64,000 nt of DNA from Cymbidium sinense (taxonomy: Eukaryota > Streptophyta > Magnoliopsida > Asparagales > Orchidaceae), in assembly GCA_021442155.1 (NCBI GenBank), contig CM038232.1, positions 60,295,436-60,359,435 on the forward strand. Reading direction: 5' to 3'. The position numbers and the translations under genes are program-made. The notes beneath the pieces were generated by a model. That model ran no database searches. It worked only from the letters and a program-made list of their open reading frames with translations, and was not told the origin of the DNA. This document shows positions 1 to 64,000 of this stretch, piece by piece; position 1 is the stretch's first letter, and each line of letters starts with the position of its first letter.

Positions 1-2280
1 AAATTATTTAGATTTATCTAATTTTAATCCTTAAAATCATGGGATTAATCTCAACCATTTGTTTTTTTATCAAACATCTTGGAATGAAATTACGTATGTC
101 ACTGTTGAGTTAATAACCATAGGGGATGGTTTAAATAAGAAATCTCATAGCGTCGTGCGTAAAGTTGGTTGACTTAGCCACTGATTGTGTAATTTCTTAA
201 AAATATGATTTAAATTATGTTTAAATAGGAAAGACTTTAAAAAATCATAACTAATTGTAGAAAAATCTAAAAATATAAATAAATATTTATTTGGAAATCT
301 TAAACTAAGGAGAATCTAGAAAAAAAATTAAAATACCTTATTAAATGAATAATGAGTAATTAAGGTCTTGATATTTTATTAATGATTTAATTAAATCTTA
401 ATTACTTGTTTAATTGGCCTAAGATTTTTGGTGAATGCTCTATGGGATGACCCCTCCCTACCATAATTATCTCAAGTTAGTTGGATAAGTATATTGGGAA
501 ATCCATATTTTCAAACACAAATAACCATTTTAAATATTTAATAAATAAATTTAATTAGAAAATTATAAAATTATAATGAATGATAAAATATGTATTTGAG
601 GGTTGATAGTGATAAGAGAAATTTATTAGGACCTATAGTCTTAATTATTTCTCAAAATCACTATTAAAGGGGGATTTAATAAATTAAAAATGCATTAATT
701 AGCCTAAAACTTAAAAAACTTATAATTAATTGCACAAATCCCCAAAAATTATAAATGAACACTTTTGTGCTCAACTAATAGAGAGTTAATCAATGAAATT
801 AAAATTCCTAAATGGTTTTGGGTATTTTAAGAGTAATTGCCTACTTAAAGTTTTTCTTAATTAATTAATTAATCACAAAATATTGGCCCAAATGCCTTGA
901 AATTTTAATTGTTTATTTTCATGTAATTTTGGATATTCAAGAATTACTTCATAATTTGTGGGCTTATATATGACTAAATAACTTTTAAGTTCATTGGATA
1001 TTATTTAAATTAAATAATTAAAATTTTAATTAATTCATAAAAAATACCATTTCATTCTTATTCTATTTAATAACTAGAGGTGTGTGGGGGTAAATTTCAT
1101 CATTTGATCTCTCTTCAATAGGTTTAATTATTATAATTAATAAATGTAAATTAAGAAATGTTGATTAAGCTTAAATGACATTATTTTCAAATGAAGGATC
1201 TTAAGGTTTGATATCCTAAGTGGACCACTCTAAGATGTCCATTTGACATCCTTTATTCACTTAGAATGTATGGCTAATTCATATTAATGTTAACGTTAAA
1301 TTTTTTAGGTGCATGATATATAAGTATTATGATTATTATTATTATTAAATCAAAAATAATATCCCCATTATCTAAGTTAGAATATTTGCAAATCTCAAAT
1401 TAATTGAAGTGAAAAAAACTTCTATGTTTAATTCATGTATATAATATAGACTCTTTAAAGGTCTATAGTTCAAACACTTGGGGACGTAGGACTATTAGTC
1501 CAAACGAGGTCTTAGATACCTTATTTCCCTAGTTTAACAATAACACGTACCTAAAAAGTGGTGTAGAAAATCCTTGTAAAAATATAAATTATTTTTTGGA
1601 CTTTATATCATAAAGATTTCAAAATTTTATTTCATCAATATATATAAATACAAAATTATTTTAAAAAATTAATCATTAAAATGATACAATAAATACATTA
1701 TTATTGTAAAAAATGAATTATTAAAATGATGAAATAAATAATTATTTAAGGATGGGTTATTAGAGTGATAAAATAAATATAAGATCATTTTGAATTAGAA
1801 TACTAAAGTGATAAAATAAATACATAATTATTTTAAAATGAAATATTAAAAAGCAATAAAATGGATATTTTAAATAAAATGAATAATTAAGCTAAAAAAG
1901 GGTTGGAGGATATCATTAAGTAAGTCAGCTCTTATTCTTATTAGCTTTAAAGCACCTTTCATATGATTATAATTCCATTTAAGTTCAATCCAAACTTAAT
2001 GATTAATAAAGTCTTAACGCTTCATTAAGGACTAAAAAAATCTTAAAATTTATCTTTAGGTTTAATCTTAAGGTAGGGTACTGAAAAGAAATAAGTTTCA
2101 TTCTAAGTGAAGCTTATGGATTTTCATACTTTTAAAACACTAAGTTTAATTCAAATAAAATAAAAATAAAAAAATTAAAATTTTATTTTTAAATCACTAA
2201 ATACTTGAATCAAAATCACTTTTTTTGATTAATTACTTAAACTTATCATTTAATATGCAACTCAAACACTATTGCTTAGC
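1..2280. other. AT-rich non-coding DNA, nothing recognised
   Basis: No open frame, element domain or RNA gene could be recognised on either strand. The sequence is dominated by A/T runs and TTAATTAA-like words. A slightly less AT-rich patch near 1480-1560 resembles the kind of text found in plant gypsy LTRs, but I could not pair it with a second copy in this window. It is probably old retrotransposon LTR or leader sequence. Confidence 0.4.
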
Positions 2281-4249
2281 TTGGCCTCACCATATTAGGC
2301 TTCACACACACACATTAGAATGATAGGTCAGTGATCTTAGATTTTGGTTAGGTCGATGTTGTTGTCATGTATTGATTATTTTATTTTATGGTGTAATGTT
2401 TTATCCTAGATGTTAGGATTGTTTATGCGGTAGTTTGGATGGTAGGGTGTTATTTGTTAGACAAATGATATTTTCTACAAGGGGTTGTGCCTAATTAATG
2501 GGGCCGTTGTAATAAAACAAATAAATTGAATGCTTTTTCTTGTAAGTGTTGCTTTCCCTTTTAGCATAGCCCATTAGGACATGTGAACTTGACATTCATC
2601 AGTGCTAAGTCTAATTATGTGACATATACATACTTGGTGTGTATGTATGTTATAGTTAACCTTTAGTTTGCAGGATTAGTTAAAAAAATAGTTTTTGGAA
2701 TTTCAAATATAGTTTTGAAATAAAATAGGATTAGAGACATTGGGTTTTAGATGAGCAGAGACTAGAAGGCATAGACCTAGGAAGCCATGTGATGCATGGA
2801 GAATCTAATACACTGGAGATAAGTAAAGACCCTAATGACTCACTTTGATTTCATTTATATAATTATAATCCTAGTTGTATAAGGATTGAGCTCGATAACC
2901 CAACTTTTTTTCTTTTTTTGGGGTGTATATAGAAATTGGACCACATTATCCTTTTATCATTCTTTTAATTTGATTGATTGATTGAATTTGACTTTGATTG
3001 TGTAATATAATTATATGCTTTTTCTTAGATTTCTTTAACTGTGATGATTGCTACATGACATGGACTTCATTAGGCTCTTAAGGGCTTTAAATTTTCTATC
3101 TAATTAAAATGAACAACTTTAACTTAAAATTAATATAACTCATGACATCACTATAAAGCCATAGAAGTTAATCAATAAAAATTGATTTAAATTTCATAGG
3201 TCTATAATGAATGTGAAAAACATCATACATGCCTTTTGACTTCCCTCCTTGAAAATAGTGGATCTTCAATCATTACATGATAAACATAGTTAAGACCATT
3301 GATAATGAGTGAAGAAGACCCTTCTCGTGGATTAGCCTATAATTGAATTTCATCATGCATGCAGATAGACCTATCCACCCATGCCTGTGTCAAAATGATG
3401 AGTCTAAAATAAATAAAATATGTAATTTTTATTGCATAAGGCTAGGACATACTTTCATACCAATCATGATATAGGCTCATAGGAAGTGAGTTTAGGCTCA
3501 TAGTTTTCTATTCCTAATAAATAACATCCTAGCTATCTTGTATTCATGAGACTTGGCCACAAGGTGTTAACTCGTAGTAGGTGTTAGCTAATGGCTAGAG
3601 TCAGGATTGATTTACTCTCTCTATTGAAAGTAAACCAACACATCCCACTTTTCCTTAAGTAGAGTTAAGTTGAGCTCTTAGCTTATGCTAGAGCAGTTTA
3701 TGAATAGGTTATGAAGCTGCTTGTTTCACATTTGCTATGAGTGCAAGTCCTCACCTCTTAAGGCATTTTCATAATTTTGTGTTGTGGAATATAAGTCAGC
3801 TTTCTATAAATGCCAACTTAAATAATCATAATTCTCTACTTCAAAATATAAAACCTCATCATTGGATAGATTGAAGTACTTACTAAGCTTCTTGGTATCA
3901 TAAGTACTTTCTACTTTTCTTCTCTTGGATTCCATTAAGAACTCTTCTTATTTGAGCTCTTCCAACTTGACTTCCAAAATAGTCTAGTTGAGTGGCTTGC
4001 TCCTTATTCTAAGGCCATAGAGTTGACCATCATCACCTATTGAGTTTACTTAATAGTTTACAAGTTTCTTATTTTGTTTGGAAAGTTGGTGAAACGTTCG
4101 ATGATTGGTGCTTGCATGACTAGGTAAAGAGTTCTTAGCTTGTATTTTGATGGTGAGCTAGTGCACTCCAGACCTAGCTTCCTTGGATGAGTTCACTCCA
4201 TCGAGGGGTGTCCCCTTGGTATAAAGTAAATATATTCTTCTATTTATAG
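2281..4249. other. Non-coding spacer, probably decayed retrotransposon sequence
   Basis: No coding remnant is visible. A short CA microsatellite lies at about 2303-2314. The stretch lies on the 3' side of the minus-strand gypsy gag that follows, where protease and polymerase would be expected, but translations of the minus strand gave no recognisable polymerase motif. The element is therefore probably deleted here. Confidence 0.35.
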
Positions 4250-5095
4250 TTATCATTTTTAGATATAGTTATACACATCATTAAACCTACTTGATCTTCA
4301 AAAACATGCTCTATATCATCATCTGATAAAAGGGTGTCATATTATATATCTTTTATGTCATCCTCTTCTTCTTTCTTATCTACATCATTTAGAAATATAA
4401 TCTTTCTCTTATATTAACTTCACACTTGTCCATTCTTATGAGATCTAAAATAAACTACATCCCTTTTCATACAAGTAGATTTAATGGTAGCATTATTGGT
4501 CTAAACACTAAATCATAAAAATCCATGTCTAGTAGTAGATCTTTCTATTTAGAAGTTTGATAAGAAGTTGTTAGGCTTTTAGATTTGGATGTAATTGTGT
4601 TTTCTTATGTTTTTTAAGTTTAATTCATAGTGAATGACATACTCTTATATTTGGAGATCATGAAATTCTACCTCATTCCTAATATCACCTCTAAGACTAA
4701 TAATAAACTTGTTTGCAAATTGCTAATTTTGATCAATGCAATTGGCACTAGCTATTAAATCTTCAAAAGTGTTTATGCATTCAACTACCAGCATACTTTC
4801 CTACTTAAGGATTACTAACCATTTATATAATTTTTTCTCATCATTTTTAGGATAATATTAATCCCTAAGCATCTCCTTTATCTCTACCTATGTTACTAAT
4901 ATCTTATTAAGTAATTCTTCATTTGCTAAAATATTATTCAAATAGAAGTTTGCATGGTCGATATGTTTTATTTTAATAAATGTAGTCCTCTAATAATCAT
5001 CTAGATAATAGCAAACAAGGAACTTATCTATTCGGGTAAGCTAGTCAAAAATTTATTTGAGTCATGAACTCCATTATAGGTTAAGGCTTTTACTT
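4250..5095 (-). pseudogene. gag: Decayed Ty3/gypsy gag
   Basis: Read on the minus strand with frameshifts and stops ignored, about 4560-5095 gives the order seen in plant gypsy gag: a tract like FDWLTRIDKFLVCYYLDD, a middle part ending in a KEMLRD-YYPKNDEKKLYKWL-like stretch, then INTFEDLIASAN, and DIRNEVEFHDLQ-EYVIHYEL. This matches the retrotransposon gag family, where the capsid polyprotein forms the particle that packages element RNA. The part at 4250-4450 reads as an acidic linker, as found after gag in chromovirus-like elements. No intact zinc knuckle is seen. The RTE LINE inserted to its right (upstream in the gag's own orientation). Lineage within Ty3/gypsy is uncertain. Confidence 0.6.
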
Positions 5096-5458
5096 AACAT
5101 TTTGTTAGTTTATTTAGAGGCTCTAAATTTCTAGAGTGAACATTCCTATGAGGGTTTCTTAAAGTATATCTTCTAGTTGGATAGTCATCTCTAGCTTCTC
5201 AATAAATTCTTTATCTATGTTTTTAGGATTAGCATGTTGTATGACCATGCATTAAGTTTTGAATAATATCTAAACTTCTGTAGCTAAATACATGACTAGG
5301 TTTTGTAATTTACTAAATTTCTCTACATTTTTAAGAACATATTATCTACCATGCTAGTCAAATTATTAAATTGATCTAAAATAGTAATTTGTGAGGCATG
5401 TTTGATGTAATGATTGAGCAAATGAATTAACTTCAGACTCAAATTATTTTATTGAAAT

Positions 5459-5475
5459 ATAAAATATGGTATTTA
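5459..5475. repeat. Left target-site duplication of the RTE LINE
   Basis: The 17 bases ATAAAATATGGTATTTA here recur exactly at 8619-8635, directly after the LINE tail. Identical direct repeats flanking a (TTG)n-tailed element are the mark of target-primed reverse transcription and fix both ends of the insertion. Confidence 0.9.
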
Positions 5476-5789
5476 TTGACTTCAGACTCAAACTATCAAT
5501 CTCCTTTCTATTCTAGAACACTACCATTGTCGGTCCCAAGTCTGGATGCAAAAGTGGAGGGTTGCGTTAGGTAGTCGACAGCTAGCATAAAATTTGTCAA
5601 AATAATCATGACATGAATCCTTTTAATCATTGTGTTAATGCTAGGGTGTCCCCTAGAAGCGACGCATTGTATGGCTTGAATACAGTGAAAATGTGCTAGA
5701 GTCACGCATCATGCGTAGTGTTAAATAAGCAAGGGTTCCCACATTATGCGGGCAAAGAAGTTAGTCCATGAAACTAGAATTAGGTTAGG

Positions 5790-6480
5790 ATCTTTGAATA
5801 TAAGTACTCTTACGTAAATTAATGGAATTAATAGATATTATGGTTCATAGAAAGATAAATATTTTATGTGTTCAAGAAACTAAATGGGTTGGTGAGAAGG
5901 CCAAGGAGATTGATAGTTTAGATTTTAAACTTTGCTATTCGGTAAAAGTCAACTAGAAATGGTGTAGGTGATAGATAAAAAAGTTTGAAGGATAATGTTA
6001 TAAGTATCAATAGATGTGGAGATATAATTATAACTTTAAAGATTATTGTTGATACTAAGATTATCAATGTTATAAGTGTCAATGCTCTCAAGTAGGTTTG
6101 GAGGTAAGCTCAAAAGAAAATTTTGGAATGAATTAGAGGGATTAATACAAAAGATACCTCTTGAAGAAAAAGTATTTATTGGGGAGATTTAAATGGACAT
6201 GTTGGTAGAGTGGTAGAAGATTTTAAAAGTATTCATGGTGGTTATGGATTTGGAGGGACTAATGAAGAAGGTAGACTATATTAGATTTGTCTTAGCTTAT
6301 GATTTTGTAGTTGCTAATACAAGATTTAAGAAAAGAGATGAACATATTATTACTTATAAAATGGATCTAGTAAAACATAGATTGATTATTTTTTGATAAG
6401 AAAAATAGATAGTTTAGATTGTAAAGATTGTAAGGTCATTACAAGTGAAATTTTAAGTACCCAACATCGAATTAGTTTTA
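5790..6480 (+). pseudogene. RTE endonuclease domain, broken
   Basis: Spliced by eye across frameshifts, the plus strand reads LGSLNISTLT, then INILCVQETKWVGEKAKEID, RNGVG and SVNALKQVGL-like segments. This follows the first half of an RTE endonuclease: the CVQETKW motif carries the catalytic glutamate of the exonuclease/endonuclease/phosphatase fold. A GDLNGHVG-like segment follows at about 6187-6215. In a live element this enzyme nicks the target DNA so the 3' end can prime reverse transcription. At least several stops and frame changes are present, so no protein is expected. Confidence 0.75.
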
Positions 6481-6899
6481 GATTTTAAGTTGAAAGGTTG
6501 TAAGAGAAAAATAAACTAAATTATTGTCCTAGGATTAGATGGGGACACTTAAAGAGCATAAATAAAAATATTTTTAAGAGCAAGCTACAAGAAATTAGAA
6601 TTTGGGATGTTCATAAGGAAGCTAACGTTATGTGGAAAAAATATCAAGTGAAATTAAGCAAGTTGCAAAATATGTGCTTGGAGAATCAAAAGGAAAAGCT
6701 TCTTATAATAAGAATAGTTGGTGGTAGAGTCAGAGTGTGCAAGAAAAGATAAGAAATAAGAAGCATTGTTATAAAACTTGGTTTAGATGTAAAAACACAA
6801 AGAATTGGGAAACATATAAAGTGACCTGTAGAAATTCTAAGAAAGCAATATATGATGCAAAAAATTTAGCTTTTAGTGATTTATACAATAGATTAGATA

Positions 6900-8115
6900 C
6901 CAAATAAGCTGAAAGATGTATGTATAAGTTAGCCAACCAAAGAGATAGGAGAAGTAAAGACATAGTTCAAGTGAGGGGTATTAAGGATGAAAATAATAAA
7001 GTTCTTTTCTTAGAAAAAGATATTGAAAATAGGTGGATGAGGCATTTTGATAAACTTTTCAATGAAAGATTTGAAAGTACGATTGATTTTAGCAACCTTA
7101 ATACCCTAAACAAAAATAGAATTTTATTTTATCGTCATATTAGTAAATATGAAGTTAAGCTTTAAAGAAAATGAAATGTGGAAAAGCAAGAGGATGGATA
7201 ATATTCCAATAGATGTGTGGAAATGTTTAGGAGATCAAGGAATTTCTTAGCTTAAAAATTTTTTTAATGTTATTTTAAAGACTAAAAAGATGTCAGATGA
7301 GTGGAGAAATAGTTTGTTGGTTCCTATTTTTAAGAATAAAGGTGATGCACAAGAGTGTGCAAATTATAGAGGAATTAAGTAAATGTGCAATAGATTAAAA
7401 TTATGGGAGAGAGTAATTGAGCATAGTTACGATGTGATACAAAGTTTCTCACAATCGCTTTAGTTTCATGCCGTGTAGATCTACTATGGATGCTATACAT
7501 TTGTTAAGAGGTTTGATGGAGAAGCATAGAGAAAGTCAGAAGGATCTACATATGATATTTATTGATTTAGAGAAAGCTTATGATAAAGTCTCAAGAGATG
7601 TTCTTTGGAGATTTCTAGAATAGAAAGGAGTTAACATTGGTTATATTCAAGTCATTAAGGATATGTATACTAGAGCTATTACTTGTGTCCAAACATAAGG
7701 AGGATTGACAAAATATTTTCCTATTTCATTGGATTACATCAAGGATCAACATTAAGCCCTTATCTTTTTTACTTTAGTTATGGATGTTCTTACGAGGCAT
7801 TTCCAAGAAGATGTACCTTGGTGTATGCTTTTTGTTGATGACATTCTTCTTGTTGATAAGACTAAAGAGGGAGTCCAATAGAAACTTGAATTATGGAGGT
7901 CAACTTTAGAGTCTAAAGGTTTTTGTTTAAGTAGATCTAAAACTAAATATATGGAGTGTAATTTTAGTTGTTGAAGTTTTAGTGATAGTGTTGTGACTTT
8001 AGGTGATCAAGTCATTAATAAGAGTGAGATCTGATATTTAGGCTCTATTGTTCAAAATGATCGTGAAATAGATGGAGATGTTATTAGAATTCAAGTTGGA
8101 TGGTTGAAGTGGAGG
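6900..8115 (+). pseudogene. RTE reverse transcriptase domain, broken
   Basis: An open piece at 6920-7165 covers the N-terminal linker (DKLFNERFES). It is followed by GKARGWDNIPIDVWKCLGDQG (about 7175-7245), WRNSLLVPIFKNKGDAQECANYRGI (about 7300-7378), [23 protein letters not shown] (about 7465-7535), [22 protein letters not shown] (about 7545-7610) and the catalytic box FVDD at 7831-7842. These are the standard reverse transcriptase blocks in the right order. Stops such as the one near 7621 and frame shifts near 7380 and 7740 break it. The two aspartates of FVDD survive, as does the IDLEKAYD aspartate. Confidence 0.88.
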
Positions 8116-8116
8116 A

Positions 8117-8575
8117 ATGCATCCTTTATTATGTGATAGAAAAGTTCCACTTAAACTTAAGGGAAAATTTTATAAGATGGTGGTAAGACCTACAATGACT
8201 TATGGTGCAGAATGTTGGTCAATAAAAGAGAAGAATAAGACTAAGTTAAGTGTTATAGTGATGAGGATTCTCAGGTGGATGAGTGGCTTTACTCTTAGAG
8301 ATAGAATGCAAAATCAGTATGTTCGGGAAAAGGTTGGAGTAGCTCCAATGGTAGATAAGATTAGGGAGAGTCACCTTAGATGGTTTGGCCACATAAAGCG
8401 TCGTCCGATGACCCGATTAGGAGAGTAGATGCATTAGATTTGTCTTATGTTAAGAAAGGTAGAGGTAGACCTAAAAATACTTGGTTAAGATGTATAAAAA
8501 ATGATCTTAGTATACTTGAATTAAATGAGAATTTGACACATAATAGGACACAATGGAGGATTCGAAGGATTCAAT
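8117..8575 (+). pseudogene. RTE C-terminal region
   Basis: A 103-residue open stretch (8117-8428), continued in another frame to about 8575, reads LLCDRKVPLKLKGKFYKMVV, TYGAECW, MRILRWMSG, TLRDRMQN, VREKVGVAPM and LRWFGHIKRR. This is the conserved C-terminal part downstream of reverse transcriptase in plant RTE proteins and is one of the most recognisable pieces of the family. A frameshift near 8400 separates it from the final GRGRPKNTW segment. A second copy of this part of the element is present at 13066-13508. Confidence 0.9.
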
Positions 8576-8593
8576 TCCCTAGTGGGATTAAGG

Positions 8594-8618
8594 CTAGTTG
8601 TTGTTGTTGTTGTTTTTG
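8594..8618 (+). repeat. (TTG)n tail of the RTE LINE
   Basis: The element ends in a run of TTG/GTT triplets followed by a short T run, then immediately the second target-site duplication. A simple triplet tail instead of poly(A) is usual for RTE-clade elements. Confidence 0.9.
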
Positions 8619-8635
8619 ATAAAATATGGTATTTA
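8619..8635. repeat. Right target-site duplication of the RTE LINE
   Basis: Exact 17-bp copy of 5459-5475, directly after the TTG tail. Confidence 0.9.
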
Positions 8636-9500
8636 ACTTGACACTAAATTATGATGCAAATCCCCTTAAAATAAGATTTATCCTTAAATTACCATAAAAT
8701 AAAAAGTAGAAACATTAAATATTAAGTACAATAACAAAGCAACTATAAATTTTACACTCTAGTCAATGCTTGATAAATGAGAAACACAAGTTCACTTTTA
8801 AGTAAATTTTACACACTAGTCAAGGATTGATAAATAAGAACTCCCTAACCAAATTTGACGTTCAAGAAATACAAATTTATGTTAAGTTTAATAAGTAATT
8901 GATAGGTGTATGATATGAGTTAATCAACTATTAGTACTGCAAATGTCCATAAGATTGCCTACCATATGCATTCTTGTAATAATTTTTCCATAAAAATTTA
9001 TAATATCAAAAAATAAATTATCAAAAATCTAAATTATATAGACTTACTTTATACTATGCCACCTTCTTTATGGGAGATAATTAAGGTTTAGATCTCCTTT
9101 AAAGGGTCAAAAAGTGTTTGGGTTATGGTGGAATAGATTAGTAAGTAGATTTAGAGTTATTTGCATAAAATGTGTTGGACTTATATATATATATATATAT
9201 AAGATATCCCCAAACTTAAGAAACACTAATCCTAAATTTATGGTTTTAGTGTATGGAATCTATTATGTTTGCTGGCTTGAAATGCTTGAGAATGTTAATC
9301 TAACATATGTAAGAGAATTTTGGAAAGTTTGTGGTTTCTAAAATTTGTTTGATATATATATATATATATATATATTGTGTAAGACACATGATAACTAAAG
9401 GTTATAGTAAGGATTTGGAGAGTCTCACAACTTTCATTGAGTCAAGGTTTTCCAAATCGCTTATGTAATAAGATTATGCCTTGCAAAAGAACATACTTGG
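8636..9500. other. Non-coding flank of the RTE, with a short tandem duplication and TA microsatellites
   Basis: No coding remnant is seen. About 8745-8790 and 8805-8850 are near-copies of each other (AATTTTACACTCTAGTCAA against AATTTTACACACTAGTCAA, then TTGATAAAT). Two pure TA runs lie at about 9183-9201 and 9352-9374. This lies upstream of the minus-strand gag at 4.25-5.1 kb, so it could be that element's leader or LTR, but no second LTR copy was found. Confidence 0.4.
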
Positions 9501-10050
9501 CCAACAACTTAATAATGGTTTTCTATTGATTTTTATGAAGATTTTTTTGAAAAAAAAAGGTTATTATAACACACTTGATCGAGAAAGAAAAAAACTATAA
9601 TAATAATTTTCAAAAGGCAAGAACAATTTAAACTCTTACAATGCACCAAATATGTAAGAGTCACCAAATTAACTTCTTCTTTTTTTGGGAAAAGGTCCAC
9701 TAAGCCCCTTTTCCATCTTTGGAATGCCAAAAATGATTATTTTTAGTAATGAGACTTTTTTAGCTTTATTTTTCCAACAATAACATAGATTATTACTAGA
9801 AAATTGAAAATGCACAATGAAAGGAAAATGTGAGGGAAGGGCAGCCACTAGTGTAGCTTAGCTTGCATCACTTCCCTTGAACTTCTTTTCCACTTCTTGG
9901 TTGGTCATTCATTGATTTCAAATGTTGGTCATTTATTAAATGTAAGCAAATAAATGATTTAAATTAATTTATATGACACTTCCATTATAATTGAACATTT
10001 TCTCCAAAAATATCATTTTTAAAATTCAATTTTCAAAAAACTATAAATAT
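9501..10050. other. Non-coding DNA, nothing recognised
   Basis: A/T-rich text without a supported coding frame. A 65-residue minus-strand open stretch at 9533-9730 resembles nothing I know and looks accidental. Confidence 0.35.
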
Positions 10051-10051
10051 C

Positions 10052-10101
10052 CACACACACGCATACACACACACACACATCACACACACACACACATTAT
10101 A
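10052..10101. repeat. Interrupted CA microsatellite
   Basis: About 50 bp of CA dinucleotides with GCAT and ATCA interruptions. Confidence 0.85.
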
Positions 10102-10419
10102 CATTACAAATTTATATTCATACACATAATGTTCTTATAATAAAAATAAAATTCTCTAACTTTATTTAATTTGAATTAGGTTAATTAATCTTAATCAATT
10201 GCATTCTTCTTAGATTGAGCACTTATATGGAATCAACTAGCATCTAAAAACCCTTTGATTATCTAAAAAGCTATAGTGGGCCCCTCACATCATCTTTCAA
10301 TGAAATCCCTCAAGAGTGACTTGATAGGTGTGAAACTTACACATTTTCCTATCATAGACTTTTCATTTGACATGTGTTTTTATATAAATTCAAGAATTTT
10401 ATGGCACTAATGATTTGAA

Positions 10420-11790
10420 TTTTAAATCTTGTGGATCAGCATGGATTAGAGTAAAATTTAGCAATTAATGTACAAAATTATCTTGATAATCTTCAAAAGT
10501 AGATTCGATACCAAGCAATATGATTTGAGGTTGAATTAGTGCTTGGTAACTAGTTTGGCATTTAAACTCACAAGAAAACTCCAAGGCACCATCACCAAGC
10601 ATTCGCTTAAAGAAATAAGATAGAGAAGTTAGTGCCTAGGCTGTTGACCTTTTATGCATAAGAACCAAACCAAATCCTAGCTGAAGCACAAGATATGGAG
10701 CCTAGTGTCTAAGCACTCAATTCTAGCACCAAGGCACCAAACTCAAAAGTTAGAAATATATACAAACAAAGACCCTAGTGCTAAAGCACTGACCTAGCAA
10801 CAACTACAATTAGATCTAAATTCTTAAGAATTTTTTACCTATTTAGGAGGATGTAATGCATGCTTATTTAAGAAAATTTAATGGAAAAAATTAGATTCTT
10901 CTTTAGCCATTACTCTTCTATTTTTTTTCACGAAGCTAATGGGAGAGGCTTTAGGAACAAGAAGTGAAGATGGGGAAGAAGACTTTTAAATGTTTTCCCT
11001 AGAGCTTTTCTTTATTTTCTCTTATTTTATTTATTATTTTAATGTTCAAATACAAGTTTTCCATGAATTTATTTTATTCCTTCATGAACTAAAATTCCTT
11101 ATAGGGCCTAAGATGTAGCCATATTAATTTTATGTTGATTTTGATTTTAATGAAAGTTTGTACTTTTATTTTCTTTTAATACCATATTTTTTAAGCATTT
11201 GCACTTATTGATTTGACTAGACATATTTAATAATTTAAAAAAATTATTTGAAACTAAGGGATCGAGAACATACTTATTATGGATAAAATACCACGACAAT
11301 GGGTCATTGGTTAGAGTTAATCACAACATAGTGTAGTTCATATTGATATCACAAAAATCTTAATAGAACTTTTTTGCATTGAATCTATCACTAAGGTGTA
11401 GGTAAGTTGTGTATGAAAATAATGATCTTCTGGCTTTCTAGGGAAAGGTAGACACGGCCTTGACTAGACTTCGATAAATCTAACTCCTTATTTAATTAAA
11501 ATTATAACCACACAAAATAACAATGATGAACCACAATTCTTAGGTTCATTTATATTGGAACCTCCCATAAAAATTCTTGCCATTATTAGTTAGCTATTTG
11601 TTTTTAATAAATTTAAGACTTGATTTGAGTTTTACCTTGGCACCTTAATTTTGTCGTTTAAGTAATAGTTAAGCAATCTAATGTCAGCAATATACATGCA
11701 ATACTTGTGGGTTGATAGTTTATTCACTTTTTATTACTTAAGATGATTGTGTGCTTTTGCATGTATCAAATATTTTAGCCACGTCAAGTT
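10420..11790 (+). mobile_element. 5' LTR of Athila-type Ty3/gypsy element 1 (left edge uncertain)
   Basis: This stretch ends just before a tRNA-Asp-type primer site and an Athila gag, so it is the 5' LTR and adjoining leader. Part of it (about 10990-11190, including TTCATGAACTAAAATTCCTT and TTTTATGTTGATTTTGATTT) has a clear counterpart, on the opposite strand, at about 61070-61280 in Athila element 2. The stretch at 10500-10800 is studded with GGCACC/GGTGCC-like words, as also at 61600-62010. I could not identify the terminal TG, so the left edge is a guess. Confidence 0.6.
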
Positions 11791-11792
11791 TT

Positions 11793-11813
11793 TGGCATTA
11801 TTTTTGGAGATTG
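11793..11813 (+). other. Degenerate tRNA-Asp primer-binding site, Athila 1
   Basis: TGGCATTATTTTTGGAGATT occupies the place of the usual plant Athila site, which is complementary to the 3' end of tRNA-Asp (TGGCGCCGTTGCCGGGGA). Nearly every difference is C to T or G to A, the pattern left by decay of methylated cytosines. It precedes the gag start by about 110 bp, the usual arrangement. Confidence 0.75.
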
Positions 11814-11923
11814 CAATACTAATATTAAGTTGATCTCTATTATTTTAGAAACTTTCTATTTTTCCTTATGAATTTTATTTTGTTTTACTCTTTTCTTACT
11901 TTTTTGTAGGTTAACCATCATTT

Positions 11924-13062
11924 ATGTGCCATTCTAGTGGTGAACCACTATTTCCCACTAATCAAAAGATTGAGCATACTCTTTTAAGAAGACTTAAAGA
12001 GAAAAGGGCTACTAACCAAGTAGAAGAAGCAAAGATGGCTAAGCTAGAAGATGGAGGAGGTATTGTCATGGTGGCTAAGGGATTAAAAAACTATACACTA
12101 CATACAATGCATGACATTGCATAAACCATGATCAAGCATACTATGCAAGCTAATAATTTTGAAATTAAACTGATCATCTTAGGTATGATTAAGAACTCCT
12201 AATCTAGAAGCTTAATTACTGAAGACCTAAGACAAATATCATAAATTTCTAAATATATGTGATACTTTCATGTATAATAGAATTTTAGATGATCTAATGT
12301 GATTAAGGTTGCACCTTATTTATTTAGGGGATTAAGACAAAAATTGGCTTAACTCTTTGCCAAACAATTTTATAACTAGCTAGGATGGCTTAGTCCAAAA
12401 TTTTTCTCAAAGTATTTTTGACTTTCTAAGATAGCAAGAATGAGGACTAAGATATCCAATCTTTTGTGGATGGAAGAAGATACTCTTTATGATGTTTAAA
12501 ATAGATTCTAATACATTTTAAGGAGATATTTACATTATGGACTTTCCAAATGGATGCAATTTTAGACCTTCTATAATGGTTTAGTTTTTTTAATTAAGAT
12601 ATTGATTGATGACACATCTAGCATCACCTTTATGAGCAAGACTGAAGTTCAAACCCAAGAAGTTGCTTATGATTTTCTAGAAGAGATGTCCATGAATAAT
12701 TACCAATAACCAAAAAGAGAATTACATAGAAGAAACCACTAGCTATCGTGTGGAAGTCATATTTACTATAGCCTTCACAACGTAGGTTAATTGATTAGCT
12801 AATAAAATTATGGTGCATGCTCATGTTTTTTGTTGTGACCATTGTAGAGATGGTCATAATAGCGTAGACTGCTAGAGAAGTAACCAATTTACTCAGCCAT
12901 ACTTATAGGAAATGAATTTTTTGAGGAACTAGCATTAATTGAACAATCCCTACTCTAACATGTATAATCCAAAGTTGAAGAGCCACCCAAAGTCTTTTCT
13001 AAGGATTGCTCAAGCTAGTTGAGTAGTCATTAATAACCACCTAATTTAATGAAATGGAAGCT
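11924..13062 (+). pseudogene. gag: Athila-type gag, broken and truncated
   Basis: The first 66 residues (11924-12124) are open and start MCHSSGEPLFPTNQKIEHTL. Beyond, with stops ignored, the strand reads LNICDTFMYN, a KNWLNSLPNN segment, EMSMNNYQ-like text near 12690, a zinc knuckle CDHCRDGHNSVDC at 12834-12872 and NPYSNMYNPKLKSHPKSF at about 12945-12993. The zinc knuckle followed by NPYSNTYN is a hallmark of Athila gag, the capsid and nucleocapsid precursor. Closely related text is found on the minus strand at 58.6-60.4 kb. The protein stops being recognisable at about 13062, exactly where an RTE fragment begins; protease and polymerase are missing. Confidence 0.85.
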
Positions 13063-13065
13063 ATT

Positions 13066-13508
13066 ATGTGATAGAAAAGTTCCACTTAAACTTAAGGAAA
13101 ATTTTATAAGATGGTGGTAAGACCTGCAATGACTTATGGTACAAAATGTTGGCCAATAAAAGAGAAGCATAAGACTAAGTTAAGTGGTACAGAGATGAGG
13201 ATGCTCAAGTGGATGAGTGGCTTTACTCTTAGAGATAGAATGCAAAATGAGTATGTTTGGGAAAAAGCTGGAGTAGCTCTAATGGTAGATAAGATTAGGG
13301 AGAGTCGCCTTAGATGGTTTGGCCACATAAAGCGTCGGCCATCCGATGACCTGATTAAGAGAGTAGATACATTAGATTTTCCTTATGTTAAGGAAGGTAG
13401 AGGTAGACCTAAAAAGAATTGGTTAAGATGTATAAAAAATGATCTTAATATACTTGAATTAAATGAGAATTTGACACATAATAGGACACAATGGAGATGA
13501 AGGATTCA
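13066..13508 (+). mobile_element. RTE LINE fragment (3' region only)
   Basis: This is a second copy of the LINE section at about 8130-8560, roughly 90% alike by eye. It starts abruptly inside the C-terminal region (TTATGTGATAGAAAAGTTCC) and carries an open stretch of 129 codons from 13111 to 13500 (VVRPAMTYGTKCW, LRWFGHIKRRPSDD, GRGRPKKNWLRC). It is less damaged than the copy at 8.1-8.6 kb because the frame is not shifted at RRPSDD. The 5' cut is typical of LINE insertions. The 3' end lacks the (TTG)n tail and passes at about 13508 straight into an inverted copia LTR piece, so the 3' end was lost in a rearrangement. Confidence 0.85.
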
Positions 13509-14100
13509 TGAAATATTTTTTCATTAGTCTTATTTGAAAGATCATTTATTCTTAGATCTATTTTAGAAGTATATTTTAAGCAATTTAAATTATTTTATTA
13601 TGCTAAAATTATTTTCATATTTCTATATCTCTCTTTTTAATTAAAATCTTACTAGCCTACTTAGATATATCATATACTAATTTTATTTAAGTATTTTGTG
13701 ATCATTTGTATTAATTGAAAGCATCTTTTTGAATAAAATAAAATAAATTATTCGTTGCTGAAATTTATTTTATTGTGCAAAAGAATATTATGAATTTATT
13801 TTGAAATCATTTTTATATTTGTCTACAAATTGTAATTACATAAACATCTTAGTAAGATTACTTTAAGATATTTATTTTATTATTTCTTATCAATATTAAG
13901 TGAGCATTTTCTCTTGCCAAATTTTTAAACTTTAAAGTGATCATTTATAAGTTGTGAGATTTATTTTATTAAAATTTATTATTTTATATTTTTTTTGTGT
14001 TTTTTATTGGGGTTGTACTGCCTTTATAGAGAGAGATACATATTTTTTAGTTGTACTTGCAGAGTAATTTGTTTATTTTGTATTTAGGGATTCTAAAGTG
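13509..14100 (+). repeat. Inverted outer part of the left copia-1 LTR
   Basis: This segment matches the reverse complement of about 20850-21489 in the right LTR: for example CTTATTTGAAAGATCATTTA near 13530 pairs with its complement near 21460. The rest of the left LTR (from 14140) matches 21491-22806 in direct orientation. The break falls at the same right-LTR position (about 21490) for both parts. About 40 bp at 14101-14139 has no clear counterpart. The terminal 210 bp of the LTR (counterpart of 20638-20850) is missing here. Confidence 0.85.
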
Positions 14101-14139
14101 ACTAGACGAAATTTTTTTAGTTGAACCGAAAAATTGGGT

Positions 14140-15491
14140 GAAACCAAAAGAAATTTGTAGGAAGATTAAAATATTGACAAGTTGAAATAAATCCTACAAA
14201 CTATCACAAGAGTTTTTCATAAAAAAATGATTGAAGAAACTTTGACGTGAAATACATAGACTTTGATGTCTAAATACTAATCCACCAAAAATTATAAATT
14301 TAAAAGAATAAATAGATGGTGAAAATAGTATGACCAACTAAAAAGGGATTAAGATCAAGAAAATAATCTCAGGTAATTTGAGAAAGCTTGCTTAGTTAAA
14401 GATGTTGAAGCTTCCAAACTAAAGATTTGATCTTGCAATATTTGGAGAATACTTGAAAGGAAAATCTAGAAAATTTCCTTTTAGATTTGCTGGAGGGATT
14501 TTGAATTTGAATGAGAAATACTTCCATTAAGAGAATGAAGGCTATTTATAAGCAAGAAAGTCATTTTGAATTATTTTAAAAAAATATATTATTTTAACAT
14601 CATTTTATCATTTAATAATTTAATATTAAATAAAAATATAATTTTTATTAAATAAATATTAAATTCAAGCAGCCAGAATTTGACTATTCACATGGGAAAG
14701 TGAAAAATAATCAAATATGGCTCTTAATATATTCACAACATTTAGCATTCATTCATTATTAAAATCAGCAAATATTTGAAAATTCATAATAAATTCAATT
14801 TTAATCAAATGTGAGTCATGTAACCTATCAAATTAAAGTTAAAAATCCAAGGAATCCATTGGAGATGAAATCAAATATAAATTTCTTGATTATAAAATGA
14901 CTTTGGCTAAAATACAAAATTCCACATATTTTTGTTAATTTTGAAATATGACATTTAAATATTATGATATAATTTATATATAATCATGTATATGTTAGTT
15001 ATCATATAACCTTAAAATTAAATTAAAATATTTAATTATATTAAGTATATAAACTAATTACACTTAATAGTCATAATTTATTATCATTTATTATTTTGAT
15101 AATTCAAATGCTATGTATGAAACATATAATTGAATGTTAATTAGATATAGATTTATATAAATTAACCTTATTATCATTATTTAAAATAAATAAAAATAAT
15201 ATGTTAAGTTGTGAGCAAATTGAATCATGTCAATGAACTCATATGAATTTCTAAGATAGTTATAAATGCATATAACCTAAAATATTGTATCTTGGGCTTC
15301 ACATTATCCATTTTAATCTATAATTCATTCTTCTATTCTTTCAATTTTCTTAAACATATTGTGAGATGTATTGGATATGTAATTAGCAATTAATACATCT
15401 GAAACACATAAAATATATATTAGAACATCCAAGCATTCGTTTATTATCATCAAAACTGATCGGATTGAACATAAGGCCCATTAAGCTAACA
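14140..15491 (-). repeat. Left (3') LTR of copia 1, directly oriented part
   Basis: The segment corresponds collinearly to 21491-22806, with small indels. It ends at 15491 in AACA, which on the element strand is the LTR start TGTTAGCTTAATGGGCC; the right LTR starts TGTTGGCTTAATGAGCC. On the element strand this is the U3-containing end of the LTR. Confidence 0.9.
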
Positions 15492-15507
15492 ATCTCCCCT
15501 TTTTTTG
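15492..15507 (-). other. Polypurine tract of copia 1
   Basis: On the element strand the sequence is AAAAAAAGGGGAGAT directly before the 3' LTR start. A purine run in this place primes plus-strand DNA synthesis. Confidence 0.9.
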
Positions 15508-15766
15508 ATGATGACAAACTAATGTTGGGTATTGATTTTGATTATGGTGCAAATTGACCTTTCATCATAGTTTTTGAAAATAAATTTCTCTTCTAAAACA
15601 TAATTATGCATAAGAGATGAATAATGTTGCTCCTCTAATTATATGCATGAAATAGACTTAATACTAACCAATATTTTACTCTTCGCCCCTTTTTGACAAC
15701 ATCAAAAAGTGAGAACAAGTTAAATATAATTTTAAATATTAGGATCTAACATTCCAAGCATGTGTC

Positions 15767-16374
15767 TTAAAGTATAGAAATGTTCTTCTGGTAATGGTTT
15801 TGTAAAATATCTACAATTTGTAAATCGGTACTAATGAAATTAATATTAACATCACCTTTCAAAATATGATCTCTAATAAAATGATGTATAATTTCTATAT
15901 GCTTGGTTCGTGAGTGTTGGATAGGATTTTTGGTCAAACTAATAGCACTAGTATTACCACATTGAACTAGAATGTGATCTTGCTTAATACCAAAATCTTT
16001 TAATTGTTGCTTTAACCAAAGGACCTGAGCAACACAACTACCGATAGCTATGTACCGAAGGATAAAACTACAGAATTTTGTTTCCTGGATGACCAAGACA
16101 CAAGCGATGATCCTAAAAATTGACTTGTTCCTGATGTAGATTTTCTATCTACTTTACATCCAGCAAAATTAGCATCAAAATAAACAACCAAATCACATGA
16201 TAAAGAATTTTTAGGATACCATAAACCTAACTTAGTAGTGCCTATCAAATATTGTCGAAAGATACGCTTGACTGCTATTAAATGAGATTCTTTTGGGTTG
16301 GCCTGAAAACGAGCACACAAACAAACAACAAACATAATATCGTGCCTACGAATGTATAAAAGTGAACCTATCAT
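15767..16374 (-). pseudogene. Copia-1 RNase H domain
   Basis: Two overlapping open pieces in different frames (16374-16048 and 16096-15767) together give MIGSLLYI, the start of RNase H after the linker, then VYFDANFAGCKVDRKSTSGT, a SSLVSWSSRKQ segment, YIAIGSCVAQVLWLKQQL, and HSRTKHIEIIHHFIRD. This is the full copia RNase H with the conserved aspartates and a C-terminal tRNA-like HSRTKHI motif. The frame change near 16050-16095 breaks the polyprotein. The enzyme removes the RNA strand during reverse transcription. Confidence 0.88.
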
Positions 16375-16408
16375 ACTATAAAGTTTTTTGATCAGATTTT
16401 GTAATTCA

Positions 16409-17190
16409 TCAAATTTTAGATGGGCTCAGAGTTTTACTAGATTTAAATCTTCTCAAGTCAAACCTCTCAAGCAATTCATTTTTGTACTTGGTTTGACAAA
16501 TGAATGTGCCATTTTCTTGTTGCTTCACTTGAAGACCTAAGAAAAAATTAAGTTCTCCCATCATACTCATTTCAAACTCTTTAGACATCAAAGATGAGAG
16601 CTCATGGCACAAAGATTCATTTATACTTCCAAATAATATATCATCAACATACACTTGTACCATAATCAAATAATCATCTATGCTCTTAAGGAATAAGGTG
16701 GTATCTACTCTACCCTTTCTAAATCCATTATCTATCAAAAAGTTACTTAACCTATCATACCAAGCACGAGGAGCCTATTTTAAACCATATAAGACTTTCT
16801 TTAATTTGTACACATGATTTGGATAATTAAGGCTCTCAAATCCAGGTGGTTACTTTACAAATACATCTTGGTCAATAAATTAATTCAAAAATGCACTCTT
16901 GACATCCATTTGAAAAAATTTAAAATTCATAATACAAGCATAAGCAAAGAGTAACCTAATAGCTTCTAGTCTTCTGCAAAAAGATTCTTCAAAATTATAC
17001 CTTCAACTTTGTGCAACTAACCTTGCTTTATTTCTAACAATACAACCTGAATCATCTAGCTTATTATTAAAGACCTATTTTGTTTCAATGACATTTTGAT
17101 CTTGGGGTGGTCTTGGGACTAATTCCCAAACATCATTTCTAATAAATTGATTCAACTCCTCTTCCGTAGCAATAATCCAAAAATTATCTT
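16409..17190 (-). pseudogene. Copia-1 reverse transcriptase domain
   Basis: With stops ignored, the minus strand reads ATEEELNQFIRNDVWELVPRP (about 17180-17118), FQMDVKSAFLN (about 16900), GFESLNYPNHVYKLKKVLYG (about 16840-16783), APRAWYDRLSNFL (about 16770) and, in an open piece of 109 residues (16738-16409), the catalytic YVDDILFGS at 16651-16625. All reverse transcriptase blocks are in the expected order. Stops occur near 16860, 16877 and 17060, so the domain is dead although YVDD is intact. Confidence 0.9.
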
Positions 17191-17229
17191 TTAATGCTTT
17201 TCTAAATTTTTAGGTTCAACCTCAGATAA

Positions 17230-18610
17230 AAATGTTGAATGATCACAACCTCTCTATTATGTCTACTCGTCATGACTCCTTTTGAAGTATCTCCTATAAT
17301 TATAGAGGAAGTCGGTAAGATTCATATTTTGGTAAAAAAGAAAAGAAATGCATTGAATTATTTCAAAGTTAATCTACTTGCTTTGTTGACTTTTCCAGTA
17401 ACAAGATTCACTTGACTTATATATATTTAACATATATTCAAGATCTTTTCTTGAATCATGTGATGATCTAACTGAACCAAATTCTTTTAAAAAGAAGATG
17501 TTTTAGTTTCTTTAGATGATTTTATTATATTTCCATTCTTTAGGAAATGAATCATCCACATTATCTTCTAAAGATATTTTCTTTAAATTATCAATCTCTT
17601 CATCAATCACTTCATTTCTAATAGGATCAATTAAATTTTCATCAAAAATAACATGTATTCATTCTTCTACAATCATTTTTCTCTTATTGAAAACTATATA
17701 AGCTCTACTAGAAAGAGAGTATCTTAAGAAAATATCATCATCTAATTTACAATCAAACTTACCTAAATGCTCTTTTCCATTATTCAAACTAAAGCATTTA
17801 CATCCAAATACATGAAAGTGTTCAATCTTAAGCTTCTTTCCAAAAACAATTCATAGGGTGTCTTCTTCAAAATTGGTCTAAAATAGATCTTATTCATCAC
17901 ATAATGTGCAGTATTTATTGCTTTTGCCCAAAAATATTTTGGCAATTTATACTCATCAAGCATAGATCTACTTAATTCAATTAATATTCTATTTTTCTCT
18001 ACTACTCCATTTTGTTGGGGAGTTCTAGGTGCAAAAATTATGTCTAATCCCATGTTCATCACATATCCTCAAATAATTTATTTTCAAATTCACCACCATG
18101 ATCGTTTGAACCCTATTAATCAAAAGCCTTGTTCTCTTGAATATATTTAGAAAACTTTCTAAACTCACCAAAACATCATCCTTGTAAGTTATAAATAAAA
18201 CTCAAGTATATTTAGAGAAATCATCAACAATCACAAAACCATAATTTTTTCACCTAAGCTGGTGCTAATTGGACCAAATAAATCCATGTGCAACAACAGA
18301 GGTCTAAGTAGAAACAATATTTTTACTTTTAAATGAGCTTCTAGAATTCTTTACCAATAATACATGCATCACAAACATAGTTTGAATGAAAATTTAATTT
18401 AGTACCAACTACTAAATCAAGTTTAACAATTTTATTGTGTGTGCATGTTAATATGACATAGTCTCCTATGCCATAACCATATATCATCATGAGTGCTTTT
18501 AAAATAAAGTAAATTTAAATTCACATCTTGAAAGCTATCTAAATCAATGGCATAAATATTTTTATGTCTTTGTCCTACTAACAAAACATTTTCATTATTT
18601 TTTATAATAC
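17230..18610 (-). pseudogene. Copia-1 integrase domain
   Basis: The best preserved piece, 18062-17784, reads GLDIIFAPRTPQQNGVVEKN, RSMLDEYKLPKYFWAKAINT and RPILKKTPYELF. The PRTPQQNGVVE tract carries the last glutamate of the D,D-35-E triad of copia integrases. Upstream (18610-18100) are decayed remains of the pre-integrase zinc-binding part and the first catalytic aspartates. Integrase would join the element DNA to the host chromosome. Frame breaks are numerous. Confidence 0.85.
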
Positions 18611-18611
18611 A

Positions 18612-18854
18612 TTATGATGCATAAAATACTACATTAAAACCTTTATCACATAATTTACTAATAGAAATTAAATTATATTTTAATCCTTCTACTAGAAAAA
18701 CTTTATCTAAAGTGATAGAATTCTTACAAATAGAACCAATGCCAATGGTCTTTCCCTTTGCGTTAACAAATCCTCCATCACTTGATTTTGAAGTTGTGAG
18801 TTTATCTTTATCTCCCGTCATATATCTTGAACATCCACTGTCCAAGTACCACAT
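18612..18854 (-). pseudogene. Copia-1 protease domain
   Basis: An open piece of 80 residues starts MWYLDSGCSRYMTGDKDKL and continues with DGGFVNAKGKTIGIGSI and GLKYNLISISKLCDKGFNV. The DSG triplet is the catalytic aspartate of the retroviral-type aspartic protease in copia elements, and LISISKLCDKG is conserved at the protease/pre-integrase border. The true domain lies inside one long polyprotein; the start given is simply the first methionine of the open stretch. Confidence 0.9.
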
Positions 18855-18894
18855 GCCTTCTTTGATTTTGCCTTGAAGGCATTCCTACAAAAGA

Positions 18895-20580
18895 AAATCA
18901 CATGTTAACTTTTGTAACCCAAACATGTTTGGGTCCACATTCTAAATTTGAAGCAAGATATCTAGTATGTGTGGTTTGTGTAGTGCTTGTACCTTTTGGT
19001 ACCCATACATAAGATGATTGCTTAGTGTTTTGTAATTTATGTGCATAGCAATCAAATGAAATATGCCCTTTTCTATCACAATAGTTGCACCAAACATTAG
19101 TGTTTGCATATGGCTTAACACGATAATTATAAGGTATATGAGTGGTATGTGTATGATGCAAATAATGTTTATTAAATGTTTTAAGTGATGAAGCATTATA
19201 ATGAACTTGTGATTTCAAACATAATTCTATTATTGCTTTTAACATGATATTCTCTCTTTCAAGTTTACATACAAGTAAGGAACAATTTAATAAAGAATTT
19301 TTTACTTTTAAATTATCACATTCATTTTTAAATCACAAAATGCATATCTAAATTTTATGTTCTTTTCTAAGGTTTTGTATTTTCTTTTAATTTTTATATT
19401 CAATAACTAAATTATTAAAAGTATCATATAATTCATCATAAGATATATTATTACATACCTCTTAAGAATCTAAGTCAGATTCTCCATTTGCCAAAAGACA
19501 TATGTTGGCCTCTTCATCAGATGAGCAAGTACTTGATTCATTTGAATATGGATTGGCCCATAAAGCCTTCTTCTTCTTCTTATGGTATTTTATCTCCTTC
19601 ATATTTTTCTTTTTTCCACATCAATCTCTTTCTTCTTTTATTCAAAGTTCGGACAATCACTTTTATGTGTCTAGGCTTTTTACAATGGTAGCAAATGATC
19701 CCTTCACTAGAAATTTCTTAGTTTGAAATTTATTATTTTTTAGATTTTTTATACCTTTGATTCTTCTTCCTTAGTAAGTTCCCAAGACTTTTAGATAGCA
19801 TGACCACCTCATCACTATCACCATCCAAACTTGAGGTGTTATGCTCAACTGTATCATCAACTTGTAATGCAATGGATTTTCCTTTCTCCTTCTTCCTTTT
19901 TGCTGAGTTATCCATCTTATCCCTTTGAGCAATAACCTATTCATGTACAATCAAAAAACAAAAAAGTTGATCAAGTGGACAAGTAGATAAATCGTTAGCT
20001 TCACTAATAGTTATTACTTAAGCTTCCCATTCTTTTGGAAGACATCTAAGAATCTTATAGACTAAGTCTTGATTCCTATATGTTTTCCAAGAGAATGCAA
20101 TGTGTTAATTATTTTCATGAATCTAGTATACATATCAAAAATAGATTCAGAAGGAAACATATGAAATAACTCATATTCATGAACAAGTCTGTTTATGTGA
20201 GCATCTCTAACTTGACTAGTTCCTTCATAAGTTATAATGAGTTTATCCCATATTTCTTTTGTTGTACTTAACATAGAAATTTTCATGTAATCATCAGGTA
20301 ATAAAGCACAATGTAAAGTATTACAAGCCCTAGCATTTAATTCATCAAGTTCTCTTTCAACTACAATCCATTCCTCAAAAGGTTTTTCTACTTTAATGCC
20401 ATTTACTTCTACTATGGGTGTATGATATTGATGTGTCAACATATACCACATGCGCATCTTGACCTCTTAAAAATGTACTAATTCTATTTTTTTCCAATAA
20501 TCAAATGGTACATTATCTAAAAGTGGAGGTCTATGAGTGGATTGTCCCTCAGTAGTGAACCCTGGGAAACCTTGTCCCAT
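18895..20580 (-). pseudogene. gag: Copia-1 gag, broken
   Basis: The first ATG is at 20580 (MGQGFPGFTTEGQSTHRPPL, then DYWKK). A stop and frame change at about 20470 follow. The main open piece (20457-20062) has EVNGIKVEKPFEEWIV, LHCALLPDDYMKISM, TKEIWDKLIITYEGTSQV and YELFHMFPSESIFDMYTRF, which is SIRE-type gag. The piece 19245-18898 holds the zinc knuckle CNYCDRKGHISFDC at about 19086-19045. Between these, 19915-19733 is a lysine-rich linker. The capsid/nucleocapsid protein would package element RNA. The same gag layout recurs in copia 2 at 40.8-42.1 kb. Confidence 0.9.
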
Positions 20581-20620
20581 AGTGAAAGATCTACTCTTGG
20601 ATGTTAAGCCAATAAAAGAG

Positions 20621-20636
20621 CCTAGCTCGATACCAA
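20621..20636 (-). other. Primer-binding site of copia 1
   Basis: On the element strand TTGGTATCGAGCTAGG lies 2 bases after the LTR end. It differs from the usual initiator tRNA-Met site TGGTATCAGAGC by loss of one A. Confidence 0.85.
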
Positions 20637-20637
20637 T

Positions 20638-22806
20638 TGAGTCACTATAGCAACTGAATTGGATATTAAAAAATTTTAAAAGTTAAATCTTAAATTTTAA
20701 GTTTTAGTAGAAAATTAATTTTGATTTTATAATGAAAAGATACAATTCTTAATGCAAAAAAAATAAAATATAGTAAAGTAAAGAGAGACAATAGGCAATA
20801 ATTTTACGTGGTTGGCCAAACCCCAAAACCCACCAACATCCACACCCTAGAATCCACTAAATGAAAATAACTTACAAATAGTACTCCCATAATGAGGTGA
20901 GTACAACCCCTACAACAATATGTACTCTCCTACAAGGGAGTACCCCCAATATAAATTTTACAAAAAAAAAAAATATAAAATAATAAATTTTGATAAAATA
21001 AATCTCTCAAAATATACCAAGCTATCAATTCAAAATGATCTCATAACTTATAAATGATCACTTACAACTTAAAAATTTGGCAAGATAAAATGCTCACTTA
21101 ATATTGATAAGAAATAATAAAATAAATATCTTAAAGTGATCTTACTAAGATGTTTATGTTATTACAATTTGTAGACTAATATAAAAATGATTTCAAAATA
21201 AGTTCATAATATTCTTTTGCATAATAAAATAAATTTTAACAGGGAATAATTTATTTTATTTTAACTAAAAAGATACTTTCAATTAATACAAATGATCACA
21301 AAATACTTAAATAAAATTAGTATATGAAAGATCTGAGTAGTCTAGTAAGCTTTTAATTAAAAAGAGAGATTTAACAAATATAAAAATAATTTTAGCACAA
21401 TAAATTAATTTAAATTGCTTAAAATATACTTATAAAATAGATCTAAGAATAAATGATCTTTCAAATAAGACTAATGAAGAAATATTTCAAGAAACCAAAA
21501 GAAATTTGTAGGAAGATAAAATTTTAGCAAGTTGAAATAAATCCTACAAACTATCACAAGAGTTTCACAAAAAATGATTGAAGAAACTTTGATGTGAAAA
21601 ATAAACTTTGTCCAAAGACTAATCCACCAAAAGTATAAATTGGAAAGAATAAATAGATGGTGAAAATAGTATGAACAACTAAAAAAGGATTAAGATCAAG
21701 AAAACAAACTCAAGTTTGAGAAAGCTTGCTTAGTTGAAGATGTTGAAGCTTCCAAACCAAGGATTTGATCTTGCAATATTTGGAGAACACTTGGAAGGAA
21801 AATCTAGAAATTTTCTCTAGATTTGCTAAAGGATTTTGAATTTGAATGAATGCTTTCATGAAGAGAATGAGGCTATTTATAGCAAGAAGGTCATTTTGAA
21901 TTATTTAAAAATATATATTATTCTAACATCATTTTATCATTTAATAATTTAATATTCAATAAAAATATAATTTATATTAAATAAATATTAAATTCAAGCA
22001 GCCAAAATTCGGCTATTCACATGGAAAGTAAAAAAATAATCAAATATGGCTCTTAATATATTCAAAGCATGTAGCATGCATTCATTATTAAAATTGGATA
22101 ATACTTGAAAACTCATAATAAATTCAATTTTAATCAAACGTGGGTCATGTGACCTATCAAATTAAAGGAAAAAAAATCCAAGGAATCCATTGGAGATGAA
22201 ATCGATATAAATTCCTTGATTATAAAATGACTTTGGCTAAAATACAAAATTCCATATTTTTGTTAATTTTGAAATATGACATTTAAATATTATGATATAA
22301 TTTATATATAATCATACATATGTTAGTTATCATATAACCTTAAAATTAAATTAAAATATTTAATTATATTAAGTATAAATAATTATACTTAATCATAATT
22401 TATTATCATTTATTATTTTGACAATTCAAAATGTATGAAACATATAATTGAATGTTAAGATAGAGATTTATATAAATTAACCTTATTATCATTATTTAAA
22501 ATAAATATAAATAATATATTAAGCTATGAGCAAATTGATTCATGCCAATGAATTCATATGAATTTCTAAGATAGTTATAAATGCATATAACCTAAAATAT
22601 TATATCTTGATCTTCACATTATCCATTTTGATCTATCTTTCATTCTTCTATTGTTGCAATTTCCTCAAACATATTGTGAGATGTATTAGATATGTAATTA
22701 GCAATTAATATATCTGAAATACATAAAACATATATTAGAACATCCAAGCATTTATTTGTTATCATCAAAATTGATCGAATTGAACATGAGGCTCATTAAG
22801 CCAACA
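20638..22806 (-). repeat. Right (5') LTR of copia 1
   Basis: About 2.17 kb, bounded on the element strand by TGTTGGC at 22806 and GACTCA at 20638, next to the primer site. It serves as the promoter LTR. It contains a run of A/T-rich text and, near its inner end, the CCCCTACAACAATATGTACT patch (about 20908-20927) also seen in copia 2 (near 42400). Compared with this copy, the left LTR is partly inverted. Confidence 0.9.
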
Positions 22807-24730
22807 TTTTGATGTGCAATGGTCAAGTTAGGAAGAAAGTGCGGGGGCTCACATCCTCCTGAACAAAGGACCACTGGGGTGATCGGTTGCTTGCATAATA
22901 AATCAAACCCAAACTAAGGCGATTAATTGAGCGAATGCCACTGTAGACTCACATCGACTCAAGGACAGTCAGAATTAATTTAATTTGGGATGGACCCTAT
23001 CGGTGTGCGATGGATCTACTAAGAAGGGGCTAATATCAGTCTAGACATGTCTTAAGTTTATAAATCCAAAGGGATAGTTTCCGGCAATGGGGTAAGGCTA
23101 ACCAACCAGAAGGGTGCCTTTCAGTGTGCAATGGTCAAGTTAGGAAGAAAGTGCAAGGACTCACATCTTCCTACACAAGGAACCACTGGGGTGATCAATT
23201 GCTTGCACAATAAATTGAACCTAACCTAAAGCTATCTATCGGTGTGCAACAGTCATGCTGGAAAGAATGCATAATAGACTTATATCTTTCAAAGTAAAGA
23301 AGACCACCAGGGTGACTTGTTGGTGGCACAATAAGTTGAACCTGACCTAAGGGTGGCTACTGAGAGAGTGTAAACTCGGAGACTTATCTCAACTCAAAAG
23401 TAGTCAGGAGATTCCTATAAGGAGTTTTGCTGACACTGCCCTAAAGTTAGGATGCCTGCTTGGGAAAGGGGCCACTAGGGGCTTGAATTCCTAATCAACA
23501 AGCGAAGAAATATTTTGTTTGTTTGTTATCATGGACCCTATTGGTGTGTGAGAGACCACACAGAGAAGGAGCTTATATCAGCCTAGTCCTATCTCAAACT
23601 TACTGCACCAAGGGAGAATCTGCATATTCGCAAGACAAATAATCCAACCACAGGGGTGGCTACTAGGAAAGGCGGGCTGTCCAATCCAAAAGTAACCCGG
23701 GTAGTGTCTAGATGGGGTCGCTAATGACGTGATCCAAATAGAGTGCCCACAGGGGAGGTGCTGCTTGGGGCGTTATCTAAAATCCTGTAAAAGAAAGTTT
23801 GTAGGTATACGGTGGCAAACTCAAGGAGAAAGCATAGGGACACACATCTTCCAAGAGTAGTGTATCCACCAGGTGGGTCACCATCAACATGGAAATAACT
23901 TACCAACCTAAGGTGCCCATCAATTTTCAACAATCAGCCTAGAGAAAAGGCATGTAGACTTATGTCTCTCTAAAGCAGAACTAATCATTGGGATGGTCTG
24001 TCTTTGGCTCAATAGGGGTTATTCGACCTAGGGAGACTACTAAACAATGAGTCATGTGTAAGAAGTAAACCCTAGCTTGAAGTAGTCAGGAGGAAAGGAG
24101 CCACTGGGGATGTATCTTAAGCCTCAAATATACTTGACCTAGTCAGTGCATGATGGCTAGTCCAAAAATAAAGCATGTAGGCTTACATCCTCTTAAACAA
24201 AGTTAACATAGGGTAGCTTATCAACTATGTAGTAAGGCCTAACAAACTAATAAGGTGCTCATTGGTTTGTAATGGTCAAGTTAGAAAGAAAGCACGGGGA
24301 CTCACATCTACCAAACAACAGACCATTGGGGTGACACACTAATAAGGTAGCATATCAGTTTGACCTAGAGCAGCTAATGAGTGAGTGCCACAAGGGCTTC
24401 CTCCCATATTAAATAGCTCAAGACAAAAAATATGTGTTTATTTGTGTTGTGAAAAATGGAATAGGATGACACTTTGGCTCTCTTATACCTACCTTAAACA
24501 TGTAGAAGAATGGATGAAATGGCGCCGCAGGGGCAATTATGACTCCACCAAGAAAGGATGCTGCTTGGGTTATCTTACACCTAACCTAGTTATGATAGTG
24601 TGCCTCTTGGCTTCTCTTAAACCTAACTAAGTAGCATTGGAGGATCGTTTGTAGTTTGTTTATGTTGTGGAGGTATAGGATGCCGCTCGGGTTCTCTTAC
24701 ACTTACCCTAAACACGTTGTGGCGTATTCG
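22807..24730 (-). repeat. Degenerate tandem repeats, probable 3' untranslated region of the Tat element
   Basis: A motif of about 100 bp, beginning GGTGTGCAATGGTCAAG, then AAGAAAGTGC, CTCACATC, ACCACTGGGGTGA and ending ATAAATTGAACCTAACC, recurs at about 22812, 23130, 23238, 23809, 23915, 24145 and 24259. A second motif (GGACCCTATTGGTGTG... GGGCTAATATCAG) occurs near 22993 and 23531. The copies lie between the Tat integrase and the copia insertion. Tandem repeats in the 3' untranslated region are known from Tat/Ogre elements, where they can seed satellites. No frame is coding; a plus-strand open stretch at 24385-24630 is accidental. Confidence 0.7.
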
Positions 24731-24829
24731 CAAGCAAAAGATATTTATAACACATATGAGATGAAATTTGATATGAAAAGAAATTTATTGATGATTATTT
24801 TCAAACAAGATTTATGGATAGTATTTCTT

Positions 24830-25965
24830 TAGGTAGAGCCCATTGATTGGAAGAATAGGGAACTCTCCCTCACAATTTATAAGCTGATAAGATTCTCCTT
24901 GGTAGGCCTTCTCTATAGAAAAGGCCTTCCCAAGTAGGTTCAAACTTGTCTCCCATCTTTTGATGAGTAACATTTGGTCTCCTTAGAACTAAAACAAGCT
25001 TTTCTACTTGAAAAGCTCAAGGACGACCAACTTGTTGTGAGCTGGAATCATTTTAGCTTTGTACCACTCGAGGTTCGGGAATGCCTAGAGACGTCTCTCC
25101 TCTAAACCTTTGAGCTCTTCTAACTACAACTTGGAATTCTGCTCTATAGTAATCATGCTACCCACAGCTATCCTTAATGATGGGAGTTGGACTTCTAATG
25201 GTAGAACATCTTCGAACCCATACACTAAGGAGAATGGGGTAGATTGAGTTGGAGTTTTGTATGTGATACAATAAGCCCACAAGGCTTCAACTAACTACTC
25301 ATGCCATTGTCTCTTATTATCGTTGAGTGTCTTCATTAATATTTGAATGAGAGTTTTGTTGAAAGTTTTCATTAGACCATTTTTCCTGAGTAGATGGTGG
25401 AATATCTCTAATCTATGATGTGTCTTTGGGCAAAGCTATTGATTTTAGTTCTCTTGAATGTAGTACCATTATCAGATATAATTCATCGAGGCACACTAAA
25501 CCTATATACGATATGACTCTTGAAAAATTGGAGCACATGCTGAGTTGTGACCTCTCTAAGTGGGATTGCCTCCACCCACTTGGAAAAGTAGTCGGTGGCA
25601 AATAAAATGAACTAGTGAACCTTGGAAGAAGGAGGATCAACCAAACCCACTATGTTTAAACCAAATCACATGAGGCCAAAAGATGTAGAATATTGGGTGG
25701 TTGATGTAACACATGTACTTGACATTGGTGGCATCCAGCTATGTCCATGCGGTGATCATCAAGGCCAGTATCTAGTCTTTTGATCTTAGCTTTCATCATG
25801 AATCAATTATAACTTTAATCATATTCACATATAACTTAAAAAATCAACCTAAGTCAAACCTAATCTAACTTTTACTTCAAATATTCAAATGAATGTAAGT
25901 CGCCTACAAGAGCGTAGGAAAGGGCACTCTGCTTTACCTGATGTGCTAGTGATTTCTCTTGAGGT
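24830..25965 (-). pseudogene. Tat integrase, broken
   Basis: The N-terminal zinc-binding part appears as GCHQCQVH near 25740-25717. It is followed by a FATDYFSKWVEAIP-like catalytic segment near 25600-25560 and VPR-IISDNGTTFKRT near 25490-25445 (second aspartate). Then come HEW-like and TPTQSTPFSLVYGFEDVLPL text near 25262-25203, and a C-terminal WETSLNLLGKAFSIEKAYQG segment near 24950-24890 equivalent to the KF-NWEGPY region. Stops interrupt each block. Integrase would insert the element into chromosomal DNA. The order, directly after two RNase H modules, is that of Ty3/gypsy. Confidence 0.82.
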
Positions 25966-26099
25966 AGTTTGGCAGTATGTAGATAATCCATGAATGGTTG
26001 CCTCTAATCTAACTCATCATCCTTTTTGGCAATGGTAACCTCCCCTTCAAGAGAGAATCTCTTGATGAGTTCAGCATCAACAAGGGATAAGACTTATCT

Positions 26100-26560
26100 A
26101 TTTTGGACCCTTATTAGAATGGACTCATCTTCCGGACATACCAACTCTTTAGCAAGCTTGGCTAATGCATCTACTACTGCATTCTCTCCTTGAGGAATCT
26201 TGTAGATGGTAACTTCTGTGATTTGGGCCAACAACTCCATAGTCTACTTGTGGTAATAATGGAGCTTATGCTTTAGAACTTTGTAGAACCCAACGATTTG
26301 GTTAATGACGAGCAAAGAATCCCTGAAGATGTTGATACTCCAAATGCATAGTGTAATGACTAACTCCAGACTAGCAATCAAAGCCTCATATTCAGCCTCA
26401 TTATTAGTGCATGGGTTGGACAGATGATTTGAGAATCTCATTACATCGTGGTCTGGAGTTAGGAGAAATATTCCTACCCCTACCTTTCATGGAAGAGTAA
26501 ATCATGGTTCTTCTCCTTTTGGGAAGGAAGCCGCAATATCAAAATACATCTCCTAGTGGT
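26100..26560 (-). pseudogene. Second (archaeal-like) RNase H of the Tat element
   Basis: The open piece 26441-26244 reads NHLSNPCTNNEAEYEALIAS, then INIFRDSLLVINQIVG, with continuation VTIYKIPQGENAVVDALAKL near 26217-26157. NNEAEYEAL supplies the conserved glutamate and FRDS the aspartate of the extra RNase H carried by the Tat lineage, located between the first RNase H and integrase. A TNNEAEYEALI tract here is diagnostic. Broken by several stops. Confidence 0.88.
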
Positions 26561-26679
26561 GAATGCTAGTGTCCCCTAAGTTCATGATTTGTTCATTGGG
26601 GAGGCCTTCACTAAGTGAGGAATCAATAAGAAGTGGGTGTCCTGCTAAGAAACACTTTATCTTTTCACACAGAGGGGTA

Positions 26680-26995
26680 TGTGATATGTCAAACATGAAA
26701 ATCATGGACCAATGTGCCAATCATCTAGATAGCATCAGCTGTGTCATGAGATATTATAGTGGATTGATCCTGGAGATTAGATTCACTTTATGAGATAGCA
26801 TGTAGTGTCGTAGCTTTTGGGATGCAAAGATTAAAGCTAGGAGGTGCTTTTTATTAGGTGTGTAGTTTTCCTCAATAGGGATTAGACGATGACTGAGGTA
26901 ATAGAGAGCATTTTATTTACCTTCACTGTTGGCTTGAGCCAATAAAGCACTAAGCGAGTCATCTAAAGTAGTAGTGTGTGAGGATCAAGCTTGCG
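26680..26995 (-). pseudogene. First (reverse-transcriptase-linked) RNase H of the Tat element
   Basis: The minus strand reads DDSLSALLAQANSEGK, NALYYLSHRLIPIEENYTPN, KHLLALIFASQKLRHYM and NLISRINPL before decaying. This is the RNase H that follows reverse transcriptase in Ty3/gypsy polyproteins. The frame carries isolated stops. It directly continues the reverse transcriptase on its right. Confidence 0.85.
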
Positions 26996-26999
26996 GGAT

Positions 27000-27990
27000 A
27001 GGTCTAGAATGGGTGGTGTCATCGGTGGTGTTTAATCTTCACTTATCATCCCACTTGAACTTGGCATCCTTTTTGATAAGTGCTAAGAATGGTTGGCATC
27101 TTCTTGATAGGTTGGATATTAAGTGTCTTAGATATGCCAACTGCCCTTGGAATGATCTGAGTTGAGTTAGACTTTTAAGGGGTGGCATTTTTAAGATGGC
27201 CTTGATCTTCTTTAAATCGATCTCTACTCCCTAGTGTCGGACAGCAAACCAAAGGAATTTTCCTGAAGCAAATTTGAATGCACACTTCAAGAGATTCATT
27301 TTTGAGGTTAAATTATCTTAACTGTTTGAAAACTACTCCTAAGTTAAAGATATGGTTATCCTTTTATTTGTTTTTGATTATTAAATCATCAACATAGCAT
27401 TCAAACTGATAGTGAATGAGTTCATTGAAGATCCGAGTCATGGCCCACTGTTATGTAGCACTGACATTTTTAAGTCCAAAAGGCATGACCTTATAATAAT
27501 AGATTTTGATCGAGGTTCAAAAAGTAGTGTTTCATTCATCCTTGGGGGCTATCTTGATTTGGTTGTAGCTAGATGACCCATCCATAAAGAGAATACTGCA
27601 TGAGATGAGGCGATGTCCACCATTAATTTAGGTAGAAAGTGAAAATTCATCCTTAGGACATATTTAAATCCTAAAGTCGGCCTATGTATTTGGCCATTCT
27701 TTTTCTTAATTGGGATGACACTGGAAAACTAGGTAGGATATTTTTCTTCCCTAATAAAGCCAGCATCGATCAGTTTCTTGATTTTAGAAATGACATGTTG
27801 TTCAATGTCTAATCGCATGCATCTAGGAGATAAACTGGCCATTTCTTCGTAACTCCATGAGAAGTAGTCCTTAAACTCAGCTAATAACCTAATCAAGTCA
27901 TTAGTTTCTTCTTCATTCAACAAGGAACTGATGTTTGTAGGGCGTGAATCTTCTTTTATTCCTAAGTTGATCACTTTAAGTTCATCGATG
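27000..27990 (-). pseudogene. Tat reverse transcriptase, broken
   Basis: The open piece 27974-27729 reads MINLGIKEDSRPTNISSLLN, LLAEFKDYFSWSYEEM and KKLIDAGFIREEKYPT; this is the N-terminal start of Tat polymerase, including DYFAWSYEDM and GFIREVKYP-like boxes. Downstream the catalytic box reads YVDDLIIKNK at 27396-27367, preceded by FE-type text for FGL-AG. The palm region is present through about 27000. Single stops and frame slips disable it. Confidence 0.88.
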
Positions 27991-27999
27991 GTTAATCTG

Positions 28000-28635
28000 A
28001 TCTCTTCTTCGAACTCTGGCAGTGCCTCTTTGACTTCAAGCTCATTTGGGTCATCTAAACTTTCTAAACATACCTCCTTATAAGAGTTAGCATGATTTGA
28101 GAAGAACTATCAGACCTGAAATGAGTGGTCATGATTAGGCAATGGTTGTTGTCATCGACTGGATCCACTATGTTGAATCCTAGTCCCAGTCTTGATTAAG
28201 AATATTTGCTTTGGTTCTCCTATAACATTTCAAAGTAATCTGACCTATTTTTAGACCAAGTATGTGGGATTAATCAATTCTTTGCTAAGTTAAGAACACA
28301 AGGCAAATATCAATCAAAAGGAAATTGTATTAAATCTTTATATGAATCATCCTTAAGTTCATTAGCCAGAACCTTCTTGATGAAGACCAAAAATTAAACT
28401 TCTTTAAGAGATTCTTAAAGATCTTCCTGACTACCTCCCTCTTGAATGAATATGGTTTATTCAATTTGTCAACAAGAGTAGGTAAATGATAGCTAACTAA
28501 CAGTGGATATGAATACTATTGTTGATGGTGCTAATGAGGATCTTGTGAGGAGGTGGAGGCCATTGTGGAAGCGAGGTGGCGATAAATGGTAAGGAGGTGG
28601 TGTGGAGGTTAGAGGAGACTTGAGCAGGCTATCGA
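28000..28635 (-). other. Tat gag-pol junction, protease not recognised
   Basis: This interval should hold the aspartic protease of the Tat element. I could not identify a D-S/T-G box or other protease motif in any minus-strand frame. It may be deleted or too decayed. Confidence 0.4.
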
Positions 28636-28639
28636 ACCC

Positions 28640-30292
28640 CGCTACTTCCCTTTATCGGTGTGGCCACTAGCTTCTCAAATTTCTTCTGACGGGCTTGTTG
28701 ATCTTGGAAAGGTAACAGTTTGATCTCCCCTTGTAGACTATCTGCCTTATTGATTAATTTCTCAAATGTCTTAATAGTAAACCCTTTAAGCATAAAGGCG
28801 ACCGGCCATGAATATTCTTGAGTAGAATTTCAATGGCATGATATTCAGATAGCTATGATTCACATTTTATACTTAAATTGTGCCATCTAAGAATGTAATC
28901 AATAAGGGACACACCGGGGTGTTGTTGAGCTATAATAAGATCGCCCACATTTACCCTTTGCTGAGCTCTAGTAAATCTTTTAATAAAGAGCTGCTCCAAC
29001 TCAACAAATATCTTCACTGAACCATTGGGTAGTTCAGCATACTAATCAAATGTGATGCATATCAAGCTACTGATGAAGAGGTAAAATAAGAGTGCATCAC
29101 TATCACTAGCATTACAATGCAGCCGGGGGTTCCCACTGCCATCAAAGATTTTGAAGCAAGGAGGTACAAAACCCTTAGGATATTGAACAACATCAAATTC
29201 CTCCAAGTATGGTCTACCCTTTGGAATAGATGAGCCACCTCAGGTTTGTGCCAATGCATCCTTGACCTACTGCTCCACCAACTATTTGATATCTTTCTCT
29301 TGCATGGAGGTGTTGTCCACCACCTTCCTATGCAAGCTACCACTATCGATATCCTGGAGAAGTGCTCTTGGACTGATCTAGGACATGCACTAACTCAGGA
29401 TGGTCTATCTTTATTGGTATATGTTGTGGACTAAGGCCTGATTTTGAAGTGCATGGAGGGCTGCTAACAAGTCTTCCATCCTCTTCTCCATCTAGTTAAT
29501 CTGATCATCCTTTTATTTAAGTTACTCATGGATGTGTTGGATTGAATGGATGACATCATCTTTATCAATCACAACACCTTCCTGACTATGTTGATCTCTC
29601 TGAAGGGAGCTCCTAGTGTCGATCATGTGGACTCCGGTTGAATCCTCAAGAAGGTCATCCTCATAGGGATCAAATGCTACCCGCTCATCCTCAAAATCTA
29701 TGCAATCGTTGCCTAAGAGTTCCCTCTTCTTAGCAAAGTAAGCGAGTACGGTCTCATCTAAGGAATGATCTAATTATGCTGGCACAAATACCGGGGATGG
29801 TGGATTGTGCTCCTTGGAAAATACATAACACTTCTTATACTTTCAGTCTTGCTAGAAGAGTCATGCTAGATATGCTCATGACGCTATGGGTGGTGTCCCT
29901 AGGAGATCCATTATCATGGGAACTATAAAACTATCATCTTCCCCTCATTCGCCACTACTCGATGGTGGTGGCGGTGGTGCGACCATGCTGCTGGTCACCA
30001 CTCCACACACCATAGTGGTAGAGGGTTGAGCAAAACTCAATCTCACCTCAATATGGGGGGAATGGAGCGGGATCCTTGGCCATGAAATCACCAAATGGGT
30101 TGGTCTTTCCCTGGATGGTGGCTTCTGGATCTTGGCGAGAGTGGTGGACGCTAGGAGATGTACGGGTGATGGTGGATGATGAGGGAGGCGGTGAAACACC
30201 AAGCCCTCAGAAATCTCACTTGTAATCCTATCGAATGATCGGCCCGGGGAAGATGAAAATCCATTAGAGGATCCGGCTAGTGTACCTATCAT
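28640..30292 (-). pseudogene. gag: Tat gag, broken
   Basis: The first open piece starts at 30292 (MIGTLAGSSNGFSSSPGRSF) and runs 115 residues to 29945, rich in proline and serine; its start follows the leader, so this is the likely gag start. The capsid core lies at about 29200-28700 with GFVPPCFKIFDGSGNPRLHC, LPNGSVKIFVELEQLFIKRF, QQHPGVSLIDYI and a KIDPATFEKLINKADSL-like segment near 28790-28740. Related Tat gags have the same FDG...SW-L...F-QF...L-R pattern. Frames switch repeatedly; a long minus-strand open stretch at 29343-29062 is in the wrong frame for half of it. Confidence 0.75.
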
Positions 30293-30299
30293 TCCCTCA

Positions 30300-30900
30300 C
30301 ACTGAATATGTGCGCTCTCTCGTGGATTTGACCCCTAACACTCCTAGGGATCAATGATCACAAAATCAAATAAGGTTCTAGACTTTAAGCATCTGTATGC
30401 TCTACCAACCTAGAGTAGTACAGTCCTAAGCCTGGCATAGGGCCTCTTGTGTTCCCTATCCAGATCTCATGGTATCTTGGTGGAGAGAAGCTAATCCTTG
30501 ATCTTCCTCTCCATGATGGAGGGGTTGGGACTTGCGGTCAGCGAGAGACTTCTGGGAGAACCCTCCTCATCTGTGATGCGACAAGTTCTCAGTTGCTCGC
30601 TCACTTGGCTCTTGTAATTGTGTGTGGTATGAGTGAACAAGGTAGAGAATTACCTCGTAAGTAGAGGAGACTATCTTAGAAGCTATGATAGCCTTCCACT
30701 TCGAGGTAACCAAAGAGGAGGTAATAGCTCTTGTTGGAGAAATGGTGGGGAGACTTGATGACAGTCAAACTATCTCGAGTAGTGGGAACCCACCTTCCTC
30801 TTCAATGGAGGTACTTTCAGAATGGAGGGCATGATGGATGGGCTTACGACCACCTCATCCCACTACTTGGCGGTGGTCGCCCCTCATAAGTAACTCGTGC
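30300..30900 (-). other. Leader of the Tat element
   Basis: The stretch between the primer site and the gag start is non-coding on the element strand. It is richer in G and C than the surrounding DNA. Plus-strand open stretches at 30449-30664 and 30838-31056 have no family resemblance and are taken as accidental. Confidence 0.6.
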
Positions 30901-30929
30901 TCCCTCGAATCCCCGGCCGAAAAATACCA
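30901..30929 (-). other. tRNA-Asp-type primer-binding site of the Tat element
   Basis: On the element strand the site reads TGGTATTTTTCGGCCGGGG followed by ATTCGAG. It aligns with the complement of the tRNA-Asp 3' end (TGGCGCCGTTGCCGGGGATCGA), with C-to-T and G-to-A changes in the first part. It implies that the 5' LTR ends at about 30932. Confidence 0.75.
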
Positions 30930-30931
30930 GG

Positions 30932-31120
30932 TGGGTGGAGTCAGTCTCGGGGAGGCTTGCTTGATCCAAGGCCAAGTCCATCCCAAAGGGGAAAGTAATG
31001 AACGAAGCCATGTGTGTAATACAGAAGGCACCTCACTGTATGTCTACATGCATTGAAATGTAACATGAGTTGGGTTTCTGCTTTAATATTCATCCCAAGA
31101 GAGCCATAATAATTTGGAGT
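30932..31120 (-). repeat. Inner end of the Tat 5' LTR
   Basis: On the element strand the LTR would end ...CCACCCA at 30932, two bases before the primer site. Its far edge was not located and no second LTR copy exists in the window to define it. Confidence 0.5.
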
Positions 31121-32665
31121 TCTAAACCCACACTCTATAATTCAAACATGTTAAGTGGGCTTCAGTGGAGAGATTTTGATGTGATGAGGAGAGTCTTTAC
31201 CATTTGATTTTGATTTAAAACCCATACTCAACCAATTTAGGTGGGGTTCTTTGAGAGAGATTTTTTTTTTTGAGGTATTTGTATTTTTTGTGCATCTTGT
31301 TTGAAAATATTGATGATTTGAAAGAACCTCTACTTAGCAAATTTGGGTATGCTAAGAAGAGGTTGTGATGTAAATTTTTGTATTTGCTTATGATGTGCGA
31401 AATGTTGATTTAAAAATGGGGCTTCTTACTTAACAAATTTTATATGTCAAGTAGAAGCCACATGTGTTTGATTTATGTTTAAAAATGGGACTTTCACTTA
31501 ACAAATTTGGTATGTTAAATGAAAGCCAAATGTGATTGATGTATGTTTCGCTTTTCTTTGAAAATGGGACTCACTTAACAAATTTGGTAATATAAGTGAA
31601 AGTATAAGTGTGGTGTGATTTATGCTTTTCTTTTCTTTTGAAAATGGGACTCTCACTTAATAAATTCGGTATGTTAAATGAAAGTCCAAATGTAATTGAT
31701 TTATGTTTTGAGAATGGGACTCCCACTTAATAAATTTGATATGTTAAGTGGAGGTCCAAATGTAATTGATTTATGTTTTGAAAATTGGTCTCCCACTTAA
31801 CAAATTTGATATGTTAAGTGGAGGTCCAAATGTGAAATGATTTGTGTTTTGCTTTTGGGACTCCCACTTAACAAATTTTATGTGTTAAGTGGAGGTCAAT
31901 TGTGACATGGAAATGAGGCCCTCTCTTAACAAATTTGGTGTGTTAAGTGGGGAGCCAAATATGTCATGAAAATGAGATTCTCTCCTAACAAATTTGATAT
32001 ATTAAGTGAAATCAAATATGATTTATGAAAGTAAGACTCTTACTTAGCAAGTTTGACATGTTAAGTGAAAGTCAAATGTATCACGTAAATGAGATTCTCA
32101 CTTAACAATTTTAATATGTTAAGTGGGAATCAAATGTATATGAAAGTGAGATTCTCACTTAACAACTTTGATATGTTAAGTGTAATCAAATATGACATGA
32201 AAATAAGATCCTCACTTAACAATTTGATATGTCAAGTTAGAATAAAATGTAACATGAAAATAAGATTCTCACTTAACAACCTTGACATGTTTAGTCAGAA
32301 TCAAATGCATATGAAAATGAGATCTCACTTAACAAGTTTGACATGTTAAGTGGGAATTAAATGTTTTTGATGTGCTCTCTTTCTTTTTGGAAAGAAAGTG
32401 GAATTCTTTGTTTGAAAAATGTGGCATGTCAAATAAGATTCCAAAATAGAGGTGAAATTTATTTAACAAATGTTAAGTATGTTAAATAGATTTCAATGAT
32501 ATGTTTTGATGCCATGTATGTGTTTTCATGATTTTGAAAAAGAGAGAAACTTTCACTCTAGTATATGTGAAATATGTTGATGGAGTTTCAATTTTATGTT
32601 ATGATTTGAAAATAGGATGTTCATTCAACAAATTTGAGTATGTTGAATGAAGGTGGCTATTTTCA
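31120..32665. repeat. Array of about 20 hairpin repeats (TTAACA...TGTTAA units)
   Basis: Each unit contains an inverted repeat, typically CACTTAACA, a loop of about 9 nt, and TGTTAAGTG. Units are centred near 31345, 31440, 31510, 31588, 31667, 31737, 31805, 31878, 31937, 31995, 32055, 32112, 32168, 32225, 32284, 32340, 32410, 32480 and 32630, with two weaker ones near 31145 and 31215. Spacing is 68-80 bp in the first half and a regular 56-58 bp between 32040 and 32340. Stems extend to 14-16 bp and the two arms change together: ACTTAGCA/TGCTAAG, ACTTAACA/TGTTAAGT, ATTTAACA/TGTTAAAT, ATTCAACA/TGTTGAAT. A plus-strand open stretch at 32089-32349 reads through five units only because 57 is divisible by three. 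It lies where the 5' LTR of the Tat element would extend. Confidence 0.85.
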
Positions 32666-32669
32666 AAAA

Positions 32670-35580
32670 AGGTGCTTTTGGAAAGTACCATTTTGTAAAA
32701 GAGTTTGTTTTATTAAATCTATGATGAACTTTGCCTCACTAAGCTAGTGGTAAGTAGATTATAAATTTTTATTACCTCTCTCTTCATTGATAAATTTTGA
32801 TTTTTACCTATTGGGGAGCCCAATAGGGGTTCCAAGACCTATACAGAGTGAGATCCTAAAACCTAAAAGATGTTGGCTAACTTTGCTTAAGAATGAAATA
32901 AGATAAGTTACAATGGAAGGAAAGATAGTCTCGAACTCACATAAAATGCAAGTCCACTATCGATGCTTGGAGACAACAATCATCTACTAGAGATGGAGAG
33001 AGGAGCCTTCCCTAGTGAAGTGGCCAGAAAAATCTGTGGTGTTTATTATTGGATTTATTCGTGTGTGTATATGTGAGGGAACACCACGCAGATTTGAGGA
33101 TGTACTTATTAAGGTGATCGAGTATGACATTAAGGAATAGTGTACTATCTCAAAATATAGAAATCACTACCATATGATAGACCTAATAACCTAATAAGCA
33201 CTCGTAAGGCATGATGGGTCTTCGAATATACCATAGATTTTTTTTCTCGTACTCTACTCATAAGGCAAGCCTCTATAGTTAATTACATCTTAATACTCTC
33301 AATTAAAGTAGGTTATTTTTTCTCCAAAGAATTCAAAGATAGGACTATCAATAAATTGGTTGTATTTTAGAAAATCAAGTGGGGTGGATCAAAAGGAGAG
33401 AGTTGTTATCGACATTAAAGGAGATGAGTAGGGAGTGCTCATGATGCTAGAAAACCTAGTGTGCACTGCAATCTATCCTATGGTTGGGATTTATATATTT
33501 GAAATTGAGGAGATCTATTTATTTGAGTTAAAGTTTTATTGGAAATCATGGACTTATAATTTCACAATCCAAGATTATGAAAATTCCTAAGAGATGAGGA
33601 TTTATGCTTGGAGCACCAAAGGAAAATAGCAACCTCAGATCCTAAATTTAGGAGCTTTGGCGAGGGCTAAAGTGACCTAAATCTAAGGTGAAAGTGGGTA
33701 TATGGTTTACCTCTCCATAAGAGAGAGCAAACCACCCGACTACTGGACTTATAACTGTCGGGAGTGGCAGCCAGCTAACTCCTCCTATGCTTTAAATCTA
33801 TGTAGGCAAGTCATAAGCTTTTGTAAGATGGCTAGGTTGTTATTATTTAGAAAAGAAACTAAGTCCTTAAACTCCTAAGAGACTAGACCATGAGGGGTAT
33901 GAATAATGACTTAAACCTAATGTAAATTTTTATCAAATTTCATTTTATTTGGGACTCTTTATTTTAACATGGGCTATGGGATTTTGTATGCCTAAATGCA
34001 TGAGAAGTTGATTATGGGCCAAATCAAAAGGGAAAGAGGTGTTCTTCCATCATAGGCTCTTAAAGATTAAGCCCATTCTATCTATAAAAGATGGAAGCTC
34101 TCACTTAATAAGAGTGAAACAAGATGGCAATGCATGATATTAAACATACAACGTCCAACTAAGGGGTTGCTAAATATTTCATTATCTTGATTTAATACCT
34201 AGGCTTTTATGTGAGATTATGAGTTATTTTAAAAGTTTAGTTATGACTTGTTAATGGGATAGAAAAATTTTTTTCCTAAGAGCCTAATCGCACCCAGGCC
34301 ATACAACAATCACCAATCATAAACAAACTATGAAAAGGCATGCTTTTTCTAATGCACAAGCTAAACAAAATATCAAATAATTTTATAAAGATCTCATAAA
34401 AGAATAAAAGGCCGATGCGGTCAGGTGCCACCGTATGACTTGAAAGAAATATGGGTAGCTGAGCTCTACCCTTATACAACCTAGATTACAAGAAAATAAT
34501 TACAGTTAAGAATAATGAATGTTATGGTGGTCTTCATTCATCATTCCTTCTTCTTCATTTCTTCATTTTGGCTTGATTTGGATATGCTTACTCCGAAGGT
34601 ATCACATGGTACATAAGACTTAGTCTTATAACCAATGCTCATCCTAATCCCCATAACATTCATCCTAATCCTAATGCAAAATTACATTAAAAGAGTGAAA
34701 GTAAATCTAGCTACACCTATAAAATAAATGTTAGCTAAACACACCATACAACCCAAGATTATATAAAAAAAATTTGGGCTTAGCACCTCATACATGGGTA
34801 ATCAAGCTCACTTGTCCTAACTTGAGTTATACTTAGAGACTAAGCAACCTACACAACTAAAGCATTTATATTTTTATTATGACATCCCCTTAAGCACAAC
34901 CCCCTACAGAAAATATATTAGGCTAATCATGGCCTAACATTCAGACTACGCATATACACTCTAACATCCAGTCTACTATAATATCACAAAATAAGTATAC
35001 ATCAAACCATACACCGCCTTAACATAAAGCTAGAAATGGTGACTTAATCTAATGTGTGTGAATTAAGGCTTGTGTGGTATGTCCTAACTAGGCTTTAAAG
35101 TTGTAATTTGCTAAGTGTGAGAGATTTAATTTATAAAGGGTTGATTTCTCTTTAAGTGGTTTAATTAAAAACTAAGTGTTATAAAGAGAAGAAAGAGAGA
35201 TAAGCTCTCTTTTATCCCTACCTTAAGTCACTTCTAAAGCAAGTTAATTAATTAATTTTCTTTAATGAATGGCTTATTATATATTTTAATTATTCCTAAG
35301 TTTAGATTCACTCTAAATGACCTTATTCAATGAGAAAGACATCTTAAAATTAACTAGAATGGATTACTATCATGTGATAAATGTTTATTCATTTCTTTCC
35401 ATCATGTATATCATGCATATGAATAAATCCTAAGCATACCTATACGTGCAATTTATATTTTTAGCATACTTGAATGATGAATGCAAAGGAGTGTATTTGG
35501 AATTTAAATATTTCATTTGATTGAATTATGAATGCATGCCTTTTAATAGAAAAGAGGGATTTTTCATCCATTAGTTAGAT
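32670..35580. other. Non-coding DNA, probably LTR or flank, nothing recognised
   Basis: No coding remnant is supported. The composition is less AT-rich than the left end of the window. The text around 33700-33790 (ACTGTCGGGAGTGGCAGCCAG) is LTR-like in feel but has no second copy here. A minus-strand open stretch at 34276-34479 has no resemblance to known proteins. Confidence 0.35.
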
Positions 35581-35582
35581 AC

Positions 35583-35960
35583 ACATTCACATGTATAAAT
35601 TTTTTAAGTGATTATGTCTCCATTATTTTTTGCACCAGGGGCGTAAGGTACAAGACCTACTTAGGGCAACTTAAAGCCTCATAGCCCCGGGGTGTCTAGA
35701 GTAATATACCACTTTTTTTATATACATGTAAATGTATAAGCAACTATAAGGATAGGAAAACCCATGCAAAAGTTATGTTTAATTTATTTGACTTATGATT
35801 CTTATTCATTGGCCACATCACACATACATATATGTTTTTAAGTGAGTACGGTGCTTATTTTCTACGCATGGCGTGGTATAAGACCTACTTAGGGACTACT
35901 TAAAGCCTCCGTGTGTACTAATATACCTCTTTTCTCAGATACATATGAATGTATAAAAAA
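35583..35960 (+). repeat. Imperfect direct duplication, about 235 bp apart
   Basis: About 35600-35745 and 35835-35957 share AAGTGA at the start, GTATAAGACCTACTTAGGG or GTACAAGACCTACTTAGGG, ACTTAAAGCCTC, TAATATACC and a final ATACAT-GTAAATGTATAA. The copies are a local tandem duplication with divergence. No protein is encoded. Confidence 0.75.
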
Positions 35961-37600
35961 GAACCATAATAAGAAGAAGAAGTCATGCATGAAGTCATAT
36001 TTGCTAGATTATATGATTTACATATGTGATATGAAATTCTTCCTAAGTCTTAACATGGAAATGCATAGGAATAGATTTAGACAAATGTTGTGCTCTTTTC
36101 AAATGAATTATACATTTGTAATTCCTATGTGAATCCATGTAAAGTAAAGAAAGAGAGCTTCATATTGCATATTTTATATTATCAACACATGCAAACTTAT
36201 AGCTATTTTTAATTAACATCACTCCATTATTGAGAGCTTTTGAAAATAACATGATTTAATAGTGATAATAATACACTTATTTTATTTAAATCAATGCATG
36301 CAATTAAACATAAAAGAAACTATTTCCTTTAGTTAATTTTAAAAAAAATGAATGCATGATTACATATGGCAAGCAACATTTAACATAATTGGAACATAAG
36401 CACATAATCTCATTCATTCCAATTAAATCGTGAGGACAATCGTACTAAATAAAGCCATTTAAAATAACCGAAGTTCTTTAATGTTATTTGATCTTTATGT
36501 TTGATTTGAGTTAAAGAAAGTGAAAGAGGTTTTCTTGTCCTAATCTCATTCTCCATGTGTGAGTTAATTTTGGTTCAAGGAAGAAGTAATTAGGTTGATT
36601 TTATGATTTAATTAGGTTAGGGTATGAATTAAGTGAATTAATTAATCATTACCTACATCACCTTAGGTTAATTAACTAATCAATAATGAGCCAATATGAT
36701 ATGTAACCACATGGAAAGTAAATTTGCAATGCTATTAAGAAATGAAAGGGGCCTAATGCAATTGGCTCATGATTAATAGTTAATTAAGCTTAAGAGATCT
36801 CACTTAACTATTTTTATGGTTTTCTCACACATGTGAGCTAATCATAATTTCATTATCTCCCCCTTTGGGTTATAGAACACCCAAAAAACTACCCAAGATT
36901 AAATTAGAGAAAAAGATTCAATTGAATTAATTAAGTTCATTAATTAACTAATTAAACCTTAATTAATATTAACTAACCAAAATGAGATGGCCTTACAAAA
37001 AGAGACAAAGAAGGGAGTCTAAGTCTCAACCCTTAAATCCTTTCAATTAGTTGATTAAAGTTCATGTATGATTTGGATTTTGATTAATCTTGTTGATTAA
37101 CTAATTAAGGAGTATTAATTAATTAATTATTTAAGAGGGATTAGAGAAGATTTAAGGAAAAGATTGGAAGAGGGAGTTCCAATCCATTTCCCTATACTTC
37201 ATCATCATTATAGAAGCTAATAAGCTCAATTTATTGATTAATTTATTGTTCATTTGCTTAATTATTACTAACTACATTAAGAAGGTGATTAAGGATTAAA
37301 ATTAGTTTCTCTAATTAAGCAATCAATAAAATCTCAAAAAAATAGTGGAGGTAGAGGTCTTCCCTCTAAACATGCACAGAAAGTTTGAGATTAATTAGAT
37401 GGTTAATTAGGGAGTAATTACTCTAATTATATTTCTAATTAAACTTTAATTAAGCCAAATCCACTGCTCAAAATCAATAAATAATAATTCCCTTAGATTA
37501 TACTCTAAAATATCTTTAAAATGAGCCTAAGTTTGTATTCTTTTTGATTTTTTTAGAATTAGCTATGAATTTAGGAAGTTTTAGAATTAAAAACTAATTA
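35960..37600. other. AT-rich non-coding DNA
   Basis: Nothing coding is recognised. TTAATTAA-type words and A/T runs are abundant from 36570 to 37500. Probably U3 or spacer sequence of an old LTR element. Confidence 0.4.
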
Positions 37601-38480
37601 ATTAGCCCTAATTAAAGCCTTAATCCCATCGGGCCACGTGGCGGCTGATGCGGCACGATTTCCACATGGCATGATAGATGTCGCTATTTAAGTTGTCACA
37701 TCTGAGTGCTGACTCAGATGGCGGCGCACGCAGTAACTCGTGGACCATCTAATCCAAGATCGGACAACCACGATTAAACTCATAGTTTTGAGGGATTAAA
37801 CAGGGGCTCTAAGTGTGATTTGATTAGGATTGTCCATCTCGATCACGAAATGGACAGTCCATGATCTATCTCCTCTCGAGCATTGAGCAGTAGCTACTGT
37901 CCATCGATCATCACGATTTGAGCTCACCCAAGCTCGGATAGAGATAAAAATGATCCCACACCTTCGGGGAAGCACAACAAACAAATCTAATGGTGGAAAT
38001 CACATTACATTGAAATTTCTTTTATAAAAAACCAAGCTATTTTCATTCAAGGATTGATTTTAGTATCATACCTCACTAGAGCATATGACTGCAGTTCCAA
38101 CGATTAAGAAAGCTTCATTTGGTAGAAACAAAGCTATGTTGAGCCGCACGAGCTTTGATTTGGTATAGTTTGCTCGGAAGACCAATCCACTAGGCGTAGG
38201 TGCTCGGGCTTGATCGAACTCTACCCTTCGGCCGTCGAGAAGCTTGGGAAATGATTCATTATTGCTTTATTGGCTCTAAGGAAGGTGTGTGCAAAGTTAA
38301 TTGCATTTTGGTGGATATTTGAGCAAATGGGAATCAAAGGTGGCCTCCCCTATTTCAATTTTGTTTAAAATTGAGAATGGAGATTTTGGGGAGCCTTGGA
38401 AATGGCTCAGGATTCTACTTGGATCTAGGGTTGAAAGTGTGAGTGTGAGTGAGAATGAGGGGGTACACCCCCTCATTCCT
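37600..38480 (+). promoter_or_regulatory. GC-rich promoter-like patch with G-box and inverted repeat
   Basis: Against an AT-rich background this patch has a 10-bp palindromic G-box GCCACGTGGC at 37633-37642, a TATTTAA stretch at 37685, and CATCTGAGT/ACTCAGATG arms around a 4-base spacer at 37699-37720 that includes TGACTCA. Plant bZIP factors bind G-boxes and TGACTCA sites, so a promoter is plausible. The likely owner is a retrotransposon LTR, since no host coding exon follows: plus-strand open stretches at 38301-38483 and 38579-38767 are short and unlike known proteins. Direction is uncertain. Confidence 0.35.
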
Positions 38481-38879
38481 TAGGTCGGATGGCCATTGAT
38501 GATTTGGATTTTCCTTGATCAATTGGCCACATCAGAGGCTAATGGAGGTCTTTGGGTGCATGATGTGGCTCAATTTAGTTGGGTGAGGGTGTGGAGGTGG
38601 CTACCAAGTTAGGAAGTGCTTTTCCTTGGTGGTTTGGAAAGCTCCAATGGGGATGGAGAGGTAATTTCACCTCCCCATGGATTATGGCCAACCCAAAAAT
38701 CTTTGGGTCTGGTCAACCATGGTCCAAGGTGCCTAAGTTGACCTATGAAAGGGTGTCAAGTGGCTAGGGGGAGATAATGATTCAATGGGCATGTGTCTTA
38801 TCTCATGGGATGCCCTAAACTTAAGGGTAAAATTGTCATTTACCTATGGGTTTGATTTGGGCAGATTTGGGATGGGTCA

Positions 38880-40135
38880 AAAGTTGGTTAGCCCAAATTT
38901 TAAGTGGTTTGGAGTTTGTTTGGTTTGATTTGGCTTGATTTGACCTATTTAGGTTAAATTGGGTTTAGTTGTGTTGAGTTGACCAATTGGTCAAATTGGA
39001 TCAAACCAAGGGTTGGGTCAAGTTCACATGACCAATTGGAGTGTATTGGTGTCATTGATTTGATTCAATTTGCTTTGGATTTGGTTATGGCTCATTTGGA
39101 TTCATATAGGTCAAATGGATCAATTTGACCAAATTGGGTTAGGTTAGGTGTTGAGTCAAGTTCAATTGGCTAATTGAAAATGATTGTAGGCTTTGGTTTG
39201 ATTTAATTTGGAGTTAATTTGAGTTTTGGCTAATTTGATCCTTTAGGTCAAGTTGACCAATTGGTCAACTTGGGCTCAATTATGGCTTTGGTCAAATTCA
39301 ATAAGTGATTTGCAGTGAACTTGAGTCATTGGTTACAATCAATTTGAATCAAATCATAATTTGACCCATTATGGCTTTTTATGCCAATTTGGGTCAACTT
39401 GGATCAAATGTCCAATTAGGCTTGGTTTGGCTGAAGTTAAGGTTTGGTCATGTTTCATTGATCATGAGTGGATTTGAATCAATGGTTTCAATCAATTTGG
39501 TATATGGTGGATTTTGGCTAGTTTGGGTTTTATTTGGGTTAAGTGTTGACTTGGTCAATGCTAGGTTGACTTGGTTTGACCCAATTTAAGACAATTGACT
39601 AACCTAGGATGATTGTTGATCATGTTGTGAGGTTTGGATGGAATTAGTTCAATCCAATTTGGGTTGGAATATTTAGCTCAAAAAGGTCCTTTAGGTCACT
39701 TTGGGTCAAGTAAGCCTAAATGGTTTAATTGGCTTGATCATGGCTTGATTCAAGTTTAGTTGAACTCACACATGAGCCTAGGATTAAAATATAAATCCAA
39801 TTGCAAGTGATTTGGATCCATATGGATTTTGGCACATATGACAATTTCAAGTCAAAAGGGCTAACTTGGGTTTGATTTGGGTTAGCTTGGATATGGTTTG
39901 ATAATGGTGGTTTATGCTTATATTTAGGTCAATGATTGTAGGAATGATTGAATCATGAAAAAGTTCATGAGTTTTGAATTGGTTTGGGTATCATTTAGCC
40001 GAGTTCAAGAATTTGGCTAAAAGGGTGTGTTAAATTTGATTTGATTTGGATTTCAATCATTTGGAGTTTGGAATTTGATTTGAGATTGAATTTGATGTTT
40101 GGTTTGAAAGAAGGAAGCAAAGGTCGGTTCAATTA
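38880..40135. repeat. Field of degenerate TTGGGTCAA / GACCAATTGGTC repeats
   Basis: Across about 1.2 kb the words GGTCAA, TTGGGT, GATTTGG and their complements recur every 15-40 bp without a fixed period. The most ordered part is a perfect 24-bp palindrome at 39249-39272 centred on AATT. Similar half-copies occur at 38985-39000 and 39028-39036. The field looks like amplified low-complexity sequence of an LTR and has no coding content. Confidence 0.7.
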
Positions 40136-40334
40136 TATAGGGTAGGCAAGTCTTTCTAAATTCCTAAGGCATACCATATTCTTATGCTAAACCATCTAAG
40201 TCTCTAGGGTTAGGTTAAGTGTTCACCTAATCACTAGAAGTGTCTTAAGACTAAGGAACTCTTAATGTCTATAAGAGTCCTAGATCTATGATAAGGACAT
40301 TGAGAGCTCACTCCAAAAGTGAGGTCAAGAAGCC
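40136..40334. other. Short non-coding junction
   Basis: Joins the repeat field to the truncated edge of copia 2. Nothing recognised. Confidence 0.4.
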
Positions 40335-40499
40335 ATCAACCAAATTAAGTTTAGTAATTTTATTAAATAAATGCATGTTAATATGACAAAATCATTTGTT
40401 CTATAAACAAACATCAACATAAGTGCTTTTAAAAGTAAATTTAAATTTGCACTAAGAAAATTTTTCAATTTAATTAAATAAATATTTATATATTAATGG

Positions 40500-40800
40500 T
40501 CAATTAACAAAATAATTTTTTAGCTCTAATAACATGATAAGATGTATAAAATTCAACATTTAAACCTTTATCACAAAGTTGGCTAATAGAAATCCAGTTA
40601 TGCTTTATACCTTCAATAATAAATACTTTATCTAAAATAATATAATTTTTTTACTAATAGAGCCAATACTAATTATTTTACCTTTAACATTATCTCCATT
40701 AACCACAAATCCATCTCCACTTAGCTCTAAGTGTGTAAATTTGTTCCTATCACTCATCATATTCCTTAAACACTTGCTATTCAAGTACCATATGCCATCT
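40500..40800 (-). pseudogene. Copia-2 protease remnant
   Basis: The minus strand gives MWYLNSKCLRNMMSDRNKFT near 40800-40740, the counterpart of WYLDSGCSRYMTGDKDKL in copia 1, followed by NVKGKIISIGSIS and LANFVIKV text. The catalytic DSG has become NSK, so the protease is inactive. Confidence 0.8.
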
Positions 40801-40812
40801 TTGATTTTTCTT

Positions 40813-42090
40813 TCAAGGCATTCCTATAAAGAAAAAATCACTTGAATATTTGGGTCCACATTTTATGGAAAATTTGCAATGTATGTTATGTAGCTTGAGT
40901 TTCATTTTTAACTTTAGGCAACCAAACAAATTTAGATTTTGGAAATGCTTGTGATTTACATGCATGATAAGCAAATGATATATGATATTTTTTTTTGTTA
41001 CAAAAATTACTCCAATCATTAGTATTTGCATAAGGTGTGTATTCAGATGATTGATATGCATGAAATGATCTACCTATTATAAATGAAGATGTGAGCAAAA
41101 CATAAATTTAATCTTGCATTTAACAAAGTATTTTTTTTTTATTTTAAAATTTTCAATATGCAAAGATTGATCCACTAAAAATTAATGTTTATTTTTAACT
41201 CTTTACACTCATCTTTTAGAGATACATGTAATTCTAAATTTGTCTTTATATTTTCTTTTTAGCTTTATATATTCAATAATCAATTCATTAAATGCATCAA
41301 CTAATTCTTCTAAAGAAATATCATCACATACCTCATTAGTGGTGTCTCCATTTGCCATAAGACATATATTTATCTTCTACTTGACTCCTCCAAGTCTAAA
41401 TTCGCCCACAAGGTTTTCTACTTTTTCTTTTAATGCTTTTTATTTTTCAACTTTTCTTATTTTTAATCTTCTTTTCTTTCTTTGAACTTTCAATTTGCAA
41501 TTTTTGGATCATCTTCTCGACAAGTTCAAGCTTTTTAAAATTGTAGAATATAACACCTTCTCCTAGTATATTAGTAGTTTTTATTTTCTCTTTATTATGA
41601 AAAGCATCATTTAGTTCTCTTTGAACCATTACTTGTTCATATGCAATAAGAGAAGCAAGAAGCTGGTCAAGTTGATATGAAGTTAAATCATTAGTTTTAC
41701 TTATAAATGTTATATTAACATCCTAAATTTTTTGAAGAAATCTCAAAATTTTATGAATTAAATCTTGATTTTTGTGTTTTCTTCCAAGAGAATGCAATGT
41801 ATTTATGATTCTCAAAAAAATGAATATGCATATCAAAATAATTTTGTTATGTAACAAACAAATAATTTATATTCATGCACTAATCTACTTATATGAGCAC
41901 ATTTAACTTCATTAGTGCCTTTATGAGTAATAATCAATTTATCCCAAACTTGTTTAAAAAATATACATAAGATTCTCATGTAATCATTGAGAAGTGAAGA
42001 AAATATTACAAGCTTTTACATTTAGTTCATCCAATTATTTTTCATGAGTAGTCCATTCCTCAGAAGGCTTTTTAACTTTCATGTCATTAG
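40813..42090 (-). pseudogene. gag: Copia-2 gag remnant
   Basis: The zinc knuckle region (41098-40886) reads PYANTNDWSNFCNKKKYHIS where copia 1 has CNYCDRKGHISFDC; the first cysteine is serine and one lysine is inserted, so zinc binding is lost. Further right, 41629-41447 is the lysine-rich linker (NDAFHNKEKIKTT), and 41850-41750 reads LRIINTLHSLGRKHKNQDLI, matching copia-1 text MKIINTLHSLGKHIG. At 42080-42010 the N-terminal part reads MKVKKPSEEWTTHEK. The primer site is not recognisable next to the LTR. Confidence 0.8.
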
Positions 42091-42104
42091 GATATGGCTA
42101 TGTG

Positions 42105-44562
42105 TTGATTGGGTCTGTTGTTAAACTTTGTAGATGAGTAAATGAAAATGGTTTGATTCTAAAATAGAGTGAGCTTAATAATAATCTAATAATAAAAGTA
42201 ACAAAATAAAGTTCAAGTACAGAAAAAAAAAAGATAAGAGACACAAGATTTTTATGTGGAATAACCACATAAAAAGCCAACATATGTCTGCGCCTAGTAT
42301 CCCATGCTAGGAATTTTGATAAATTAATAGAATTATAAAGAATCCCTCATATGCTCCTACATCGCATAAAATCCCAAATGATACACAATTCTATAAGCAA
42401 GTACAACCCCAAACAAAGTATATACTTTCATATAATGGTAAGTACAACCCCAATAACTTCAAAGTACAAAAAAAAGAATGAAAATCTAACTCTCCGATTT
42501 TAAAATAAATTTTCTTATAATTTCAACTAAGAAATAATAAGACAAATGAAAAAGAGCTCATAAATTATATATTTTTTATTTTGAATTTAAACTATGTAAT
42601 GATATGAACTTTAAAAATAGCTTGATGAAAAGCACTTAAACGAAATCAACCTTAGAAAATACTTGCATAAAAAATTCAAACATAAAAGCCTTAAAAATGA
42701 AAAGTTTTGAAAAGCAACATATTAAATTAATTTTGAAAACTTTTAAGATGTAACATTGGAAATCAAAAAAATAAAATGATGATGATATGGGATATTCAAA
42801 AACACTTGAAATTGAAAATCAAAAACTACTTAGAAAGATCAAAATTTAATTAAACCCAAATAAAGATCAAAACAAATTCAACACAAATTACATAAAATTG
42901 AAATTATCTTACTGAAGTCTCTAAAAAGTATGATGGTGCCTAAACAACACTTAAATTTTTGTCCCCCAAAGCTAGAAGATTGTTTGAAGAAGAAGAAGAA
43001 GAAGTCACCCCTTTGAGAATGCTTGAAAATGAGAACAAGAGGAGAGATATTGAACAATTGAATCAAAGAGAGCACTTGAAATCTTTCATGAAGTGTCTCG
43101 GCCAACTTAGGCTCTTAAGAAGAGTTGTAAGCTCCTAAAGCAACTTGTTAAATAGAGAATGAGCATAAGAGGGTTGGACAAGAAAAAGGAAAAAAATGAG
43201 AGGGTAAATGTTTATGGAAATGGTTTGATTTTGAAATACAAAGGACTTTCAATTGAATTTGAATTAACACAAATTTATACACTAAAGGATCAACAAAAAA
43301 ATTGGATGAAAGAAGATTTCATGCACTTAACTTAATTAATTAAGAAATCATTTAAGGAAGAAGGTTGAAATAATTTGAAGTAAAGATAAATTAAATATGC
43401 AAGATATATGAGACAGCCAGAAGCTTCAATATTTGAATCAATCTTAAGTAAATACAAGATATATTTAGAAGAAATATAAATTACTAAATTAATGAGTAAC
43501 TCAGAATTCTTTTCAATTTAAACAAAAATTAAATAGATTTATTAAGTGCATATGTTGGGTGACAAAGGTGTTTCCAGCAATAAAGTAATTGCGAAGTAAT
43601 TTAAATCATTTCAAATAATGCAAGTTAATAAATTAAATGCTTAAAGAATTTAAAATTTTAAACACAATGAATTCAAACTAAATGAAGATGGGGGTTGGCC
43701 ATGATTAATTTTAAAAATATATTAATAAATAAGAAACATGTTAATTTCTATCGATTTTGAATTTAAACAATAACTGAATTAATTTACATTGAATATAGTA
43801 AATTTAAATCAATGAAGGCGAGCCAAACATGCCATCCAAGTAGAAGAAAATAAACAGAAATAATTTATGGCATAATTCAAATTTTGAAATCAAAGCAATT
43901 TGAATTTTTTTTAAAAAAAGTTAAATATGGAAATTAATAAAGGGGTAATTTAAATAAAGTAAATTAAATATTCCATGATAAAAAATCTTCAAAAATTCGG
44001 CCATTCATGTTGGTCCAAATGAATTAAATGCAAAATAGGATATTAGAGAAAATGAAATAATATGAGAGAGAAAATTATAATATAATTAATTAAATAAATA
44101 AATCATGTCACATGCTAAAATAAATGGATAAAATATTAAATAATGCATGAGAATGGAATAATTTGATATTAAATAAACTAAACTAAATTTTAGATGCAAT
44201 GAATGAACCTTAAATTAATGCAAGTGATCAATTTTTTTTTAAAAAAAGGATAATTTCATGAAAATTAAACAACAATGCAAATATAGAATTGACAAAATAT
44301 ATGCAAAAAATCAAAATAAAAGAGATGAAAATATTTTAGCAATTTTAATCATTTTATGTAATTTAGTTACGTTATTATTCAATCCCTAAGAAATATTTCA
44401 AACTATCTAAGTCTAAGCTAATTTGTCCTTCACAAGTTCACTAAATAAACTAGTACTCATAAATTTCCTAAAATATTTGAATTAAACCATTGGCATCTTC
44501 CAATCATATGTTTGTTATCATCAAAATAAAATAATTATATCATGGGGCTCATGGAGTCAACA
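42105..44562 (-). repeat. 5' LTR of copia 2
   Basis: The right edge is defined by GGAGTCAACA, which on the element strand is the LTR start TGTTGACTCCATGAGCC, like TGTTGGCTTAATGAGCC in copia 1. The inner edge (about 42105) is estimated. It includes a GAA microsatellite at 42986-43004. AAGTACAACCCC-like text near 42390-42450 parallels the copia-1 LTR near 20900-20950. Confidence 0.75.
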
Positions 44563-45059
44563 CCTCTGACTTGCAACTCAAGCCCATATTGAAGAAAAGT
44601 TTCAAACTTCAATGAATTTTCATAGAAAGCTCTATTCTATGGATACCAATGTCATTTTGATCTTTACTCCAAAACATATATCTTTCCTTCTTGACTCTAA
44701 AGATAGAGATAGTAGGTTTTGGAATCTATGAAAATATTTTTATGATATTGCACTTGATGAGCTTCTTGATGAATTACCTCCTCTAAGTGACATTCAAAAT
44801 TCCATTGATTTTATACATAAAACCATTATTATTATTAGATGAACTTTATTGAGCTTGTTGAGATAAAAAGATGAGTTAAATAATTACTAAAAAAATTTAT
44901 ATTTAGGAATGTCTTAGCCTATGTGTTTCAAATTTTATAAATTCCTAAGAGAATGGAATGTATAGTATGTGTGCGGATAGTCAAGTAATAATTAAAATTA
45001 TTATTTAATATAAGTTTTCTTTTCTAAATTAGATAACAAATTAGATTTAATCACAAGGA

Positions 45060-45740
45060 CCAATTTTTTCTTAAATGGATATAAAAAGTTGTTATCATTG
45101 AATTGAAATTATGTTAGGAGATGATTGAAAACTACTTTAAAAATCAAGATAAACTTTATGAGTGGCTCGGTATGCCCTTTAGACTTTCAAATTTTCCTAG
45201 CATGCTTATGAGATTAATGAATGTTGTGCTTGAAGTAGTATAAATAACTTTCTGGTGTATTTTGATAATAATTTAATTTTTAATGCTATTAAAAGTGAAC
45301 ATCTATAACATGTTCAGCAAGTGTTTGAAATACTTAGAAAAAAAGTAAACATTAATTTAAAAAATGTTTATTTCTATAAATAAAGTTGATTTTTCTAGGA
45401 TTTATCTTGTCCACAAGCCATCAACCTAACCCCTCTAAAGTTAAAGTAATCTTAGATTGACTCTTACCTAAAAGTTTTTCTGAGATTAGAAGTTTTAACG
45501 GGTTAACAACTTTTTATAGGTGTTTCATCAAGTACTTTAGTACTATTGTAGCTCTAATCACTAATATATTAAAATTATATAAATTTTGTTGAGCCCTTGT
45601 AGCATAAAGGGCTTAGTACAAATTTCCAACTCTAACTATCATTTCTTAAAATTCATCTAACACTCAACAAAAATTGAGTTATAGGCATGCCAAGTTGGTT
45701 GAATTTTTACAAGACTACTCTTTGTTCTTAAACAATTAAA
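45060..45740 (+). pseudogene. Chromovirus-1 reverse transcriptase and RNase H remnants
   Basis: The strand reads [23 protein letters not shown] at about 45160-45222, the MPFGL-NAPSTFMRLMN box of Ty3/gypsy reverse transcriptase, then HVQQVFEILRKK-like text near 45310-45345. FLGFIL follows near 45395, then SFSEIRSFNGLTTFYRCFIKYF near 45470-45535. The catalytic YFDDILIYS has become YFDNNLIFN, so activity is gone. At 45672-45750 the tail of RNase H reads LSYRHAKLVEFLQDYSLFLN and the IDGLSK form of the ADALSR box. Many frame slips. Confidence 0.85.
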
Positions 45741-45939
45741 ACAAACCTATTGATGGCTTATCTAAGATGAACTTAATGATTTATTTTTTGGAATTAAAAA
45801 TTCGAAGATTGGATCAATTCAAAAGATGAATACCTTATGTGTTCTTAATTTCACTTCATTTATTATAAATACTTAATTAAACATTCAACTTTGTGAGGAA
45901 AAATCTTAATCATAAATAATAATTTACATAAATAAAAGA

Positions 45940-47040
45940 AATTATGTATTCCTAAATCTTTTCTTAGAGAATTTCTCATCAATGAATTACATTATGAAGG
46001 AATAGAAGGTCATTTTGGGATATATATATATATATATATTATATTTTAATAGAGAATAGATTTTATTAGCTTTCACTAAAATGAGATGTTCAAAAACTTG
46101 TAAGGCTAAAGCTGCCGAATAAAGAACAGGGCAATCACTACCTTAATAAGTTTACTTAAGCCTTAGGAAGATTTATTAATGGAATTTATTTTAGGATTAC
46201 CCAAAACTACAAAAGGTAATGATAGTATTTTTGTTGTAGTTGATATATTCTCAAAATGGCCCATTTCTTATGTTTCTCAAAATAATGATGATTATCATAT
46301 AGCAAAATTATTACTTAAGAAAATTATGTGGCTCTATGGTCTACCTTCTATAATTATTGCTCATAAAGAATTTAGGTTTGTCTCTTATTTTTTTAAAATA
46401 TTAAAGAAATTATTAGTACTAAAGTAAAATCTTCTTAGATCTCACATCCTAAAAAAATAGACTAAATGATGTGATCAACCACTCTTTAGGGAACTTACTT
46501 AGATGTTTAGTGATCAAAAGTATGTGAATTGAGATTTACTTATACCAATGTCAAATTTGCTTACAATACTTTTGTCTCTAGATATTACAAATAAATCACT
46601 TTCTAAGATAATTTATGGTCAAAGCCTAAGATGCTCAATTGATATAGCAAACCCACCATCTCATGCATTTCCTAATAAAACATCATTTTTGCTAAGGATA
46701 TTTAAAATATACATGAGGATATAACAAAGCATATTACTATAAGCAATAAAAATTATATTTCTTGGATAGATTATAATTATTTAACAAAATAATATAAAGA
46801 ACTTCATTTTGTTTTGATTTGCATCCACCATGATAGTTACCAAATTATTAAATATAAGAAATTGAATGTGTGATATTATGGTCCTTCCAAAATTCTTTAA
46901 AAATTAGAACTAATGCATGTCACCTTGATTTACCTATTGATATGCTCATTCATGTAGTTATTAAAATTAAAGACATTCTATTATATATAAAAGAGAGCAA
47001 GCTTTCACCTATTTAGCCTGACTCTTTAATATAAGATATA
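45940..47040 (+). pseudogene. Chromovirus-1 integrase remnant
   Basis: The N-terminal part reads LCIPKSFLREFLINELHYEG then HFG (about 45945-46018), where a TA microsatellite has replaced the next residues. The catalytic core is an open piece (46179-46427): MEFILGLPKTTKGNDSIFVV, VDIFSKWPISYV, LLKKIMWLYGLPSIIIAHKE. The first aspartate (VVD) is kept; the SDRD position reads AHKE, losing the second. The remainder (VKFAYNTFVS near 46550-46580, YYGPSKIL near 46872-46895) matches the AEFAYN and GPF/GPY region. Dead. Confidence 0.85.
46019..46041. repeat. TA microsatellite inside the integrase remnant
   Basis: A pure TA run expanded within the N-terminal zinc-binding part of the chromovirus-1 integrase. 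Confidence 0.9.
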
Positions 47041-47495
47041 GCTATTTACTTAGATAATCTTATGGCATCACCTACCATCTTAGAAGTTTATAATATTATT
47101 ACTAGGGAAGGACCCATAGATTTTACTAATTAATGATCATAGATTTTTAGCATGTGAGAAGAATAGACCACTCTTAGAAGGTACTCGACTGACCCTCACT
47201 AGCTTAGAGACACTTGCACATAAACTGACAGAAGACTACTTAGAATTTAACCCTATAGAGTAGAGTTCTAATGAGATGGAGAGAGTTGATGTAGAGCATC
47301 ATGTGAATTAAAAATTATAGCTAAATGACCAATTATATGAGCCCAAGAATGAGACTAAAAAAGAACTCAAACAACAACCCTAATAAGTCCCATCAAAAGA
47401 TCCCAACATAAAATTAATTGAATTTTAATCATTTGTATTTAAATTTTAAAATTGGATTTTAGACGTTGTAGTTTTTGACTTTGAGAATATATGGA

Positions 47496-47503
47496 CTGGC
47501 CAT
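47496..47503. repeat. Left 8-bp target-site duplication of the hAT element
   Basis: CTGGCCAT here recurs at 53621-53628; hAT elements make 8-bp duplications. With the base before it the match is 9 bp (ACTGGCCAT). Confidence 0.7.
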
Positions 47504-47589
47504 CTGGGACATGAACGATCTGATTTCGAGCTGAACAATAACCAACTCAAAATTGGCTTAAAATAATTTATATTGGATCAAAATCGACT

Positions 47590-47760
47590 CATGGCTCAAT
47601 GGATTCAATTTCAAGCCAGCTCTGATCGATAATAAATAGAGCTCAATGTAGCTCGAAAGTGAAATGAGTTGGCTCGAAAGTGAAACGAGCTGGCTCTGAA
47701 AGTAAAATGAGCTGGCTCGATTGGCTAGACAGTGAAATGAGCTAGTTTCTATAGTAAAAG
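47590..47760. repeat. Left subterminal repeats of the hAT element
   Basis: GGCTCGAAAGTGAAATGAGC-like units recur four times at about 47648, 47672, 47691 and 47715, with AGCTGGCTCG between. The GAGC/GCTC ends of each unit are inverted repeats. Equivalent GAGCC words cluster at the right end. Confidence 0.8.
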
Positions 47761-47769
47761 TACTATTTT

Positions 47770-49690
47770 AGCCCCAAAATTGAAATGAAGAATCAAAATT
47801 CAAAAAGAGCTAGCTTCACTTAATTAAACCAGCTCTTATAAAATAAACAAATAAAATTGAATTATAGAAAAATTCACAAGTTTGAAATTTAATATGTAAA
47901 TAATAATACAATTGAATTGATAAGTAAATAAAAAAATTCAATAATAAATTATAATTTCACATTATTCACAAATAATTCTTACAAATACAAATTTTATATA
48001 ATTCTGACTAATGTTATACATTTGACATTTCATATTTGATGACCTTAACTATGATAATAATAAGAAGTCCATATAATGATACAACTAACATAACATTTAA
48101 AAAATAAATAAAAATAATAATAATATTATTATTATTAAATTGACTAATGACTATTGTCTATTGGGACTTAGAGAAAATAATATCCAACTTCAAGCATGAG
48201 TAATTAGTAGAAGTTTATAATTTGTATAATGCACTTATTTAGTTGTAGGATCTAGGTTGTTGAAGCCATCCGATAAAACCATGAAGATGGAGAAGCAATT
48301 ATCTAACAAAACATCACAAATCAAAAACATCATGTAAGTAGGAGACTCAAAATATTAAAGGCAAGAAAGGTATAATGATGAATAATGATGGTATAAATAA
48401 AGGCTTTAGGTTATCTGGCCATCCAATGAGAACCACCAATAATGGAGCAAAAATTATTATTGAGTTAGCCCAAATTACAAATATATTCTCTTCTCATCAT
48501 TGTCCCAAATTAGAAAATAAAAAAATTTATGATAACCCCACTTTATGTCGACCACGGGTCCATAAGACACATAATAATTAAAAAAATGACTTCAAGTTTA
48601 GAACCAAAAACCACTGAGAAATAGAATAAAAATCTAGGTAGACTGGGTTTAAACATATAAGAAAAAAATTAGTGAGAAAAGAAAATTAATATCTTTATGA
48701 TTACCGCAATATATACAGTCCACTAGTCCATAACATGTACAAAAATTCAAGAAAAAGTAAATTATCTCACTAGACTAATAAACTAAATAGTTATTAGTAA
48801 ATAATAATTCCTTGTAGGTAAAAGAATGGAGAACCAAAAACTACAATAGGAAAGAAAAGTAATAGATTTTTGTGCTCTCAAAAAATTGAGATGATTGGTT
48901 TATTTTTAGGGTGACATTAAACAAACTTACTGCACTAATATCAAATTCAAAAAGATTATTGAATTCCAACAAACTAAAGTACAGTGAAATTATAAATTGT
49001 GATGGCAATGATGGCAAAACTAATAACACTAAACCATTACAGCAATCTAAGCTTCCATAACCTCTTTATTTTAATTTTATTTATAAAACAAAGTAACTCA
49101 TCATTCTCTAAGTAACAATTTTATAGCAAAATCCATATTTCCAGCACAACATGCATCAATAAATAAAATGTAGTAAGATGAACCAACCTATTTGTAAAAA
49201 AACCAAAATTTAACCACACTTCAAATATCATAAATTGAAAGACAGTATCAAGTATGCCACCCCAAATGCCTAAATTGTCTCAAATTTACTTCATTGATCA
49301 AGTCATTCCACTAAAATATAAAAATTAACCACCAAAGCCTCCATTAGGCCATCTCAGTTTAATTTTATCATTGGGCATCATATCGACATTAACATAAAGC
49401 ATTATAGTGCAAAAGTACAAAATAAATTATAAAATGCATAGTCCATAATAAATGTCACACATGACACAACCAAACTAGTCTCTAACTAGATTGTCCAAGA
49501 TAATTGAGTCTCACAAAACATTCAATGAACATTAAAATATGCAAAAAGGTAAGAAATGTAGCAATTAACCTACATAATGGAAATGTTATCACCTGATTAT
49601 CAAATTTGTGATTTCATAGCTAAGCTTTTAGGTATGCATATAACTATGTTCTCTTTTGCAAGAATATCAAACTGAAATTGCAATGGAAGA
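47770..49690. other. Non-coding interior of the hAT element
   Basis: AT-rich DNA between the left subterminal repeats and the transposase 3' end. It probably contains the transposase 3' untranslated region. Open stretches at 48375-48581 and 48841-49029 resemble nothing known. Confidence 0.5.
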
Positions 49691-49698
49691 AACATAAC

Positions 49699-49968
49699 TC
49701 ATATTTGAATAGAAGCACATTGCAATATAAAATAAGAAAAAGTAAATAGTACCAATGGATCTTTTGATGATTTATATATTGCTCGAATCCAATTTCCACT
49801 ACATACTAAAGAATCCAATATTCTCTGACATTGAACTTCATAATCACTAAGCACATGACCCCCTGCACTGAAAGCTGACTCATAAGAAACTATTATTATT
49901 GGGATGGTAAAATATTTTTGGTCATCTTTGAGAGAGTCTTGTATTTCATGGTGAAACATTTTCACCAT
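49699..49968 (-). pseudogene. hAT transposase C-terminal dimerisation domain
   Basis: This open piece of 89 residues includes YFTIPIIIVSYESAFSAGG, HVLSDYEVQ, RILDSLVCSGNWIRA. It matches the hAT C-terminal dimerisation domain, whose usual form is IPVSTVASESAFSAGGRVLD followed by VEALICTRDWL. The domain is needed for transposase multimers. It is the best preserved part of the gene and is followed by 20 residues of unrelated tail. Confidence 0.92.
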
Positions 49969-49969
49969 T

Positions 49970-50560
49970 CTAAAATATCAAATTTTGAATCAGTGCATTT
50001 CATACAAGCTTCCTCTAGGTATATCACCAAGTCGGACTTTTGTGGAACTAAAAGGCTAGTACAATCTATAAAATCATATAAACCAATCAGATCATCATGT
50101 GAATTATTTGTTCTTTTAGTTGTGGTTATTATTTCAAGTTGAGAGGAGAATGCTCTAATAATTCCTTTAACTATCTTTTATCATAATCATAATAAGAGTA
50201 TAGCTCAAAAAATTTTTTTGACATTATCCCTTTTCTCAATCACATTGATCAACATCATAAATTTGTGAGTAATAATAATTGATGAAACAATTTCATTCTA
50301 GGATCTAAAAGGCAAGCAATCAATTATAACATTGAACAATCTGTCCAATACTTATCAAATTTAACTTTCATGGTGCTCGCCATATTTGAAATGAAAAGAG
50401 TACTAGATAATCATTCTCAATCAAATGTTTTCTTGATTAGTACTAGATTGGGAAGCATCTATTTGTAGTAGGATAGCTTGAACCTGAAAAATCAATTATT
50501 CAATGAAAAATTTGAAGCAATTCTCTTACTTTCTCAAAGTTAACCCAATCTTTATGACAA
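49970..50560 (-). pseudogene. hAT transposase, middle part, heavily decayed
   Basis: Lies between the recognisable catalytic core and the C-terminal domain in the correct order and spacing. Minus-strand frames contain scattered transposase-like pieces but many stops. Confidence 0.5.
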
Positions 50561-50565
50561 GGCAA

Positions 50566-50976
50566 TCATGTATAATTTAGATCACAAAGCATATTCAAGA
50601 AAAATAGCCTTATAATAAAAATAGATTCTAACATTTTATATGTTGAGTTCCAACGTGCAGGCACATCAATACGAAGTGCCTTTGTTGTGGATAAGCCAAT
50701 CTGCCTTGCAATCTCTCCAAATTTATGTAAGTGAGTTGGAGACCACTTTATAAATAAGATAGATTCTCTTACCCTTTCAATTATCTTATTATTCTCTTTC
50801 AGGCTATCCTGCACCATTAGGTTTAAAATATGTGCTTCACAATAAACATGAAAGAAATCCTCCATCATTAAAAATCCAAATCTTTTAGTAAACAGTGCTT
50901 TCAAATTTATAGTTGCTACGTCATTTGATGACACATTATCTAAAGTAATGGTACTTATTTCATTTGTAGACCCCAT
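50566..50976 (-). pseudogene. hAT transposase catalytic core
   Basis: An open stretch of 136 residues reads ISTITLDNVSSNDVATINLK, DFFHVYCEAHILNLMVQDSL, ERVRESILFIKWSPTHLHKF and LRIDVPARWNSTYKMLE. These are the classic plant Ac/hAT blocks (TLDNASAND, RCAAHILNL, DV-TRWNSTYLML), covering the middle catalytic aspartate and the W-containing insertion region. The core is open over its whole length, but the flanking parts have stops, so it is an exon-like remnant only. Confidence 0.93.
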
Positions 50977-51149
50977 TGCAACAAACTTTCAGAAATTGTC
51001 TCAAACATTACAGCCCCACTATGAGGAGGATCTAAATCAGTGAAACTAATTACCCTGGACTACAATTTCCAATCAAAACTAATGTAATGCACAGTAAGAC
51101 ATATATAACCAATTGTTTGGTTTGATGTCTAGCAATCACTAGTAAGTGA

Positions 51150-51650
51150 AACTCTCTCCACAACTTTCAAACAATTTTTCAATTTGCCTTTCTCAATTTC
51201 ATACACTTTCATACACATCCTTCATGCCAAATCTTGAAATTTTATGATAGTTTGGATTCATTGATTTCATCAAGATATTAAACAATAAATGTTCAGCTAT
51301 CATGAAGGACATTCATTAACAATGATCATTTTAGCTACAATATTTTTATTCTACAATGATTATAAGAAAATGAAACACACAAGTAGATATTGATTTTGTT
51401 TCTTTTAAATCCTTTGTATTGAATTAAATAGTTTTTGCTTCTTTCCTTTATTATTAATTTTTCTATAATGATTCGTCTTGAAGTGTCTACCCAACTGAGA
51501 TGTGAAACTAGTTTTCTATTTGACATAAGATTTTGTACAGTAATTATATTTTAACTTTTGTACAACTTTTTCTTTTTCTGTTATAAAAAGTTCAATAAAT
51601 TGTTACCAAACTTTAGATCGTTTCCTTTTACCCTTAGTTTCATCAATGGA
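51150..51650 (-). pseudogene. hAT transposase N-terminal part with BED zinc finger
   Basis: On the minus strand 51630-51460 reads KRKRSKVW-QFIEL, then NYCTKSY, TSFTSQLGRHFKTNHYRK: the aromatic start and the H-X-H end of a BED finger, which binds the element ends. 51330-51160 gives MIAEHLLFNILMKSMNPNYH then ISRFGMKDVYESV, matching the segment between the BED finger and the catalytic core (LPF-VVEH-GF-LL-NP-Y). Stops separate these from the core at 50976. Confidence 0.8.
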
Positions 51651-51659
51651 AGCTATTTC

Positions 51660-53370
51660 ACCCACACTCTCATTTGGGGTTGTTACATTATCAACAAGAG
51701 GATGACATGAATAATTATTAGATTTTACTTTGAGAAGGAACTTGTCATTATGACTATGAGAAATTACATCAACACTTCAAACAAAATCTCAAGATATCAA
51801 TAGATAAAGATAATACATAATCTGATGCATAGTAAATACATATAATTAATATTTCATCATTTCATGTGCTAGGATTTCTAAAGAAAGCATGTAATGAACA
51901 CAAAAAATATAAATTTGAGAATTTTAATGATTGATTTGCATGGCATTAACATATAATCACATACTCAAATAGTCAAATAGTGGCCATGATAGAATTAAAT
52001 TATTAAAGAGATCAGAAATTAATTGTATGCTTCGTCAATCATGCAACCCAAAATAAGCATAGAAAAAAACACAAAAATATGAAAATAAAGAAAATATTTC
52101 CAAGTTACCCCATAATTAGTGTTGTGTTTATCTACAAATATTTTCAAAACCCTCACTCCCTATATTAGAATTGAGTTTTGCACAATCAAGAAAAAAGGTG
52201 GCTATGTTCAACCTTCAACAATTTCCCAATATATTCCAACTTCCAAGCTGAAGATTTAGAGCCCAATAAGGCTAGCATGCAGTTAAAAAAATTAAGATGT
52301 AACTTCATATGCAGTAAAATAAAGTTGCTCAACATGAGCTTGGGCACAACATGATAAAATTTAATTGATTAAAAGATTTAGAAGTCAGAACACAATAAGG
52401 CTGACAGCAGAACCCCCACTCCCCCTTAATTTATTAGGATTTTGGGCAGCATAGTCAAGATAAAAGATAGATATGTTTAGCCTTCTACAATTCCATAATA
52501 TATTCTAAGTAGAAGATTCTTAACATAATAAGGCTGAAATGTAACTTAAAAAATAAGATGTAACTTCATCCATAGTAAAACATAGATGCACATTATGAGC
52601 TTGGACTCTTAGTTAGGTTACTAACATACTATTATAACATCATAAAATCTAAAGTTTATCATGCAATCATATTATAATTAAAACAAAAGAAACAGAAAGA
52701 AAAACCACTAATAATTAAAGTTTTAAAATAATCGAAAGAAGTTTAGAAGAACTCAAGCATGGAAATAACTAAAAGAACAAATTCAAATATGGAAATAACT
52801 TAAAGAAGCTTCGAAGAAGTGAAGAACTCAAGTGATATACAATAATGAACAGTTGACCTATTATTTTGAGTCTAGGAACTGAGAATAGATGCACATATCT
52901 ACTCTCGACATCTCATAAAAACACAAAAATAATAAAATCTTTATAATGAAAATCATACTATGAAATACTAAGAGATTTAGGAAACAAAATAAGTAAGTAG
53001 TGTATTGTGTGTTGCATGAGTAATGTATGGTAAAGAAGCAAATCAAGCCACCTAGGGATCGAACAAGCTAGATCAAACGAAGATAATAGCGATAAAGAAA
53101 CACCTCAGAGTCTTAGACACTACAACTAATAGAGAGCGAGCCCGTTGATCGATGAGATCATGAGCAATGAGCGACACTGCTGGCTTTCAAAAAACTAGGG
53201 AATGAGAATAATATAAAAGAAGTGAAAGAGAGGGCTAAGAAGCTACAGAGTGTAGTGTCTCGAACCGTCCAGGTAAAAAATGATGTTATAACTTATAAAA
53301 CATAAATTGAAAGGAATTCATCTCCACCGTTGATGAAATGATGCTCTTGATTAGATGAAAATCAAAAATC
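51660..53370. other. Non-coding 5' interior of the hAT element, with an internal duplication
   Basis: About 52170-52360 and 52437-52615 are diverged direct copies, sharing ATTTTGGGCA or TTTTGCACAA, CAAGATAAAAGATAGATATG-like text, CCTTCAACAATTTCC or CCTTCTACAATTCC, AATATATTC, AATAAGGCT and TAAGATGTAACTTCAT. No protein is recognised. It probably holds the transposase promoter and 5' leader. Confidence 0.65.
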
Positions 53371-53379
53371 GGGTCACTG

Positions 53380-53610
53380 GGTCAGTGTATCGCGTGCCCA
53401 TGACCCGATAGCCTGAGCAATGAGTAGCACGACACTATATCAAATTCAATCCACTCATACGAGTTAATTGACTGATCCGCATGAGAATCGAATCGAAAAA
53501 ATTTTGAGCCAAAATTTTGGCTCAAAATTTGGCTCATTTGCTTCGAGTCGATCTCAATTCGAGCCAAAATACTAGTCAATTTTTGAGCGATCAATGATCT
53601 TCGCTAATTT
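53380..53610. repeat. Right subterminal region of the hAT element with a 32-bp palindrome
   Basis: GAGCC and GGCTC words recur, including an exact 32-bp palindrome at 53499-53530 (centre AAAATTTT flanked by GAGCC and GGCTC). Further GAGCC copies lie near 53560. They are candidate transposase-binding sites. Confidence 0.85.
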
Positions 53611-53620
53611 CTCTGCCCTA

Positions 53621-53628
53621 CTGGCCAT
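53621..53628. repeat. Right 8-bp target-site duplication of the hAT element
   Basis: Exact copy of CTGGCCAT at 47496-47503. Confidence 0.7.
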
Positions 53629-54000
53629 TACTAGAATAATGAAAGATAAAATGATTTGATGAAAGTAGTTAGCACTTTCCTTCATCAATGGCAACCCACC
53701 ACTTTTCCAACTAAATTTTTTTTCTTTTCTTAAATAAAATTCATTATAATCTTTATAAATAGGACTAGTTTTTATTATAATTTATCAACTTTGGATGATT
53801 AAATTTCTTGGAGAATTTTTTTTTTCTTTGTGTTAGCTCTTGTGGCCTAGCTTAGCATTTTCTTGGTGGGATTGGTCTATATCTTATAAGTTATTCCTAA
53901 TCCTTTCTCAAGACCTCTCCTAAATTATTCTCACATCTCCTCCTACATTCTATTTAAGTTATAAGTCAATTAATCCATCATCTAAGTCCTCAAAACCATT
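53629..54000 (+). promoter_or_regulatory. Probable rest of the chromovirus-1 3' LTR with TATA box
   Basis: TATAAATA at 53754-53761 is followed by TCTTGTGGCCTAG and TTTTCTTGGTGGGATT text, the style of chromovirus LTR leaders. Joined across the hAT, the left flank (about 47400-47503) would be the LTR start. No 5' LTR copy is available to confirm it. Confidence 0.4.
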
Positions 54001-55505
54001 CCAAAACCTTCTTTAGGGCATATAATTTAAACTAGGTTGATAGATATCTTGTTTTATTCTTTTCATCATTAAAACATTTTAAACATCACATAAATATACC
54101 AAAGACTCCATAGCATAAGTTCACCTCTTAAAGTATCTTTAATTATCATTCCTACTCTTTTAGACAATATCAACCCTTTTCTAAAAAAGGGATATTTTAA
54201 AAGAACCCAAATTAACCTAATCTAGACTAGTATTGGTCATCTCCCTACTAATCCATTCAAAAGGCCTCATCTTTCTATCAACAACTATCTATCATAAGTT
54301 AACATTCTAAGCTAACCATAAACTATAAATTCTAACTATTTACCCCTCTTAAAAATTATATTCAAAAGTGATATTAAATCACTCTAGACTAGCCTAAGTT
54401 AGGCTAATCGTACCATCCTTTCATTAAATCCATCTATACCTAGTACTTCTCCAATAAAAATTCTCAATCTTTCCTAGAAACCTTAAACTAGAATTTCACA
54501 TCCATTCTTATCCTTTAATCTCACTAAAAAAGATCTCCAACCATCATCAGTTGGGTAACCCCCAATAAGCTCATAATTTAATATCCTTAGCTAAATGTAG
54601 TTCATCTCCATCTCCATTTATCCAATAGTATCTAATGTCAATGCAAGTACTTCTCACTATAATGTGGGCTATAGAGAGGGTTCACTTGGGTAACCTAATT
54701 GGTTGATGGGGGGCTCTCATAAGATTTTTAAGAGAGTAGGTGAGGTTCTGGTGGGTTCAATTTGAAGTGGTGGTGAGGTTATTTTAAGATTTTGAGTCAT
54801 CCAACACACATAAAAAACTAGATTGAATTTAAAACCCAACTTTCTCTAGAATTCTCTCTAGTAACCTAAATTTTATGAAATAAAAATTAAATTGTTGAGT
54901 AAGAAGACAACTTATTATTTAGAAAGTTTCATTAATTTTGGAGAGCTTTATATAATTTTTCTAAGATTTTCTTCCAAAATTGGACATAATAGAAATAACC
55001 AAGCTAAATCTTTGAATTTTCACTTAAGATAGATAAACTATAAAATTCAATAAAATCTAACATATAAAAAAACTAAAAAAATATTCATAATATTCTTGAA
55101 ATTTTTCATGCAATTTGATGGAGTTTAAAGGCACTAAGCATCAACCACAACAACAATTGTTTAATCAAATCTATGCTTAGCTGACTAGAAATAACATTTC
55201 AAAAACTCACTTTTTGGTGAAGAAAAATTAAAAAGTAATAATTTTCTAACACAATAGAAGACTTCAAAAACATTAATTATATAAATTACACAAAAATAAT
55301 AAAATCATAAATTTGGATCACTCATCAAAGTAATTTATGATAGGAAAGATAACCAAATACTTTTTTTGTATATAGCATCCACCAAGCCTTCACCAACCAA
55401 GTAACTTCTTCCAATTTTCTCCAAATATCATTACCTTTCATTCCAGCAATATAACTTAGTTTAATATAGGACACACTAATCCAAACTCAATATTAGAAGG
55501 GAAAG
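54001..55505. other. Non-coding DNA, nothing recognised
   Basis: AT-rich text without protein resemblance on either strand. A less AT-rich patch at 54660-54790 (GGTTGATGGGGGGCTCTC) stands out but has no copy in the window. Confidence 0.35.
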
Positions 55506-55509
55506 GAAG

Positions 55510-55866
55510 GTGGGAGGGACTAAGCACTACATGGGATAACTACCCCTCACTAAACTCCATAACCACTACATGGGGACCACTCCAACGAATTTAATTAATT
55601 ATAATATATTATTTAACACTAATTAATTATAATTAGATTTAATAATTAGAACCATCCCCTTCTTAAAATTATAGACACTAGGTACAAATGATAATTACAT
55701 ATAAAATTTAAACAATTGTAACAACACCACAAAATACTTCATAAGATATAACATTATGCTAAGCTAAGTCAACTGGTCTTCATTTCTTGTGGGAAACAAC
55801 CCATGATTTTCCTTCATCTCCCTTTCCAAGCTCTTTTCCATCTAACCTTGTGCATGTGCTACGACA
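55510..55866 (-). repeat. 3' LTR of chromovirus 2
   Basis: Shares CACTACATGGG, GGAATTTAATTAATTATAA-like text, TAGGTACAAATGATAATTAC or equivalent, CAACACCACAAAATA, CTGGTCTTCATTTCTTG and CCTTCATCTCC with 57510-57891. Similarity is roughly 75% by eye. Confidence 0.72.
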
Positions 55867-55869
55867 TTT

Positions 55870-57000
55870 CATCTGGGCCCAAAAGAGCTCTTCTTTGAAG
55901 AATGAATGTCTATGTAATAAACTACAAGCTCTAGAGCTAGGTTATCCAAATTCTTTTTAGTCATCCAAGTGTCTTCTGTAGGTGGCATGTCGCTCCATCT
56001 AACAAAAAACTCGTGAGATTTTCACTATAATCCACATTATTTGTAATGATGTTGTCCACCTCAAAGAATGATTGTTAACATGGTACTTGTAATGAATGAT
56101 TATATTTTTCTTTAAAAATTAATCCTGCAAATTTAGAGGTTTACTAAGTCCATTAAATAATAATAAATTTTTCACATTAAAAATTAGGCTGATAAACATG
56201 TCTTTTAGCAATTCAAGAATATAAATATTAGTGACAATTTTTCTATTAATCTCAAATGGCCCACATGCCCTGGCTTTCATGAAGGATTCTAATTAACACA
56301 TGATTCCCCACATTTAATTTCTTAAAATCTTAAGTTTTGTTGTTCCAAGTAGTATATGTTGCATTAATGACTTCTAATTAACGTTTAACATTTTTATGAA
56401 GGTCTAAAAATCCTTTTCAAATGTAAATGTAGACTCAGAAACTACATATGTAAGAATGATAACATTGTAGATATATTTTTTAGGATTCTAGCTAAAAATT
56501 ATCTCAAATAGTGTTCTACTTATTACTCTAGAGACAATGCTATATTATGTGTAAACTCAACTATATGAAGAAGTAGGTCTTACTATTTTTAACATGTACC
56601 CACCAAACTTCTAAAAGATTTTCTAAAGTCCTATTCATTACCTTAGTTTGGCTATCAGTTAGTGGCAAAAAGTTAAAATCACTTAACTATAATGTCCATA
56701 AACTTCCATAATGATTTCTAAAAATAATATATGAGCTTTGCATCTTTGTTAGAAATAATTTGGAGTGATTCCATGCAATCTAATATATTTTAAGAGAATA
56801 ATCTTGATATATGAGATGCATCAATAAATTTTGAGCAATGTAAGAAGTGAGTAATCTTAGAGAAAAAATATACCACCATAAATATACTATTATGCCCTCT
56901 AATTGCCCTAGGAAGCATAAGTACAAAATCCATAAAAATATTCTCCTAAGGTCTAAATGGTACAAGTAAAGCATAATATTTCCTTTTTTTTTACTTGGTA
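55870..57000 (-). pseudogene. Chromovirus-2 integrase remnant
   Basis: With frames merged, the minus strand reads MDFVLMLPRAIRGHNSIFMV (about 56940-56880), ASHISRLFS, ISNKDAKLIYYF (about 56755) and KSLWKFMDIIVK (about 56715). Later come SLVGTC (about 56560), IVEFTHNIAL (about 56530) and LELLKDMFISLIFNVKNLLL (about 56220-56160), the C-terminal SPIFNV-DL box. This is the integrase of Reina/CRM chromoviruses in correct order. Stops are frequent. A minus-strand open piece at 56974-56780 is in a neighbouring frame. Confidence 0.78.
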
Positions 57001-57509
57001 CTTTTGGCTTCCTTATAGGTATAGCAATGGGTTACCACTTTGTACATTTTTCTTCAAGAATGGTAAAAAAAATCTATGCTCTAGCAAGTGGATTGTTTTT
57101 AGCTTTCTAAATATTCTACTACTAGAAAATACAACTCAGGATAAGAAATATTTACATGAAAATCTTAAGAATGTAAAGTCTCTTTCACTTATAAAGATAT
57201 ACATCATTCACTACATAATCATCACTTATGTTAATAAATGATAAGTTATTTTGGGCATGGTCTAAATATATCAAATGAACATTTAGGCATATTGGATAAT
57301 CATCATTTAGTCTCTTAAATCATGAAATTTAAAATTATGAAGAAATGATTATCAATGTGACTCTAAAAAGTGCACTTACATGATTCCTCTATAAAATAAT
57401 ATAATGTTTAGGAAAAAATGAATAAAGCTATGTTACATTATCAAAATAAATTATAATAATATTTTGAATAGAAGAAAAACAAAGTTTCTAAATTAGCAAA
57501 GGCTCACCA

Positions 57510-57891
57510 CTACATGGGAGTAACTTCTCCTCACGACTCTCCTTAACCTCTTCCTCATGGGGGATAACCACTCTAAGGAATTTAATGATTATAAGTAATT
57601 AAGTGTCACATTAATAAATTATAATTATATTTAACGCTTATGACATTTCTTGAAATCACAAACATTAGGTCAAATTACATGATGATTACATATGAAATTT
57701 AAAAAATTACAACAACATCACAAAATATTATATATGACATGTATATAAAGCTAACTCTTCTAATTGGTCTTCATTTCTTCAAGCTTAAATTTTTTTCGTT
57801 GGTACTCTTTCTCCTTATAGTGGGACCACCATGATTAACCTTCATCTCCTTTGTTGTAACCCTCATTATGGGATCTTATGCATATGTTACA
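57510..57891 (-). repeat. 5' LTR of chromovirus 2
   Basis: Direct counterpart of 55510-55866. The right boundary, TGTAAC on the element strand, marks the element start. The five bases after it (CCAAA) would be the target duplication, but I could not place the second copy firmly. Confidence 0.7.
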
Positions 57892-58249
57892 CCAAACTAA
57901 TTACTCCTTTTAGATAATCTAGTAGCACAGACCTGACCACCCAAACTTGAATGAACTTATTTTGATGGCCTAAGAGTAGATATTTATTTTTTGTTTTTAT
58001 TGGAATTTTTTGTAGACCATGCTTTCAATCTTCTTGATGTCCTTCCTCCAGTAACATAGGTTGGATAGCCACCCTAGTTTTAGTTATGTGTTCAAGTTGT
58101 CTAGTATTATTGTTTATGTTATTAAGTTGCAACTCTTCCCCTTAATTTTATTTTTTAGATCTTTATAGCTTTGAAAACTAATGTATCATCTTATAGTCTA
58201 AGCTACAACTCTTCTTTTAAATATCAATTTTACCTTGTCTTATTGCTAC

Positions 58250-58640
58250 AAATGTAAATCTAAAATAATTGGATATTTTGACTCATTATCCTTCATATCC
58301 ACAATCATAAAATCAACAAAGAATACACACTACACCCTTGGGATGCTTAATTAAATTGTAAAGAAACAATAAGGCAATCATAGAGAGTTTAGCTTGTCCT
58401 AGTCATAACTTCTTGAATACGAAGATGGGCATAAAATTTATGCTAGCCCTCAAATCACACATGCTAAAATGTTCTCCTCCTTGACATATAGGATTACAAA
58501 GTTATATGGATCTTTAATGGTAGCTTCCTCTTTAGTATTATTATGCACTCCTCAATTAAGACCACTATTTTATGTTCTTTCATGTATGTATCTTTGTATC
58601 CATTATCTCTATCATGAATTTGATGTAGCTTGGAAACTAC
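58250..58640 (-). pseudogene. Athila-2 protease
   Basis: The minus strand reads HINIPFANTLE-FPSYIKFM near 58680-58610, the Athila linker just before protease, then MCDLRASINFMPIFVFKKL near 58463-58405, and an MIVDMKDNESKYPIILD segment near 58310-58260. DLRAS replaces DLGAS of the catalytic aspartate loop, and a frame slip precedes it. The enzyme would have cut the polyprotein. Confidence 0.85.
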
Positions 58641-58649
58641 TCTAGAGTA

Positions 58650-60390
58650 TTAGCAAAAAGAATATTTATGTGAAGTTTATTAAACACCTTTAAGAACATA
58701 GAGAATTGTTGATCAAAATTCATTTTTAAAATCTCTACTAGTATGAAAGTGGTGGCACATATAGTGATAGGTTGTTTGGAAATAGCTTTGACTTTGGATG
58801 CTCGTTGTTCTCTTCAAACTACTTATGATTCTCTTTCTTGCTCTATACTTCTTTAGACCTCCCCTAGCCCATAGATTCTCTAATAGAGTGCTTGGCTTTG
58901 GGCCTATTTTGACTTATAAGATCTTCTAATTTTCTTTTGCTCTTTAAATAAACTATTTTGACATGCTCCCTTAGATTAACATCTATGTTATTGGGAAGAG
59001 TGGTTTGGACTGACAACTTGAAAGCTATTGTGATAATTGTCTAACCTGAAATTCAATGTTCTTAATCTCCATCACTTGTCTTTATAGTGAGGCATCATTC
59101 CTCTAGAGTGTAAGATCTATGCATACCATAAACTAGGTGGAGGTTGCTATAAGTTGTGCCAAGGATTCCTTTGATAATTTTTTCTCTAATTTTTACAAAT
59201 AAGGTCCAGTTATGGAGTGAAGCTAAGTGGATAATGGCCTCCTTGTTGGTGAATTCCATGTGATTATTTGTAATCACATGACTTCTACCCCACCTATATA
59301 TTCTACCAAGAAAAATTAAGGTTGTTCCTCCACTAAGGATTATACATGTTATAGTAGGAATTGTTGTCTTAATGGATCCTCACAAAGTTCACTTTCCATA
59401 GAAGGTTACATGAAGAGGCTGTTAGTTTGGCATATTATATAAAGGTGATCTTTTTAATCATAGTCACAATAAAAGATAGGATCATACAATGCAAGTGTTA
59501 TAAGATGGTGGAGTTGCTTTATTATAGATGTAACCTATGTTATGATGGTTACATTGGCATATCATTCTTGAACTACAGTTCCATACTTTTTTAATGAAAT
59601 CTCACACTTGGCCACTAGTAATTGTTTATGGCCCTTTCCTCCAATAGAAAGGATCTTGAGTCTTGCTCATAAAGGTGCCACCAAATGCGGCATTTATTAG
59701 TGTCTTGGTAGGCCTAATGATCCCATTGTAAAAGGTATGAACCTAAATCTATTGGGAAGGACATGGAATGGACATCTTCTTAAGAGGTCCTTAATTATAT
59801 CCCAACCATCAAAGAGTGTTTCTCATTCCATCTGCACAAAAATTGAGATCTTAATTTCATCCTTGTTGTTTTTATTGGAGAGAAAAAAATGGAAAGAAAC
59901 ATCTATGCTAGATTATTCCTCATTATGATGGAATCCTAATCAATGAGTTGAGCCAATTTTTGACTCAGTCTCTCAAATAAAAAAGGGAACAACCATAGCC
60001 TAAAGAATAATCTAAGAATTTGTTATACTTTAATGTATTATAAACCTCAAAGAAATTTGTGATATGTCATTCAACTCATCAATGGTTAAACCACCAATTT
60101 GGGAGCTCAAAGTCATATGTAAACTAGCAGGCTTTATTTCAAAATTATTTCTCTACAAACCTAGCATGATAATGGCCTGATGATTTAAAGCAAGATAAGA
60201 TGTCCATATTTTGTTAGCACCTTAGCCTACATGGTCTTTCCTCCTCCATCTTCTAAATTGGTCATTTTTGCTACTTCCATCTAGTCAATTTATCACTTCT
60301 ACTCAAGTCTCCTTAAAAGAGTTTGTTCAATTTCTAGACTTTTAACAAATAGTGGTTCACCACCATAATGGTTTATACTCAACAATCAAT
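58650..60390 (-). pseudogene. gag: Athila-2 gag, broken
   Basis: The start (about 60390-60240) matches Athila 1 closely at the DNA level: GGTGGTGAACCACTATTT, ACTCTTTTAAG-AGACTT and TTAGAAGATGGAGGAGG occur in both. Further along, 59735-59640 reads TFYNGIIRPTKTLINAAFGG, TFMSKTQDP, the Athila gag segment near its RNA-binding part. The C-terminal portion (59277-58700) includes HLASLHNWTLFVKIREKIIK. No intact zinc knuckle was found. Stops and frame slips throughout. Confidence 0.82.
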
Positions 60391-60496
60391 CAATAATAGA
60401 GTAAAAAAACAAAATTAAATAAAAAATAAAATTAGTAAGCAACATAAAAAATTTTCAAAATAATAAAAGTCAATTTTATATTGATATTGGTGTTAA

Positions 60497-60515
60497 AATC
60501 TCTAAAAATAATGAC
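60497..60515 (-). other. Degenerate tRNA-Asp primer-binding site, Athila 2
   Basis: On the element strand the site reads TTGTCATTATTTTTAGAGATT, the counterpart of TTGGCATTATTTTTGGAGATT in Athila 1. It shows the same replaced GCGCCG core. Confidence 0.7.
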
Positions 60516-60519
60516 AAAA

Positions 60520-61850
60520 CTTTGATGTGATGTAGGATAAATTATATGTATTATGGTACATGGTCACCTTAAGTAATAAACTAATAAAACTTTTTAGACC
60601 AATTACTAAAATAGGTTGATTGACTATTATTTAGACAATGAAATTAAGGTGGCAAAACAAAACTTAAAAAACTATTTCTAAATCTACCAAAATAGTAAGT
60701 TAACTAATAAGAGCAAAATGTTTATGAGAGATCTCAATACAATTAAATTTAGGGATTGGAGGTTCATTGATATTATTTGGTATGGCTATGATTTTGGAAA
60801 AAAAATTAAAGTTAGTTTCTATCTAGTAATTAAGGTAGTTGTTATTTTTCTCTCGAAAGCTTTGGGTCTTTATTTTTCTTTTAGAACACATACTTCATAG
60901 TGTTAAATTTACTTTAGATCTCAAAAATTATTATATGATTTTGTCATAGTTATCTCTAACCTAGGATCCACCACTATGGCATCTTGTCCATGATGAGTCC
61001 ATTTTTTAACCTCTCCATTCCAAACAGTCATCTTGTACTCTCGCAAGATGACTAGTTAAATCAATAAGCAAGAATACCTAAAAATGTGATATTAAAAGCA
61101 AATAAAACTTCAAACTTTATTAAAATCAAGACCAACATAAAATTAAAGTAGTTACATCCCAACCACCCTAAGGGGAGTTTAGTTCATGAAGAAAGAAAAG
61201 AATATCATTAAAAACTTGCACATAAATATTATTACAATAAAATAAAAGGAGAAAAAGAAATTATAAACTTAGGTGAAAGTGTTAAGAAACTATCCTTCAT
61301 CACCTTGGCTCTTCGCTCTTGAGATCTCTCCTCTTGGTTCCTCTAACGATCTTGATGAACATCTTAATTCCTTCTCTTTCACCCACCAAAAGCTTAAACA
61401 ATGGCTAAATAACGGTTGGGAAATATATTTAATTCATCCACATAATTTGGTAATATAGGGCTATATTGGATTTCCCCAAAAATATAAAAAAATTTATTAA
61501 GAATTTTTAGCAAATCATACTAGCTATTAGGATAGCATAAAGAACCATAGTTGGGTGACTTGGCGCCATGGTCTCTAATTTTTAGCTCTATTTTAACATG
61601 TTTCATATACCTAGGTGCCAGTTCATTATTTTTCAACTTTAAAAGACTTTCAAATGTCTAGGTGCCCTAACTGGTTGTAAGGCACCTAGACTAGATGCCA
61701 AAGCTTTAAGACTAAGACCTAGTTACCAAGACAACATAAAACTCTTAAATTCATATCATTTACTTCAATGATATCTAATTAGCTTCTTGATAATAAACAC
61801 TTGAGATTCAACAAAATAAAGGTTTACTTACATTAAAAAAAATATTTTAA
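60520..61850 (-). repeat. 5' LTR of Athila 2 (outer edge uncertain)
   Basis: Reverse complement of 61070-61280 aligns with Athila 1 at about 10990-11190 (CATGAACTAAACTCCCCTTA against CATGAACTAAAATTCCTTAT, then TTTTATGTTGGTCTTGATTT). From 61560 to 61720 GGCACC/GGTGCC words recur as in Athila 1. An open stretch at 61273-61458 on the plus strand is not a gene. Confidence 0.65.
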
Positions 61851-61869
61851 TAAGTGCAATAAATTTCTA

Positions 61870-62110
61870 ATAATGAAGTAAAAGTATCATGTAAAAATTA
61901 ATGATATAAAAGGAGAAAGATCTATTGATTTGACACCCATCAGCGCTCGCCTAAAAGAATAAGATAGAAAAGCCAACACATAGCGTTGACCCCTGGTGCT
62001 TAGGTGCCAAAAATAGACCCAATAGGAGCATAAGTACATCCCTAACAAATTTAAGAAATTAAAAAAATACAAGAGAATATTTATTTCTCAATTTTAAAAA
62101 AAAATTACAC
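61870..62110 (+). repeat. Athila LTR piece in the orientation of Athila 1
   Basis: AGCGCTCGCCTAAAAGAAT, AAGATAGAAAAGCC and GTTGACCCCTGGTGC at 61932-62002 parallel AGCATTCGCTTAAAGAAAT, AAGATAGAGAAGTT and GTTGACC at 10592-10650 on the same strand. The gag of Athila 2 is on the other strand, so this piece points the opposite way from the LTR next to it. It may be a small inversion, a separate fragment, or part of an internally palindromic LTR. Confidence 0.5.
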
Positions 62111-62119
62111 TCAAGCCCA

Positions 62120-62520
62120 CTAAGCAATAATAAGATAAATAAGAAAGAGAGCATAAATTTTAATTTGTTCATTTTATAATAAAGGCAATGCTATGAACTT
62201 TATGCAATAAGTACAAAACAAATTTTTCTTAGAAAATTATTTTCTCCAAGTGAAATAATTATTTGAAAATATAAACTTGAAATAATTTATTATAAGATGT
62301 TTAAATTAATTTTACTTTAAGATCACTTGCACGAAATAGTAAATCAATGAACCTTATAAAATTAGAACTTTGAATCAATCAAGAAAATATGAAAGCCTTA
62401 AAGAATGATCTCAACTTGAAATAAATTTTAATCACAATTACAAGATTCAATCTTTAAAATACTTGAATTAAGTGAAATAAGATAATTTTAAAAATGAGTA
62501 TTGATGAAAAAATAGAGTAT
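62120..62520 (-). repeat. Fragment related to the copia-2 LTR, same orientation
   Basis: AATAATAAGATAAATAAGAAAGAGAGCATAAATT-like text at 62128 onward follows 42535 onward, including GCTATGAACTTTATG against GATATGAACTTTAAA. Similarity is patchy but collinear for about 150 bp or more. Confidence 0.5.
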
Positions 62521-62899
62521 ACATCTTGTGTATCTCACTATTTGATTTGATGATAATAAATCTTATAATAAATATTAACAATTTCTTTGCAAGATAAATT
62601 ATCAACATAAATCATTATTAATCTGAATTTTAATTAATTCCAAATATATAATTAAAAATACAAATAGTTTATTTTAATTATTTAAAAAAATTCACCAAAC
62701 TCAACTTGTGCAACCAAATTTGGAAAGTCAGATCAGCCTAGATTAGTGTAGTTTGGGAATCTTCTTAATATTTATATCATAAGATAAATAAGAGCTCATT
62801 AATATCACAATTTCTAATACCTTTTCATATAATTTATTTTGATTTTAACATATATTTTCAAATTTTATTTGCATCACTTTTTTAATATTATTGAAATTA

Positions 62900-64000
62900 T
62901 CCTATTTACATAAGTTGACTACATGCATTGATATAAACCTTATCCATTACATCTCAAAGTGAGCTTACTTTTTTTCCACTTCATTAATTAATTTTCATAC
63001 TAGATTTAATTTCTTTCTATTTTTTTTAATTATTCATTCAATTATCAAAATTATCTTTTTTTCTCTCTCTTATTATTTATTTTATCTCATATTATTAATT
63101 TTATTTGATTTTTATTTTTGTTGGTATAAAGAATTTAATGTGATATATGGAATTTATTTTTATATTAATTTTCATCATTTAATTATTTTTCAAATTCAAA
63201 TTTACTTGAATTTTGAATTTTAAATTGAATATTGCCTTAAATTGTTTCTAAATTTAGTTTATTTTTTTAACATGATTTGGCAGGCTCCAAGAGTATTTCA
63301 TTTGATTATATTTTACTTTATTTTAGTTCATTTGAATTAGTTTAAATTTAAAATAAAATGCCTTTTGATTTAGTGCACTTTCCTTTTTAAAATATTTTAA
63401 ATCTAAAATTTAAAGTATGTCATAATCTCTCTCCAAAAATTATTCCAACTTTCATGGAATGTCTTGGCTAGCCTCCATTAATTTGTTTTGATATTGTTGA
63501 ATTAATTTAAATTAATTTAAATTAGTTCAAATTAAAAATTGAAATAGCTATAATTAACACAATTTCCTTTCTTACATTCTTAATTTTGGTTATAATTGGC
63601 TCACCCCTTTATCCCTTTTTATTTTAAAAAAATGGTATTTAGATTTTAAATTCCTTATTAATTATTCTATCTTGATTGTTAATTGATGGAATATCATTAA
63701 TGAGAGTCTATTTCATGCAAGGAAAGTCTTGGCCGCCCCTTTTATAATTGAATTTTAGATTTATTTTATTTTAATATTATTCAAATTCATCGCTTAATTA
63801 ATCCCATGATTAATTAGAGTTTATTTAATTATGTTATGTGCATTTAAACTTCTTCTCTCTGTGCTTGAATGTCCCACACTTATTTGAATTGATTAAATTC
63901 AAATTCAAATTTATTTATTTGAATTTTGAATTTCAAGATTAAATCCCATGATTGGCTTGTAAAATTAATCATGCTTTGGCCAAAACTTGCTTGGAATAAA
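62900..64000 (+). repeat. Fragment related to the copia-2 LTR, inverted
   Basis: TTCATGGAATGTCTTGGCTA then GCCTCCATTAATTTG (about 63451-63486) parallels the reverse complement of about 43800-43845 (GGCATGTTTGGCTCGCCTTC, ATTGATTTAAA). GGCCGCCC and GGCTTG words in similar surroundings recur near 63730 and 63955. The window ends inside it. Similarity is moderate, so the assignment is tentative. Confidence 0.4.

What the first reader, a model, noticed from the sequence alone, without database searches (positions are those of the whole stretch)
31120..32665. Array of about 20 hairpin repeats whose two arms co-vary
Each repeat unit carries an inverted repeat with a 9-bp core stem and often 14-16 paired bases. 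The core itself changes between units but stays paired: ACTTAGCA with TGCTAAG (31325-31364), ACTTAACA with TGTTAAGT (most units), ATTTAACA with TGTTAAAT (about 32465-32500), ATTCAACA with TGTTGAAT (about 32620-32645). The distal stem also changes in step: GGCTTC with GAAGCC (31420-31459), TTTCAC with ATGAAAG (about 31490), CTCCCAC with GTGGAGG (about 31730 and 31795), GATTCTCAC with GTGGGAATC (about 32092). Simple tandem duplication with random mutation would break stems. Paired change suggests selection on a folded RNA or DNA structure, or repair that copies one arm onto the other. The array lies where the 5' LTR of the Tat element extends, so it may be transcribed.
Basis: seen in the sequence. 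Interest (0 to 1): 0.78.

Follow-up and report, generated by a model that had tools for sequence, protein, structure and literature searches.

The report
Hairpin array in plant retrotransposon leader
A row of about 20 small DNA hairpins sits just after the replication-primer site of an old plant jumping gene, recurs widely in the genome, and its two arms have changed in step more often than chance allows, which suggests a folded structure that the element needed, though copying of one arm onto the other is not excluded.

Summary
In detail: 19 alignable hairpin units lie at 31120-32667, and arm changes are paired more often than shuffled, cross-unit or tree-based controls allow; 18 of 27 paired-change cells come from five edge units. 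The host genome (3.5 Gb) holds about 50,000 core matches. In 395 units from 22 arrays, compensated double changes exceed the null about 4.5-fold on internal tree branches (15 vs 3.3, 0 of 500 simulations), in the pairing register only. Terminal branches show no clear excess (12 vs 8.2), though a tree built without stems gives some (26 vs 14.8). So pairing was mostly kept while lineages replicated and decays after insertion. The location claim is wrong: the array is not in the LTR. A sister element has LTRs equivalent to window 33035-40100; a primer-binding site lies at 33009-33026; the array sits in the transcribed leader between it and gag, also in a copy without pol. No G-U strand bias was found, so selection on RNA is likely but unproven. 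Best reading: a cis-acting leader hairpin array of a Tat-lineage Ty3/gypsy element, a new variant of retrotransposon tandem palindromes.

The parts
31120..32667 (-). Hairpin array in the 5' leader (element reads on the minus strand): 19 alignable units plus about 3 decayed ones, spacing 51-96 nt
31325..31364 (-). Unit u1, gag-side edge: 15-nt arms, 14 of 15 paired, 6 pairs changed on both sides
31416..31463 (-). Unit u2 with GGCTTCT/AGAAGCC distal stem and one bulge
31484..31902 (-). Units u3-u8, spacing 70-82 nt (u4 weakly paired)
31912..32363 (-). Units u9-u16, spacing 56-59 nt
32453..32495 (-). Unit u18: 16-nt arms, core ATTTAACA/TGTTAAAT, 14 of the 15 counted pairs Watson-Crick and one G-U
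32605..32667 (-). Unit u20, PBS-side edge: 63-nt quasi-palindrome with an 11-nt outer arm; the other 18 aligned units have outer runs of at most 6
33009..33026 (-). Primer-binding site, decayed here (15 of 18 to the motif that is 18 of 18 in L136); the tRNA-Arg label is recalled
33035..40100 (-). 5' LTR, about 7 kb; edges inferred from the LTR pair of the element around L132; right edge uncertain (alignments end at 40085 and 40107)
28391..30400 (-). gag region (by position and by eye; the pieces tried gave no Pfam match to a gag family); window homology starts at 28390-28400 in 11 of 20 sister loci
26757..26912 (-). RT-linked RNase H fragment (PF17917, E 4.5e-9)
26244..26486 (-). Additional RNase H fragment (PF13456 RVT_3, E 9.2e-6); a second RNase H is the mark of the Tat clade

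Best explanation
The array is a cis-acting part of a Tat-lineage Ty3/gypsy retrotransposon. It lies in the genomic RNA leader, about 0.35 kb after the primer-binding site and before gag. Each unit folds into a hairpin with an 8-bp conserved core, a loop of about 9 nt and a variable outer stem. While lineages replicated, stem changes that broke pairing tended to be compensated; once a copy is inserted its hairpins decay. The most likely role is in the RNA: a repeated packaging, dimerisation or Gag-binding region, which copies lacking pol must also keep to be mobilised. Shown here: the array, its place, its recurrence in the genome, register-specific covariation on internal branches, mostly uncompensated change on terminal branches. 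Inferred: selection as the cause, RNA as the level, packaging/dimerisation as the role.
For: Internal-branch compensated changes 15 vs null 3.3 +- 1.9 (0 of 500); 16 vs 3.9 +- 2.0 on a tree built without stems (0 of 500). In the full tree both-sides changes on internal branches number 23 in the true register and 5-11 when slid by 1-3; terminal ones 33 against 22-34 slid. Core-arm divergence stays at 0.063-0.091 while spacers go from 0.046 to 0.211 and loops from 0.083 to 0.214 (187 overlapping array pairs). Internal:terminal changes 91:234 in core arms, 386:708 in loop plus flanks, p=0.016. Leader position: LTR pair without hairpin hits; PBS-like site at 13 or more of 18 in 15 of 22 arrays against 12% of random stretches. 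2 of 20 sister loci match the window's RT/RNase H region while all 20 hold units; in the element around L132 an LTR abuts the gag piece, so pol is absent there.
Against: No G-U preference in either strand: one-sided breaks on internal multi-locus branches 38 G-U vs 40 A-C, terminal 97 vs 111; RNA selection should tolerate G-U. Core versus loop alone is not significant (57:112, p=0.21), and the left flank has the same internal:terminal ratio (116:277) as the right core arm. Disjoint sister pairs give no excess of double changes over column shuffling (47 vs 43.0 +- 5.3). On the stem-less tree terminal branches also show an excess (26 vs 14.8, 5 of 500; 55 in register against 33-44 slid). Units were found by core similarity, which lowers core divergence. 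No RNA data.
Confidence: 0.42

Rival explanations
1. Template switching copies one arm onto the other. If it is reverse transcriptase that switches at the hairpins, it happens only during retrotransposition, so paired changes appear on internal branches without any function of the hairpin.
For: Template switching is reported to create and maintain hairpin stems (PMC8794818: abstract, part 1 of 2 of Results and Discussion read). u20 carries an 11-nt outer right arm that is the exact reverse complement of its left flank; the other 18 units have runs of at most 6, and a run of 11 or more came up once in 20,000 attempted draws (about 3% of them skipped; noticed first, tested after). No wobble bias. 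Three to six paired changes in each of u1, u17, u18, u20. Terminal excess on the stem-less tree.
Against: No register-specific excess on terminal branches of the full tree, so switching in resident genomic DNA is not clearly visible. No clearly inverted loop among 19 window units (18 read forward, u18 is undecided at 5:5). Does not explain slow core arms between lineages.
Confidence: 0.25
2. The palindromes act as DNA: repeated dyad-symmetric binding sites (a transcriptional control array just downstream of the LTR), like the palindromic boxes of Sirevirus LTRs.
For: Core arms are the least diverse part of u3-u16 (0.12 against loop 0.245, p=0.09, and spacer 0.405) and stay slow between arrays; palindromic arrays are reported in retrotransposon control regions (PMC10760457 and PMC2829016, passages read).
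Against: A binding site predicts fixed half-sites, not compensated change of outer stems. The array is downstream of the PBS, not upstream of a promoter in U3.
Confidence: 0.18
3. An ordinary minisatellite of hairpin monomers; the paired differences are a few old subfamily differences copied many times, with ascertainment helping the edge units.
For: 18 of 27 paired cells in five units, some recognised partly by pairing; inside subclades no significant own-arm advantage; disjoint sister pairs show no excess; tandem arrays are usual in Tat elements.
Against: Branch-based counts treat each old change once and still exceed all 500 simulations on internal branches, in register.
Confidence: 0.15

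Closest known systems
Palindromic repeated motifs in Sirevirus (Ty1/copia) LTRs (PMC2829016, passages; Bousios 2016 not held, known through passages of PMC10760457)
   Same: Clusters of repeated palindromes in a non-coding region of a plant LTR retrotransposon that can fold into hairpins
   Different: Those lie in the LTR upstream of the TATA box (some also before the env gene), nearly all share a CGG-CCG core, and belong to copia elements; these are AT-rich, lie in the leader after the PBS, and belong to a gypsy Tat element
Tandem-repeat arrays of Tat/Ogre/Retand elements (PMC7004042 and PMC3305785, passages; PMC11963269, abstract and passages)
   Same: Family-specific short tandem arrays inside Tat-lineage elements, many copies per genome
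   Different: Described between pol and the 3' LTR; the word hairpin does not occur in the three main texts (palindrom occurs twice in PMC11963269); this array is at the 5' end
Retroviral and Ty1 leader packaging/dimerisation hairpins (recalled; Ty1 seen only in a search listing)
   Same: Hairpins in the leader between primer-binding site and gag
   Different: A few distinct hairpins there (recalled), mostly 10-30 tandem relatives here; no binding or dimer data
Template-switch-made hairpins (PMC8794818)
   Same: Multiple compensatory changes and a new outer arm (u20)
   Different: Excess here lies mainly on internal branches

Membership tests
Tat clade of Ty3/gypsy LTR retrotransposons | Second RNase H domain (aRH) besides the RT-linked one | tested here: met
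   PF17917 at 26757-26912 and PF13456 at 26244-26486, minus strand; criterion from passages of PMC6317226
Tat clade of Ty3/gypsy LTR retrotransposons | Order RH, aRH, INT (Ogre/Retand type) | tested here: inconclusive
   RH before aRH confirmed; integrase at about 25.1-25.6 kb read by eye, no Pfam match for the pieces tried
Tat clade of Ty3/gypsy LTR retrotransposons | tRNA PBS next to the 5' LTR | tested here: met
   18 of 18 in L136, 13 or more in 15 of 22 arrays; motif and tRNA-Arg identity recalled, not tested against tRNAs
Sirevirus palindromic LTR motifs | Motif inside the LTR | tested here: not met
   0 core hits at up to 6 mismatches in L149, L150, L151 and in the LTR parts of L132; one element tested
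Sirevirus palindromic LTR motifs | CGG-CCG core | tested here: not met
   Core is ACTTAACA/TGTTAAGT
Tat 3'-region tandem arrays | Array between pol and 3' LTR | tested here: not met
   Array between PBS and gag
Leader packaging/dimerisation element | Located between PBS and gag in genomic RNA | tested here: met
   (position only; no transcript seen)
Leader packaging/dimerisation element | Self-complementary apical loop | tested here: inconclusive
   CAAATTTG in 172, AAATTT only in 49, neither in 174 of 395 units
Leader packaging/dimerisation element | Binds Gag or drives dimer/packaging | not testable with these tools
   needs RNA work
Described Rfam RNA family | Match at gathering score | tested here: not met
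   0 matches in the window

The most novel reading that the evidence does not exclude
A plant retrotransposon whose leader carries an amplified array of about 10-30 related RNA hairpins under selection for pairing, serving as a multivalent packaging or dimerisation signal shared by autonomous copies and by copies without pol.
Probability: 0.27. Interest if true: 0.8.

Novelty: new variant of a known kind. Interest (0 to 1): 0.55.

Why it matters
To my knowledge few cis-acting RNA signals of plant retrotransposons are known (recalled). A tandem array offers thousands of natural variants of one hairpin, with terminal branches as a near-neutral control, so whether selection or template switching keeps stems paired becomes directly testable. 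It also warns that tandem repeats in such elements need not be neutral filler.

Tried and rejected
Array as part of the LTR: rejected by the LTR pair of one element. My early guess of a PBS near 30930-30950 was wrong; the site is at 33009-33026, and two of my notes placed the LTR edge wrongly at first. Coding array: the 86-codon frame at 32089-32349 does not hold across units spaced 56-59 and 70 nt. Pairing of each right arm with the next unit's left arm: weaker (mean 7.8) than own pairing (9.6). RNA selection seen through G-U: 18 G-U vs 22 A-C in the window, p=0.64; in 372 units the bias differs from site to site. miRNA-like stability (110-nt MFE under -40): 2 of 298 windows on +, 0 of 298 on -, fewer than in the left flank (13 and 9 of 298). 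A loose viral-contig pattern gave many hits that I took for chance and did not study; stricter exact patterns gave 0 in viral and 0 in prokaryote contigs, collections that should hold no plant DNA. A protein search with an RT-side piece found nothing. The 20 sister loci are a biased sample: all come from the first 100 listed places, on two contigs, each with at least one exact core match. From 853 raw candidates, 372 passed score 15 with a neighbour; 395 were used for trees after adding 23 of lower score. The covariance model was built from the same 19 units it then found; outside the array its best match had E 0.076.

Full report
What is there. At 31120-32667 lies an array of hairpin units spaced 51-96 nt apart. 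I could align 19 units; one at about 32545-32595 and two at about 31125-31165 and 31217-31252 look decayed. The unit is an outer stem of about 7 pairs, an 8-bp core ACTTAACA/TGTTAAGT and a loop of 8-11 nt, 9 in most. The core does not recur elsewhere in the window (13 hits, all inside; 0 expected in shuffles).

Covariation in the window. With a fixed 15-pair structure, 82.7% of 284 cells pair, against 77.7% when right letters are shuffled and at most 43% when slid; 27 cells are changed on both sides against 11.9. Own arms of 20 units beat all 100,000 reassignments (194 against a maximum of 179). Against simulations on a tree of the units, 27 stands against 10.9 +- 3.5 or 13.2 +- 4.2. The signal is uneven: u1, u2, u17, u18 and u20 hold 18 of the 27 cells; u3-u16 alone give 9 against 5.6-6.2 (p 0.13-0.19). 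By one arm alone u17 and u18 would not stand out from the rest of the window and u1 only ties. Without u17 the result stands (24 against 9.2-10.5); without u1 and u18 it weakens (16 against 7.7, p=0.016, or 9.9, p=0.069). Unpaired wobbles are balanced: 18 G-U and 22 A-C (A-C on the plus strand is G-U in the minus-strand RNA).

Where it is. RNase H fragments of two kinds on the minus strand place the remnant in the Tat clade (criterion read in passages of PMC6317226). Twenty 10-kb sister loci all carry units, 3 to 30 hits each, in one orientation apart from one or two opposite-strand hits in 11 of 20. Comparing them with the window and fetching the flanks of one showed a direct repeat of about 85% identity on both sides of that element: left copy L151 from 3823 through L149 into L132 to about 2635, right copy L132 from 6560 into L150 to about 2431, equivalent to window 33035 to about 40100. 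The right copy lacks about 1.4 kb that the left copy and the window have. Neither copy has a hairpin hit. Just inside the right copy is a primer-binding site, perfect in L136 (18 of 18) and at 13 or more of 18 in 15 of 22 arrays, against 12% of random stretches (the tRNA-Arg label is recalled). In the window it is at 33009-33026. So, read in the sense direction: LTR, PBS, about 340 nt, array, about 0.7 kb, gag. The LTR pair was checked in one element only.

How common. The 27-nt core at up to 3 mismatches matches 25,206 times forward and 25,216 times reverse in the genome, against 0 for the reversed pattern (the tool calls such counts lower bounds). With a median of 10 such matches per sampled array this suggests about 5,000 arrays (inference from a biased sample). 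Homology to the window starts at 28390-28400 in 11 of 20 loci, and 2 of 20 match the RT/RNase H region; in the element around L132 an LTR directly abuts the gag piece. So at least some copies, and probably many, kept leader and array without pol.

Selection or copying. Among 372 units, own Watson-Crick pairing is 4198 of 5580 cells against 3984 +- 18 when right arms are exchanged inside each array (maximum 4042 of 2000); own exceeds cross in 21 of 22 arrays. On a tree of 395 units I counted changes per branch. Internal branches: 15 compensated changes against 3.3 +- 1.9 (0 of 500); terminal: 12 against 8.2 +- 2.9 (67 of 500). The tree without stems gives 16 against 3.9 (0 of 500) and 26 against 14.8 (5 of 500). 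In the full tree sliding the register removes the internal excess (23 changed on both sides in register, 5-11 out of register) and leaves the terminal number (33 against 22-34); slid registers hold 12-14 pairs instead of 15. In the stem-less tree the figures are 24 against 8-18 internal and 55 against 33-44 terminal, so there some terminal signal is in register too; misplacement of units on that tree could cause it (inference). As spacers diverge from 0.046 to 0.211, core arms stay at 0.063-0.091 while loops rise from 0.083 to 0.214 (pairs overlap, so this is descriptive). Internal-to-terminal counts are 91:234 for core arms and 386:708 for loop plus flanks (p=0.016), but core against loop alone is p=0.21 and the left flank (116:277) is no different from the right core arm (52:125). 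Disjoint sister pairs show 47 double changes against 43.0 +- 5.3; only 1 of 10 in recent pairs and 19 of 37 in older pairs link two Watson-Crick pairs. Wobble shows no strand.

Reading. Pairing was mostly maintained while lineages replicated and is lost in resident copies. This fits selection on a leader structure; arm copying by reverse transcriptase is the main rival, with u20 (11-nt outer arm matching its own left flank) as its best single case. RNA as the level is inferred from the position. Tandem arrays are known in Tat elements, but at the other end, and palindromic arrays are known in Sirevirus LTRs; a hairpin array in a Tat leader did not turn up in the listings of my ten paper searches, which cover open-licence papers only.

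Noticed in passing
window 14140-15491 and 21491-22806: Direct repeats of about 1.35 kb, 90.3% identical, flanking minus-strand ORFs: probably the LTRs of another retrotransposon abutting the Tat remnant at 22807
   Followed up: partly
window 22809-24334: Short degenerate repeats (76-85% alike) at the 3' end of the Tat remnant, the usual place for Tat tandem repeats
   Followed up: no
window 28390-28400: Common start of homology in 11 of 20 sister loci, a sign of a shared lineage lacking what lies beyond
   Followed up: partly
window 53499-53530: Perfect 14-bp palindrome with a 4-nt loop
   Followed up: no
window 38453-38478: Perfect 11-bp hairpin with a run of G and C inside the inferred LTR
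   Followed up: no
L142 1415-3182 and 3284-5056: Two arrays in tandem about 1.85 kb apart (88.8% alike) in a locus with 100 N; possible assembly artefact or duplication
   Followed up: no
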